A DNA stretch of 64,000 nt from Actinomucor elegans (taxonomy: Eukaryota > Mucoromycota > Mucoromycetes > Mucorales > Mucoraceae). The notes under the pieces are model-generated. The model was given only the letters and a program-made list of their open reading frames with translations. It did not search any database and was not told the DNA's origin. A program made the translations under genes and the position numbers. The DNA lies in NCBI GenBank assembly GCA_026027325.1, contig JAMSLZ010000001.1, forward strand, positions 2,604,001 to 2,668,000, in the 5' to 3' direction. Positions within the stretch are counted from its first letter, which is position 1; the number at the start of each line of letters is the position of its first letter. This document shows positions 1-64,000 of this stretch, piece after piece.

Positions 1-2
1 GG

Positions 3-755
3 GACAACTTTGCTCCCGCTCAGTACAAGAATGCTCCTCCTGTGTGTCACTTCTGTCGCCGTTCAGGTCATGTTCGCAAGGACTGCCCTGAATTGGCCAA
101 GCGCAGGTGTTTCTCTTGCCAAGAGCATGGCCATACTGCACGTTTTTGTAAAGTGAAGAAGTCCAAGGTGAAGCCTTTTGAGGTAGAGCTTGATGAATAT
201 GTTGCTTTGTCTGATGATATGAGAACTGGTTCTGATTCCAAGTCAATGGAAGATAACGTAGTGGTTGAGGAAGCTACAGTTGATTTGGCTGATCAGGACG
301 AGGTTCCGGAATCTTCTGGTGTGTCCTTTGTTGGTGCTGGTGGTGACTCTGGTGTTGGTGCTGGTGTTGGTGCTGGTGTTGGTGCTGGTGTTGGTGCTGG
401 TGTTGGTGCTGGTGGTGGCTCTGGTGTTGGTGCTGGTGATGATGCTGATGATCAAGATGTGGTGATGACCGAAACCGGTGAGGGTGCTCCTTTGTCTTCC
501 GGCGTGAATTCAAAGTACAATCCCAACAGTCCGTACGGTTCATTGGCTTCGAAGCATGCTCCTTTTGCTTCTGGTGTTGGAATGAAGGTGGATAGTCCTA
601 AGGAGATGTTGAATTTGTCCAAGGTCAACTCTTCTACTCAGAACAAGATTGATTTTTTGAAAAAGAACATTGCGAACGTAACCAAGACTTCTGGTAGCTC
701 TTCGATCAAGGCCCCCAAGCCTTCCAAGTCCTCTGGTTCTGCCCATAGGGCGTAA
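3..755 (+). CDS. LINE copy A ORF1 protein, C-terminal part (gag-like, CCHC zinc knuckles)
   Basis: The frame is open from the window edge and matches the C-terminal half of the complete ORF1 at 5119-6666. Two zinc knuckles follow each other, CHFCRRSGHVRKDC and CFSCQEHGHTARFC, both of CCHC type and expected to bind the element RNA. After them come an acidic stretch, a low-complexity tract of Gly-Val-Gly-Ala repeats (about 340-440), and a basic Lys/Ser-rich tail. The stop TAA overlaps the ATG of ORF2 by one base (TAATG at 753-757), which suggests coupled translation. The start lies outside the window. Confidence 0.9.
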   Translation, partial: DNFAPAQYKNAPPVCHFCRRSGHVRKDCPELAKRRCFSCQEHGHTARFCKVKKSKVKPFEVELDEYVALSDDMRTGSDSKSMEDNVVVEEATVDLADQDEVPESSGVSFVGAGGDSGVGAGVGAGVGAGVGAGVGAGGGSGVGAGDDADDQDVVMTETGEGAPLSSGVNSKYNPNSPYGSLASKHAPFASGVGMKVDSPKEMLNLSKVNSSTQNKIDFLKKNIANVTKTSGSSSIKAPKPSKSSGSAHRA

Positions 756-3700
756 TGTTAGGTTCACACATTCGAATTGGCTCTTTAAATGTGCGTAGCA
801 TTTTTATGGAGTCCAATAAAAACATACAAAAGGAGTTCGCTTCTTACCTACGCGCTCGTTCTCTCGGTGTGGATATCCTTTGCTTGCAAGAGGTATCTCA
901 CTTTCACTCTCAATCCGTTCTTTCTGATCAACAAATCCGCTCTTTCTCTTTCTTCTTTCCTTGCTGTCCCTTTGTGGTGTCCAAACATTGTGCCATTGTC
1001 TGTCTCAAGCCTGGTCTTTCTTTGGATGCTACTCAAGTTCTCCTGGATGAGCGTTGTGTTGTGGCTACTGTCAAGGATGCCCAGCATAATGTCTTGTGCC
1101 GTGTGGCCAATATCTATGCACCGGCACAGTCTTCGGACCGTCCACAGTTTCTACAATCTTTTCTCTCTCTTGCTTTGTGGTCTGAGGTGTCCAACACGCC
1201 TTGGATGTTGGTAGGTGATTTCAACATCCACCTGCATACTACCGCCGAGACTAGTCATTCTGCCGTGCTCCCTTGGTATGAATGGCTATGTACTCATTTT
1301 GACAACTGCTTCCCGGATGGGGCTGCTACCTTCCCTCAAGCTGGCACAACCATTGACTACATCTTTGGTCATCGGTCTTTGGCTACGCGCCTGGTGAATG
1401 CTCTGGTCCAATATGTACCCCCAAAGTGGACAGATCACTGTCTTTTGACGGTTGATCTTCTTCCTGCTCGTGCCTCTATTGGTCCAGGTTGTTGGCGGTT
1501 TAATCCCACACTCCTCGATGACACGGAGTTCTTGGCTTTGCTGGACAAGACTGTGGCTCTGTTCTTTGATGGTGGTGATGGTGATTCTGACAATTCTAGT
1601 CATGGTAGTGGTGGAGACCCTTCGCTTTCGGTGCAGGAACGTTGGGAATCCTTCAAGATGTTACTGAAGTGCTGTGCACAGACGTACTCTCGAAGCATGA
1701 AGACTCGGTTCAAGAACAAAGTTGCTGCGTTGCAAAAGGAACGTATGAAGGCTGTTTCCTCTGTTGAGTCAGGTGTTAGGACTAGTGATGCTACACCGTC
1801 GATTCAACCTAGTGGTGATTCACTTCCTTTTCAGGTGGTGCATGAACTAGAGAAATTGATCGATGGTCAGATTCAAAAAGAAACTCGCCAACATATGCTT
1901 CGCTCGGCCACTCGTTGGCATGAACTTGGGGAACGCAACAACAAGTATTTCTACCGGGTCATCAAGGAGCGGCAGTCTTCTATGACTATCCAATCCTTAA
2001 AGTGCTCTACTACTGGTGAGGTCTTGGTGGAAGCGGCTGATATTCTGAAGGAAGCTCGAGGTTTCTACCAAAAGCTGTACACTCCTGATGATGTCGATGC
2101 GGAAGCTATAGATTCTCTTTTGGCGGCTATACCTCCTGAGGTGGTGCTTTCATCTTCGGATGCGGAAAAGCTGACGGCTTTGCCCAATGCTCTTCTGGTG
2201 CTTTCTGTGCTTGCTCATGCTCCCAAGTCTCGTAGTCCTGGTCTGGATGGTCTTCCATTTGAGGTGTATCAATACTTGGCTACAAACTCCCGTCCTTTCC
2301 TTGATCTCTTAGTATCGGTTCTTGGTGATGCTTTCTCAGGTGTGTTTCCGCAATCTTGGCAACAAACTCGAATGGTTCTGCTGTACAAGAAGGGTGATCC
2401 TCAGCTGCTCTCTAACTGGCGACCCCTTTCTTTGATCAATTCGGATGCCAAGCTGTTCACAAAACTGTTGGCCAATCGGTTCAATGAGGTGCTTCCTGGT
2501 CTGATCAATCCGTACCAAACTGGCTTTATGCCCCGTCGGTTGATCTCTGATAACGGCTGGCTCAACCAGCTCCTGATGTCTCATTTGCGCTCGGTCTCTC
2601 CAGAGTTACCGCAGGTGGCTGTGCTCTTGGATCAAGAAAAGGCCTATGATAGGGTTCATCCTGAATACCTCCGACTGGTTCTACTTCGTTTTGGCTTTCC
2701 GGCTTCGTTGGTGAGTTCCCTCTCTTCTCTCTTTTTTGGTACCCAAATCTCGGTGTCCATCAATGGTTGGTTAGGGGCTCCAATACCTCAACAGCGAGGC
2801 TTACGGCAAGGTGATCCTCTCTCGCCTTTGCTCTTCAACTTGGCTTTCGAGCCACTGCTGCGTTCTCTTCTGGTGTCTTCTTTGGCTGGTGTCTCTCTTG
2901 GTTCGGTGATGGTGTCTCCTCGGTTCAAGCCTTCTCCTCTCTCGGTGCATGTGGATCCAAAGGATGGTACGGGCAATTGGCCTCTTGACTTTGTCAGTGG
3001 CTCAACCCCTCCTCCAGCGGTGAAGCTCCTAAGTTATGCTGATGATCTTGAAGTGTTTCTCTCCTCTCCGGATGAATGGTCTCTACTACTCTCTCTCTTG
3101 GATCTTTATGGTCGCGCTTCCAATGCAAAAGTCAATCTTAGCAAGACGGTCTTGGTGTCTCTCTCTGGTGTCTCTCATGCTTCATGGGTGTCTCTGGCAG
3201 ATTCTTCTGGTATCGAATGGCATGATGCTTCTTCTTCTGGTGCGGTGCGGTACTTGGGCTATCCTCTGTACAGTACACAAGCTCAACTGTTGGACTATCT
3301 GGATGCTATCTTGGTCAAGGTTACAAGGCATAGTAACCTGCTTAAGGAACGACAGCTGTCAATCCGTGGTAAAAGTCTTGTGGCTAACTCTCTGCTGCTC
3401 TCTAAGGTGTACCATATTCTTCGGGTGATTCCTGCTCCTACTTCCTGGCTGGACCAGCTCAAAAGGGTCATTCGTGAATTCATGGTTCCTTTCAATCCGT
3501 CTGTGTCTTGGTCTTCCTTGTGTCTACCAAAGAAGCTCGGGGGTGCCTCTCTTGTTGATGTCAAAGATCAAAGCCTGGCTCTCCATATGGTGTACATCCA
3601 ACGATTGCTGTTTCCTTCTCGTTCTGCTGTGGACTTTGTTTCTCCTTGGTTGGTGCATTGTATTCAGGTGTATACTGGTCACTCTTCGGTCCTACCCTGG

Positions 3701-4813
3701 TTCATGTATCCAGCCATGTACAAGTCGCTTTTCAAGGGTGTGCCTGTGGTTTCTCACTTGGTGGAGTTGCTTTCTCGGTTGCCTCCTCTGGTCGTGTCGG
3801 AAAGTTGGTCTCCTCGCTGGTTTTTGGATCTTCCTCTTTGTTCTGTGGTATCGCCTTGCGAGAATCCTCTGGGTAAGCCTCCTCCTCTGGATCCTGCTGC
3901 CCTGGCTCCAAGGTATTTGCTCTCGGACTTGTGTTTCTGGATTCCTCATCTCGGTGTGGTCTCTGCTGGTCTCAAGAACAACATGAAAAGGCAAGTTCGT
4001 CTAGTCTGGTCTGGTTTCCAACCATTTAATGGTCCTCCGACTCTGACTTTGCCTGAGGTAATCCGTTCCAAGATTGGCTTCTCTTCTTCGGAACTGTCTG
4101 CTCTGCCCTGTTCTCCTGCTGCTTCTTCTTGGCTGCCTTCTACTGCCCACTGGACTATCCCGGTTACCAGTAAAACGGTAGTCTCGATTCGAAAGGTTCC
4201 TCTTGGTGTTCTGCGTCGCTCTTGGCATCCGGAGTATACATCACTTGTGATGCACCGTCCTCAACCTCCTGCTACTATGGGTGCTCATGCTCTGCTTCGG
4301 CCTTTCTTTTGGCGTCTCTTTTGGTCTTTGCCTATGCCTGCAAAAGCATTCACTCCTTGGTGGCGTCTCTTGCATGACCGCATTGGCTATCGTGCTCGCT
4401 TGCATCGGTGGGATCCAAATGTGTACCTGTCTCCTCTCTGTGGCCTCTGTGGTGAAGTGGAAACACTTGGCCATATGCTCGTATACTGTCCCATGAAGGC
4501 TATCTTTTGGATGGATATGATCCAGTTGCTCTGTCTCCAAGAACCTCTCTGCGATCTTGCTTCTGTTTGGTCTGGCTTGGTCACCTTGTGTGATCTCAAG
4601 TCAGTACCTCTTTCGAATGACCTTTTGGTGCTCCTTGGTGCCGGCTTGGCTACAGTTTGGCGTTTGCATTGGAAATGCGTGATTCATGATGAATCCTGGT
4701 CCTCTGCTCATGCTATTAATGCATTCGAGCATGATCATTCACTTATAATTTCGGAATTCATGGCTAGTACATCCACTGCCACTGAATCTCCTAGTTTGTT
4801 AGAATTAAATTAG
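755..4813 (+). CDS. LINE copy A ORF2: endonuclease/reverse transcriptase polyprotein
   Basis: This 1352-residue ORF2 is complete. Residues 1-230 are an exonuclease-endonuclease-phosphatase domain (LNVRSIF, DILCLQEV, MLVGDFNIHL, TTIDYIFG, WTDHCLLTVDL), which nicks target DNA to prime reverse transcription. The central reverse transcriptase shows KSRSPGLDGLPFEVY, WRPLSLINSDAKLFTK, DQEKAYDRVHPEYL, GLRQGDPLSPLLFN and the catalytic SYADDLEVF. Near the C-terminus a zf-RVT-like cluster contains CGLCGEVETLGHMLVYC. No RNase H is recognisable. The start is the ATG inside the TAATG overlap with ORF1, and no frameshift or stop interrupts the frame. Confidence 0.95.
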   Translation: MLGSHIRIGSLNVRSIFMESNKNIQKEFASYLRARSLGVDILCLQEVSHFHSQSVLSDQQIRSFSFFFPCCPFVVSKHCAIVCLKPGLSLDATQVLLDERCVVATVKDAQHNVLCRVANIYAPAQSSDRPQFLQSFLSLALWSEVSNTPWMLVGDFNIHLHTTAETSHSAVLPWYEWLCTHFDNCFPDGAATFPQAGTTIDYIFGHRSLATRLVNALVQYVPPKWTDHCLLTVDLLPARASIGPGCWRFNPTLLDDTEFLALLDKTVALFFDGGDGDSDNSSHGSGGDPSLSVQERWESFKMLLKCCAQTYSRSMKTRFKNKVAALQKERMKAVSSVESGVRTSDATPSIQPSGDSLPFQVVHELEKLIDGQIQKETRQHMLRSATRWHELGERNNKYFYRVIKERQSSMTIQSLKCSTTGEVLVEAADILKEARGFYQKLYTPDDVDAEAIDSLLAAIPPEVVLSSSDAEKLTALPNALLVLSVLAHAPKSRSPGLDGLPFEVYQYLATNSRPFLDLLVSVLGDAFSGVFPQSWQQTRMVLLYKKGDPQLLSNWRPLSLINSDAKLFTKLLANRFNEVLPGLINPYQTGFMPRRLISDNGWLNQLLMSHLRSVSPELPQVAVLLDQEKAYDRVHPEYLRLVLLRFGFPASLVSSLSSLFFGTQISVSINGWLGAPIPQQRGLRQGDPLSPLLFNLAFEPLLRSLLVSSLAGVSLGSVMVSPRFKPSPLSVHVDPKDGTGNWPLDFVSGSTPPPAVKLLSYADDLEVFLSSPDEWSLLLSLLDLYGRASNAKVNLSKTVLVSLSGVSHASWVSLADSSGIEWHDASSSGAVRYLGYPLYSTQAQLLDYLDAILVKVTRHSNLLKERQLSIRGKSLVANSLLLSKVYHILRVIPAPTSWLDQLKRVIREFMVPFNPSVSWSSLCLPKKLGGASLVDVKDQSLALHMVYIQRLLFPSRSAVDFVSPWLVHCIQVYTGHSSVLPWFMYPAMYKSLFKGVPVVSHLVELLSRLPPLVVSESWSPRWFLDLPLCSVVSPCENPLGKPPPLDPAALAPRYLLSDLCFWIPHLGVVSAGLKNNMKRQVRLVWSGFQPFNGPPTLTLPEVIRSKIGFSSSELSALPCSPAASSWLPSTAHWTIPVTSKTVVSIRKVPLGVLRRSWHPEYTSLVMHRPQPPATMGAHALLRPFFWRLFWSLPMPAKAFTPWWRLLHDRIGYRARLHRWDPNVYLSPLCGLCGEVETLGHMLVYCPMKAIFWMDMIQLLCLQEPLCDLASVWSGLVTLCDLKSVPLSNDLLVLLGAGLATVWRLHWKCVIHDESWSSAHAINAFEHDHSLIISEFMASTSTATESPSLLELN

Positions 4814-4867
4814 AATACTAATTGTTAATAAAGTTACACTTCATACAAAAAAAAAAAAAAAAAAAAA
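4814..4867 (+). other. LINE copy A 3' UTR and poly(A) tail
   Basis: About 35 bases of AT-rich 3' UTR follow the ORF2 stop and end in an uninterrupted run of about 20 A (4848-4867). A tail of this kind is the signature of target-primed reverse transcription. The next base begins the 5' end of LINE copy B, leaving no unrelated DNA between the copies. Confidence 0.85.
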
Positions 4868-5118
4868 TACTGGTTTTTTGTCGATAGCGGCTCTTTCGCT
4901 TAAACTGGTTTTTTGTCGATATCTCGCTCAATTCAATCCATCCATCTCCGCTTGTTTCGTATTCGTATTCTACTCGTCGCTGCGCTTCTGGTGGTATAAT
5001 TATTTTTGCACATCTCCAACATCTGCAACATTTCGCTCGATCTTGACATCTCAATTCGCCAATTTCGACATTTCAAAAACTTTTTTCTCAATCTCGCCAA
5101 TTTCAAGAAATCTGGCAC
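4868..5118 (+). promoter_or_regulatory. LINE copy B 5' UTR with duplicated 18-mer (putative internal promoter)
   Basis: The leader starts with two direct copies of ACTGGTTTTTTGTCGATA, at about 4870 and 4905. Full-length LINEs need an internal promoter at their 5' end, and short monomer repeats there are known from other LINE families. The promoter role is inference from this position and arrangement; no TATA box is evident. Confidence 0.45.
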
Positions 5119-6666
5119 ATGACTGAAAATTCTTCCGTGTCCTGGACGACTGTTGTTGCCCGTGGTGCCTCTAAGAAGGTTCCATTGACTCCTGGTCGAC
5201 GTAATGTCGACAATGCTGCTGTTCCTCTTATTGGTGAGGTCATCTTTGAAGATGATGACCTCAAGTCCGAACTTTTGGTGCGCAAAGCCGCTGCTCTGGT
5301 GGAGCAGGCGCTTTGCTCAAGTTCTGTTCTGTTCTCCTTCCCTGGGAAGCTGTTTGGTGACCGCACTGGTGCCTATAAGGTCATAGAAGAACAAATTGGT
5401 ACTAACGTGGATTTTAGACACATTAGTTCCATGCGCGCAAATGCTGGTGGTGACCTTCTTGTTGAAGCCAATTTTGACGCTAAGGATGATGCTGCCAAGG
5501 CCGTTAATGATGGTGTTGTTGTCAACGGTGTGGTGTACAAGGCTGTATCGACTTCTACTGGTTCTGGCTCTGGCTCTTCTGTGGGTGGTAATCTGACCCA
5601 AGTTCAGTTTAATTTGGTGTGTTGTACTCCGAACAGAGCTACCTTTTTGGTGGACATGTTGGATTCTTTGGCCTTCTATGGTAAGGTATACCAGTTGAAG
5701 AAGTATACCCACAAAGGCTATTTCGAGGGCAAGATGTCGGTGCTCATTGATACGTCGGTAGGCATGGAAGGTGAGGATGGTGAGGTGGTTCCTCCTCAGC
5801 CTTTGACAAGAATGCTGTACCTGAGTGCTTGGGACATGTTTGCCCCAGCCCAGTTCAAGAATGCGCCCCCTGTTTGTCACTTTTGTCGTTTGTCAGGACA
5901 TGTTCGTAAGGACTGTCCTGAGTTGGCTAAGCGTACGTGTTTCTCTTGTCGCGAGAAAGGCCATACGGCTAGGTTCTGCAAGGTTAAGAAACAAGCAGTG
6001 AAGTCTTTCGAGGCTGAACTGGACGATTATGTGGCTTTGTCTGGTGCAAAGAAATCTGGCCTTGATCCTACGCCAAAAGATGATGTTGTAGTTGTTGAAG
6101 AGGCTCCCATTGAACTGGTTGAGCAGGATGGCGATTCTGAGCCCTTGGTTGGTGTCTCTGGTGGTATCTCTGGTGTTGTCTCTGGTGTCTCTGGTGGTGT
6201 CTCTGGTGGTGTCTCTGGTGGTGTCTCTGGTGGTGTCTCTGGTGGTGTCTCTGGTGGTGTCTCTGGTGGTGTCTCTGGTGGTGTCTCTGGTGGTGTCTCT
6301 GGTGGTGTTTCTGGTGGTGTCTCTGGTGGTGTCTCCGGTGGTGTTCCTGGTGATGACTCAATCATTGAAGTCATGGAGCTCGATGGTGAGGGTGATCCTC
6401 TGCTCTCTGGCGAGAGAGTAGAGTACGATCCCAACAGTCCTACTGGTGCTCGAGCTTCCAAGTTTGCTGACTACGAGGTTGCTTCAACCATGAAGGTTGA
6501 TACGGTGCAAGAGATGATGGATTTGAGCAAAGTCAAGGCCAAAACTCAAAACAAGATTGACTTTCTCAAGAAGAATATTGTGAATGTGGCGAAGACCAAG
6601 GCTTCTGCTTCTGCTATCAAGACGTCCAAGTCTTCCAAGTCTTCTTCTTCTGCCCATAGGGTATAA
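5119..6666 (+). CDS. LINE copy B ORF1 protein (RNA-binding, two CCHC knuckles)
   Basis: This is a complete 515-residue ORF1. The N-terminal half is a conserved globular region that may be RRM-like (about residues 65-240). Two zinc knuckles follow, CHFCRLSGHVRKDC and CFSCREKGHTARFC. Then comes a long Gly-Val-Ser-Gly tract encoded by 12-bp tandem repeats (about 6150-6345) and a Lys/Ser-rich tail. The protein should coat LINE RNA in a ribonucleoprotein with ORF2. The tail of copy A ORF1 is closely similar except that its low-complexity tract uses Gly-Val-Gly-Ala instead. The start is the first in-frame ATG after the 5' UTR. The stop overlaps the ORF2 ATG. Confidence 0.9.
   Translation: MTENSSVSWTTVVARGASKKVPLTPGRRNVDNAAVPLIGEVIFEDDDLKSELLVRKAAALVEQALCSSSVLFSFPGKLFGDRTGAYKVIEEQIGTNVDFRHISSMRANAGGDLLVEANFDAKDDAAKAVNDGVVVNGVVYKAVSTSTGSGSGSSVGGNLTQVQFNLVCCTPNRATFLVDMLDSLAFYGKVYQLKKYTHKGYFEGKMSVLIDTSVGMEGEDGEVVPPQPLTRMLYLSAWDMFAPAQFKNAPPVCHFCRLSGHVRKDCPELAKRTCFSCREKGHTARFCKVKKQAVKSFEAELDDYVALSGAKKSGLDPTPKDDVVVVEEAPIELVEQDGDSEPLVGVSGGISGVVSGVSGGVSGGVSGGVSGGVSGGVSGGVSGGVSGGVSGGVSGGVSGGVSGGVSGGVPGDDSIIEVMELDGEGDPLLSGERVEYDPNSPTGARASKFADYEVASTMKVDTVQEMMDLSKVKAKTQNKIDFLKKNIVNVAKTKASASAIKTSKSSKSSSSAHRV
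6150..6350 (+). repeat. 12-bp coding minisatellite in LINE ORF1
   Basis: The unit GGTGTCTCTGGT is repeated about 15 times, nearly perfectly, and encodes Gly-Val-Ser-Gly. Its length is a multiple of three, so expansion or contraction keeps the frame. The antisense strand is also open through the repeat, but only because of the periodicity. Confidence 0.9.
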
Positions 6667-7952
6667 TGCTAGGTCAAAACATTCGATTGGGTTCCTTAAA
6701 TGTGCGTAGCATTTTTATGGAGTCCCAAAAAACAACACAAAAGGAGTTCGCTTCTTACCTACGCGCTCGTTCTCTTGGTGTGGATATCCTTTGCTTGCAA
6801 GAGGTATCTCACTTCTATTCTCAATCTTCTCTCACTGATCATCAAATCCGCTCTTTCTCTTTCTTCTTTCCTCGCTGTCCCTTTGTGGTGTCCAAACATT
6901 GTGCCATTGTCTGTCTCAAGCCTGGTCTTTCTTTGGATGCTACTCAAGTTCTCCTGGATGAGCGTTGTGTTGTGGCTACTGTCAAGGATGCCCAGCATAA
7001 TGTCTTGTGTCGTGTTGCCAATATCTATGCACCGGCACAGTCTTCGGACCGTCCACTGTTTATACAATCTTTTCTCTCTCTTGCTTTGTGGTCTGAGGTG
7101 TCCAACACGCCTTGGATGTTGGTAGGTGATTTCAACATTCATCTGCACTCTTCTGCCGAGACAAGTCTTTCCTCTGTGGCTCCGCTGTATGATTGGCTTC
7201 GTCTCCACTTTAACAACTGTTTCCCGGACGGTCCTATTACTTTTCCTAGGGCTGGTACTACTATTGATTATATCTTTGGTCATACTTCGCTGGTGACTCG
7301 GTTGGTGAATGGTCAAGTCCATTATGTTCCTGGTGTGTGGACCGATCACTGTCTTTTGACAATCGATCTGCAGCCTGCTTGTGCTCGTATTGGTCCTGGC
7401 TGTTGGCGCTTTAATCTCACTCTGCTGGAGGATTCAGAGTTTCTCCTATTGCTGGACAAGACGGTGTCTCTCTTTTTCGAATCTTCTGGTGGTGATGGTG
7501 ACAATGCTAGCCCTGGTGGTAAGGGTGAACCTTTGAGGGTCCAATCTCAATGGGAATCCTTCAAGTTGTTGCTCAAGTGCTGTGCGCAAAAGTACGCTTG
7601 GGGTGCTAAGGCTCGATTCAAGAACAAGGTTGCTGCTTTACAACAGGAACGTATGAAGGCTGTTTCCTCTTCTGTCTCAGGTATTATGGCTAGTAATGCT
7701 ACACCGTCAATTCAACCTAGTGATGATTCACTTCCTCTTCAGGTGGTGCATGAGCTAGAGAAATTGATTGATGGTCAGATTCAGAAAGAAACACGCCAGA
7801 ATATGCTTCGCTCTGCCACTCGTTGGCATGAACTGGGTGAACGTAACAACAAGTATTTCTATCGTGTCATCAAGGACCGTCAGTCTCAACAGACAATCCA
7901 GTCCTTGAAGTGCTCTACTACTGGTGAGGTCTTGGTGGAAGCGGCTGATATA
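6666..7952 (+). pseudogene. LINE copy B ORF2, truncated (endonuclease plus start of RT linker)
   Basis: About 428 residues match copy A ORF2 closely. They cover the complete endonuclease domain (MLVGDFNIHL, TTIDYIFG, WTDHCLLTIDL) and the linker up to VLVEAADI. The frame then runs into the mariner terminal repeat and stops at 7991 after foreign residues. No reverse transcriptase is left, so the copy cannot mobilise itself. The ATG lies in the TAATG overlap with ORF1. Confidence 0.9.
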
Positions 7953-8470
7953 CTGTATGCGAAAAAAGGGTTTCAATGTTTTATAAATTAACCTTTTTCT
8001 CTTTACACAGCTGTCTAAAATAAAACTATGCGGTTGATGTTAGTATCAATAGAGGGCTAAAACTTTGGCCTTTTTTCCTATAGGTTTTCCTTTATTGCGA
8101 ACTCTATTTAACACTACGGAGCTAAGGCGAATTTGAGAAATTTTGATTTTTTGATTTTTCAAAATTCGTCATTACTTAGCGTCGCATAAAATTATTTTAA
8201 ATTGAGCTATCGAAGAAATTTAAAACATGTTCCAAAACAATGGGACGTTCTTTATGAATAGGAAAATTAAAATAAAGAATAAAAGAAGCTGGCTCGTCCT
8301 GTCCAAATTGAATATTTTCATACTTTTTTTTTTATAAAAAAATTAACATCATGATTCGTTCTGTTGTAAACATGACTTGTTCAGTGTCCGTCACCAATCA
8401 GGTCGATGTTCGACAATGCTTATACTCAGCTTGTGCTTTGACAGCTTTGTAACGTCGGTTAAGAGATATA

Positions 8471-8678
8471 CAGTGACCAGCAAAACTGTTACAATGTTTT
8501 CAGTTTTTGAACATAATCGCTTATATCTCCACGAGATCGCTTTCATACTAAATGAGAAATAGCTTATTCTGAAGCCCAAGTTATCGGCTTTATTAAGAAT
8601 GTTTCGGATTTGTGACTGCGTTAGTATTTTCGGAGAAATAGATTGAGAAATGAGAGGACAACATTGTAACAGTTTTGC
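8471..8678. repeat. Left terminal inverted repeat of mariner element 2
   Basis: This 208-bp arm pairs with 9918-10125. It carries a terminal 17-mer at 8480-8496 and its inverted copy at 8662-8678, so the arm itself could fold into a hairpin. The transposase probably binds both 17-mers (inference). Confidence 0.85.
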
Positions 8679-8719
8679 ACGGCTAGGCTCATTATTATAC
8701 TAAGTCACTTTATTCAATT

Positions 8720-9752
8720 TTAATAGTCAGTCCAGTGCCCTTTTCTTCTGATACATTGTTCAATACGACGTGGCATGCTATGGATGACATTTCGGCACTC
8801 TTCCTTGTCTATAACGTCGTACCAAACCTTGGTGACTCTCTCATAAAGCTCTTGCATGCCCTTAGGAGGAGTATCATACTCGTTCAACCTTATTTTTAAC
8901 AACCGCCACATATTCTCGATTGGGTTGAGGTCTGGTGATTGTGGGGGCCACTCTAATACTTGATATTCTTGGTTTTTGAGGTATTCTTGTACCAAATTCG
9001 ACGTATGCTTAGGATCATTGTCATGCTGGAATACCATCTGGTCGCGCCTAAGATTCAATTCTTCTGCAGCAAAGTTGATTGTCCGATCTTTCTCGTCTTG
9101 TAAGATCTCTTTGTACAGTGTTTTGTCCATATTACCATCAATCTTGCACATCCAACCCGTTCCAGCATAAGTTAAGGCACTCCAGATCATGATACTACCA
9201 CCACCGTGTTTGACTGTAACTTTGACATGTTTAGGTTGAAGCTGCTCCCCGTCCCTAATCCAAGCCCAGACACGGCCATCCGAGTTAAATCGATTGATTT
9301 TGGTCTCATCAGACCAAATAACCCGTTTCCAGTCATCAATGGTCCAGTCACGGTGGGCTTTGCACCACTCAAGCCTCTTGCCGGATGTTCTTCTTGCTAA
9401 GCAATGGCTTCTTAGGCTTCTCAATAGCACCCAAGCCTGCTCTACGAAGGGCTCTTCTAATCGTATCGGGGCTCACAAGGATACCAAGGTCCTTTTTTAA
9501 TGCTTTCTTGACCTTCACAGCGTTATCCAACTTCCCTGTGGTGATTTGGCGCGAGCAATACCTTTCTTCGGCATGTGACAGGGCTTGTGGTCTGCCGCCT
9601 TTGTTCATTTTACGGTCCGAACAAGCTTGCTTTCCGATTCGGCACACAGTAGCGGTACTAAGGCCGACCTTTTGGGATACTTCCCGAATAGTTTCGCCTG
9701 ATTTCAAAAGAGAAACAATGCGATTACGTTGAGAGACAGAGGTTGCGCGCAT
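8720..9752 (-). pseudogene. Mariner element 2 transposase (DD34E) with one frameshift
   Basis: The N-terminal frame (9752 to about 9372) encodes a paired-like double helix-turn-helix (RATSVSQRNRIVSLLKSG, VSQKVGLSTATVCRIG). The C-terminal frame (ending at 8720) carries WSDETKINRF, QHDNDPKHTS and SPDLNPIENMW, the three catalytic acidic residues, with 34 residues between the second Asp and the Glu. The frames meet near 9380 at codons for KNIR, and one extra base there explains the shift. Otherwise the protein is full length and free of stops, so the damage is recent or is a sequence error. Confidence 0.88.
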
Positions 9753-9917
9753 AGGTAGAGTTAAGTTGTTATAAAATCACAAATTTACTGAGTAAAAAAA
9801 CCCAAAGTTATAGTACAGTGTTTTTAACGATTTTAAAAGTATTCGGCTTGAATCTGTGGGCTCTAAGAGGAATAGCCAAGTTGTGGTATTCCATTTTTTT
9901 AATTTTTCATGATAGCA

Positions 9918-10125
9918 GCAAAACTGTTACAATGTTGTTCTCTCATTTCTCAATCTGTTTCTCCGAAAATACTAACGCAGTCACAAATCCGAAACATTCT
10001 TAATAAAGCCGATAACTTGGGCTTCAGAATAAGCTATTTCTCATTTAGTGTGAATGCGATCTTGTGGAGATATAAGCGATTATGTTCAAAAACTGAAAAC
10101 ATTGTAACAGTTTTGCTGGTCACTG
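9918..10125. repeat. Right terminal inverted repeat of mariner element 2
   Basis: This is the complement of the left arm with only scattered mismatches. The 17-mer occurs at 9918-9934 and inverted at 10100-10116. Confidence 0.85.
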
Positions 10126-10352
10126 TATATGGAAATCAATGCTTAGTGCAACTAACCTTCATAAACTATCTATCACCGAATATAAAGTCGTACTAGAATG
10201 GATTACTATAAATCCTTGTTAACTCCATGAGCGCAGTCTTTGACTAACTCAATTGTCTATAATATCAAGTTAAATCCGAACTTCAATTTTGTATAAATAG
10301 CTCATCATTTTAATGCTTTAATAAATCAATTCGTTTTATCAGTCTGGTTATT

Positions 10353-11408
10353 TTTACAGTCTTTATTATATTCGATATAACACGTTCTATTACTAAAGAT
10401 AAGCAAGACACTCTCAAGTCACTGTTGTCAACAAACACTCCATACTCAAGAATCCAGAAACAACTACCAAATATTTCTCTAGCCACTATTAGTAGATATA
10501 AAGCAAAGTTTTTTCCTACTACGAAGCCTGCTATCACTGGAAGGCCATGTTCAATAAGCAATACAACAAAGAAATAGATTCGAAATAAGATGAAAGCCGG
10601 TCAATTCAAATCACCACAAGATAAAAAGGCTTATCTTATTTCAGTTGGAATTAATATGACAATCAGGAACATTCAGTTAATGCTTCATTCTATGGGCTTC
10701 AAAGCAAAAAGAAAACAGGAGTCTAATTTCATCTCCGAAAGCAATAGAAAAAAGCGACTTGCGTGGGATAAACAACATAGGGTGTTAGCCAAGGACAACT
10801 GGCGTAAGTGGATATGTTCAGACAAAACAAAGGTTAACATTTGGGCTTCAGACGGTATTAAGTACTATTGGTCTCAGCTAAATGATGTTGTTCGCCCTCA
10901 CTATTTAGATCTCCAAATTCAGTAGGAAGGGGGTAGTGTCATGTTTTGGACTTGTATAACAGCGAAAGGCCCTGGTTATGGTACTACAATCATTGAAGAC
11001 TCGATAAATTCATCTTTGTACGTTGAAATACTTCAGTCATCACTTAAAGATACCTTAGACTATTATGAGTTGGATTCAAAACATGTTCGTTTTCAACGAG
11101 ACAAGGCCACTCCTCATAGATCAACTATTGCTAAAAAGTTGTTTCCCAAAAACAAGTTCAATGTGGACCAAATTTATAACTGGCCATCACAAAGCCCGGA
11201 TTTGAACCCAATTGAACATATGTGGCACCAATTGAAAAACCGTTTGGGACAGTACCCAAGTAAACCTCATACTGTAGAAGAACTAGAAAAGAGGATCAAT
11301 ATAGAGTGGTATAAATTTACTAAGGAGGACTGCCTGAAATATATTGATAGCATGCCTGGTAGAATTGAAGCTGTTATAAAAAGTAAAGGTCAACAAACAA
11401 ATTATTAA
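10353..11408 (+). pseudogene. Mariner element 1 transposase, interrupted by stop codons
   Basis: One reading frame carries a helix-turn-helix N-terminus (about 10371-10574, similar in pattern to the transposase at 12313). It has an in-frame TAG at 10575, then a block from the ATG at 10590 with CSDKTKVNIWASDG (first catalytic Asp), and another TAG at 10923. The last block (10941-11408) has QRDKATPH (second Asp) and SPDLNPIEHMW (Glu). The spacing between second Asp and Glu is 37 residues by my count. The end KGQQTNY matches the usual C-terminus of this family. Two nonsense codons make it inactive, and the true start is not certain. Confidence 0.8.
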
Positions 11409-11639
11409 TTTTTTTTCCGTAATTTTTAGCAAGCTTAATTTTTTACTTTTTAACTTTATACTTATATAAGTACTAATAAACTTTTGTTTGTTAAGAACAA
11501 AGCATATATCATCTGAAAGCCCTTCATTTCTTCTACAACTTTCTCTAAGTAACATGTTTGTTTTATAGAGTTATAAGCTGCTTATATGATGAAATATTCA
11601 AAATTGGAAAACATTGAAACCCTTTTTTCGCATACAGTA

Positions 11640-11715
11640 TATGTCGAGTAGTTCTTGAGTTTTGGAATGATTTATCCGAAATCATTAAACACGTGAACAG
11701 TTTTTTCACCCACTG
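11640..11715 (-). mobile_element. Solo end of another Tc1/mariner-type element
   Basis: The complement of this stretch begins CAGTGGGTGAAAAAACTGTT next to a TA at 11716-11717. This is the same CAGTG-type terminus as the other mariner ends here, but from a different family. No partner end is visible nearby. It abuts the right end of mariner element 1 without unique DNA between them. Confidence 0.5.
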
Positions 11716-11717
11716 TA

Positions 11718-11850
11718 TATGTCCAATCAAGGTTAAAACCACTGTCCTTGAACCATTGCTTTGTAGCCTTGGCAGTATGCTTTGGGTCCTTGTTTTGTTG
11801 GAAGTAGGCTTCTTTAGGGTCATATCCATACCACTCCATGGTGTCTGTTG
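11718..11850 (-). pseudogene. Mariner transposase fragment, antisense
   Basis: The complement is collinear with about 12988-13115 inside mariner element 3. It encodes the region around the second catalytic position (QQNKDPKHTAK). Its codons are better preserved than in the longer copy: where this copy has TGG for Trp, the other has TAG. The second catalytic position is Asn rather than Asp here. It is a scrap of about 130 bp with no ends of its own. Confidence 0.75.
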
Positions 11851-12102
11851 TAAACGCTCATGATTATATTAATAAGAGAATACTGTACAGATAGAAAATC
11901 GTATAGATATCCTTATACAGTGGATGGAAAAATGGTTCGGGTGTTTTCCAGAATTTTACAAAAAAAGGAATATACAGGGAACTACGAATCCTATCAACGC
12001 CAAACTAGCTTTATTAGAAAGCACAAACTATTATTAATATATTTTCTTAATTTTGTACTGATTGGATAACTGAGTTTGTATATATCAGAGAGTAAAAATA
12101 TA

Positions 12103-13388
12103 AGGTACACCCGAACGAACCATTTTTCAGGGTCAAGCATAGAAATCGAAACTTCTAAAAATCTCAGGATAAAAAGACCCCAATGGATTACAAATTAATA
12201 TTTGTGATTAATAATCACTATGTTGCGTCTCAAATTTAAAAAAAGTATAAAAAGAAGCGTTTTTGCTGAGAGAGAAGCTCACCAATTTTCAATTTTTTCA
12301 CTTTTCAACTCTATGACACGCTGCATTCCCAAAGATACTCAAAACAACATCAAAAACTTGTTGGAATCTAGCTATTCTTACTCCCAAATCATGAAACGTA
12401 TCCCTGGAGTCAAAAAAACTACGATCAATAGTTATAAACGCAAGTGGTTTCCAGAAATGAAGCCATTGCCATCTGGTCGTTATGCCATTGTAAATGCTAC
12501 AAGTCGCAATTACATTCGCAGGAAGCTTATACTTGGAACTTTTAAAACTGCCAAGGATGTAGAAAGGCACCTTGATGATCTGGAAATAAAAATAAGCTAC
12601 TCTGGATGCTTGAAGTTGCTCAGATCGATGCATTTCCAAGCCGAGATTAAAAAAAAACCTTTCCTTGTAGCAAAAAGCACATGGTTCAAAGGTTTTAAAC
12701 TGGGCCAAAGCCCATAGAAGTTGGACTAGCGATGACTGGAGGCGAATGGTTTTCTCCGACGAGACCAAGGTCAATGTTTGGGGCTCCGACAGCTGCAGGT
12801 ATTTCTGGAGAAGACCTGATGATATAAGCTCCAGTTCCATCATTTGGATCTTACTGTTAATCATGATGATGGAAGCTTAATGATGTGGGGATGCATCACT
12901 TACAATGGTACTGGATATGACTGCCAGATATTTGATGGTACTATGAAGAAGGAGGACTACATCCATATCCTAGAGACAGCTTTAAAGGACACCATGGAGT
13001 AGTATGGATATGACCCAAAGTAGTCTACTTCCAACAAAACAAGGAACCAAAGCATACTGCCAAGGCTACAAAGCAATAGTTCAAGGACAGTGGTTTTAAC
13101 CTTGATTGGACATATAGTTGGCCACCCCAAAGCCCTAATTTAAACCCAATCGAGCATATTTTGCATCACCTAAAGCTCAAACTTAGCGCTTGTCCGGATA
13201 GGGCAAAAGGAGTCCATGATTTGTGGGAAAGAGTTGAAAAAGAATGGGATACTTTTACAAAAGAGGATTGCCGAAAGTATATTGATAGTATGCCAAAAAG
13301 AATCGAAGCAGTTATTAAAGCAAAAGGTGGATATACTAAGTACTAGCTATGATTAGCATCGACCCTGAAAAATGGTTCGGGTGCATAC
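12103..13388. mobile_element. Tc1/mariner element 3, degenerate
   Basis: Terminal inverted repeats of about 30 bp contain CACCCGAAC(GAAC)CATTTTTCAGGGTC on the left and the complement GACCCTGAAAAATGGTTCGG on the right. The left arm has an extra GAAC tetramer. TA-type flanks are present at both sides, though the exact end may be off by a base or two. The termini resemble those of the surrounding MITE, so the two may be cross-mobilised relatives. Confidence 0.7.
12313..13346 (+). pseudogene. Mariner element 3 transposase, heavily mutated
   Basis: The first part (12313-12717) encodes a helix-turn-helix N-terminus (IPKDTQNNIKNLLESSYSYS) and the start of the linker, then hits a stop. Downstream, family motifs occur in shifting frames: the SDETKVNVWGSD region (about 12758), GSLMMWGCITYNGTGYD (about 12870), a stop-riddled second catalytic region (about 13000-13110), and a C-terminal block (13161-13346) ending KAKGGYTKY. 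Several stops are TAG where a related fragment has TGG. It cannot encode a working transposase. Confidence 0.8.
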
Positions 13389-13415
13389 TATTTTTTTAAT
13401 CTCAATTTAACTAAA

Positions 13416-13440
13416 CACTATGGCGAAAATATTGTGTGCT
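13416..13440. repeat. CACTA left terminal inverted repeat
   Basis: CACTATGGCGAAAATATTGT pairs with the right terminus with a single mismatch region (TTGTGTG against TTGTCGG). Confidence 0.9.
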
Positions 13441-13650
13441 ACCCATAATATTATGTGGTAAAACGACGATTTTATTATCATTTACCTACTAATACTATAG
13501 ATTTACCTACTAATAATAATCTGCGAACCAATGAAATTAGAGCAATTATTTTCTATGGCTGCGCAATTAACAGTGCTTTGCTCATTTATTAGTGGTTACT
13601 CCTAATATTAGTGGAAAGCAGACAATAATGTTATGGGTTTAGTCAATATT
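13441..13650. repeat. CACTA left subterminal repeat array
   Basis: Degenerate copies of TACCCATAATATTAT and TTACCTACTAATA recur in both orientations within 200 bp of the end (for example at about 13440, 13483, 13500 and 13597). CACTA transposases and their partner proteins are known to bind subterminal motifs. The core TAATATTA is palindromic. Confidence 0.65.
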
Positions 13651-14194
13651 ATAACATAAATTGACAATAAGAAAGAAAAGCCTGAACTCCATTTTATTTG
13701 CAAACAATTTTTATGTATTCTTGTCTTTTGCCGATGAAAGCCAAATCTTGCAAACTTCTTATAAATGAGTACATGAAATTCTGATGCTTGTACGCAACAA
13801 CATAATCCTCGTTTATTTTATTTACTAAAATGAACTCTGCTTTTCGTTTCAACGATCTTTTATGTAAATTCCTAGAAACGTTTAATTTCAACGTTTGTCA
13901 AAAATAATGTTGAACAATTGTCTTTCAAATGCGTTTATTATTCGTTGAAAAGTCTCTTATACAGGTCAGGTTGCAAAAAATTCTCTTGTAAATTACTCTT
14001 TTGGAAACAAGAACGAATCGCTAGTTCCATTTAATAAGCTGAGCACTTTCATTGCCGTGATTTAGCCTTTGGCTAATAGCTGTGTATTTAAAATGCTGAA
14101 TGACATTAAGAATGAGCTGCCATTAAGTGTCTAATTTACTCAATTTTATGTTTAGTAAAATTATAGAATAAAGAAAGAAAGAAAGAAAAAAAGA

Positions 14195-14292
14195 AAATAC
14201 ATTGCGTTAAAAAAAAAAGAAATACATTGCGTAAAAAAAAAGAAATATATTGCGTAAAAAAAGAGATAAATTATTGTGTAAAAAAAAAAATA
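14195..14292. repeat. Minisatellite of about 25-bp units
   Basis: Four imperfect tandem units of the type AATACATTGCGTAAAAAAAA lie in the non-coding left arm of the CACTA element. From 13650 to 15031 nothing else is recognisable; the rest is AT-rich spacer downstream of the transposase gene. Confidence 0.7.
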
Positions 14293-15031
14293 GGTCAAGT
14301 AGCGATTATTAATTGCCAGTAATCTTAGTCATTATTGCTAGGCGGTTATTTAACTAGATGATTTATTGTCAAAATCATATATCCACTTCTCAAACTACAA
14401 AAAAACGCGTTCGTTTTTGGACTTTCGAGTAATTGATGATTATGATAGAATTCTTAATGACGATCGAAAGCTTCAAAAACATGCACGTTTTTTTAGGTGC
14501 TAGAAAACTACAATCGATGAACATTTTTGCTGTCTGTTGGAAAATTAATCCGCATTGCTTGATAATAAACTAATTTTACTATAAAGATAAACAAGAGCAT
14601 TAATCATATTTTACATTTGGTTTTAAAGATTAACTGGAGCAACTAAATAGTCAATTAACATTATTGAATGATGAATATAGAACTGTATAACTTGGGTTAT
14701 CCTGGTTCTATATTTCTGATATTATGAAATAATTTCTTAAACATCAGGGAAATGGGTTAAATTTTTGATTAAGAAATGTTTTTACATTCTGTTGCAAGAT
14801 TGCTAATACCTTTCTCTCGAATTAATAACATGATATATAAAAACGAGTTAAATTATCTATAGTTTATATCTACTACAGAAAGTGTAAATACCTATTTTAC
14901 TTTTGCTATATTATGATGAAGTCCTTTTGGAGGGAAGCTTTATATTATTTTCGGTGGTTTAAATACATAATCAATTCAGAGAACAATTTTATTTCAAAAT
15001 AAAACGCTTTTTGCTCTTGTCTTCATGCTAT

Positions 15032-18003
15032 TTACAAACGACTTAATATGCCAGCATTTTGCTCTAGATCTTGTTTAAATATATGATGAGAGATGATCTT
15101 GAACTCTTTCTCATTAGATTCACTTGAACGCACAAGACCTACACTGGCAACAATATCTTCAAACCGACAGACAGCGTAACTGTGTGCACCGCTACTGTGC
15201 AGCTCAACCAAAGCAATAGTCTTGTCATATTTGGTAGTTGCATTCTTTTTCGCTAAATCAACCAAAGCCAAATACTGTGGTCTACCATTGAATGAATGCT
15301 CGAAAAAGAAAACGATAGAACCAATGAACCAGCTTTCACGAATGGAATTATTTCGACTATTAACAAAGGTTGGTTAATCAAAGAGGTTTTTGTTCTTGAG
15401 CTAATTACTTACTTCAAGTAGCTGGCAGTGATCATCACGTAATTGTTTCCTCGACGATATTCATTTATATGGCTTTTATACATGGTAGACGTATATACAT
15501 TGCCATATGCCCAGGCACGACCAGCGATGGAAATACTATTCAACGAATCAATTTCAGCAATATTTACACCATTTGCTTCAGTACGGCGATAGTAATGCAA
15601 TAGCGCCTTCAAAAAGTTTGAGTGGAGACACCAAAGGGAAGAGTATCCACTGAAATATTACTAAAGGGAGCCCATAATTGTGGATCACTAGCATCACCAG
15701 AAGGGTTATTCCTGAAAGTGGATTCGCTGTATTTTCGAGGAGTGATCAGGTCAAGCTCAGTATGAACATCCCAAGTCTGGCTGTTTATATGATTACGCGT
15801 TATGAGTCTTTCCAAGATATTACCAGCGTTTGCGCCAGCATCAACCTTTGACTTGATGAGCTTTTTGTATTTTCCGATGCTTCTTTCCATTGATCGGGCG
15901 GAATATGCTCTCAACACACCTTGTTGTTTGATCATATAGACTATATGCGAAAGGTAGTGTTGAACAGGCTTGAATACACCGGAATGAATACGCTTTGCCT
16001 TGATTTCTGCCAACAAAAATTCTTGCCATTCTTTGATATATCTTTGGAAAGTATGTAAGTAAACTAGATTTATGAGTACAAAAAAAATATATTTACCTTT
16101 CCATCAGAATAAGGTCTTCAATAGAAAGTTCCCATTTAAGAGCCAATGCGACAGCTTTTGTCAGATGAATCAATGGTTTCTTAGCGGATTCTTGAATCAA
16201 TTCAGGAACGAACAAGGTGGGAATCATATATAAGAAAATATCAATCCAGTCAACAGCACGTTTGCCACCACTCTTGATAATTGGATCTTCCCATTTGGAT
16301 GAAAAGGATGTCGGTACAGTGGCTCTAGAAGCTTCAACAAGTTTACCAATTTTGATGAGCGATAATTTTGGAATATAGAAAGTATACGGCCATTCATCAG
16401 CAGACTTCAATCGGGCATCACTCAATTCATCTTCATTGGGCTTATATCGAGTTTTTCTTGCTGCATTGTACTCTTTACCCATGTCGACTGTCAGCATATT
16501 GAATACGTGTTGAGCGATACCTTGTCCGAGAAGATGCATTTCGTCTAAACCAAAAAAAGTAGCGCCAGTAAAACTGGGAAGTATTGCAAATGGTGTTGCA
16601 GACTTGATACTGTAGCTCTATGAGGTAAAAAGAAAAAGAAATGTTAAAAACTTGTAAAGATTAATGCTGATTATAGTACTTACATTCGCTGCATCTGGGG
16701 AAATGAAATCGTTTCTGCTTCTGATCTCATTGTCGATCGTTAAAAAACAATTATGATAATCATGACGTTCAGCTTGGACACGACAAATACGGCAACCAAA
16801 CGTAGCCATATGACCAATATGATTTGCAAGCTCAGCTGCAGCAGGAAGATCACCAGTAGCCATCACCAAGTTGACTTTAGCTTGACAAACAATTACACCA
16901 TCCTTTTGTACAAGCATGCCTTTGGTAGACAGAGCATGAAACTCATCAATAATAGGCTTTAAAAAGGTATGCATGTACTTTGGGTAGTTTGGACCTGGCA
17001 AGATCGCCAATTGAAGCATGTATTCGTCTTGGTAGCGGTATTCTGGGGGAATGTTCATATTCAAGAGATGGATGATTGTTAACTTGTCCCCTTTATGATT
17101 CTTGCTAGTACAGAAACCATCGACAAAAAGAACCATTGCGACATCATCTTCACCGGAAAACAGAATGCTATTATCCTTAAAGTACTTGTATGCTGCACCA
17201 TCAAAGTAATCTTTATATTCACCGTCAGTTGATTTATAGTTGTAGCGGTATTTCATCAAGTCTCTTGTCTTTGCATTCGCAAGCATTTGAGCGACTTGTT
17301 CACCAATAGGAAGCATCTTCATAGAGCGACGAGGTTTACCATGATCATCAAAGCGATTTTCTTTACAAGCAGGGTTTTTACATTGAATAGTCTCTATATC
17401 TTCCTTTTCAAACAGCATGCAACCATTGACGCAGACATCATGAAAATGACATTGAATATTGGTTTTTGCTTTAAGAGTACGATCCAAGGTATCAGGGAAC
17501 ATGAGAGTGGATGGTAGGTAACCTATATATAATGGGAATAAAAGCTGATAAGTACTTTTTTTTTAACTCTATTTGAATAGATACATACCCAATCCATCGG
17601 TTTTACGGCTCTCTTCATTGTTTTTGATTATGGTACGCATTAGATAGACAAGTTCTCTTTGAGCCTCTCGAGGAATACCATACGTGTCGCAAATATCTCT
17701 CAATTGGATGCTATTTAATTCCGTATTGGTGAAAAGGTTTTGATCCGAGGATTTGACGTTGTAAGCAATTGGAGTAGGCTCTATTTCAAACAAGGTATAT
17801 TGTTAAATTAAAAGCTTTAGTAATATATCTGTTAACTCACCTTGGACAGGAATGCTAGCTTCTTGCGTTTGGACGACCCTTTGTTTTCTATGATCACGAT
17901 TATGGCTATAGTGATTACTCCTAGCTTTAACAGTTTTGAATGGCCTCAAACAAGTAGCGCAAGTATATTTATATGGTGTAGCAGAAGAGGAAACTTTGCC
18001 CAT
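15032..18003 (-). CDS. CACTA transposase (Transposase_21/tnp2-like), multi-exon, with one frameshift
   Basis: Seven coding blocks read from 18003 down to 15032. Block 1 (to about 17840) is a C2H2 zinc finger, CATCLRPFKTVKARSNHYSH. Good GT-AG introns then join IPREAQRELVYLMRTI, YLPSTLMFPDTLDR with the cysteine-rich HDVCVNGCMLF and CKNPACKEN, and VLFVDGFCTSKNHKGD (likely first catalytic Asp). LAILPGPNYPKYMHTFLKP and the CRICR zinc pair follow, then FFGLDEMHLLGQGIAQHVF (DxMHLL signature). The last blocks end with EKEFKIISHHIF and NAGILSRL. These are hallmarks of CMC/CACTA transposases. Near 15615 the frame shifts by one base in a run of five T, so the gene may be freshly broken or the base was lost in assembly. 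The start ATG at 18003 precedes the zinc finger. Confidence 0.85.
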
Positions 18004-18408
18004 TTAAAGATAAGTAAAAACAAGTAAATATATCGAATTAATGAATAGCGGTTTTGTTGTTTAGAAAAAGCAGGTCTTAAATACGTTTGCTTGGTCTACA
18101 ATTGACAGAGTTCTCAATGGTAATTCATTGTTTTAGGCTGTTGAATCCTTTGAACTAATCAGCTTTTCATATTACTCAGCCTTCCAGATTATTCAGATAT
18201 CGAATACATTTTAATGGATCCTTATGATTTCTAATCAAGCTAATTCCTTTCCAAGTCAGTCATACCTGTCAGTAAGCTTACTTTCCAGAAAGCTCTTTGG
18301 ACATTAGTAAGGATTACTAATGGATAAATGGTAAAGTACGCTTATAAAACAGTTAAATAGCTCAAATCATTCAATCACTTTTCTTTATAATATATTTACT
18401 TTATAGCT
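18004..18408. promoter_or_regulatory. Divergent promoter region of the CACTA element
   Basis: These 405 bp separate the start codons of the two divergently transcribed CACTA genes, so both promoters must lie here. It is AT-rich. The stretch TTATAATATATTTACTTTATAG lies directly upstream of the plus-strand ATG. No further element is recognisable. Confidence 0.5.
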
Positions 18409-19491
18409 ATGTCAAACAACAACAACAATAATTGGAGCGTCTACTTTGAGAAGATTGAACAAGAAATCTTAATCAACCGTCGTTTAATTCAAGATTTGAT
18501 CCAAATATTAGCACCTCTATTTCCTCGAGAAGCTTCGAGGGTTTCATCTAACGAAGAAATTGAACAAGCACTTGACGATGGTACAATCATATCTGAAGCA
18601 TGTTACTACATTCAGTTTTATTAACCTCTTAGCTTGTCATATATAGCTGAACGAGAAGCAATTGCAAATGCTTTGAATCCTAATTTACGTAGTAAACGGT
18701 CAATCCCAAAAGTGCTAGAAGAAGCAAAAGTGCGTTATCAACAAAAGGCAACCAAGACAAATGTCACCCCTTCTGCACCATTAAGGTTATATGCCCTCTT
18801 GAAACACCTCAAGTATATAAAAGGCCAACAAAATGAACTGACCGATGATGATGTTCAACCGCAATACAATACGTTGAAATACTTGGCAAGAGATGTCTTG
18901 AAAGACATGGAAAGGGCAAATATAAATATTGTTGGTAAAACTTGGAGTGAAATTGGCGAAGAGGATACCAGCATTCAAGAACGTTATGCTTTGCTTTTAG
19001 AGAAACGTGCTTTAGATGTGGGCTTGCATCTGCATCTCTGTGTAGAGATGTGGGCTGCCAAGTTACTTTTATCTGAAGCACTCAAAAACAAGAAGACTGT
19101 ACGTACCAGAAGTAATTCTGCTGAAGAAGGTGAAAGTCAACAAAATCAAGAATCTGTTGAAGACAATGAGATTGAATCGTTCTTCAGGTTAGATGCTTTT
19201 TTATTTCTGTTTTTATATCTTTATTAATATGCTTGTTATGCAAATAGTGTGGATAATCAGCATATCCTTGTTGATCGTCTAGCTACTTCTGTTGCTCCAG
19301 TTGGTCTTGCATCTCCAATTGCTAGCTTGTTGGATCTACATTCTGCTCGCTCATCAACGAAAAGAAAAGCCATTACGGTTCAACCTGACGTTGGTGAAGA
19401 TGAGGAGGCTGGATCTGACAATCGTTCCAAAGAAGCGGATTCCAATAAGCGTAAACCACGCTCTAAGAAAAATACAAAAAAAACGAAATAA
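18409..19491 (+). CDS. CACTA accessory protein of unknown function (possible TnpA analogue)
   Basis: Three exons give one continuous product. A proposed 45-nt intron at 18602-18646 removes an in-frame TAA and keeps phase. A clear GT-AG intron at 19188-19247 (60 nt) joins IESFF to VDNQHILVDR. The product is about 325 residues. It has an Asn-rich start, helical charged segments (VYFEKIEQEILINRRLIQDL; KVLEEAKVRYQQKA), an acidic middle and a very basic C-terminus ending KRKPRSKKNTKKTK, a likely nuclear localisation or DNA-binding tail. I do not recognise its family. Its position opposite the transposase recalls the two-protein organisation of plant En/Spm elements, which suggests a partner in transposition (inference). 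Confidence 0.65.
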
Positions 19492-20559
19492 ATATAGACG
19501 TTTTTTTATTGGTTTAAGTAGCTGACGTAGCATTTTTCTGCGGCTTTTCAGTATTAAGAAAAACTTTTTTACACCAATCTTGAGTTTCTTTCTTTTTTTT
19601 CGTTTGCTAAATTGGCACATTAAACGTAAGGTTTCTTGACATTTGTCACTCTTATTGCGCACAACACTTTAACTGAAGCTTCTGTATAATAGGAATTAAC
19701 CTCAATGTCAGCTTGTAATTGTGTTTTTTTTTCCAAGCTTTCGAATATTTCCCTCGTTCTTAATGTCGTAATTATCTATAAATACGTCGTCATTCATACT
19801 GCTTATATTCTTATACTGACTTGTATTCTTAAATACTTATACCACTTCAGTAATACTTATAGCCAGTAATGCCATATAGCTTTTGAACCTTTACTATTAG
19901 TTTTAAAGCTAATAACCATTAAGTAAGTGCAATGATTACTAATCCATTAATTTCTTTGTATATTAATCTAATACTGTTATAATAGATTTAGTTGTGTATA
20001 TATACAAGACGAAGACTATTAAAACTGTAGCCCAGTGAATTATAATTGATTGTGTCTGATATAGTGTTGGTAAGTCTGTAGCAATAGCGAGTTTCATTCA
20101 AGAATCTAATCATTACTTACTTTAGGAAAAGATGATTAAAATATGCTATTATACAAGCGTGGGCCATTCTTCTAAAGGTTAGTTCAAATATACTCTTAAA
20201 ATATTGTTTCATCAACGATAACTGACATTATTTATACAGTTATTTGCTTAATTCATTTACCTGTTACTTGCCAGTGGGACATAAATTCTTTTATACTTGT
20301 ATGACAATAAGGTAAGTTAAATACTGTTCGTGTGTGATAGAAAGCTGGTTATTGTATATTCAGCTATTGAAGGCTAGTGTGTATTAGAGTAATATCTGTT
20401 GAAGTTATATATTATATAAATAAAAAAAATAGCAATTAAATTATTATCTGAATAACCAAAATGACTATAATATTATTAGTAGTGTATTGTGAATATATGA
20501 TAGAAAACTAATAATAATATTGATTATAAATCATCAATATGGAGGGATTAATCCATACT
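19492..20559. other. CACTA right arm, non-coding
   Basis: This is AT-rich sequence between the accessory gene and the subterminal repeats. There is no convincing reading frame or RNA gene. The antisense frame at 19354-19662 is Lys/Arg-rich low complexity and overlaps the accessory gene. Confidence 0.6.
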
Positions 20560-20769
20560 ATTATTGACTGGAAACCACTACTATTATACAATTTACCCAT
20601 AATAATATTGAAGGAAAACCCTTAATATTATAGTATTTACCCATAATATTATCGAATAAGAGTCACTAATATTATCAACCGCCGAAAAAACACTGCCTAG
20701 AAATTGACAATAATTATTAGCAGAACTATAGTCGATTTTACCCCTAATATTATCAACTTTTGGGCAAAA
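20560..20769. repeat. CACTA right subterminal repeat array
   Basis: The motif TTACCC(A/C)TAATATTAT recurs at about 20589, 20635 and 20738, with shorter CTAATATTATC copies between. It matches the left array and probably serves as transposase binding sites (inference). Confidence 0.65.
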
Positions 20770-20794
20770 AACCGACAATATTTTCGCCATAGTG
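20770..20794. repeat. CACTA right terminal inverted repeat
   Basis: CGACAATATTTTCGCCATAG followed by TG is the complement of the left terminus and ends next to the AAA target duplication. Confidence 0.9.
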
Positions 20795-20957
20795 AAACCT
20801 CCGCTAATATAGGGCTATCATATTCAGACATATAATTGATATTGGCTTCAGCTTTCTAACAAAGTTAGTTTTACATTGATCAGATTAGTAGTTCTTGTTT
20901 TATTCCAGATTATATAAAATTTTGGAAAACACCCGAACCATTTTTCCGCCCACTGTA

Positions 20958-21121
20958 AGCGTGTATACGACAGTCGGCTTAATGGCAGAGGGCGTTTCAT
21001 AGCACCAGTGCCGTTGCTTGTTTTGGCGGGTGCTTTCTGCTTCTTACTTTCATCTTCGCATAGGAGAAGTAATTCTCGATTCATTGTCGCTTGATGTGGC
21101 TCCAATAGCTCCGTCAAGCTA
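20958..21121 (-). other. Unassigned fragment between two transposons, open on the minus strand
   Basis: This 164-bp piece sits between the MITE end and mariner element 4. On the minus strand one frame is open throughout (LTELLEPHQATMNRELLLLC and onward, with a Lys-rich continuation). It is more GC-rich than its neighbours, so it is probably part of a gene or of an older element. It is not collinear with the gypsy sequence on the other side of mariner 4. I do not recognise it. Confidence 0.4.
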
Positions 21122-21999
21122 CAGTAGTTTTACTGGCCGGTGCACAAAACTTTTAATTGCTATTACTCCGTCAATTTTTAAATTTAACCATATCAAATAA
21201 TATTGAGCTATAGCTCTAACATACTGCATGAAAATACTAAATGTTTAGGCTAGGGTTTATGTTACGTCATAGTGATAAAATGATGATAAACCGTTTTTTC
21301 AACTTTTAAAATTTGAGGGCTTTTCCGTTTTATGACGTAAATAGACCATAATCACTAATAATAATTCCGTTTATCTATTGATACTAATGAAACATTGCCT
21401 ATGGCAACGGAAAATTATATAAAGAAGCCTATTCTGATTCGTTTCAGCCATTCTCCTTTCTTCTTTCTTGACCATACTTCGTTCCATATAATGCCTTATA
21501 AAATCTCTCATAACAAGCGCGACAGCATCAAATCACTGGTACTAAAACAAGAGCCAACCAGTATTATTGCGCAACGTGTAGGAGTTTCAAAATGGACAGT
21601 AAACCGAATGAAAAACGAAATAGACCCAGAATACGTTCGACCTACCGGTGGTGGCCGTAGAATAGTGCCTCAACGTATTATGGTAACACTGAAATACAAA
21701 CTTCGAAGCGGATACTTAAGGAATGGTCGAGATGCACACAAATATTTAAACTCCCTCGGCTATTCAATCAGCTATAATGGGACTATAAAGTTGATCCATC
21801 AAACTGGACTTAAGGCTTATATTATGAAAAAGCGACCATATACCAAGGTTGATTATATGAAGGATAGACTCCAATACGCCAGAAAATACCATGGTTGGAC
21901 TGTTGAGCAATGGAAGAAAGTTGTATTTTCGGATGAAACGAAAATAAACATGTGGCAGTCTGATGGAGCTATTTATACATGGAAAGAGCCAGGCCAGAG

Positions 22000-22218
22000 A
22001 TAAACATTTACAACTACTTAATATTTTTAACTTTCCTAAAAAATCAAGGCATAAATATAATGTTGCCTTTTTATCCATAAATAAAATGTTGGTTACTTGT
22101 TCTATTTTAGAATAAAATTTATTTATATTATTATTTGTATTCAAAAAAATCTATTATTTCCTAATTTTTTTATATATTGTACTATTTTGAACATATTTCT
22201 GTAATACTAAATGTTCTT
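22000..22218 (-). repeat. Left 219-bp terminal direct repeat
   Basis: It begins ATAAACATTTAC and ends CTAAATGTTCTT, so the first and last 11 bases form an imperfect inverted repeat. It is identical by eye to 24283-24501 and, in the opposite orientation, to 28583-28801. On the minus strand, which is the element's coding direction, it contains a TATA-like CAATATATAAAAAAATTAGG. Confidence 0.92.
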
Positions 22219-22230
22219 CTTATTAATTGA

Positions 22231-23709
22231 TTAATTATTTTCTATTGATTTCCAATAATTCAAAATAGTATCATGTGATGTAAAATCTTTTTCTTTTACC
22301 CATGAATTATGTTCTTTACCATACTTTTTCCATTTTACAAAATATTCATATAAGTTCTTTACTTTTTTGTGTTTAATTATATATTGTATTTCATATATAT
22401 TTTGATCATTATTACTAGTGATATCTTCCTCCATTTGATCCATAATATCTATATTCACTTCATTTATATTTAAATTATTTAAAAATTGATTTTGTAATGA
22501 TTTTATATCAACGATATTTTCTATTTTATATTGTGTTTTTAATGTTACTTCTTTATTCATTTCAATATTATTTTTATAATAATAATCAAAATTATCATTT
22601 AGCCATTTGTTGTAATGGGCATTTTCTTCAATTCCAAATAACTCTGTAAAATATTTTATGTTCAGTAATACTATTGCTAATTTTAGCTGTATATTATATG
22701 TCTTATTATCTGTTATTCTAATCTTATTTTGTCCACTAAATCTTTTAAAAATACTACCTAATTCTGCAAAATATTTTTCTATTTTTGACCTTAATCCACC
22801 TAATTCTTCATTGAATTTTTTTTCATCTATGGTTAATTCAACTCCTTTATCTTTTTTTATAGGATAGCAAAAATTTTTCAAGGATATATTAAATCCAATA
22901 TTACTAAATTTTTCTATAAATTCTTTTACTGTGTTTTCATATAATCCATCAAAACATATACAATCTATTTCATTATAAAACTTATTGATATTTATGTCTA
23001 AAAGCATTTTATCATCAGTATTATTTCTACAAGGTAAGGAATCAGATATATAAACACATATTCTATTAATATCTATAATAAATTGTGTATTTAATCCATT
23101 TCTTTTTAATTTATACGAGAATAACTCTTTTTTATCTAGATTAATATCTTGATATGTTATACGATTATGGTGACCATCAATTAGTAATGTTACATTATCT
23201 AACATCATTGGATTAAATTTCTTAGCACAAAGTAATCTCAATGTATGTGTAGAAAAACATTTTTCTAATTTATTATTTATCCATTTTTCCAATAAATCAT
23301 AATTATTTATATATAATGATTGATATAATTTATAAAAACTAGTAGATGGAATATACATTTCCATTTCATTTATAGATTTTCCATTTAATAAATGTTCTAA
23401 TAATATCAATACTTTATCTGCTGTTATATATGGACCTGGTAGTTTTATATTGTTACATAAATCTGTCAAAAATACAAATGGAGCAATACTTCCTAATTTA
23501 ATATATATATTTTTTTTAATTCTATCAATATTTGGTATACTCGTTATTTTAGATCTATGATATTTCAATTCAACTTTATATATATATTCATTTTTCATAA
23601 ATTTCCAATACCTATTGTAAATATTTCTGTATTCATTTTCAATTAATAAGTCTATATGAGTGTTCATAAACAAATAAAATGATGTATTTTTATATAAAGA
23701 GAAATTCAA
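22231..23709 (-). CDS. DDE_Tnp_4/Harbinger-like transposase with C-terminal chromodomain
   Basis: The product has 492 residues. Residues about 175-360 show the DDE_Tnp_4 pattern: NVTLLIDGHHNRITY (first Asp), FSYKLKRNGLNTQFIID, YISDSLPCRNNTDDKML, DCICFDGLYENTV (second Asp) and GGLRSKIEKYFAELGSIFKRF (Glu in the helix before the aromatic block). The last 55 residues (YEIQYIIKHKKVKNLYEYFV, KWKKYGKEHNSWVKEKDF) form a chromodomain. Chromodomains read methylated histone tails and steer some gypsy integrases to heterochromatin, so a targeting role is plausible here (inference). Codon use is much more A/T-biased than in any neighbouring gene. The ATG at 23709 gives the longest frame; a second ATG 14 codons on is possible. 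Confidence 0.8.
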   Translation of the reverse strand: MNFSLYKNTSFYLFMNTHIDLLIENEYRNIYNRYWKFMKNEYIYKVELKYHRSKITSIPNIDRIKKNIYIKLGSIAPFVFLTDLCNNIKLPGPYITADKVLILLEHLLNGKSINEMEMYIPSTSFYKLYQSLYINNYDLLEKWINNKLEKCFSTHTLRLLCAKKFNPMMLDNVTLLIDGHHNRITYQDINLDKKELFSYKLKRNGLNTQFIIDINRICVYISDSLPCRNNTDDKMLLDININKFYNEIDCICFDGLYENTVKEFIEKFSNIGFNISLKNFCYPIKKDKGVELTIDEKKFNEELGGLRSKIEKYFAELGSIFKRFSGQNKIRITDNKTYNIQLKLAIVLLNIKYFTELFGIEENAHYNKWLNDNFDYYYKNNIEMNKEVTLKTQYKIENIVDIKSLQNQFLNNLNINEVNIDIMDQMEEDITSNNDQNIYEIQYIIKHKKVKNLYEYFVKWKKYGKEHNSWVKEKDFTSHDTILNYWKSIENN

Positions 23710-23788
23710 TTTTTAATATTTTCTATATTTAATAAACTTTTATTTATATATGAAAATTCAATTTTTAATATTTTCTATATTTTCCAAG
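23699..23788. repeat. Duplicated about 30-bp segment between the two genes
   Basis: AAATTCAATTTTTAATATTTTCTATATTT occurs at about 23702 and again at about 23754. One copy is the 3' end of the HUH-like gene and the other overlaps the start of the transposase gene. This is a small tandem-type duplication at the gene junction. Confidence 0.75.
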
Positions 23789-24126
23789 AACTTATGATTT
23801 CTTTTTGCATAATCTAACCATGATTTAAAATTATAAATTTCTTTAATACTAACATATCCTTTTCTTAAACACCAGGATTTGAAATATTCATTTCTAACTT
23901 TTTCGTTATCATCTAAAATTGTTTTTATCACTAAATTGGCATGGATATTTGTATTGTTTTCACCAACATCATAGAAAGGACCACTATATAAAATTTTATC
24001 AATATTTTTTATATTTCCAACCCATTGCAGTATTTTCTTGTTTAATATTTCGGATGATTTATTCTTGACATCTTTTTTTTCAGGATTTAGAGTTAAAACC
24101 ACAGCATAATAATAGATTTTTTCCAT
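23758..24126 (-). CDS. Small protein with HUH replication-initiator-like motif order
   Basis: The product has 122 residues from the ATG at 24126 (an upstream in-frame ATG at 24165 would add 13). Three features match the usual arrangement of a small HUH endonuclease domain: a beta strand VVLTLNPEKK at residues 9-18, GENNTNIHANLVIK at 55-68 with a His-x-Asn in the metal-binding position, and WLDYAKRNHK at 103-112 with a Tyr followed by Lys and Arg. Such proteins nick single-stranded DNA to start rolling-circle replication. The second metal ligand is Asn rather than His, and no helicase domain follows. The assignment therefore rests on motif order and spacing only. The gene lies 48 bp upstream of the transposase in the same direction. 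Confidence 0.45.
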   Translation of the reverse strand: MEKIYYYAVVLTLNPEKKDVKNKSSEILNKKILQWVGNIKNIDKILYSGPFYDVGENNTNIHANLVIKTILDDNEKVRNEYFKSWCLRKGYVSIKEIYNFKSWLDYAKRNHKFLENIENIKN

Positions 24127-24148
24127 TAAATATAATATTGATGTTATT

Positions 24149-24361
24149 TTAAAAATAATTCTCAAATATTATAGATACTTTTATATTTTCCAAAATATCA
24201 TGCCAAGAATTAGATGCCAAGGAAGTTGTTTTTAGATTTCTCAATGTGATTAAACGCAATGGAAGTCTAAAAATAGGACAAGATAAACATTTACAACTAC
24301 TTAATATTTTTAACTTTCCTAAAAAATCAAGGCATAAATATAATGTTGCCTTTTTATCCAT
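24149..24361 (-). CDS. Short reading frame running from the terminal repeat into the element
   Basis: The ATG lies inside the right terminal repeat and the 70-codon frame leaves the repeat at 24283. The part outside the repeat (PIFRLPLRLITLRNLKTTSL, SWHDILENI) is less AT-rich than the rest of the element and reads like a Leu-rich fragment. I do not recognise it. It may be a captured scrap of host DNA or not a gene at all. Confidence 0.25.
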   Translation of the reverse strand: MDKKATLYLCLDFLGKLKILSSCKCLSCPIFRLPLRLITLRNLKTTSLASNSWHDILENIKVSIIFENYF

Positions 24362-24501
24362 AAATAAAATGTTGGTTACTTGTTCTATTTTAGAATAAAA
24401 TTTATTTATATTATTATTTGTATTCAAAAAAATCTATTATTTCCTAATTTTTTTATATATTGTACTATTTTGAACATATTTCTGTAATACTAAATGTTCT
24501 T
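24283..24501 (-). repeat. Right 219-bp terminal direct repeat (5' with respect to the genes)
   Basis: It lies upstream of both minus-strand genes. The TATA-like CAATATATAAAAAAATTAGG (about 24443-24462 on the complement) could serve as their promoter (inference). Confidence 0.92.
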
Positions 24502-25243
24502 CAGAGAGATCTTCCTCATAATACTCGTATGACCAAAAAGTTTGGTGGCGGAAGCCTAATGATATGGAGCTGTATGACATCACGGGGAGTAGGCTACGCT
24601 AGTCAAGTACTACAAAAAACTATGGATTCAGACTGTTATGTTGAAATCTTGGGTACATCGTTTAAGGATACTTTGGACTACTACGGCTGGAATCCTGATG
24701 ATGTGATTCTTCAGCAAGATGGCGACTCAAAACATACATCCAAAGTAACTAAAAAATGGCTTAAAGCAAACAACATACAGTATATGAATAAGTGGCCACC
24801 ATATAGCCCAGACTTAAATCCGATAGAACATCTATGGCATCATGTTAAGTCAAAACTAGGCCAATATGACACCCCTCCAAAAACAAAGCGAGAACTATTC
24901 AAACGATTTGAGACGGAGTGGTACAAATTTACCAAAGCAGACATGGAGCCGTACTATAACAGTTTACCTAAAAGAATAGAGCAAGTCCTTAGAGCTAAAG
25001 GTGGCTATACTCGATATTAAAAGACAGCACGTTTAATTTTCTCAGCCAAAAAATTCCAAAATATAATTTTAGTAACGTTTCCAAATGTAGTTACTATACA
25101 GTTCATGTTTAAATTTGGCATATATCATTTAAATATACCAACAAACATACATTTAAAGTTTGGGCTTACTCGAGTGACTGTACGTTAAGAAACATTAAAA
25201 AAAGCAAATTTATATTTTTGTGCACCGGCCAGTGTAACTACTG

Positions 25244-28200
25244 TATTGCTTCCCCTACTTGGCTCATGTTCAAGAATGAGTTCCTCTCTCGGTTTGGTAC
25301 AACCGTTGATGAAGATCGTGCTGCCTGTGCTCGCTCTCTTGTTGACATCAAGTTAGCCAAAGGTGAATCTCTTTTTGCTTTCATTGATCGCTTCAATGAT
25401 CTCCGTCGTCGTGCTGTTGACCAGTGCTTGCCTGCCTCCATTCTTGTGGATAAGTTTTTACACGCTTTGCCCACTGAATTTGCTGACAAGGTCATTACTT
25501 CGCGTCTTTCCTTACCAAAGGATCAAAAGTCGAATGTGGATGTAGTGATGCGTCTTGCTCGTGAACTGTACAATGACTTGTACAAAGAGAAAGGTCTTCC
25601 TGGTGTCTCTGCTTCTGTTTCTTCTGCTTCTGGTTCTTCTTCGCGTGTGTCAAACATACCTTCTGCTGCCAACTATGTGCACCGTGAAAGTGACAAGTCT
25701 CGTCACGCTGTTCCTTCTTCTCTTGGTGTTGCCTCTTCTGCCATGTCTATTGGTAAGGTTGCCAAACGTTCTTCCTCTACTGCTTCCACTGGAAAATATT
25801 GTTCTTTCCACAAAGTCAATACCCATGATACTGCCAATTGTAAGGCTATCTCTCGTGCGTCATCTGTTATTGCTAACCAGCAACCTCTTGCTGCTGCTTC
25901 CGGTTCTTTGCCTTCTTCAAGTCAAGTTCCTATTAACAATCGTACTTGTCATTCGTGTGGAGCTCCTGGTTGGACACGCCAGCATCGTTGCAATACTGCT
26001 GTGCGTAACGATCCCAATCAAGGACCAACTCATCGTTTTGGGATGATGAGTATTGCAGGTGCTGCTTCTCGTGCCTTTGGTTCTTCTGGTGCTATTGCAT
26101 CATCTTCTGCTTCGTTGGCTCCGGCCTCGAACCTATCGACAGTTGCTCCCGCAGCAACTCCTTTCAATTCCGAAGTTAGCTCTTCATCTTCTGCTGTTCC
26201 TGTTCAGGAACACATGAATATCGATGAACACGCAGCCGTCCAGGCACAACTTTGTAAGTCAAACATATTTTCAAATTTACCCAAACAAAGATCTAATGCG
26301 ATTCTTTTACCTATTGTTGTGCAGAACATTCGCGTCTACGCATACTTGGATACAGGCTGTACGTTCAGCATATGTTCTCCTCGCTTCTTTCGTTCTCTTG
26401 GTGTTGGCTTTACGCCTTCATCTGGTACGGTTCAGCTTGGTCATGTTAACACGCAACAACCTAGGATTGGTTATACTTCTTTGAACATTTTGTACAATAA
26501 AATACAATTGAAGCATAAATTTGAATTGTTTGATTTCTATACAGAGGACGATAGTGCGCCTATTTTATTTGGTCTTGACATTATGCCTCTTCTTAACATC
26601 GCTATCACTGGGTTGGTATCAACTTGGGATGATCATACTGGTCCTGCATTGCCATCACCAATCGATCCTGAAGATATCAAACCTAATAATAGTCCTTTTG
26701 GTACTGCTGATGAACGCCAATTGATGCAATCTAAACTTAAACCACTGTTAGCTGCAAACGCTAATATCGATTTGAAGAATACCTACTGCAATTTGCCTGG
26801 CGCAATAGTACAATTGGAAACGCAACCCGGTAAAGTAGCTTACCGTAAGCCATACCCAATTCCTATTGCCTACAAGCAATCCGTATTAGATCAAATTGAA
26901 ACTTGGAAAAATGAAGGTGTAATAGAAATTGCACAAAGTCACACCGGCTTTAATTCTCCCCTTCTATGTGTTAGTAAGAAAAATGCTGATGGTATCTATT
27001 CGTTTAAGAAGCCTAGAGTAGTAGCTGACGTTCGTGAGTTAAACTCGATTCTTATTAGTACGGATAAGTACAATATACCTCTCATTTCGGACATCCATGA
27101 ACGCTTAAGTAATGCCAAAATCATTACTAGTATCGATATCCATTCTTGCTTCACTAGCTTCCTCGTTGACCCTGCTCACAAAAGCAAGTTAAACTTTATG
27201 TGTCCTTTTACTAACTTGCAATATACTTTTCGCAAAGTATGTTTCGGTGTGTCCTTTATTGCTAATTTGGTACAAAGGACCTTAACTAACTTGTTCAGTG
27301 ACCTTCCTTACGTAACGATCTATATCGATGACATTTGCATCAGTACCAATGATTCTCTAGCACATCATACTGATTGTGTAGCCGAAGTTATCCGTCGCCT
27401 CACAAACGCAAATCTTCAACTTTCTCCAGAAAAGATTGTACTTGCTCAGAAAAGTATTCACATTTTGGGTTGGTCAATTGTAGATGGTAAATTGATGCCT
27501 GATCCAAGAAAAGTATCAAATGTACACACCTGGCCTCTTCCTCAGACGGGTAAAGACATTATGCGATACTTAGGTTACTTCAATTACTTTCGTTCTGCGA
27601 TTCCTGGATACAGTCGTTTAGCAGCTCCACTTGATGAGTTACGCAGTAGTAAATCACTTGCAGCTATATGGTCTGACAAACACACGCAAGCTTTTCGCAA
27701 CTTGCAAGCAGCCTTGTCGTCTGCTCTCGTGTTATCTCCTCCTGACTTTCGCTACCGTTTCCATGTCGCAACTGACGCGTCTAAAACTGGTATTGGTGGA
27801 GTCATTTACTATATCAAAAATGATACGGTTCATTATGTGACTATGGCTTCTCGCAAGCTATCTACCTCCGAAATGAATTACAGTACAACAAAACGAGAAT
27901 TACTTGCTATTGTCTACATGTTGACTAAGTATCATAAATGGTTATTCGGTATTAAATTCACTTTGCATACTGATCATAAAAGCCTTATCTTTTTACATGA
28001 TCAAAGCACCCCCAACGCCTTGATGCTGACTTGGTGGGACACTATTTTTTCTTTTACGTTCGATGTTGTTCATATTCCTGGAATTAAGAACATCATTCCC
28101 GATACTCTTAGTCGACTGTTTTCTGATGACGAACCCAACAGTCTGGAGGAGGGTGGAAATATTGTTAACCATCAAAACATATTTGAGAACCATAAGAAAA

Positions 28201-30091
28201 GATATAATACCACGCGTTCTGAACGTAAACTGCAAATACGGTATCCTACAGATAAAAACAAGTCACGCAAAAGAATACTATCTGCTAGAAACGGGACTGA
28301 AAATAAAACAAAAGGAAATTACGCCTTTTCATCTTTCCCAACAGTTTCTACAAACTACGATGATAATACCAATACATCATCCAACCACATTGACTCATCC
28401 AATACTACATCGTTCGATAGTTACAATAAGACACCTCTTATTTCTCGCGCAATGCAATATGCTGATTATATGACACCACCTGAAAAGGATCGCGTTTCTA
28501 TTATTATGAAAGCACACTTGCTTGGCCATTTTGGCGTAAATGCAATTGAGAAAACTATTCACAATGATTACAAATTACATTGAAGAACATTTAGTATTAC
28601 AGAAATATGTTCAAAATAGTACAATATATAAAAAAATTAGGAAATAATAGATTTTTTTGAATACAAATAATAATATAAATAAATTTTATTCTAAAATAGA
28701 ACAAGTAACCAACATTTTATTTATGGATAAAAAGGCAACATTATATTTATGCCTTGATTTTTTAGGAAAGTTAAAAATATTAAGTAGTTGTAAATGTTTA
28801 TCATTGGACTAATTTGCGACAAGACATTCAAAGAGTTATCAATGATTGTGAAGCTTGCCAAGCACATGGTATCTATCGAGTTGGTTATCACCCTCCTAGA
28901 AGCGTGTTGCCTGACGGTGTCTTCGATCATATCTGTATAGATCTCGGTGATTTCAATACTACATCATCTCGTGGTAATAACTTTATGTTAGTTGTAGTAG
29001 ATTACTTTAGTCGATTTACAATTCTACGTGCACTCCCTGACAAGAGTAGTTACAGTGTAGCAAAAGAATTACTTCACATATGCTGTCAGTTCGGATTCCC
29101 TCGGATCATCACGCATGACAATGGTATGGAATTTGTGAATGAAGTGGTTAAACAATTTATACAAATGAGTGGCATGGATAGACGGCTTAGCTTGCCCTAT
29201 ACTCCTACTGGAAACAGTGTAGTAGAAAGCTATGTTGGCATCTGTAAACGTAGTATCATCAAAGCGTTAACTGCTAATGCTGTTGAACCTGAATCTTGGG
29301 ATTTGTATTTAGACGTGATCCAATACTCTGTCAATTGTCAGTATTCGCGATTGCATAAATCTCGTCCTTTTGCGGTTATGTTCAATAGACAGCCTAATGA
29401 CTTTATCGACTACACGGATGTAAAACCTACCATCAATATCGAGAAATCTGATAGTAAACTCATTGATAAGAAGCTGAAATATGTCAAAGATGTCATTATT
29501 CCTTCTATTGCTAAACGCATTAAAGAGACACAATTAAACGATCATTTAAAATTCCAAAAGAATAACAAGATCATTGAAACAAAGTACCCTCTTAATTCTA
29601 AAGTTATGATCGTGAACGTACTCAAATCATCTAAACTGCAGCCCAGATGGTTAGGTCCTTTTATCATTAAAGGCTACACCAAGCATGGTAGTTACATTTT
29701 AGAAGATCTCACTGGCTCTTTATTATCTCGTGATGTACCTACGCATCAGATAAGACTGATTCAATCAGGATATCAACGATCTGAAAGCGAACTTAACGAG
29801 AAACATTATGAGGTACAAGCAATTGTAAACCATCGACTCTTGCCAGACGGTGAATACGAGTATTACGTGCATTGGGTTGGATACGATGACCAAGAAAAAT
29901 ACAATACTTGGCAGACGGTTGATACCTTCGATTCGAAGAAACCTATTCAAGACTATTGGACACGTCGTCAAGCAACCATTGCAAGCACAACAGGTAGATC
30001 CCTGCCTAATACTATCAACAAGCGAAGAATACCTGCTCGTAATAAACACAGCAGATCGTTTGTACCTAAAGCATATAATACAAGATCTTGA
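25244..30091 (+). pseudogene. Gypsy gag-pol polyprotein, N-terminally truncated and interrupted once
   Basis: In order along the frame: gag core (LMFKNEFLSRFG and onward), a zinc-knuckle-like CHSCGAPGWTRQHRC (about 25945), and an aspartic protease AYLDTGCTFSIC (about 26340). Then come RT with VYIDDICIS-type catalytic box at about 27318, RNase H (ATDASKTGIGG at about 27770), integrase with CIDLGDF, THDNGMEF and VVESYVG (about 28935-29230), and a chromodomain YEYYVHWVGYDDQEKYNTW near 29850. The inserted repeat plus a CATTG duplication separates two open segments (to 28582, and from 28802). Leaving them out makes the frame continuous. With the 5' end missing the copy cannot be complete. Confidence 0.92.
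28583..28801 (+). mobile_element. Solo 219-bp repeat of the 22000-24501 element
   Basis: The sequence is the exact complement, by eye, of the two terminal repeats at 22000-22218 and 24283-24501. It is flanked by CATTG (28578-28582 and 28802-28806). The arrangement is that of a solo LTR. It may instead be a short non-autonomous element in its own right, given its inverted 11-bp ends. Confidence 0.9.
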
Positions 30092-30304
30092 GTTGCTTAA
30101 TTGCACTCTGCAAGTGTAATTGTCTTTTCCCTTATGTTACTTTTTTCCTATAATGGTTTTTTACAAGGTTTTTTATGACAGTTTACATTACACACGATCT
30201 TACATCTAACACAATGCTTACATCCTATCCTTTCGTTCTTATGATTATTACATCTTTAATACAAAGATACTTCTAAGGTGATGACCTCATCTGGAAGGGG
30301 GCAA
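30092..30304 (+). other. Gypsy 3' untranslated region and polypurine tract
   Basis: This is non-coding sequence between the pol stop and the LTR. The purine-rich CTGGAAGGGGGCAA directly before the LTR is the expected primer for plus-strand synthesis. Confidence 0.75.
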
Positions 30305-30807
30305 TGTTGTATTCCACCTACTATTTTGCATCGACATAATAGTAAGGAATCAACTGTTCATTTATGTCATACACGGACTCTATCTGATAACCCAATCAGA
30401 TTAACGAGGCCTGCATAAATACAAGCGATGTGTCATCCTTAGAACTATTAGCCAATAATCCTTACAAGAAACACGCGGCATCATACTATCGAGTAGTATC
30501 GAGTGTATCTCAAGATAAGACCTGAATATCGAATAACGCGTGGGTTATACAATTACAACAATGCGTGGTTGAAAGGCTTATTAGTGGCTGCTGGGATTGG
30601 ACTCCGTTGTACGGCCATGCGTGCTGATAGATATTGAATGCTACACTATTAAGCTCTGATGAAATGTATATAAAGAAGACTTGATTTTGAATTGTGAATA
30701 AACATTAGAATAACTTTTACTATCAGGATAGCTGATTCCATTTACTGTCTATTCTTTTATTATTGTATTTTAAATTATATCCTTCGTCTTTAGCACCGGA
30801 TATAACA
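30305..30807 (+). repeat. Gypsy 3' LTR
   Basis: It begins TGTTGTATTCC and ends GGATATAACA, giving the TG...CA termini and an imperfect terminal inverted repeat. TATATAAAG at about 30667-30675 is a likely promoter box, with a run of TATTGTAT-rich sequence after it. There is no second LTR in the window to compare with, so the boundaries rest on the termini and the polypurine tract. Confidence 0.8.
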
Positions 30808-30852
30808 GTTATAGTCCCTTTTGTAGTAGAAATCAACTTATATATTCCATAT
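30808..30852 (+). repeat. Short dispersed repeat next to the LTR
   Basis: GTTATAGTCCCTTTTGTAGT and the following bases, to ATATAACTCTC, recur in inverted orientation at about 35165-35212 with few differences. The nature of the family is unknown. Confidence 0.6.
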
Positions 30853-30859
30853 AACTCTC

Positions 30860-31033
30860 ACGCTTATCCGGATAGGGCCAAAGGAGTCCATGATTTGTGG
30901 AAAAGAGTTGAAAAAGAATGGGATACTTTTACAAAAGAGGATTGCCGAAAGTATATTGATAGTATGCCAAAAAGAATCGAAGCAGTTATTAAAGCAAAAG
31001 GTGGATATACTAAGTACTAGCTATGATTAGTGT
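30860..31033 (+). pseudogene. Mariner transposase C-terminal fragment
   Basis: The fragment is nearly identical to 13189-13359 in mariner element 3, including the stop and the following TAGCTATGATTAG. It encodes RAKGVHDLWKRVEKEWDTF to the C-terminus KGGYTKY. There are no terminal repeats of its own. Confidence 0.85.
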
Positions 31034-31620
31034 GGTGAAATAGCCACATAATTGAAGTACAGACAGACTAGAGGCCTGTGCGCCCTAGCTGTAGCACATA
31101 CATACTAAAGCATCATTGATTACCTTATACAGCGATACAGTCCTTAAACAGAGATACGTCCTTCTTATACTTCTTATTTGAACACAAGTAAATAACCTTC
31201 AGTCACAATCCAACGAGTAAAAATACAAGCTAGAAAAACTAGTTAGAAAGAAGAAATCAAATTTAAGTTGAATAAACTATAACCAAGTTATAATCGACTT
31301 ACTACCTGCTTTTATCTTAATTTTACCGCAGATTAGATAACGCATATTTGAATTAGCATCTAAATATTGCAACTTGATGAAATCCTTGACATTTCGCATT
31401 GTCTCAACATTTCCTTTCACTCCACAAATTATTTGCTTTATTGTCCCTGTCTAGCATTACATATGGCCGATACAAACTTTTGATAAAGTGTCGAACAAGC
31501 GAAAGGGCCCTAACCGAGAGAATTATAATTGAAATCGATTTCCAAAAAGTTTTCATTTAATACAAATCATTTATTGATGAAAAAAGAGGTACTATCTATC
31601 GTATACACACCACTCCTCTT
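31034..31620. other. Intergenic, nothing recognised
   Basis: This is unique-looking AT-rich DNA between the transposon nest and the first host gene. I see no reading frame, tRNA or repeat that I can support. Confidence 0.6.
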
Positions 31621-34140
31621 TTAGACCTGTCCTTTGATATCGATCTTTTTGTATTTCTTTACACTATCCAATAACGCTACAACCGCAATTCTGGCATCTA
31701 AAGATTGTTGTGATTCATCGCTAGCCGAGGTCTTTATCTGATCTGCCTTTTGATCATGCAAAAATTGAAGCAACTCTTGTCGTGATTCAAATCCCATTTC
31801 CTCTTGTATAAAATCCAATGGAATATCAGGGCGATAGCTACATATCAATGTTGAATAACAAGCTTTTATTTGAATGTGAATTTGAACTTACGCTTTACAC
31901 AGAATAATCAGTGATTGTACACGCTCTCGTTCGCAAAACTGATCCATCAGATATCCACCCATATTTGGCGCTGTTTTGTACAACACAAAGAATCGATGAT
32001 AGTTGCCTGTTGCTAACGAACTACGTACATGGAGTGCGTGCTGAACAAAAGCGTTGGACTTTTGCTCTGGTGTCAGTTCAGCCATAGTAGCATTGACATC
32101 TAGTAATGTTTATTTATTATGTAGACAAGTGCTCCTTCAGCGCGTACTTACCAGCCCAGTTTTGTGTATGTAAAAAGTAAAGAATTCGATAAGCCGTAAA
32201 CTCCATAACATTACCCGATATACCACTAGCATATAATCCTCTTAATTGTGTTTGACATTGATTGTATTCGCCTAAATCACTCTATATACAGAAATTAGTT
32301 GACTGACTGATCAAAACTTATAAACTCACCTTTTCTAAAGCAATACGCGCGTGAATTTCATAGACTTGCACTGTAAATTCATTTTGGATATGTTGGACGG
32401 TTAAATCCTGGCGCATCGATTTGAACTGATCACAGATATAAGTGTAGTTTTGATCATTCTTCCATTTTTCCTTTAGTAACTCTAATGTTTTAGTTAATAC
32501 CCCTAATGGCCGCACTGTAGCTGGATCAGGAGCCTATAGATTTTGTCAGATATGCCAAATAATATACCACTTTGTACTTACAGCTGTTAATCTTAGATAG
32601 GGTTTTTCCAGTTTTTGAGAAGTGCCTACGACAGTATAATTAAAACCTTCCTACAGATACACTAGATGAGTACGCTTATATAGTATGTTTATGCAGTTCT
32701 CTTACCAAATGCATCATTTGCATCGGTGTTGATACGTTTTCAGCTCTGAATTGTGCAGCGTCTTCCTCGAATCGCCTTTGGCGTTTTAATCGCTTTGCTT
32801 CTTCTTCTGGAGTTAATATCTCTGTCTTCTTGGGTGCAAGTGGTGCCTTGGGTAGGTTATTTTTCTGCTGTAGTACATTATTCTTTTTACTACATAATAC
32901 ATCAGTTTGTGTCATTCATTGATTTAATTGTACCGACCCTTTCTTTTTCTTTTTCTGATGGCTATTGTTACAAGCACTACAAAGAAACATTAGTAAGAAG
33001 TCTTAAATGCCCTGTTTTTATGCTACCTTGGTAAATCCACTTCACTCCAATCCGTCGAAAGCAATACACCTGCTCTATGAGCTTCTAAAATAAGATTACG
33101 TAACTGTACCTCTGCCTGATCTCGCTTGTTAGGCAAGCAATTAGCAAATACGTCCTGTACATATTGTCTGTACACTAGTCAGTCCCTTTAGGCTTTTATT
33201 GAAGATGCCGACACTTACTTTAACGAAGGGGGCCATGTTTCTACGGCCATAGCAGATTTTTCATTGTTTTTTTCCTCAGGTGTCCGTTTATCAGTTGCCG
33301 ATGGTTGTGAGGCTACTGGTGATGGGGCAGGTGCAGTAATGGCTGTCGGGTTATTACAAGCAGTAGTTGCAGTAGTTGTAGCAGGTTCAACAGGCTTTTG
33401 TTTCGACCAAGGTGGAACCTTTTGTCCAGGCCCTACAAAAACTACATGTCAATCATAGATCGAAAGTAAACCTTATTGATGATATTACTATTTAATACAG
33501 GTGGAGACTGATACGAGGCAGCATTGTTGAATCGATTGATATCAAGTTGAGTTCGTGGATTTGGCGTTTGTTGTATTGGAAGAGGTCTTTATAAAAAAGA
33601 TTAGCCTATATCGAAGAGGACCAGAACGGCTTCTTACCTTGGTTGCTGTGGAACAGTAGCATTGTAATATTGATATGAAGGTGGTTGCACCGGAGGTTGC
33701 GGTGGACGTGCTTGGGCATAAGAGTAGTAGTTACCTGGATATTGAGAATAATGTGAAGAAGCAGTGGTCGAAGAGGCACCTGGAGCATTAGTAGTAACGG
33801 TATTTACTCCTGGTGGAGCTTCCATACCGGGTGGAGGAGGGTTACTATTATATTGCTGATAGTAGTGTTGATAATAAGCTTGCTGCTCAGCAGTTTGTTG
33901 TTGAGGATACTGCTGATAATATGCAGCATATTGATCTTGAGGTGTAGTACCAGGTGTAGTACTATACTGAGGGTACTGTTGCCAAGGATGCTGTTGTTGT
34001 TGCTGTTGTTGATTAGTACTCGTGTTTGCTGATGCAGACCTAATCTTGTAATTAATAACGAGAAATGCTTTAAATTATGGGTATTATGCATACCACGGAG
34101 GGTTCACAGCCTGTTTCTGAGGATACGCCACTTTGAATAA
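31621..34140 (-). CDS. LENG8/Thp3-like SAC3-domain protein (multi-exon)
   Basis: The C-terminal half is a SAC3/GANP/PCI-type helical domain: [77 protein letters not shown] and [16 protein letters not shown]. Before it lies a block typical of the LENG8 group ([28 protein letters not shown]) and a charged [16 protein letters not shown] segment. The N-terminus is rich in Gln, Pro and Tyr. Yeast Thp3 acts with a PCI partner in transcription elongation and mRNA maturation in the nucleus. About eight short GT-AG introns connect the exons. The 5' end is unresolved: the frame continues through [13 protein letters not shown] at about 34135, but no in-frame ATG is visible upstream. Confidence 0.82.
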
Positions 34141-34459
34141 ATCGTCACTATATTTTTTGAGTAATTAATGCTTAATTAGCTCAAAATTTAACAAATGTAA
34201 TTGAAGAAGAAAAGGAAAAGGTTTTAATTCTAGTCGAATTTTTATTGGCGTGCTTTTGATTTTTTTTTTTTTAAAAAAAAAATCACTTTATTGCTGCACC
34301 TTAGTATTACTTTTTGCTGATATGAAACACGCGGTTTAACAATTCAACTTTGTTTCTCATAATCTAAGGTATATATTGATACTTTTTTTTGCCGTATATA
34401 GACTAATAGCATCAGAGTTAGCAATAAAAGCAGAATCAAGCAACAATATCCCAATGGGG

Positions 34460-34900
34460 GCTTATCATTGATGGACAAGTATAGCATATTGATTATACTA
34501 CAATTTAGTAAAAACTTTAATAGATGTTACTTATTTTAATTGTAGATTATTTATCGCATGCAATATTTGATGAGGATCTGACAAGAAAAGATATCATTAG
34601 AGGATATATCATTGATGGACGAATAGTCCATTCTTTGTATTGTAATTAGATAGAAACTTTAAAAATACATTGATTTCTGATTACAGATTAATGTTCAAAT
34701 GCAACATTTGACTGGGATCAATCAAGAAATGGATCGATCAATAAGATCTGTGAACTGTTTGTAATCTATAGCCAGTCACTAAAAATATAGTATACTCACA
34801 GTACTTCAGTGATATACTTGTTCTAATAGATGCAGTAGTTTATTATGAACATGAAATATTAGTCATCGAATGCTACATTAAACCAGAATCAGTCCAGAAA
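34460..34900. repeat. Imperfect tandem repeat, unit about 145 bp
   Basis: TCATTGATGGAC recurs at 34464 and 34609, followed in each unit by a similar ACTTTAA, TTACAGATTA or TGTAGATTA, and a CAA(C/T)ATTTGA...GGATC block. A third, more diverged unit seems to follow. The TGCAACATTTGA..GGGATC block also occurs elsewhere, for example inverted at 49688-49707. Confidence 0.6.
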
Positions 34901-35164
34901 TCAAAAGAAACTCAAAGTAGAATGATTTTTGAAGAACTGCATAGGTATTTGTATTTCCTTATATATCCAAATATCTTTTTTTTTTTTTTTTTTTAATTAA
35001 TAAAAGGTGAAGACAGTGTTTTTGAAAGATAGTTTATAGACAATCTAGATATGGTATGATTTCGAGATGCAGGCATATTCTTGATATTTTTACCATCATA
35101 AGTGCTTGAAATATGCTTATACCTTGAAAATGATAATTTCGTAAATTGAGGGAGATTGAGAGTT

Positions 35165-35212
35165 ATATGGAATATAAATTGATTACTACTACAAAAAGGG
35201 ACTATAACAATT
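35165..35212 (-). repeat. Second copy of the short dispersed repeat
   Basis: The complement matches 30808-30852 with a few substitutions and indels. It is embedded in intergenic DNA upstream of TTI1. Confidence 0.6.
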
Positions 35213-35808
35213 CGATCACGCTGAACGTGCGGTTTGCTTATTGATGTAAAAGAAAAGACCAAGATCTCTATATTGCACAGCTTGAGATCTATTAAATATT
35301 GTATTATTATTGAATGCCAGATTAGATGAGCTGAGATCTTAAATGTGTGTAGTGCTTTGTATCTTGACACCGCATAGTATCGTCCAGATACATGTTCATT
35401 TTAAAGATTGTATGTTAATTACCTCCCAAAACCGTCAAATACTACGTTATCTGCCTGCCAATGGTCCCACTATATCGAGGACTAGCTGTAACTCACTTCT
35501 TGTTTGCAATGTCGTGGACAGACAAAAACTAGGAACCAATGAACAATTTAACGAGCAATCACGTGAACAAGTCTAATTAAGTCAGACAGTAGTGGATACT
35601 ATGAACTCTTCTAACTCTTGTGGACTGCTTTTTGGCTTCTTATTGTGTGCTTTAATATGGTTCTATGGACTGCGTTTTTTTTCTGACTGCTGTGTTGCCA
35701 CATTCCTGTATCAAACTTTTGTAAACTGTTCCTGACAAAAAGTCCGTGAAAGGTGTCTCTTTATACGAGTACTCAAAATTCAAAACATAGCTTCTATTTT
35801 CAAAAAAA

Positions 35809-38800
35809 ATGGCAGATATTGAAGAAGCTCGCAAAGCATGTTACAGCAAATTGAAACCTCTTGCCGATCAATTATACCAACTACCGAAAAGAATGACGAG
35901 AGCAGATAGTAAAAAGGCCGTAATTTTATTGAACCAATTACTAGCATTACTACCAACCATAAATGATCCCGAATCGACGTTTTCTGTTATAAACACACAA
36001 TGCATTATCATGCCTTTATTATTTGTCTATCAGTCAATTACCAAAACTGAAAAACATGGCTTCGAGTCAGTGACAGGACCTTGGTTTAAGATTATGCACT
36101 TTTTATTATCCAATACTTTGGTGAAAAGCTGGATGCAGCCTCAGTTTACTATACAACTCGTGATACTCTTTTCTTCATCGATTGATCAGGCTACCGCTGA
36201 GGAAATCAAGCATTTGTCTGTTCTCTGTTTGTCAGCAGCCTTGCCAACACGGTACAAACAGGGGCGATGTGCGCCATCGTTATCCACTCGTGATGTACTG
36301 GCTTTGGAATTACAAAAGTCAGCCTTTGTACCTATTGCATCGCAAAGTATCATGGCCTTGCTGGGTGTCATACTCAACCAACAACATCAGCAACTTCGTT
36401 TAGATGCTATACGTACCTTATCACAGCTGCTGCACGATAATCTGTGCAATGCGGATACATTGGCTGAATTCTTACCAGGAATTGCTTCCAAACTATGTGC
36501 CACCATCTATCGTAAATCTGCAGCAGTGGAAAACCACCAAATTATCTGTAGTGCTCTAGATGCTCTAGGCGAAATCATTCAGGCAGTTATGTCAGATGAG
36601 ATTAATGAAACTTTGGTAGACATTCATACTTTTGAGGATATCGTACAGCAATACAAAAGTTCACAACAACCGACTATCACATCTGGTGTTAGAGACAAGG
36701 CTTGGTACAATAAAGCAAAACAAAATTTACGCGCCATATTAAATGAGATCCTTCAAGCACGTCTATATCCGGACTGGCGAACGCGACTGGCCTTTGTTGA
36801 GTTTGCCTTTAGTTTGTTAGCTCATTGTTCGCGCACCTTGGACAACTGCATTCAACCGCTGGTTGAGGCACTGGTCGTTCACGTTGATGATCCCTATGAA
36901 CAAGTAGCGACTACCTGTCAATTACGAATGCACAACTTGTTATCAATTACCAGTTTCCAGCAAACCATCTTGCCTATCCTCAAAGATGATCTGTATGACT
37001 GGGCCATGAAGTTTCCACAGTATATAATGGCGCGTGACGAACAAGAGAAAAGTATCATCATGTCGTTGATGAGTGGACTCATCCTTTTGCTAGGTGACGA
37101 AGCAGAGAGTGTATTATCGGCTCTCTTGAGTCGATGCTCAGATGGCTGGATAGCTGCTTTGCAAATGGATATGGCCATGTTGGAACAGCAGCCAAAGCCA
37201 TTGATTGAACTAGAACAGAGGGTGGAAATTACATCGCTTATATATCCTAAAGTGAGGTTCAAGTATATAGTATCTGATAACACTGTGAATCTATTGACCC
37301 GCCTCATACAAATCATTGGAAAACATTGTGACCTCTCAGCCTGGGTAAACCATTTTATGCACTATATCACTGATGAACCTCCGGCTGCCTATCTTGTCCA
37401 TACCCTTGTCTCGGGTGCTGCATTCTCCACCTCCTCCATTGACGAATCATGGGTAGTGGATATAGAGGAAACCAATAGTAAAATACCGCCATTGGCTTTA
37501 CAGCTCATGAACAATACAATGGAAATGCTCACATCATCTTTCAGTACACAACGAACAATCGTAGTCGCTGGCAGTAGTGCATCATTCACTTCATCAGATC
37601 AAGTATTGACTGTATGCTTGGGATTGCAAATCATTGGTTTAGCTTCCGTGTTGATTGAACCTGCCGCGCTGCAAGACCAATTGATTACCATGCTGTATCC
37701 ATTACTGGCTCATTTAGGTTCACCTCACGTTTACATTCATACGTATGCTTTAATCACGCTCGATACCATTGCTACGCAATGCAATCTCCCTGATACAAAG
37801 TCGTTGGCTATTGCCAATATGGATTACATTATCAATATGATCTCCCAACAAATGAGCGTGTTAATCAGCAATCACGCTCGTGTACCACTGGTATTGAAAG
37901 CCTTGATTCATGTGGGTGGTTATGCTACTATTGCATATCTCGATGACACAGTGCAGGAGATTTACGATGCTTTGGAACGGTATGCACAAGATGATTATTT
38001 ATCAAGAGAACTTTGCGGTGTGTTATTTGAGATTGTCCAGGTTTTGGAAAGGCAGAAAGATACCTATGTGGATGAGAGTCTAGATACTGACAACGAAAAA
38101 TGCCATTCCGTCATTTCTGATGAAATCAAGGCATATATAGACAGTCAAAGTGAAAATATTGATGAAGAATACAAATCAATGGAAGACATAGGCAAATACT
38201 TTTTGGATAGACAGCAGCAGGGATTACACGAAAAATTGACGTTAGATAAGATCATGGAACAAGGCAATATGCCCATGGATCTACCACCAGATGACGAAGA
38301 AGAAGATACAGATAAAACTCCACTATCGCATGAACAAGAACTAACCAAAAGTATTATGGATAAAGCCAGCCATTTTCTTACATCCAGTTCTCCTCAACTC
38401 AGATCCCAAATCTTACTGTTACTCACTTCAGGTGTTTCTATTCTATTCGACCATCCTCAACAGCTCAACCAATTCATTCATAATATATGGCCTTCGATTC
38501 TTTATCGTATCAACGATCCACAAAACTATGTAGTGCTACATACAGTAGCATTCATCGAAAAGGTCTCGCAGGTTTCTACTGATTTCCTGTCTGGTAAATT
38601 TGAAAAGGATCTATGGCCTCAATTTAAAATGTTGATTCGACGTGGAGTAGCTGCTTCTGGTTCTTCCAATTACTCAGTTTATTCACTATATCATCGTACA
38701 CAGTTGAGTTTACTGAGAACTCTAGGCCATATCGCACGGTATGTGCCTATACGGCAAGCTACCGTGAAAAGCATTTTGGAGCAAGTCAAGTTTTACTATG

Positions 38801-38985
38801 ATAATGAGCAGGAACATGAGCAGCTAAGGCAAGCATGTGCTGCCCTTTACAAAGCTCTAGCTATGCAACAGCCTGATACAGTGTGGCTTTATGAAGCGAT
38901 TGCAAAAAGAACCTCATTGGCACCACCTTCGGATTTATTAGATATGTTTCAAGTACCTGAATGGTGGCGAGTGCAACCAACTTAG
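35809..38985 (+). CDS. TTI1: TELO2-interacting protein 1 (TTI1) homologue
   Basis: A single-exon, 1058-residue all-helical HEAT-repeat protein. TTI1 with TELO2/Tel2 and TTI2 forms the TTT complex, which with Hsp90 matures PIKK kinases such as TOR, ATM and ATR. Features consistent with TTI1 are the N-terminal block (CYSKLKPLADQLYQLPKRMT), repeated helix pairs throughout, the segment HPQQLNQFIHNIWPSILYRI, and the conserved C-terminal end LLDMFQVPEWWRVQPT. An acidic linker (DLPPDDEEEDTD, about residue 825) interrupts the solenoid. The length fits the family. The ATG follows an A-rich leader and is the first in frame. No intron is visible in 3.2 kb, unlike most neighbours. Confidence 0.85.
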   Translation: MADIEEARKACYSKLKPLADQLYQLPKRMTRADSKKAVILLNQLLALLPTINDPESTFSVINTQCIIMPLLFVYQSITKTEKHGFESVTGPWFKIMHFLLSNTLVKSWMQPQFTIQLVILFSSSIDQATAEEIKHLSVLCLSAALPTRYKQGRCAPSLSTRDVLALELQKSAFVPIASQSIMALLGVILNQQHQQLRLDAIRTLSQLLHDNLCNADTLAEFLPGIASKLCATIYRKSAAVENHQIICSALDALGEIIQAVMSDEINETLVDIHTFEDIVQQYKSSQQPTITSGVRDKAWYNKAKQNLRAILNEILQARLYPDWRTRLAFVEFAFSLLAHCSRTLDNCIQPLVEALVVHVDDPYEQVATTCQLRMHNLLSITSFQQTILPILKDDLYDWAMKFPQYIMARDEQEKSIIMSLMSGLILLLGDEAESVLSALLSRCSDGWIAALQMDMAMLEQQPKPLIELEQRVEITSLIYPKVRFKYIVSDNTVNLLTRLIQIIGKHCDLSAWVNHFMHYITDEPPAAYLVHTLVSGAAFSTSSIDESWVVDIEETNSKIPPLALQLMNNTMEMLTSSFSTQRTIVVAGSSASFTSSDQVLTVCLGLQIIGLASVLIEPAALQDQLITMLYPLLAHLGSPHVYIHTYALITLDTIATQCNLPDTKSLAIANMDYIINMISQQMSVLISNHARVPLVLKALIHVGGYATIAYLDDTVQEIYDALERYAQDDYLSRELCGVLFEIVQVLERQKDTYVDESLDTDNEKCHSVISDEIKAYIDSQSENIDEEYKSMEDIGKYFLDRQQQGLHEKLTLDKIMEQGNMPMDLPPDDEEEDTDKTPLSHEQELTKSIMDKASHFLTSSSPQLRSQILLLLTSGVSILFDHPQQLNQFIHNIWPSILYRINDPQNYVVLHTVAFIEKVSQVSTDFLSGKFEKDLWPQFKMLIRRGVAASGSSNYSVYSLYHRTQLSLLRTLGHIARYVPIRQATVKSILEQVKFYYDNEQEHEQLRQACAALYKALAMQQPDTVWLYEAIAKRTSLAPPSDLLDMFQVPEWWRVQPT

Positions 38986-39111
38986 TAGCTTAGTCAAGTT
39001 AAATATCACATAATAAAACTATTAAGTCTAGATAATATAGTACGGTAATAGTTTCGGAAAAATACAGAACATAAAGTAGTTTATGTAACATTTCTCATCA
39101 AACCATCAGTA

Positions 39112-39119
39112 TATAAATA
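39112..39119 (+). promoter_or_regulatory. TATA box of the LIM gene
   Basis: TATAAATA lies 62 bp upstream of the ATG at 39181. No other candidate is closer. Confidence 0.5.
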
Positions 39120-39180
39120 CTGCATTCCTTTTCACGTTTATTTCTTTAAAATAGCCACTTCTTCTACTCTTATCATATCA

Positions 39181-40636
39181 TGCCTTTCTGTCGCTGCGGT
39201 GAATTATGTTTAGATGATAGATGCAGTAAATGCGGCTTTGATTTTGAATGTAAGTGCCTTTTTGGTATTATTGATAGTGTCTTTGAAAGTAAATTCCCGA
39301 ATTATCATTATAGCGCGTAGAAACTCGGCCTCGATTGATCGTTGGCAATCCAGGTAGTTCACTCATTAAAATGATCTTTTTAGCTTGCAGCTAACGCGGA
39401 GCACAAGATACCTTGGTAGTGTTATAGGCCTAGATAATTTGGCAAGCTCTCCAACAGAAAAAGAGCAGTGTTGCTCACCTTTGTTAACCCAACATCCTAC
39501 TCCTATTATGAAGCGCATCAATAGCTTACTGGATAGTCGACGTGTTTCACCGTCAATAGTAAATAGTCCATCGTCAAGGAGATTAAAAAAGGAGGAAGGG
39601 TGTGGTGCATGTCAGAAAAAGCTGTCAGGAAAGACGGTCAGATTGCCTGAAACCCAAATCAAATATCATTGGCATTGTTTAAAGTGTAGGTCCTGTCAGC
39701 TGCCGTTTGAAGATACATCGTTCTTTATTGATCAATCATCGAAGCATATCTATCATCCTCAGGTAAACAAACAAATAATCCAAGCAGTAGAATATATTTG
39801 CTGATTCCTTTCATTTGAAACAGTGCGCTCCTTCTTCTTTATCCATTAATGAAACTTGCTCTAGATGTTCTCAATTTATAACTGGACATTATATCTCTCT
39901 GAATAATACAACTGTATTACATCCAAGGGTATAGAGACAAGAACTACACTTTATAAACAGGAGTTAATTTACACATATCTTGTTAGTGCTTTCGATGTAC
40001 AGGCTGTCAAAAAATACTTCACCCTTCTTCCATTTATACAGAAATGAATGGCGCCTACTGTCAAACTTGTACAAACGATAAGTTACCCAATGACAAAGAT
40101 ATGCTTTCCAAACACATGAAGATAGTGCCTCAGTTACAAACTGCTGTGACTACCGCACTAGTTAATGCCTGCTCATCGCCCGTAATCACATCACCCGTGA
40201 CGCCCACAGAGAGTAGGAATAACACACCATCGACAGGGACAATCAAGCCTTCAACTTTGATGAGTTCCAGAGGCCGTCCTCTGCCTCGGTTTGGAGTAGT
40301 ACGTGATTGCGCTGGATGTAATCAACGCATTCATTCCATATTAGAAGAGATACCTGGACCCAAAGCTTCCAAATGGCATAAGAGGTGCTTAGCCTGTCAA
40401 GGGTGTGCCAAAAAGTTAGATTCAGGCGCGACCGTTCATGAAGATGAAAGCACTGGTAGTTTAAAACCTTGGTGTACAACGTGTTTGGTAATACATAACG
40501 ACAATATTTTATATACAAATCTCTCACTTATTTATTATCTTAGTTGAACAAGAAACATCATCCAACTCAAAAATGGCTTAATGGCAGCGCAGCCATTCAC
40601 AACAGTCCTTCTCTTAAGCGTATTACACGTGTATAA
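39181..40636 (+). CDS. LIM-domain protein (multi-exon)
   Basis: Exon 1 encodes a short Cys cluster, CRCGELCLDDRCSKCGF. After two short introns (starting at about 39251 and 39354) comes a Ser-rich region. LIM 1 follows, CGACQKKL...HWHCLKCRSCQ. It continues across an intron (about 39762-39824) into CSRCSQFI and, after another, CFRCTGCQ with CQTCTND. LIM 3 is CAGCNQRI...HKRCLACQGCAKKL...CTTC. A last intron (about 40487-40542) leads to the tail NKKHHPTQKWLNGSAA and a TAA at 40634-40636. LIM domains are double zinc fingers for protein interaction. Arrays of this kind occur in fungal paxillin-like and Rho-GAP-type proteins, but no catalytic domain is present here, so the partner is unknown. A possible cytoskeletal adaptor (inference). 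Confidence 0.8.
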
Positions 40637-40711
40637 AAGTTATTATTCATATTGCAACGTGCTAAAGGGGCCCGTTGCATATTCTTCCCCTTTATTATTA
40701 TAATAGTACCG

Positions 40712-40719
40712 TATAAAAG
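40712..40719 (+). promoter_or_regulatory. TATA box of the RING-CH gene
   Basis: TATAAAAG lies 54 bp upstream of the ATG at 40773. Confidence 0.5.
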
Positions 40720-40772
40720 AAGTTCTGCTATTTATCTTTTTTTTTTCTTTATCTTGTTTCTATTATGCTTTA

Positions 40773-41618
40773 ATGAGTTTTTCATTACCTCCTCCTTATA
40801 CAAAGCCGCCTGCCCATGATACCACCCTATTAAAGCCATCCTCAAAAATGCATCACCACCACCACCACCACCACCATCATAACCACCGTCGTAAGAAGCG
40901 TACTTGTTGTATTTGCCACAGCCGCTATCTTCCTTCTCATACACGCGAACTAGGTCCTTATCTCATTCACCGAACTCGGCCAGACCTAGTGGTAACATGT
41001 CCATGTTCTCCTTCGCAACAATGGGCTCATCCCAATTGCCTACAGCAGTTTGGAGTTAACTATGTATGCTCACAATGCAATTATATCTTTCCTTCTCGGC
41101 GCTATATACGCATAAGACATATGCTGACTTTGCTTTGCCATGCATTGAGTTTGGCCTCTGTAATAGGCTTGATATTTGGTCTCAGTTATCTAGGACGCGC
41201 TTTGGATGAGTTGGGTTTGGGCAAAGAAATGGGTCCAAAACTAGACGGCGATGAGACATGGCAAGATCATGAAATGCTCGAGATTGTCGAGTGGCTAGAC
41301 ATTGTACATTATGCTACTGGCGTAGCAGGTGAAGCGCTATTGGGTTTGGTGTATATAGTCGGTGTCTGGTTGGTCATTGGTCTTGATCGTACATTGGCAA
41401 TGATATGGCATATCTTATGGATAAAGATGGACGCATCCAAGAAAGAGAATAGGGTCTATACCATCTGCATCGGATTTTCCTTGGGTCTCTTGGGTCTAAT
41501 ACTAGGCACATATCTGCTGTTTTTCTCTTGGATCTGGGCGAGCGTCTTGAATCATCTTCGCAGACGATTTCTAGATATGAAATCAGTTTCCTCAACTCAT
41601 CACGAACTCATCGCTTAA
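40773..41618 (+). CDS. RING-CH (MARCH-like) membrane protein, probable E3 ubiquitin ligase
   Basis: A single-exon protein of 281 residues. A cytosolic N-terminus contains ten consecutive His (residues 27-36) and then a RING-CH (C4HC3) cluster: CCICHSRYL, CPCSPSQQWAHPNCLQQF, CSQCNYIFPSRR. Hydrophobic segments follow at about 110-140 (LTLLCHALSLASVIGLIFGL), 180-205 (GEALLGLVYIVGVWLVIGL) and 220-255 (ICIGFSLGLLGLILGTYLLF). RING-CH proteins recruit E2 enzymes to ubiquitinate membrane proteins in ER or endosomes. The exact substrate is unknown. The spacing of the cluster has a longer first loop than usual. The His run is probably a (CAC)n expansion. Confidence 0.75.
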   Translation: MSFSLPPPYTKPPAHDTTLLKPSSKMHHHHHHHHHHNHRRKKRTCCICHSRYLPSHTRELGPYLIHRTRPDLVVTCPCSPSQQWAHPNCLQQFGVNYVCSQCNYIFPSRRYIRIRHMLTLLCHALSLASVIGLIFGLSYLGRALDELGLGKEMGPKLDGDETWQDHEMLEIVEWLDIVHYATGVAGEALLGLVYIVGVWLVIGLDRTLAMIWHILWIKMDASKKENRVYTICIGFSLGLLGLILGTYLLFFSWIWASVLNHLRRRFLDMKSVSSTHHELIA

Positions 41619-41777
41619 TCTATCATTAAAAAAAGGGATTTCTATTATGCATCAATAACAATAGTAAGCTACATTCGCTCTATATTGACATGAAAACAGA
41701 AAATAGTTGTTCTATCAGCATTGTTACAATCATCAGAACTAGCTTTTCCTCTTTTCCCTGTTTTTTATTTTACCAAA

Positions 41778-42590
41778 ATGAACCCTTCCGGTCGAAACAA
41801 TAAGAAGAAAAGGCAGGGCATAGTTATAACACCACCGCCTCCAGATTCGCCGAACTCTTCCTACAAAGACGACCCATGGTTACCTATCATAAAACGTCGA
41901 CGTCGATTTACTCCCGAGGAAGCAAATATACTGGAAATAGAGTATATGAATAATCCAAATCCGCCTCAGGAGACTTTGCAATCTCTCGCCAGTAGTATGA
42001 GTATATCGCGTAAAATCATTACTACTTGGTTTCAAAACCGCCGAGCAAAGAACAAAAGAAAAGCTAGAGAAAAGGAGTCTGACGATCATAGTGACACGAA
42101 CTCTACAGCAACTACGGCTAGTGCTGCTGTTGGTAATGCTATACTACTGTCCCTACATCAGGAGCATCATGAACAGCAACAAGAACAACAACAGCAGGTA
42201 TATCAGCTATCGTTACAGCAAGTTACAATGGACCACAATCAATGCTACAGTTACTACCCTCTGTCAATGTCGCAGCAGCAATGTAACTGCACAGAACAGG
42301 ACGCATTTATACCGCCACAGCGACAGTCTTATGCTTATAAAGAGCAAGACACTTTTTCGCTACAACAACAACAAGCATATCAAAACTATATCATGAACAC
42401 TTCTTCATCCAATTTAGTTTCTACTAATGATTACTTTGTACACAACTATCTGTTATCGGCATCCACTGTTTGTACTTCTTCACTCTACGTGAATCCAGCA
42501 GAATTACAGTTAGACTATAAACCACAAGATAAAGCAGCTCCAATAATATCCACAGTCCAACAGCCATCTTCTTCTTCTTCATCAAAGTAA
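41778..42590 (+). CDS. Homeodomain transcription factor
   Basis: A single-exon protein of 270 residues. Residues about 38-97 form a homeodomain: RRRRFTPEEANILEIEYMNN, ETLQSLASSMSISRKIITTW and then FQNRRAKNKRKARE, with the invariant Trp, Phe, Asn and Arg of the recognition helix. A polybasic start (NNKKKRQG) may be a nuclear signal. The rest is Gln-, Ser- and Tyr-rich, typical of an activation region. I chose the ATG at 41778, which follows CCAAA in good context. Target genes cannot be told from the sequence. The next gene is convergent, with only 81 bp between stops. Confidence 0.9.
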   Translation: MNPSGRNNKKKRQGIVITPPPPDSPNSSYKDDPWLPIIKRRRRFTPEEANILEIEYMNNPNPPQETLQSLASSMSISRKIITTWFQNRRAKNKRKAREKESDDHSDTNSTATTASAAVGNAILLSLHQEHHEQQQEQQQQVYQLSLQQVTMDHNQCYSYYPLSMSQQQCNCTEQDAFIPPQRQSYAYKEQDTFSLQQQQAYQNYIMNTSSSNLVSTNDYFVHNYLLSASTVCTSSLYVNPAELQLDYKPQDKAAPIISTVQQPSSSSSSK

Positions 42591-42671
42591 TACAGATAAT
42601 ACATTTATTATTTTTTTTCGCGTGGGAACACGTATATCTTTTTTAGCTATTATATCTACAGTGGTTTAATT

Positions 42672-43574
42672 CTACTTTTTGGCATCTTGCTCGGTGTTAT
42701 CATTGGCTTTACTTTGTAAAAGAAAAGCATTGATCTTTTCTTTAAAATAAACAGGATGATGAATACAACTAATTTGTTCAGCTCTACTAAGGCCAAGTAA
42801 CTTTTGTTTGAGCTGCTTTTGATTTGAAGGCGAGATATTGGCTTGCTGTTCAAGCATGCCAAGTAACTTTTGTCTGGTGGTATCATCATCATCATCATTA
42901 TCATGATAGATCATGGACGAAGATGGTTGAATGTAAGGATGATATACATTTGTATAAACTACACCGCGATGATCTGTCCAATACGCTGGATAATAATATG
43001 GTGGTGGAGGTGCTGGTGGAGATGTGTAATATACTGATGTTTGTGATGCAAAGCTGGTATCTTGTTTATCTTCTAGGATCATGGTTCTTAAAGGCACGAT
43101 TTTGTTATTGGATCGCGTATAAAAATGAGCTGCTAGTTCACTATGTTGGCTCAGAATCGCCAGCTGGTGGCTAAAGTTATGTTCCGGTCGCGGTACTCGA
43201 GGCTCGTGAAATCGAACACCCATTGTATTATGGTTGTTATCGTTTGTAGGCTGATGCATAGCAATCAATGCCTGAGCTGCTTCGATCGATTGACTAAAAC
43301 TGACAAATCCAAAGCCTTTATTACTACTGCTACTGCTATTACTGCCTGTTTCTTCCATGACGCGTGCACTGATAATGCGCCCAAATGGCTTGAACAGATT
43401 AAAGAGATCAGAACTGGTTAGGCCTGGTTCAATGCCTTTGACATATAGATTACACAAATCCATGGTGGGCTTGATCTCAAAGCTCGGTTGCGCTAGTTTT
43501 TTCGTGTTTGTTTGTGATGATCGTTCATAATATGCCGATGACCCAGCTTTGGGTGAATAGTAAGATCCATTCAT
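42672..43574 (-). CDS. RNA-binding protein with RRM and C-terminal MLLE-like domain
   Basis: A single-exon protein of 300 residues. Residues about 40-110 are an RRM with RNP2 (LYVKGI) and RNP1 (KGFGFVSF). A Ser/Asn-rich loop (GSNSSSSSN) is inserted before RNP1. A Pro/Tyr-rich linker follows (PPAPPPPYYYP), then acidic DNDDDDD. At the C-terminus QKLLGMLEQQ...QKLLGLSRAEQISCIHHPVY...INAFLLQSK resembles the MLLE/PABC fold that binds PAM2 peptides in poly(A)-binding proteins. Canonical poly(A)-binding proteins have four RRMs, so this is a shorter relative. It probably acts on cytoplasmic mRNA (inference). Confidence 0.82.
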   Translation of the reverse strand: MNGSYYSPKAGSSAYYERSSQTNTKKLAQPSFEIKPTMDLCNLYVKGIEPGLTSSDLFNLFKPFGRIISARVMEETGSNSSSSSNKGFGFVSFSQSIEAAQALIAMHQPTNDNNHNTMGVRFHEPRVPRPEHNFSHQLAILSQHSELAAHFYTRSNNKIVPLRTMILEDKQDTSFASQTSVYYTSPPAPPPPYYYPAYWTDHRGVVYTNVYHPYIQPSSSMIYHDNDDDDDTTRQKLLGMLEQQANISPSNQKQLKQKLLGLSRAEQISCIHHPVYFKEKINAFLLQSKANDNTEQDAKK

Positions 43575-45047
43575 AAATACAATAGAATTGAGAAAAGGAA
43601 AAGAAAGAAGATATTATAAAGGTACTGGTAACCTATATTTAAATATTTAAGAATCTGGCTTGTTCCTGAGAAAAATATACTACTATATTTACAGATTTTT
43701 TTAAAAAATAAATAAATAAATATTGCTAATGTTTTGCTATTCATATAACTCAGGTTGGGAAATGGCCGGATACTGTCCGCTCTATCAAAGTGATCAATAA
43801 TAGATCAATCTTAAATATTGCAGTTTTACGTTTGTATCATTCATTCTTTTTACGTAATAAAGATCTTCTTGTGTAAGACATCATAAGTGGCTGATGATCT
43901 CTTTTAAGCGATCACCTCGTCATATCGTGAGTAGAAAGTCATGACAGTAGCAACCATTTGGTGATTTTTATATGGCTGTATCCGTAGTTGATGAAAGATT
44001 AAAGCAGGCCAAACGATCGACTTTGTCATCTATACAAGATGTAAATATATCCAAAGGTGTAAAATTTTCCAGCAGTAATATGCTTATTAGGTTTTAATTT
44101 GAAGCTATTGAAGATTGAGTGTACCCTTTCCAGATGATGTTATGGAGAGTAATAGCGCTTTTTTTTTTTACAAGAAAATGGGAAGAACCAACAATGAAAA
44201 TAGTTTGTGTTTTTTTTAATAATGAATTTATTATCTAACCTAGTCTAACTATATAAATAAGTATTCGAAATCCTAGTAGCTGGCTAAATGATCAAAAAAT
44301 GGAGTACTAATCAGGGCTCTGATTGGATATTTGTGACGAATAGGTTTGACTTCTCACGTTACTGAAAACCCATATGTAAAATCGATTTCTACGCGGCGTA
44401 CTAATAAGGCCATTTAAAAAAGGTATGCGTGAAACCCTTATGAAAGCCATTTACTGACAATTGAGATATACTGATTATATATTTCAGCTAAATAATAGTT
44501 TCAGCAGGTTGTTTTGAATATTTTTTTTTTACATGTAAAAAGTTTAACTGACGATTATGATTAAAATAGAGTATATACAAACATCTTATCTAAAACAAAT
44601 CAATGATTTCAAACTTAATACAACACGATACTTGATCAATCCAATAATAATAATAAAAAGGATTATGCAAACGCTTTACTATTATACTTCTTGTATATGT
44701 ACGCTTTTTTGACGGTAATTAAATTTTCACCGCTGTTATGATGGAAAGCGGGTCAGCATGTCATATTAATCTGATCTACAAAAAAAAAACTATCAAAACT
44801 CGACACTATTATAATGCGTTGCTAGCATGTATAAAACTGGGCTACGTACTTTTTAATCACGCTAGCCATGCCATTTTGAACCAGTACTTTCGAGAACAAA
44901 CCGTCAATATCCCATTGGTTCCCTTTTGGAACCTTGACGTCACAAATCAGTGGCTTATATAAAGGTCGGTATTCATTTTAGAACTGCGCGCGCGTTCATT
45001 TGATATTTTTTTGCTTCTTTCCGTGTAAACGCAATAAATATATTAAA
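43575..45047. other. Intergenic, promoter side of two divergent genes
   Basis: About 1.5 kb of AT-rich DNA between the RRM gene and U2AF1 holds A/T homopolymers but no supported gene. The 74-codon frame at 44738-44962 overlaps the U2AF1 promoter and has no recognisable features. Confidence 0.6.
44956..44963 (+). promoter_or_regulatory. TATA box of U2AF1
   Basis: TATATAAA lies 85 bp upstream of the ATG at 45048. Confidence 0.55.
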
Positions 45048-45905
45048 ATGGCTGAATACCTCGCTAGTATTTACGGTACCGAGAAGGACAAGTAAGTAGA
45101 CCATCTGATGTTGCATCTAATGTACTAATTGTATTCCTTAAAAGGGTTAACTGCTCTTTTTATTTCAAGGTAGAAAATTAAAATTCATGCTTTATTTACT
45201 ACATGTAACTAATGTATTACTATTTAGATTGGTGCCTGTCGTCACGGTGACCGCTGTTCAAGAAAACACGTAAAGCCTTCTTTTTCACAGACCCTGTTAA
45301 TTGCCAATATGTATAAAAACCCAGCACATGATCCCAATAATCACATGAACGAAAGTCAACTTCAAAACGATTTTGATTTGTTTTATGAAGATGTGTTTAT
45401 GGAACTTGCAAAGTTTGGAGAAGTTGAAGAGATGGTTGTGTGCGATAATGTGGGAGATCACTTGGTTGGCAATGTGTATTGTCAGTATCGTTTAGAAGAA
45501 TCTGCTGGTAATGCAGTGGTTAATTTGAATAATAGATTCTACTCGGGTAAGTTCATTACGATATACAATCAAGCAGATTATTAACAGTATGATTTAGGTC
45601 GTCCTTTATATGCAGAATTATCGCCAGTAACTGATTTTAGAGAAGCTTGTTGCAGGCAACATGAGATATCAGAGTGTAATCGTGGTGGTTTTTGTAATTT
45701 TATGCATTTAAAACATCCTTCGCGTCAGTTACGACGAGAATTATACGAAGGCCAAAGAATGGATATCAGAGAAAAGCGAAGAGAAGAAATGCGTCGCGAA
45801 GAAGAAGAAAGACGACCAAGAGAAAGAGATTATCAGCATGAAAGACCAGACTATGAATCCTCTTCTGACAGAGTTGAAATGAAGCAGGAAAGAATAGACT
45901 ACTAA
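45048..45905 (+). CDS. U2AF1: Splicing factor U2AF small subunit
   Basis: The product binds the AG of the 3' splice site as heterodimer partner of the U2AF large subunit. Exon 1 encodes EYLASIYGTEKDK. Exon 2 (45145-45169) is only 25 nt. Exon 3 completes the first CCCH zinc finger, [20 protein letters not shown]. The U2AF-homology RRM follows (NDFDLFYEDVFMELAKFGEV, VVCDNVGDHLVGNVYCQYR). After a last intron (about 45548-45597) comes the second CCCH finger, CCRQHEISECNRGGFCNFMH. The C-terminus is rich in Arg and Glu rather than a classical RS domain. The intron boundaries are GT-AG and keep the family sequence in frame. Confidence 0.95.
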
Positions 45906-45994
45906 TCATGGCAGTTATAATAAACAAAGCTTTTTGTCTGTTTCACGGAGTACTTTATATGAGCGTAATGGATGATAATATATATGTGTGTATT

Positions 45995-48253
45995 CTACAA
46001 AGATACTTCGTGAGAATGGTTATCAAGGTTGCAATAATCGCCTCTAGCCCTTGAACATTGTTCTCCTTGTGTAATAGTAGAATCATCTCTTCTACTTGAC
46101 AGTAGACTACCCAAACTATCACAGGAATCACTTGAAGAAGTATTGTCTTGCATGATTGGCAGTGACAAGGCCTTGGGGAGTCGACCGATAATATTCGATT
46201 TCTTGCTTGTTTCTTGTATAATCTTGAAAAACTGCTCTTCGTTAAAATATTTTAGAGCCTGCCAGTTAGGATTCATAAATGCCAGCTTCTTCTCGAAAAA
46301 CGACAGACTCCCTATTACAAACAAACAAAAAAAAAAAAAAAAAAAAAAAAAAAAACGTCAGTTATCCTATCAATCTATGAATTAAGTAACTTACTTTTAC
46401 CGATGCCGCCGTGAGATTTTACTCCATGCAAAGTCTTTGCTGGCGGAGCTAATAGACCTTTAGTTCCTTGAGCGATAGGTTCTTTTCCCTTCTCAATTCT
46501 GCAAATGTTTCGAGCTATACAAACGCCAGCAATTGTTGCAGCATAGGCTGTTTTCTCTTCAGTGACATTAGTCGCGTCACCGCCTGCAAATAAATGCTTG
46601 TACTTCCAGTGATCTACTTGCAGAGTAGGCAGAACGCGTATGAGACCATTATTATCAAGGCAGCTTTCTAGAGATGGTTCGTTTGTGCTTTCTTGAATGA
46701 ATCGTGTATTCACTTTAACACCTGTTGCCATAAAGGTTGTGTATTCTTTACTCGAATAATTACGGCCACTTGATCCACAATATATATTACCGCCTTCTGC
46801 AGTAGTAATCAACTTGACGCGTTCATTCAATATAATTTCAACACCAAGCCCTTTTAGAAAAGACTCGGCCTTTTTCCTTTGCTTTTCTTCGCTGCGATAT
46901 ATGATTTCACTACGGCCTTCAATGAGCACCACTTTCTTGGTTGGGTAAGGGCCTGTGAACTTTTTTTGTGCGATAGCAGCTGCCAATTCACATCCAACAA
47001 GACCTCCACCTAACAGTGTTGTTACTATATGCTTCATAATGGCATAGTAAAGTTGACTTACCAATGATTAAAATCTTTTTAGCTTGCACAATGTCATCTG
47101 CTATTTTACTTAAGCCTGCTGTTCTATATAATGGTGAAGAATCACTGGATTTCAATTGACCAGCGTATGAACTTCCAGTTGCCAGCACCAAATAATCAAA
47201 GTAAATCTAGTATAATTAGCTTTCTATTCTTGTTTAATAGTTTATTAGATGTACCTTTTCTTCGTTGACTTTAACGCATTTTGCATCCTCACATATATCT
47301 TCAGCATATCCTATAATTACTTTTCCATTTCGGACATATGAGTTGTGCGCAAATCTTAATGATTTAATCTTTTCAGGATTCACAATCTTGGTGATGATAT
47401 GAGGTGTATACTCGAACGAATCTAAAGGATCAATTAATAATTATATCGTTGAAGTATTAAAGATGCTTACCTTTAGTGTCGATCAAAGTAACATGAAATA
47501 AAGACATTGGATCTAGTATAGAGGCCACAGTAAAGCCCTGATTCCAAATCAGAATATTATTTAAGCGTAGTAATGAGATAACTTACAGTAAATCCACCAC
47601 CAATAATAACGACGCGTTTCTGCAAATCACTAATAGGACCACTGTGTATCTTACTTTGCTTCGAACTAATTAATAACTGTGAGAAACCTGTCAAACTCGG
47701 ATCAATGTATGACAAATACCTAACAGTTGCAAGAGGAGTTCCAAGGAACTCTACTAGTTTGTTAACCTATTATTAATTTAAGTATTATTTACTGAAACTC
47801 AGCTTGCAATTTACCAGCATAGCCAAGACTTCCTCTTCTGTATCTTTCAGTATATCCAGTGCTTGTTCTCGGGTGATTAAAGACCATTGCATGTTTTTAA
47901 CCTTTTCTCGTATTTTTTCTTGAGTAAAGATGTTGATCTCCAGCGGTGAACCAATCGCAATAAATGTATTATAAATTCTAATAAATAGAAAAGGTCACGA
48001 TATATGAAAAAAAAGTCGTACGATTTGGTTACCTCATAAATATCTCTTCTATATCCTTTGAGATGCCAGCAGTTTCATGTCTTAATTGATTCATGGCTTC
48101 AATAAATAACAAGTTTTCCTGTGACCAATTCTGAATTAAATAAGTCTCGAAAGAGTTCAACAAGATTGGATCCTTTAACACTTGTTGCAGACTAAACTCT
48201 GGTCGATCTGATAGTATATCCTTTAATGAAGCTTTTGAGAGTTTCTTTGCCAT
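45995..48253 (-). CDS. RGS domain fused to FSP1/AMID-like NAD(P)H oxidoreductase
   Basis: Residues 1 to about 120 are an RGS domain (SLKDILSDRPEFSLQQVLKD, FETYLIQNWSQENLLFIEAM, IYNTFIAIGSPLEINI), which normally speeds GTP hydrolysis by G-alpha. After a linker comes a pyridine-nucleotide-disulphide oxidoreductase: FAD-binding VVIIGGGFTGFTVASIL, a second Rossmann motif ILIIGGGLVGCELAAAIA, LVLATGSSY, and HLFAGGDATNVTEEKTAYAA for the FAD pocket. This half matches the AIFM2/FSP1 type that reduces quinones. A Ser-rich tail of about 90 residues follows. Introns with clear GT-AG ends join all pieces in frame, for example through the RGS domain at about 47979-48035 and inside the second GGG motif at 47046. 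One intron carries a 30-nt homopolymer. Confidence 0.82.
46327..46357. repeat. Poly(A) run inside an intron
   Basis: An uninterrupted run of about 30 A on the plus strand lies in the last intron of the RGS-oxidoreductase gene, upstream of the acceptor TAATAG on the minus strand. It could be the tail of a short retroposed insert or a slippage product. Confidence 0.7.
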
Positions 48254-49192
48254 AATGAGTGATAAAAGAGAAAAGAAAAGCAAGAAAAAAAAATAGTGGC
48301 AAGACCCGTTTTAATTTCAAGAAAATCCCAAAATTAGGAATCAAGGATTCTTACATAATAAGAAATCTGTCCATCCTTCACTCACACCATTGAAGGAACG
48401 ACTTGTTTTATTATAATATATTGAATTGTATATAGCCAATCGACCCATGAAATGTTTGATAGAACATTACAATATTGAAAATAGCTTTCTTGTAGCTACA
48501 TAGCTTGTGAAACGTTTGTTATTATGAGTTTATACCAAGTAATGAAATGACTGCATAATTCTTAGAAATTACATATACTATTGATTCGATATGATTAAGC
48601 CGTGTCTTTTGGTAATCCGCCCATTTCTCAACGATATGGTTTTATTCCGCTCTTTCATACTGAAACAAGATCATTACTCTGCAGAACTGAGTTCAGATCT
48701 TTATAGATTATATGTCTATAGTAATTGATTGGTTTAAATGGTTGGCTCAAGATCACATTAATGAAACAAAACACTCTGCATAAAGGTCCATTACCGATAG
48801 CAGTAAAAACTGACCATATATAGGCAGGAAGCGGTGACAGAATGCATATGCATAACCATGTTTCTCTCCATTCATCTAATCGAAGGCTCTACTTGCATAG
48901 AAAAATGAATCAAAGATACCGACATATACTTTAGAATGCAAGTGGCATAACTGCATTATAAATGATCCCTCAAAACAAATGCTATCATTAAGGGCTTTTC
49001 TTGGTTTCTATTGATTGGGGGTGGGGTAAATAAAACGATCTCTTTTGACTTTTCTCAGAATCATTCAGTTTTTTTTTTCATTATAAACTTCTGATGCCGT
49101 GTTCAGTGGCAAAGAAACGTCAATGTCTAAGATATAATTTAATCAAGTTTATGTAGAATTTAATTATATATATAGGATTCATCCATACAATT

Positions 49193-49228
<36 letters not shown>

Positions 49229-50589
49229 GATTTACGAATTTTCAAATATACGAAACATACCTTATGAATAAATTACGTTCCAAAAATGCCGCTTTCGCGC
49301 TAGACAGAAAAATTAGTAAGACGGCTAAATATATGGAATACTTTCATCAATTTCTCAGAAATTGAGCTACTTAATATTACTATATCTTTTGCGTCATTTG
49401 GGTTAAATGTCGCATTTGATTATCAGACCATGTTTAGAATGCACTACTGCATTTACAAGAACTGCTATTTTACTGGAGCATTAAGGGTGTGTCATATATT
49501 AGCAACTGCCTATGAAACACAAAAAATAATAGATCTGTAAATCCATAGATCTCTCGATCAATCTAGGTCTAAAATCACATGAAGTACAGCAGACTGCAAT
49601 ACCCATTAGATTATTTTATTATTATTTGTCCATCATTAACTGTAAATTATATACATTTCCGTCGACTAGATTTATTGAACCTTCGGACGATCCCGATCAA
49701 ATGTTGCATATAGTTTGCAATCCATACTCAGAACGAATTGATGTATATATCAAAGTCTTTAATTAGCTACAATACAATGGACACCATTTACTTGCCTGTA
49801 AATAATTGTAAATTATACAAATGTCATTTCACATTAGCTGCTGTATTCCGGAGTCTGAGATCACCATTGCTCCTGTGTCGCATTTGATTGATACACTGAT
49901 TCTCAAAATGATCTACAGCATATACTAGGGATTTTATTTGACTAAATTACGTTAAATATCAGTGGTCTGCAGAGTTTCATGAAGCAATTTTTTTATTGGA
50001 AGACTTTACGACGATAACCTCCCAAATCTTCCTAGAGAGCAGTGGCAACCAATGAGCATAACGGCGGGCCGGTTTTACTGAATCGAGAATATCATTAAAC
50101 CAAACTGTAGTTGAATTACGAGCTAACGATATATGATAATGGAAGTAAACCTTGCCAATTTTACTTGAATCCCGTATATGAAACATATTAACGATGGCCG
50201 AAAAAAAAAAAGTTTAAGAAACTAATGCATGCAAATACGATGGAATTATCATTGTCTTGATTTAAAATTGCATCATTTCCCAAGATGAAACACATATGTA
50301 TGGTATATATGTATATAATGTCATCACTTCAAGTGATGGTAAAGAAGACGGATTCAATCAAAGTAAACGATGATGAGATTTATTAAATAAAAGCAGATAA
50401 TACTATGATATGGCATGATTAATTTAATATCAAACTCTTCTACATGATGGATATGAATAAAAGACTACACTACTGCAAGAGTAAGTTCAAGGCTACTGTT
50501 GCCAAACACCTTTACTGATAAGGTGATTTTCCGACGCCTATTATGCAAAGTTTGGTTAGCGTACGCACTAAGGCAATTTAATTAAACTT
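48254..50589. other. Intergenic, 2.3 kb, no gene seen
   Basis: This is AT-rich sequence with a run of about 30 A at 49195-49226. It holds scattered copies of a degenerate GCATTTGAT / ATCAAATGTTGCAT motif (about 49410, 49693, 49880) and repeated (T)GTAAATTATA stretches. The 69-codon minus-strand frame at 49977-50186 has no recognisable feature. Confidence 0.6.
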
Positions 50590-51492
50590 TTATGATACGT
50601 TACATTCTGCAACCGTGGCAAATTTGTATCCTTCAGCTTTGCTGTAACGAATGATTTCTTTAGTGAATTCAACTGTGGTTTGTTCGTAAACCTATATAAA
50701 AGCTTAGTGTCTATATACACGCGTTCTTTCTGTGGCATATTACATCATGAGCCAAAACTATAAAGCCATTGTTGCGTGTACTTCTGCTGTATGAGCTTTT
50801 GATATTTCTCATTTCTTGTTGAAGGTTATGTGATTCATAGTCTTTGGAGTCGGTAGACCAATAGACAACGCTGTATCCTTTATCTTCCAATTTGCTAATC
50901 TCTTGCTGATTAGCGGCGCCATAAGGGGGTCTAAGAACTATAATAGCAATAACATATTAGCACAATACAAAAGCAGGTACTAGTACATACAAGCTGGACT
51001 ATAAAGATGAAACACGTTAATATCGGGGTCTATAGTTATATCAAAATATACTTTACGTGACACCGATGAGCTTCTGTACAATTTTTTCTAAACCCTCAAT
51101 CTCTTGATCAAACTCTGCCCCAGATATGGCTGTCAAATCCTTATGGGATAGCGTATGACTAGCGATCTGATGACCAGATTTATAGGCGTACCTTAAGGCC
51201 TCTTGACTTTCTTTATCGGTTTCCAAGTTACTATGGGTCAAGATGGTATTAGTTTTGTTGTTAAACAAGCTTTTCGTTCTACTTGCTTGAAATTATGGCC
51301 GTTTACAAAGAATGTGGCCTTGACTTTATTTCTGTTCAATAATGAAACAAGATTTCTAGTGTATTTGTGTGGCCCGTCATCATAAGTAAGTGCAATATAG
51401 CCTGGCTTACAGTTGGTGATCATGCCAGCCGCAGAGACAAGGCCAAAGATAGCGCTCAAACCAACAGCAAGTTTAGGGATAGTGAATAACAT
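50590..51492 (-). pseudogene. Chitin/polysaccharide deacetylase, apparently frameshifted
   Basis: A NodB-fold deacetylase that removes acetyl groups from chitin to give chitosan, a major mucoralean wall polymer. It has a signal peptide (about 20 residues, LAVGLSAIFGLVSA). Motif 1 is LTYDDGPHKYT with the catalytic Asp and metal-binding Asp. Motif 2 is SGHQIASHTLSHKDL with both metal-binding His. Motif 3 is VLRPPYGAANQQE, followed by VVYWSTDSKDYES. The end is FIVLAHDVYEQTTVEF and a short tail. Introns lie at about 50945-51056 and 50694-50745. Between FFVNGHN and the next block (about 51285) the frame shifts by one base in a short T run, so the gene is either broken or misread there. All catalytic motifs are otherwise kept. 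Confidence 0.75.
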
Positions 51493-52266
51493 GATAAATA
51501 ATAATATGAAATATACAACAGCAAAAAGAAGCAAATAAAAGCTTTTTATATACGATAACTAAGAGTGTAATAACAATATGCTATGTGGTGATCCGGCTTG
51601 TTTTACTCTATATATAAGACATACATGTAAAGTCCAATAACAAATATCAAGAAAATCATGGTGCATTACATGTGTGATACAGCAGCAGCATCAACTGAAC
51701 GAATAAAGCGGCAATTCAATAGGCCAGTGTCACATTTATAGCCACTTGGTACATGGGATAGGGGTGCAGATGATCTATTGTCAATCACTCATATGGAGAG
51801 CGCGTATATGGTGCGTATACGGAATTAAGACGCAGGAGCCATGCATAAAGAGGATAGGAGGCCAGAAGCGTATAGCGGGAAAGGTAATTAAGGGCAAAAA
51901 AGCAAATGCTCCGGTGAGCAGGGGCTATGAATAGAGAAACACGTCTCAAGAACGACTTTCTACTTAAGGGCGCCTGCCGTACATTATGTTTCAACAAAGC
52001 TTCCCATAGATACATTGATTATCTAAAGGAAAAGGGTTTGAATCAGGTCAAATGAGGATCTTTATTTCGTAAGCATAAGGTAATTAGGAGGAGGGTCAAA
52101 AGATCATGTAATCATATTAAAAAAAAGAGATCGTTTAACAAATTGATATACGTAAGTTTTTAAAAGGGATAACGAAAAAAAAAAGCAAGGGCAGTGGGTA
52201 ATAGGATATCATAGTTCTACATATAAGTGGTTGGGTATAGACTTTGTTTAATAAGAAAGGGTTTCT
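51493..52266. other. Intergenic, nothing recognised
   Basis: Upstream of the deacetylase a TATA-like TTTTTATATACG lies at about 51540 on the minus-strand side. No gene is supported in the remaining sequence, and the small frames at 51746-52015 are overlapping shadows. Confidence 0.55.
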
Positions 52267-53921
52267 TTACAACATTTCAATAGTTGTGTTAATCTTTTCT
52301 GCCATCATAGCTACTATTGCAGCACCCACAATTCTTGAGTGCTTCACTATGCCCACCGACAGCTTTGCTGCAACATGATCTGGAATTAAGGCCTTTAAAG
52401 TTTCACAAACATGAGGATGGAAAGACGAGTAATCTTTGTAAACTTCGCCGCTGATAGCTTTTTGTATGGGAATATATAAGTTCTCAGAGGGAAAAAAAAA
52501 AAAGAGGTAGTGTTACTTACAGATTGCAAATCCATCATCGTGAGGGTCTAGACCAATACCATCAGTGACCATGTACTCTACAACACCTGCTATACTTGCA
52601 CCAAGCAAGATAGCGGCACGATAGCCTATCAGCGCGCATATCTTCTTAACGATCTCTCTATCCTCAAGCGTAGTTTCCCCTGTCCTGCACATTTCCTCTA
52701 ATACTACGCGTGTGCCCTCAAGCAAATCCTCATCTGCTTCGCAAACATACATGTAGCTTGTATCAAACTGATAAGGAACACGAAGTAAGCATTCTTCATC
52801 ATCAATATCAAACAAGAGCACCTTTCTATCGGCCAAATCAACTAGCACAAGCCGCACTAGCTCGCCAAGGTACATTCCAGTAGTCATTTTTTCAAAGGCG
52901 TGCACACCTTGATTGTTAGATTCTTGATCTACTTTGATATCAAACGCATTCACAGGCAAGTAGTTGGCACTAATATTGCACCACTCGGTATTAATGATCA
53001 TATCTGCGTGTAGTGGTACAGCGTCTTTGTGTTGTGCCAAGAACTGGCCCATATTTGTAACCTTGTCATAATAAGCGCAATTGGTACCTGCGCTGTGTAC
53101 AATGCCTATTCGAGTCGATGGATGCTGATAAGCGTGGGCCAGTAAAGTACAGACTGCATCTAAAATAAGTTAAATGTCAGCGATTTGCCCTAATATGTCA
53201 ATCTGATTTGGGGTAGGTACCGTTAGCCATAGCTACCACTTTGACGGCAAGGCCTTTTGCCTGAAATCTTTGATGAAACAAACTCACCACATCACTTCCA
53301 ATGGCATTAGGATATTCAAAGCCATGCTCTAATGCTACAATAGAGCCTTTATCTAAACCTGTTTGACGTACTGCAAAGCCCAAACTGATGCCCATAGCAT
53401 ACACCATCTCTTGTGAAGCTCCTATTCGCTTTTGAAAATCAGCTACACAGTCTGCTATATAATCGACTAATGTGCTCATGGTATCGCCTGCTGTCAAATG
53501 ATCAGGAATTTTGTACTGATATTGATTGATGGCTAGTTTTCCGCCTTCGCCTTTTAATCGAACTTGACAGACATAAATATCAACGCCACTGATTTCCAAA
53601 GCTAGATAAGTGCCCTTTTCGTTGCCTGTTGGGTAACCTAAATAAAATGGATTAGCATGAGGCTATTATTAGCTGGGGTATAAACTCACCAGTCACAAAG
53701 GAAGGAATCATCTTTAAATCATTGCACTTTTCGCTAGTGTTTAGCCCAATTCTCATTTCATGGCCCACGCCTTGCATTAATCTACCTAGTTCCTCTTCTG
53801 GCACACGAAATAGGTCTGCGATTTCTTCAATAGCTGATTGTTGGTTAGATGTACCATTTTTTAATGTTTGGTCTGTGCTTGATACAGCTGCAGGAATGAC
53901 AGTAGGTTTACGGTTTGTCAT
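52267..53921 (-). CDS. Divergent hexokinase family protein
   Basis: Four exons encode about 480 residues with both hexokinase lobes. Preserved are the catalytic Asp (MANDAVCTLLAH; the Asp codon is split by the intron at about 53161-53218), IINTEWCN, AFEKMTTGMYLGELVRLVL, and a C-terminal SGEVYKDYSSFHP with LSVGIVKHSRIVGAA. Altered are the sugar-binding signature, where LGFAVRQTGLDKG replaces the usual LGFxFSxP segment and the WTKGF motif reads LEHGF. The phosphate loop is also altered, reading HSAGTNCAY instead of a Gly-rich GTGxNGAY. The substrate-binding Lys is thus lost. The protein may be a regulatory, non-phosphorylating hexokinase like those known in other fungi, or use another sugar. 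Start at ATG 53921. Confidence 0.85.
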
Positions 53922-54112
53922 ATTAATGGATATTCAGAAGAAAAAGACATGAAAATACAAAACAGAGCTACTGAACTTTATATATAAGATGTGAATAATA
54001 TGAAATGTTCTTGTGTAATTCATTCAGAAGAAACGCGTTCCTCGGTCTCTGTACTACTCATGTGTTTCTTAGCAGCTTTTCGAGAAAGCTTATTTTATTT
54101 AAGTAATTTTGC

Positions 54113-56953
54113 TCAAAACAGATCAGCAAAAGGATCTTTAGTTGTACTTGAAGAAGCGGGTTGTTGTTGAGGTGGTGGAGAACTGCTACCAAACAAATCG
54201 CTGGTAAAGTCATTCATCATCTGTGATTGTTGCTGCTGAGGTTGTTGAGGAGCTGGAGAATTGAACAGGTTCATAATATCATCTATATTATTACTAGCAG
54301 GGGCAGCCCGAGTTGACGGTTGACTAATGGCCTGTGCATCGGAATTACCAATTGAGAGCAAATCGCTGAACGAACTACCACCTTGTTGAAGTATGGGAGA
54401 TGAAGGTGCTTCGGCACTAGGTTCATCCCAATCCAAATCAAGCAGATTACCAATGTCATTATTCTTGATAGCAGCTTGTATCTGAGGTGGAGGGGCATTG
54501 ATATCATCTTCTTCTGCATGTCTATGATGGATTTGATAAGCAAAACGAGTAGAAATTTTAACTAGATTTTATGAACTTACTCCTGTAAAGCCTTATTGAC
54601 ATTATCTGCACCAAATTTCTTTCCAGCAATGAAAGTTTCTGCAGGTTTATGGTAAACAGAAGCCAAAGTACCAATATCGTACAACAATGTTTCGAGTAAT
54701 GCAGGTGAAAGTCCGTCGTTCTCACCGGCAATAGGTGGTTTCTCAGACAGAACAACAGCCTACATCCAGTGTTACTTTCAAGGTCGTACTTGTGTGAACT
54801 ATTATATTACCTTGGCTGCTTGAGGATCTGTAGATAGCAATCTCCAATAGACATACGCTCTATCACGAATATCCGCGTTATCGCATTCGGTAGTAGCTGT
54901 TTGAAGAATACGTTGCACTAAATCTTGATTTTCGTTTGGCTTCTTCAAGAACAATTTGACTGTAGCAGTCAGCAGTTGCAATTGAACCTTATATAATGGT
55001 TTAGTAACGCATATTATTCTAATAGCGCCATATTACCTGAGGATTTTCTTCCTTAAAGTTCTCCAAGAAGATATTAATAAGATCATCCGCGTTGTCGATT
55101 CTTTCAGCATATTCACCAATGATCCAAATCAATGAACCCTTGGCTTCTGGTTCATCTAAAGCTTCGAGATTCTCGCACAATGTAGGGATAATACCTTCAT
55201 ATTTATGTGGGTATTTGCGAAAGATATCCTATTTTCTTTATATTGAGTTCAATTGCTTGCATATCATCTTTGTAATTTACCTTGATTACAACAACAGCTT
55301 CTTGCACAACATAACTTACACCAGTATTGATCAAGTCCAATAAAACGTTAATACAACGTTCAGCAGCTTCATCAATCTTAATAGCACAACGTCCGATAGC
55401 ATGGACAGATTTACGTACAAAATCGACATCCACTTCATTAGCATATCTACAGCATTTACTTAGTATTTCAAGTTTCTTTTTTTCTTTTTTTCTTTTTTCT
55501 TTTTTCTTTTTTCTATAGTAGCACTTACTCTTTCAACTCGCTCAACAATTGGTCTACGTTACGGTCGTTGCACAGTTTGATCATGATCTCTAATTTTTCC
55601 AATTTGACATAAGGTGGATCATTGTATTTGCAAAAGAATACACGGATTTCATTGCTCAAAACTTCAGGGCGTTTTTGAAGGATGAGACTAATATTACGTA
55701 AGGCAATATATTGGACCTCTGGAGGACTAGAAAGTAGTGTAACTAATAATAAATGGTGAATAAAACGAGCTTACTTCAAGACACGGGACACTAGTACCTA
55801 AAGGAGGCGCCATCTTTCTACACATTGACTTGATAAACGCGTCTTCTTTGATATGTCGCATATTAATCATCAATACCTTCCTAGATTGTCAATAAACTAC
55901 TTTATCCTTTTACACTGTACATGTATACCTTGATGGCAGATAAAACAACAGCACCATTAGCGTGTTGCAATCTAGGCATAACACGATCACAGATACTCTC
56001 TGCTTCTTTACCTCCAGACACTTTATAGTCACCAATAGCTGTCAGAATAGCAATCTGACCCCATCTATTCATTGATCAGGTACGCGAATACAACCACAGG
56101 ATGTTTGACTTACTCTGTACATTCATTAAGGGCATGTAACAGCTTGTTAGATATATTGCTGTTAATTTCAAAGATGTTGTGTTGAGGTGAAGCTTCGTTG
56201 ATATCAGATAAGGCTATGACAGCGTTAGCGACTACCATAGGATTCACATCAGATACCATCTCTTTGACTGAGTTAACAAAATCTTGCTCCATAGCTAACT
56301 CTGGGTTCAAATCATACAATTTTGCAACGCAAACAGCTGCTGTCTTTCTTACATAAGGATTTTCATCCTACAAACCCACAAGATTAATAATCTGGTTATT
56401 TAGTAAGCTTTAACATTACCTTGAGACATTTACGAAGTGGCTCGGTAAGATAATCGATAATCTTATCCACTCTTAAACAGCCCATAGTACGAATAGCAAG
56501 TGCACGAATCAAAGGGTTTGGATCGTCAGAGTCCTTGAAAAGATGAGATTAATAATACAAATTTCTTTCAGCTTTCGAGGCGTACCTTGACGAACGTATT
56601 GACAGCCAAAATGACTAGCTCAGGTTGAGTCTTTGCATAATTCATAAGGTAAAGATACACCAATTTTTTCAACTCGAGATCTTCGGTCTGCATGTTCTTG
56701 AGAACATCTGGGAAAAGACCGCTTACATCTTTACCGACAGTCATATTGGCGATGACTTTTTTCACTGCATCTTTGCGATGATGACGATATTCACTATTAA
56801 GTTCAGACTTGAGTTCGTAATTTTCACCTAAACAAGGAGTTAATTCTCGGGAAACATTCGTATTCATCGTTTTTCGCGTCCATCTCAGTTCTTTTTCGTA
56901 GAAACATTACCTCTTTTGTTGGTGGTAAAGAACTTGGGTCTACTGAGTGACAT
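54113..56953 (-). CDS. AP-1/AP-2 complex beta subunit (beta-adaptin), without ear domain
   Basis: The N-terminal trunk is the classic beta-adaptin sequence: [80 protein letters not shown] and [20 protein letters not shown]. It forms an Arm/HEAT solenoid that builds the adaptor core with gamma or alpha, mu and sigma subunits on Golgi, endosomal or plasma membranes. The hinge is Ser/Gln/Pro-rich with clathrin-box-like LLDLDW and LLSIGN. The protein ends at DPFADLF without the C-terminal appendage, as in fungal beta1-type subunits. More than ten short introns are present. The start is MSLSRPKF at 56953. AP-1 is the more likely complex, but AP-2 cannot be excluded. Confidence 0.92.
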
Positions 56954-59900
56954 TGTTTGATTTCTACAGTTACTTAAAAGAAAAGAAACAAAAGAAGCTG
57001 AAGAACCTGCGCACACAACAAAACAGCCTTGAAGCTTAGGCACTGCAATGGAAACGTCGGGGCCGTAAAATGAGATAGTGATTTGAGTTTTGTAAGGGAT
57101 ACCATATATGCCAAAACTTCAATAGTTTAGCATATTATAAAACACATTTTGAAACATAGATTTTGATTAGAGTATAATTATTTTAGTTCAATATACGTAT
57201 TTCTCATTAAAAAAGTAACTTCTGAACAATGAATATAAACACTAATGCTGCCACGGTGAATTCAAAGCTTTTTTTTTGTATTAGTGAATTCAAAGCTAAT
57301 TCGATGTTCTGAAAGAAAACCAATACAATACTTACACACATAGATGCACAATCTGGTTTTGTGTAGTTTATACTAATATGTCTTATGCTTATTAAGGATT
57401 CTTCAAATAGAATCAGACTGAGTATATAGGTTCTCATATTCAACAGCAAAGTATCAGACCCAAATATTAATCGGTTACAGGAATACAAACACACTATCTC
57501 CTCTTCCTTCCTCTCCTCTTCCTTCCTCTCCTCTTCTACTGCTGCTAAAGCATTACTGAGAAATTTGACTGAAATTCCATTGAGGCTTATTGACAAATGA
57601 AAAGTATTCAATATTTCGCCGTTTTGATGCAGCTCTATTCATCCAAAAACTTTATATGAAGCTGCATGGGATTCGTTTATCAACAAATTCACGTATTTCT
57701 CATATACTAATGAACCCCAAATAATTGTATGCAGCTTTATTGCTTATTTATTATACAAGTACATGTTATGCAAAACTAATCTCTCATCATGTACATATAT
57801 GTATATTGATAATGCTATCAGTTATCGACTTTAACTTTTATCTTGAACAGCTTTAATAATATTTTTTTTATATAAGCGAATTTAATGACTATGACACGAT
57901 ATACTTCTAAAGAGAATATACCATACACTTTAAGCCTATAAAACCATATGCGACTACTATATATTATTTCTTTTACTATCATTTTTGCTCTTAAATCAAG
58001 TTATATGGCTGCTATATAAAAGTTACTTTTTTCTACACTCAAATAGCACCACCCTAACTTGACGAGTGGGATCTCAACCGACCTGGAGCAAATGTCGCAT
58101 CTGATGAGTAGCTCAAGTAGACAATAATGAACTACTATTTCTACTGAAACGGCAAATTGACGACATTTTTCTTTTCTTTGTAATGAATGTTCTTTACAGA
58201 GCATTAAACAATGAAAAACTATACTTGCTTTGATGTAATTATAAATCCACTATGATATTTATTACACTCGACAGTAACCAGTGTAATCACGTTTTGTTGG
58301 CCTGTGTGTTTTTTATAGAATTTCTTTTGTTAGCCTAGCTCTAGAGATTCAACCGCTGAATTAGTTACATCGTTGTATAATATCATCATGATAATATAAT
58401 TGCCTAATTCCTCAATATTGGATATGTATGGATCGGCGAGAGCTAACAATTTAGAAACTAAGTTCTATCAAAAGTTTGTTGTTAGGATGCGTAATTCATC
58501 TAATCTAGTTTAATCACACGCCTAAATAGACATTGAAGACTATATAATAAAGCTCTTGCATATCATTACCCTTCCTTCGCCTATCAATAGCTATTCATAT
58601 ATTAGCATTCTGTATACTATATGGCTAGTTCAGGTGTTTAGTAGATTTTTCGACAATCATTTAATTCACCTCCTACAACGAATGCATATATGTTCGTAAT
58701 GAGTCATTAAATCTATCAGAAACATTTTTTTAACTGTAATCTAACAAATATGTTATACTCGGTAAGAATTAGCTATAAAAATCACGTCTTACTTGGTAGG
58801 TATATTATCGTATACTATGCGCTGGTAACCTCTTAAAGGTATTATAAGGGAATGAAACAGATTACAGATTATCAATAACTCCAAAACAGTACGTAGAATA
58901 GAAAAAAGACTCATGAAAATACTAGCATTTGACTATAACTGCATTATGCTTAATAACCTGGAGGTTGTGGCCTGCTTCGACTGTGATAACTCAAATCTTA
59001 GTGGATTTCAAGCGACATACTAAGCATTATTATGTACGCGGTAAACATAGTTGCATTATCAACCATATTTTGAGAATGACTTTAATACTGCAAAGGCTGG
59101 GCTACAACTTCTCTAAAACCGCTCGTCATAATAATTCGAGCATGTCATATTTCCTTAAAAACACTATCGAATACAGAACATTCTAATTTGTTATATTTGA
59201 TTTACATCTTACTAAAGTATATATAAATCAGTCGCACTTGTTATACTTGTCAAACATACTGAATGATAAAAAGCTATTTCCATAGATTCTGTACTTGGAA
59301 TCCAAGACCACGTTTATCACCCAAACAATTATATAAGATGACTAGTAACTATATGTAAATTACTGTATGTATGAATAAGATGAAATATCAGATAAACCTA
59401 AGATCAATTGCAATGGATATAAGAATTATCTAATTTTATTATTATTATGAATACTTCCCATCTTAAAAATAAAGGATTTAATACGAGTCTCATTCTATTT
59501 TTTAAAAAAGCCCATTTCAAAATATTCATTTTATTTTATTTTCAGATCTCTTGGAGTACTTGGTATACAATAAACACTATGTCAATTTTAGTGACAAATA
59601 AGTGTCAATACGTAAGGCACTATTTTATCAAGTCTATGTGTGCATTTTGTGCTGCAATAACTGTTCCTCATCTCCTCCAATTATTTGTTATTTTTGTAAA
59701 AGGCCGGTTTTTTTGCATTTTTTTAACATACGCACACAAATTTGCATGTTCTTAGACACGCGAGACCTATATTAATATTCTTTGCCTTAAAAAACACAAT
59801 CGTCTTCATGCTCCATAAAAACTGTCAGATTTTTGGCTTATGGGTACACTGTTATAATCATCTTTTAGAATTATGGCATTTTTCATTATCACGATATTGA

Positions 59901-61474
59901 TCGGTCGTTTCCAGCTTAACATTACATATGGTGGTCAGTATGCATTTTTTATGTGTTATCATATCTATGCAAACTATCGTGTAATGAAACACTCTACCTT
60001 AGTAAATAATTGCATTGTACAAGCTCTTATAAATTGGATCTAATATTCGCTAGATCTCTTTGCCGATCTCGGTTTAGCGCTGCATCTGGTGACTAAATCA
60101 TGCTATAAATAAGCTGCTTCATATAACAGGCCCTTCGTTTAGCTGATATACAGTGGCTATACTGATTAGTAGTAAAATATATACTTTCAAGTAAGCTAGG
60201 TTGGCAGATCTGTAGAACTTAAGACTCATCCTGATTTAATGTTGCATCATGTACATAATACATTGATAATAAACTACAGTGCACATAAGAAGCTTTATTG
60301 AAGAGTGCGTTTTGTTTTCATTCTGGAGAACAGGGGCCTTTGCGTTGATTAAAGACCAACACTTTCCAAGCTTCCATATCCAGCTGAAACATCCGGGTAA
60401 ACTACATATCGTATTCGAGATTTTTTTTTTTCACTGTGCCCATGTTAAACCCATTTTTACTATTTGCGATCCCACTCAAATTTTTAACAGACCTAACATA
60501 ACGGCCGTTGTTTTCGTGTTTAATTCCAATGGCCCACCTTAGTACTGTATAATGCATACTTCTCCCCTATCAAAAGATGAAAATGTTTCTAATTCCGCGT
60601 TCAGTGATTGAGAGATTTTTGCTACTCCAGTTATACGTGTTAGCATTTGTAACACGTAGATCCAAATCATACGTGATATAAAAAAAGGAGAATCTATTCA
60701 AAAAGTGTTGCTAAAGATAATGATACAGAAAGCAAGTCCACAGTAATGTTTGATCTTTATGATAAACATTTCATATTTCATTTAGATGCATACATATTTA
60801 CACTCATTCCAGACTAAACATCAAGGCCAGATGATTAAACTACATGAACAATGCCTACTTTAAAAAAACAGGTGTTACAAAGTTAGTAATATAGTTCTGC
60901 ATGATGAATTATCGCGTCAGATTATTCAGTTGCTTCTTTTCAAAAAAAAACAATCTTACTGGTAGATAATTGAGATATATTCGCTATGAAACTAAGATTC
61001 GAACTCTTATTATGCATATTTGTTGGGAATGAATCACGCACAATACAAGACAACCTGGGTACTTTCATTAATCATCGTCTGATTCCAAAGAGCTAAGGAA
61101 TAATACGTTTTTTTTTAAATATATATAAATAAATGTAACCATTCCATTTAAGCAGCAACTACACTGAAAGTGTATTCTTTTATCTGTGCAAGACTACCAA
61201 ACTCCCTTTCCGAGAATAAAGACTAGTTTTCATAGCGAAAATTTTCACTGCAAATGACCTTGCGTTCGGGGAACACAAACTCGATTCCAGCGGATCTCTC
61301 TTCGGAAAGCGAATTATTGATGACATGTTCCTGTGCGCGATTATCGCTCTCCAGCTGTCAAAGTTGTGTTGGAAATAACGAATTCTTGTATAAATACAGT
61401 TGTGTTTCTTATAATTTTTCCCCTTTTCATAACACATTTAGTTTATTTTTATCTCTTCCTACTTTTAATACAAA
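56954..61474. other. Gene-poor stretch of 4.5 kb
   Basis: I find no protein-coding gene, tRNA or intact transposon. The DNA is AT-rich with many short frames of no recognisable content. Small pieces recall the dispersed GCATCTGATG / GTTGCATCATGTAC motif (about 58092, 60083, 60241). A more GC-balanced block at about 60280-60560 might be a decayed gene or insert. TCTTCCTTCC-type microsatellite lies at about 57497-57538. Confidence 0.55.
61389..61396 (+). promoter_or_regulatory. TATA box of the copper transporter gene
   Basis: TATAAATA lies 79 bp upstream of the ATG at 61475. Confidence 0.5.
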
Positions 61475-62175
61475 ATGGATCACTCAGGTCATGCTGGACA
61501 CGATATGGGCGCTATGTCCCCTTCCCCTACTGCTTCACCTTCAGCAACAGCTTCACCCGCAGGCCATGATATGTCCGGAATGCACATGATGATGTCTATG
61601 GGTACTTTCCACTGGGGAACAAGTGGTGATGGCATCTGGATTGATAACTGGGTTCCTCAATCTGAAGGAGCTTATATTGGCGCTTGTTTTGGTTTATTCT
61701 TTTTCTCTGTTCTCTCAAGAGGTCTTCCTGCCCTGGAAGCTTATTTCACCACTTGGAAACGATTGCGTGATAGCAAAATTTCTGGAAATCAATTGTCTGC
61801 AATCAATCCTGCTGTAAGCGCTCTCGTTTTATAATATTAATAGATCACTAACTAGTTTCTATGTAGGCTATGGTAACATCAGATATCGAAAAATCAGCTA
61901 GAAAAGAGGATTCCTCGTCGCAATCCTTTCACGGCGCCGCATACCCAAACCCTCTTGCATTACCTGCAGTCCCCCCTTTTTCATGGTCAACAGACACAAT
62001 TAGAAGTTTCTTGACAGCTTTTACCTCGTTCATCAGTTATTTGCTCATGATGGTTGTTATGACTGGTAACGGGGGTTTTTTCTTCGTTATTATTGGCGGT
62101 GTTTTCTTTGGTGAAATGGCCTTTGGTCGTTTTAGATCATTAGGTGGAGGTTTTCCTGATGATCACGCTCATTAG
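61475..62175 (+). CDS. Ctr-family high-affinity copper transporter
   Basis: Two exons (61475-61813 and 61867-62175, GT-AG intron of 53 nt in phase 0) encode 215 residues. The extracellular N-terminus is Met/His-rich (HSGHAGHDMGAM, HDMSGMHMMMSM) and collects Cu(I). TM1 is about EGAYIGACFGLFFFSVLSRG. TM2 contains the MMVVM motif (Met-x3-Met) that lines the pore. TM3 is IIGGVFFGEMAFG with the GxxxG packing motif. The C-terminus ends DDHAH, where His residues may hand copper to chaperones. The protein forms a trimeric pore in the plasma or vacuolar membrane; which of the two is not evident. Confidence 0.93.
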
Positions 62176-62355
62176 ATATTACAATATCAAACTATTTATA
62201 CTAATTCACTCCATTCACCATCTTGGTAATTGTAATACTACTTTATACATTAATCTTTATCATGTTATAAAAAATGTTTCCTTTGTATATATACCCTCAT
62301 TTTAATATATCATTGTAAACGATCTTTTCGCTTAATTATATAATAAACTATATGC

Positions 62356-62358
<3 letters not shown>

Positions 62359-62391
<33 letters not shown>
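62359..62391. repeat. (TA)n microsatellite
   Basis: About 16 uninterrupted TA dinucleotides lie in the spacer between the copper transporter and the aminotransferase gene. Confidence 0.9.
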
Positions 62392-62556
62392 TGTCTTAAC
62401 TTAAAACAAGTCTTTATTAGTGTACGATAATCTTAATCAAAGCACCGAAACACACACTCACAGATTATCAGCACAGTCACGACCAGTGAACATCTAGAAA
62501 AAGCGTATCTGCTCTTTTCTACTCTTTCCTTTTCATTTAGAATATACTATAGCAAA

Positions 62557-64000
62557 ATGGACTATCAAAAATTCATCAGTGAACGCAGTAAAGCCAGAAA
62601 ACCTTCTGCCAGTAATGATCGCATATTCAAAATTTCATCGTACGCACTTATAATATTTATACCTATCCTTTGTTACCAATAGTTCGCGCACTTTCACCTT
62701 ATCTTCATCAAAAGGATATGGTAAACTAAATAGAACAAAGTGAAAGTTCACTCTAACATTTTATCCAGATCTCTTTAGGAGCAGGCCAACCAAACCAAGG
62801 CACTTTCCCCTACGCTGGCATGTCCATCCACCTCAAGTCTGGAGAAACACTTCGAGTAGATGATCAACTATTCAGTCGTTCTTTGTCATACGATTTAACC
62901 GTAAGTACCATACTACTATCAACTATTTTCCCACGTCTTTTTACTGAAAACCTGTAACATAGCCTGGTTTACCTCACCTTAATGACTGGCTTCGCGAACT
63001 GCAAAAGATTGAGCATAAACCACCTGTAGATTTTGACTTGGCTATTGGTTGCGGATCTCAAGATCTCTTAACAAAGGTGAGTAATTTTAGGTAAATCCAT
63101 TGCAATTTATACTTATACAATTATGAGTTTAGGCTTTTGATATGATGATCAATGACGGAGATTCGATATTGATCGAAAATCCTTCTTACACTGGCTGTCT
63201 CTCTTTCCTTAGAACCCTTCATTGCGATCTTGCTGACGTCGCAACCGATGCGTATGGCATTATTCCTGAATCTTTAGAGAAAATGCTCGCCAACTGGCCT
63301 ACAAGTAATCCCAGTGGCAAAAAGAACCAACGTAGACCTCACTTACTTTACACTATCCCCAGTGGTGGTAATCCTACAGGCGCTACGGCGACCTTGGAAC
63401 GCAAACGTGCCGTCTATGCTATTTGTCAAAAATATGATGTAATCATCTTGGAAGATGATGCTTATTACTATCTACAGTTCGAAAAGGAACGTGTGCCTTC
63501 ATATCTATCATTGGATGTCGATGGACGCGTTATGCGTTGTGATAGCATGTCTAAGATTCTCTCAGCAGGTTTACGTATTGGATGGATCACAGGCCCTAAG
63601 CCCTTGTTGGAGCGCATTAATATGAACACTATGGTAACCAACCTGCAGCCCAGCGGCATTCCTCAAGTCATGGCATTTCAGCTATTAGATTACTGGGGCC
63701 ATCAAGGTTTTTTTAAGCATGTAGATCAAGTTGCCGATTTCTATCGACAGAAACGAGATGAGTTTGTCGAATGTTTGGAGCGTCGAATGAAAGGACGCGC
63801 GGAATGGATAGTACCCAAGGCTGGTATGTTTGTCTGGATGCGCTTACTGGGTGGTATCACGGACAGTTATGATCTGGTCATGACCAAAGCGCTAAAAGAA
63901 AATGTGCTTGCTATTCCTGGTGTAGCTTTTATGCCTCATGAGACAAAAACAGAGTATATTCGAGTATCATATAGTAATGTATCAATGGAAAACATGGATG
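62557..64000 (+). CDS. Aromatic / 2-aminoadipate aminotransferase (class I PLP), 3' end beyond window
   Basis: Exons show RALSPYLHQKDM-ISLGAGQPNQ, FSRSLSYDLT, HLNDWLRELQKIEHKPPVDF, IENPSYTGCLSFLRTLHCDL, YTIPSGGNPTGATATLERKR, IILEDDAYYYLQF and the PLP-lysine box CDSMSKILSAGLRIGWITGP. This is the ARO8/kynurenine aminotransferase II type, which acts in aromatic amino acid breakdown and lysine synthesis. Introns lie at about 62644-62685, 62721-62768, 62901-62961 and 63077-63133. The first GT-AG pair does not keep the phase between the start exon (MDYQKFISERSKAR) and RALSPY, so that boundary or one base there is uncertain. The frame is still open at 64000. Confidence 0.88.

Follow-up and report, generated by a model that had tools for sequence, protein, structure and literature searches.

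How does a small element with long, identical direct repeats at its ends, as in an LTR retrotransposon, come to carry a DNA transposase gene, and by which route does it move? The element lies at positions 21999–24502 of the window, the 64,000-nucleotide stretch of the Actinomucor elegans genome analysed here, to which all coordinates refer. It is 2,504 bp long with a G+C content of 20%, in agreement with the AT bias described in the original prediction. Its two 221-bp direct repeats, or LTDR units (21999–22219 and 24282–24502, both in plus orientation), match at 221 of 221 positions; the LTR-like look and the identity of the repeats described earlier are thus real, and only their length, previously given as 219 bp, had to be corrected. 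Every unit bears its own imperfect inverted ends (GA..TC; GATAAACATTTA and GAAGAACATTTA in the left unit). The 2,062-bp internal region between the units (INT; 22220–24281) holds the two minus-strand genes that had been predicted, P1 (22231–23667), a transposase of 478 amino acids from the first ATG, and P2 (23758–24126), a protein of 122 amino acids with a predicted HUH-endonuclease-like topology. A solo unit of the same family, here called family A, lies on the minus strand at 28582–28802, with a 3-bp duplication on both sides that reads AAT in the orientation of the unit. The window contains no tRNA genes.

The element splits a Tc1/mariner-type transposase gene, the 5′ part of which occupies 21395–21998 (plus strand; HTH_Tnp_Tc3_2, E = 2.2e-05, below its cut-off) and the 3′ part 24503–25020 (plus strand; DDE_3, E = 2.9e-11), both outside the element, and the uninterrupted site is present in other copies of that gene. 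The target-site duplication is AGA, at 21996–21998 and 24503–24505. A 5-bp duplication, CAGAG, had been proposed, and the 44 family A insertions show that the true duplication is 3 bp: CAGAG stands on both sides because the AGA duplication and the element's terminal G and C meet a C..G target, and cases that mismatch over 5 bp become 3-bp duplications once those terminal bases are counted to the element. Collecting the copies and aligning their ends, as the original prediction had proposed, gave a reproducible duplication together with identical repeats. The 3-bp duplication is perfect in 39 of the 44 insertions, compared with 3.8 predicted by shuffled pairing of flanks; the five imperfect cases are divided between full elements (3 of 35) and solo units (2 of 9). 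Eighteen different trinucleotides occur among the 39 duplications, so that family A does not show the canonical TNA type (TTA/TAA); the preference sits outside them, as C-NNN-G, with C as the preceding base in 33 of 39 and G as the following base in 22 of 39. A 3-bp duplication, which fits Harbinger, was also found in 6 of 6 family representatives.

At least 36 full-length matches to the element, of about 100% identity and 2,499–2,502 bp, lie on many contigs, a lower bound obtained by scoring 40 of 127 candidates, and a 36-base stretch from the start of the unit has 94 exact matches across the genome. The family occurs as unit pairs, solo units and one tandem array. Because so many near-identical copies exist, the element is not a chance arrangement; two unrelated solo units that happened to enclose a gene pair would be conceivable, since solo units exist, but the constant spacing of units (2,280–2,283 in 34 pairs), the outer duplications and the recurrence of this layout in five other families leave that reading a negligible probability, and the copies refute it. 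Both units are identical in 29 of 36 rows, with one row not scorable; the six others carry single-base deletions and one substitution (L067). T167, inside a T run, is deleted from the first unit alone at L063, L067 and L072, from the second alone at L070 and from two of three units at L062, and A145 is deleted at L066. The T167 deletion may be an error of sequencing through that run. The practical identity of all units makes any test for shared one-sided variants weak in family A.

P1 matches DDE_Tnp_4 (E = 2.1e-08) and, at its C terminus, a chromodomain (Chromo, E = 9.3e-08) in Pfam. The residues D163, D239 and E296 (numbered in the 477-amino-acid query that begins after the ATG) are invariant in 32 of 32 aligned rows, which upholds the earlier assignment to the DDE_Tnp_4 transposases; the chromodomain has Y424, W445 and Y448 at its cage positions. 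Families A, F and G were scanned for PF13359, and in all three the match scores above the gathering score.

Five further families (B–F), with transposases 43–51% identical to P1, show the same anatomy, judged from a single copy per family, so that this 36.5-Mb genome houses six families or more. Across the six, elements span 2.1–2.8 kb with units of 220–400 bp; the units are 99–100% identical within pairs and unalignable between families, and a DDE_Tnp_4 transposase with a chromodomain is common to all six. The same pairing in every family read confirms that the repeats belong with the element rather than being unrelated flanks. Inverted inner flanks are found in four of the six families, with no inner symmetry in F and only 2 bp of it in A. 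Family F is an older one, with units at 97–99% identity.

These families also bear on whether the element is a non-autonomous, TRIM-like LTR retrotransposon with a captured transposase gene, mobilised by a reverse transcriptase in trans. LTR elements such as TRIMs can likewise have identical direct repeats and occur as solo repeats or in tandem arrays, but here each repeat has imperfect inverted ends of about 8–17 bp rather than TG..CA, the duplication is 3 bp rather than the 4–6 bp of LTR retrotransposons, TGG stands at the position of a primer-binding site in only one of six families (by eye), and one type of transposase gene, DDE_Tnp_4, is common to all. Reverse transcriptase was judged from the ORFs listed for the six elements, which include no long ORF beyond P1 (and P2 in family A), and no relative encoding a reverse transcriptase was seen. 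We therefore rejected the LTR retrotransposon as an identity and regard the TRIM-like variant as very improbable. An 'LTR-like' element with a transposase domain has been described in Mucor lusitanicus; it differs from the present one because, in the available text of PMC11943222, it is grouped by its reverse transcriptase.

The plan LTDR-INT-LTDR is known from KolobokP (Kojima & Bao 2022, PMC9587614), animal composite-like DNA transposons that the available part of that 2022 report sets apart from all other DNA transposons by their long terminal direct repeats. As described there, KolobokP shares with the present element LTDRs that start RR, end YY and each carry short inverted ends, solo LTDRs, (LTDR-INT)n-LTDR multimers with outer duplications, and a DDD/E transposase with a small nuclease in INT. 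The same text (PMC9587614) places KolobokP in animals, whereas our host is a fungus, and gives sizes of 4.0–4.7 kb for the autonomous oyster families and about 450 or 660 bp for their units, both larger than here. The proteins differ too: the Kolobok signature C/DxxH, between the second D and the E, is present in 0 of 32 P1 rows, which instead combine DDE_Tnp_4 and a chromodomain, and the accessory protein of family A is HUH-like in place of the His-Me finger nuclease given in PMC9587614.

The element shares with PIF/Harbinger (PHIS) its type of transposase, short inverted ends and 3-bp duplications, and departs from it in its long direct repeats, its chromodomain, its many trinucleotides inside C-NNN-G instead of TNA, and the fact that we found no Myb/SANT partner protein (for example, Nuwa). 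Such a partner is not obligatory for PHIS, since PHISTA also does without a Myb/SANT second protein according to the available part of PMC12730594, where duplications of PHIS relatives are given as 0, 2 or 3 bp. Chromodomains, in the accessible text of PMC12477816, are placed on Gypsy integrases and not on Harbinger. Judged from its sequence, the element is a fungal case of the composite LTDR-INT-LTDR architecture, built on a transposase of PIF/Harbinger type. We found no published description of that combination in the open-access literature, a body that takes in neither subscription papers nor Repbase; within that scope the earlier suggestion of an undescribed transposon type stands, except that the HUH-like protein it included is not core. 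That this plan occurs with a different transposase lineage and in a different kingdom suggests that it can arise more than once, and direct repeats alone would seem to be no proof of retrotransposition; we expect that automatic annotation might label such elements LTR or TRIM.

The element is a small, recently active DNA transposon, probably moved by a poorly understood DNA route. We give an even chance to a unit-INT-unit transposon in which a one-unit circle integrates replicatively. The 221-bp unit would be the true substrate, its GA..TC ends being recognised by the INT-encoded DDE_Tnp_4/chromodomain transposase; the structure, the C-NNN-G preference and the 3-bp duplication were observed, and from its family this enzyme would be the one that makes such insertions. 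The mobile form would most likely be a circle that combines INT with a single unit (2,283 bp in family A; 1,879–2,492 bp in families B–F), and both ends of that unit would be joined to the target and the unit replicated, much as in bacterial cointegrate formation, leaving two identical units around INT, as after reverse transcription, without RNA. The solo units and the tandem array observed could derive from recombination between units, which in the former case would also release a new circle. The identity of the unit pairs and the inverted inner flanks lend integration of a one-unit circle indirect support. IS26/IS6 translocatable units and bacterial composite transposons similarly have short inverted-end units that flank cargo as direct repeats (described in PMC9587614), and there too the proposed mobile form is a circle in which the cargo is joined to a single unit; in contrast to them, our transposase gene lies in INT rather than in the unit, and the host is eukaryotic. 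The chromodomain probably directs insertion towards heterochromatin, as its cage residues and an enrichment near contig ends suggest, and P2, more speculatively, may nick or replicate the circle as an accessory HUH-like nuclease. A fuller proposal, somewhat short of an even chance, is a eukaryotic cointegrate-type element: a circle of about 2 kb with one 220–400-bp unit, integrated replicatively by a DDE enzyme, would produce long and invariably identical 'LTRs' without reverse transcription, with the HUH-like nuclease of family A replicating or opening the circle and the chromodomain guiding it to heterochromatin. If true, the composite LTDR architecture would have arisen twice independently, once in KolobokP and once here.

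Several observations weigh against integration of a circle. Gene conversion or recombination could also hold the pairs identical; the longest contig is 1.6–2.7 kb for 63 of 73 relatives, which fits a circle but is explained equally by an assembly graph collapsed at repeats; inner symmetry is missing in family F and minimal in family A; some insertions have the imperfect duplications given above; and a search of the genome for unit–unit junctions separated by 0–20 bases gave none. PIF/Harbinger elements are textbook cut-and-paste transposons, and agreement with that route favours a tentative and less probable alternative, in which the whole unit-INT-unit composite moves from its outermost ends by cut-and-paste (or copy-out-paste-in), the pairs being homogenised by recombination, gene conversion or unequal crossover and solo units arising by recombination or their own movement. 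It would account for the tandem array, for solo units flanked by duplications and, unless this is a sequencing error, for the T167 deletion, which would then be a shared one-sided variant that three loci carry in the first unit alone. It is also near to Kojima and Bao's proposal for KolobokP, as given in the available text of PMC9587614. Against it, a separate homogenising process would be required in all six families, and the inverted inner flanks would be left without a reason. Several families were recently mobile, as their apparently identical copies indicate, and with at least six families in one genome the question of how a composite DNA transposon holds both repeats identical becomes directly testable.

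Whether P2 is part of the machinery is a separate matter. HUH endonucleases have a β-α-β-β-α-β-α core with H-x-H on the middle strand, and a catalytic tyrosine followed by lysine (YxxK) on the last helix. The AlphaFold2 model of P2 (mean pLDDT 83, 13 aligned rows) has an HUH-like topology, with H-x-N at the position of H-x-H; H62, N64 and Y106 are invariant in 15 of 15 rows, and Y106 is followed by lysine at +2 in 14 of 15 and by lysine (3 of 15) or arginine (12 of 15) at +3. No Pfam family, Myb/SANT included, matches P2 above cut-off, profile searches of Pfam, PHROGs and PDB gave chance-level matches only with no Rep family, and the conserved Cys/His of a His-Cys box (His-Me finger nuclease) are absent by eye. 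Foldseek against PDB returned ferredoxin-like folds of many kinds (S6, ACT, IsdG), with IS608 transposase at E = 0.014 and no match below 1e-3; the best 50 rows from VIA-align 2 include no HUH protein, which excludes nothing. Among the best 50 BFVD rows, six fall below 1e-3 (best 1.4e-4), none with a name, and 14 are named, six of these being Rep or replication-initiator proteins (from E = 4.5e-3) and others unrelated proteins.

The Rep-like matches, the invariant residues and the predicted fold, with the placement of P2 relatives mostly on contigs of about 2 kb, favour an integrating plasmid- or virus-like replicon, as the original prediction had envisaged, in which P2 as initiator multiplies an extrachromosomal circle and P1 integrates it. 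We consider this unlikely: P2 has no sequence match to any Rep family, its named BFVD matches are mixed, and the copies read of families B–F contain no P2-like ORF of at least 70 amino acids and no P2 match. Searches for viral or plasmid relatives found none in IMG/VR (P1, profile A2), a plasmid collection (P1) or a phage collection (P2). A second P2 family comprises 17 loci, with a single in-frame stop inside the part that matched, and not one of these loci lies within 1 kb of a listed P1 match. Since the sister families have the same anatomy without it, P2 is not needed for that anatomy, and we rejected it as a core gene; it is an accessory of family A whose fold is predicted to be HUH-like, as first proposed, and whose sequence matches nothing known.

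A further family, G, has a transposase 35% identical to P1 and inverted instead of direct repeats, and for this reason may represent the ancestral form; it contains no exact 20-base direct repeat more than 1,200 bp apart in the stretch read, which stops short of its far end. The second ORF of family G, which has no Pfam or PHROGs match, is interrupted by a family A insertion.

The family A element occupies window positions 21999–24502 (2504 bp) and is bounded by two direct repeats of 221 bp each, identical at 221 of 221 positions. The 2062-bp internal region between these repeat units carries two minus-strand genes, encoding P1, a DDE_Tnp_4 transposase with a chromodomain, and P2, a small protein with a predicted HUH-like fold. 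The insertion splits a Tc1/mariner-type transposase ORF (window 21395–25020), with a Pfam match on each half, that of the 5′ half below the cut-off. When both flanks were joined around a single AGA and this 200-bp query was searched in the genome, we obtained 27 matches, 16 of them over the whole query (15 at 98–100% identity and one at 82%). The uninterrupted insertion site is present elsewhere in the genome, and the duplication at the window element is a clean 3 bp. The Tc1/mariner-type host element is a young repeat too, since six of its copies reach the top score, with 100% identity to the empty site. A solo unit of family A, a repeat with no internal region, lies 4 kb away on the opposite strand (window 28582–28802) and has its own 3-bp duplication.

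Across family A, perfect 3-bp duplications flank 32 of 35 full elements and 7 of 9 solo units, compared with 3.8 of 44 expected from shuffled flank pairing. This comparison left out L055, in which the last bases differ, and about seven further single units; two locus pairs with common flanks (L050/L056 and L057/L071), probably segmental duplicates, were counted as they stand. In 33 of 39 cases C precedes the duplication, and in 22 of 39 G follows it. Because these bases meet the terminal G and C of the element itself, they mimic a 5-bp CNNNG, and the 5-bp duplication of the original prediction is really one of 3 bp.

Searching the 36.5-Mb genome (27 contigs) with the whole element gave at least 43 matches, of which at least 36 span the full length with an identity of about 100% (best 40 of 127 candidates scored); at least 17 full-length copies, the window copy included, tie for its top score. 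A 36-base stretch from the repeat start occurs exactly 94 times, as 34 pairs spaced 2280–2283 bp apart, one triple and 23 singles, the last including truncated copies, solo units and both ends of one copy parted by a 158-bp gap. The triple (C22:9971–14752) reads unit–internal region–unit–internal region–unit, with one position differing between its two unit–internal repeats and the duplication at its outer ends. Family A represents a very recent burst and is enriched near contig ends, with 27 of 56 loci within 100 kb of one (11.8% expected).

P1 itself matched at least 90 times in the genome (best 89 of 427 candidates scored) and, among the matches listed, related groups stand at 65, 59, 51, 49, 47 (two groups), 43 and 35% identity. 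In several of these, copies have identical scores. In the search for P1 relatives, the only named ones came from Mucor flavus. We read one copy from each of five sister families, B to F (49, 51, 47, 47 and 43% identical to P1, respectively). All five have a single DDE-chromodomain gene between two direct repeats of 220–400 bp, which are identical at 396/400, 220/220, 239/239, 223/223 and 292/292 positions; each repeat has inverted ends starting with GA, and the perfect 3-bp duplications are AAA, AGA, ACT, ATA and ATA. Neither ORF listing nor a P2 search found a P2-like gene in these copies. The E unit occurs genome-wide as four pairs spaced exactly 2025 bp, and the F unit as three pairs at 2491–2492 bp and one older pair at 2431 bp, each alongside single and partial units. 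Units of different families have at most short AT-rich scraps in common.

With repeats identical within a family and unalignable between families, each cycle must copy one repeat into two or equalise them. LTR elements make two repeats from one by reverse transcription. Apart from this, the observations point to movement at the DNA level, with inverted ends in each unit, a 3-bp duplication, a DDE transposase and no sign of a reverse transcriptase in the ORFs of the six elements. Two identical repeats would also arise if a one-unit circle integrated by replicative transposition of its unit, and we give such a postulated event about an even chance. In its favour, the inner flanks of the unit are inverted (TAA..TTA type) in four of six families, which two of 20,000 random draws attained, as if the transposase recognition site were complete only where a unit has internal region on both sides; counting against it, this symmetry is absent in F and spans two bases in A. 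Also against it, no circle was observed, gene conversion would likewise hold repeat pairs identical, and at three family A loci the first unit alone has lost one base of a T run, which, unless it is a sequencing error, would favour cut-and-paste plus recombination. To this rival we assign about one third.

Kojima and Bao (PMC9587614) describe this architecture for KolobokP, which occurs in seven animal phyla, encodes a His-Me finger nuclease and also forms solo repeats and multimers; they style KolobokP unlike any other DNA transposon and leave circle versus crossover open. The A. elegans element shares that architecture but differs in its transposase, the Kolobok signature C/DxxH, as given there, being absent from all 32 rows of the P1 alignment. 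Judged on sequence features (DDE_Tnp_4, short inverted ends and a 3-bp duplication), the element would fit PIF/Harbinger (PHIS), a group for which PMC12730594 gives duplications of 0, 2 or 3 bp. It departs from the canonical TNA duplication, and no Myb/SANT partner protein was found. We found no further report of such an element in an open-access library.

When the DNA around P2 was shuffled 300 times with its dinucleotides approximately preserved, no shuffle gave an ORF as long as the 122 codons of P2. Single-sequence and profile searches found 12 and 22 relatives, respectively, and all 15 aligned rows carry L11, D53, N60, H62, N64, Y106 and N110. The predicted model runs strand-helix-strand-strand-helix-strand-helix, its third strand bearing H62 and N64 and its last long helix Y106, a layout like that of HUH nucleases in the order of strands and helices and the positions of the His and Tyr residues. 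Among the best 50 BFVD rows for this model, 14 are named, including six Rep or replication-initiator proteins (E of 4.5e-3 and weaker) and one parvovirus nonstructural protein, the rest being uncharacterised or unrelated; the six rows with E < 1e-3 are all unnamed. Sequence searches against Pfam, PHROGs and PDB profiles gave no match beyond chance level. The model suggests that P2 is an HUH-like putative nuclease with Asn replacing the second His.

A second P2 family comprises 17 loci (16 at 70% identity, one at 67%; for example, C22:747639, C3:188207, C3:203187, C4:33682, C5:9472, C8:158442 and C11:15500), each with one in-frame TAA stop within the matched stretch, and a third comprises two loci at 42% with an open reading frame. 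No locus of either lies within 1 kb of P1, among the P1 matches listed. The second family perhaps represents non-autonomous elements with P2 alone.

In the 35% relatives of P1 (family G), which encode a DDE_Tnp_4-chromodomain transposase (locus L081, 1094–2503, and locus L019, 66–1499, C8:42900–46936; also locus L086), the repeats are inverted, not direct, in the stretches read. A second ORF, of which 478 amino acids were read, gave no match in Pfam or PHROGs; a family A insertion breaks it at C8:46936. Another family A element sits inside an inverted repeat adjoining a family G gene (C12:3672396–3677049), and both cases are nested insertions among related elements.
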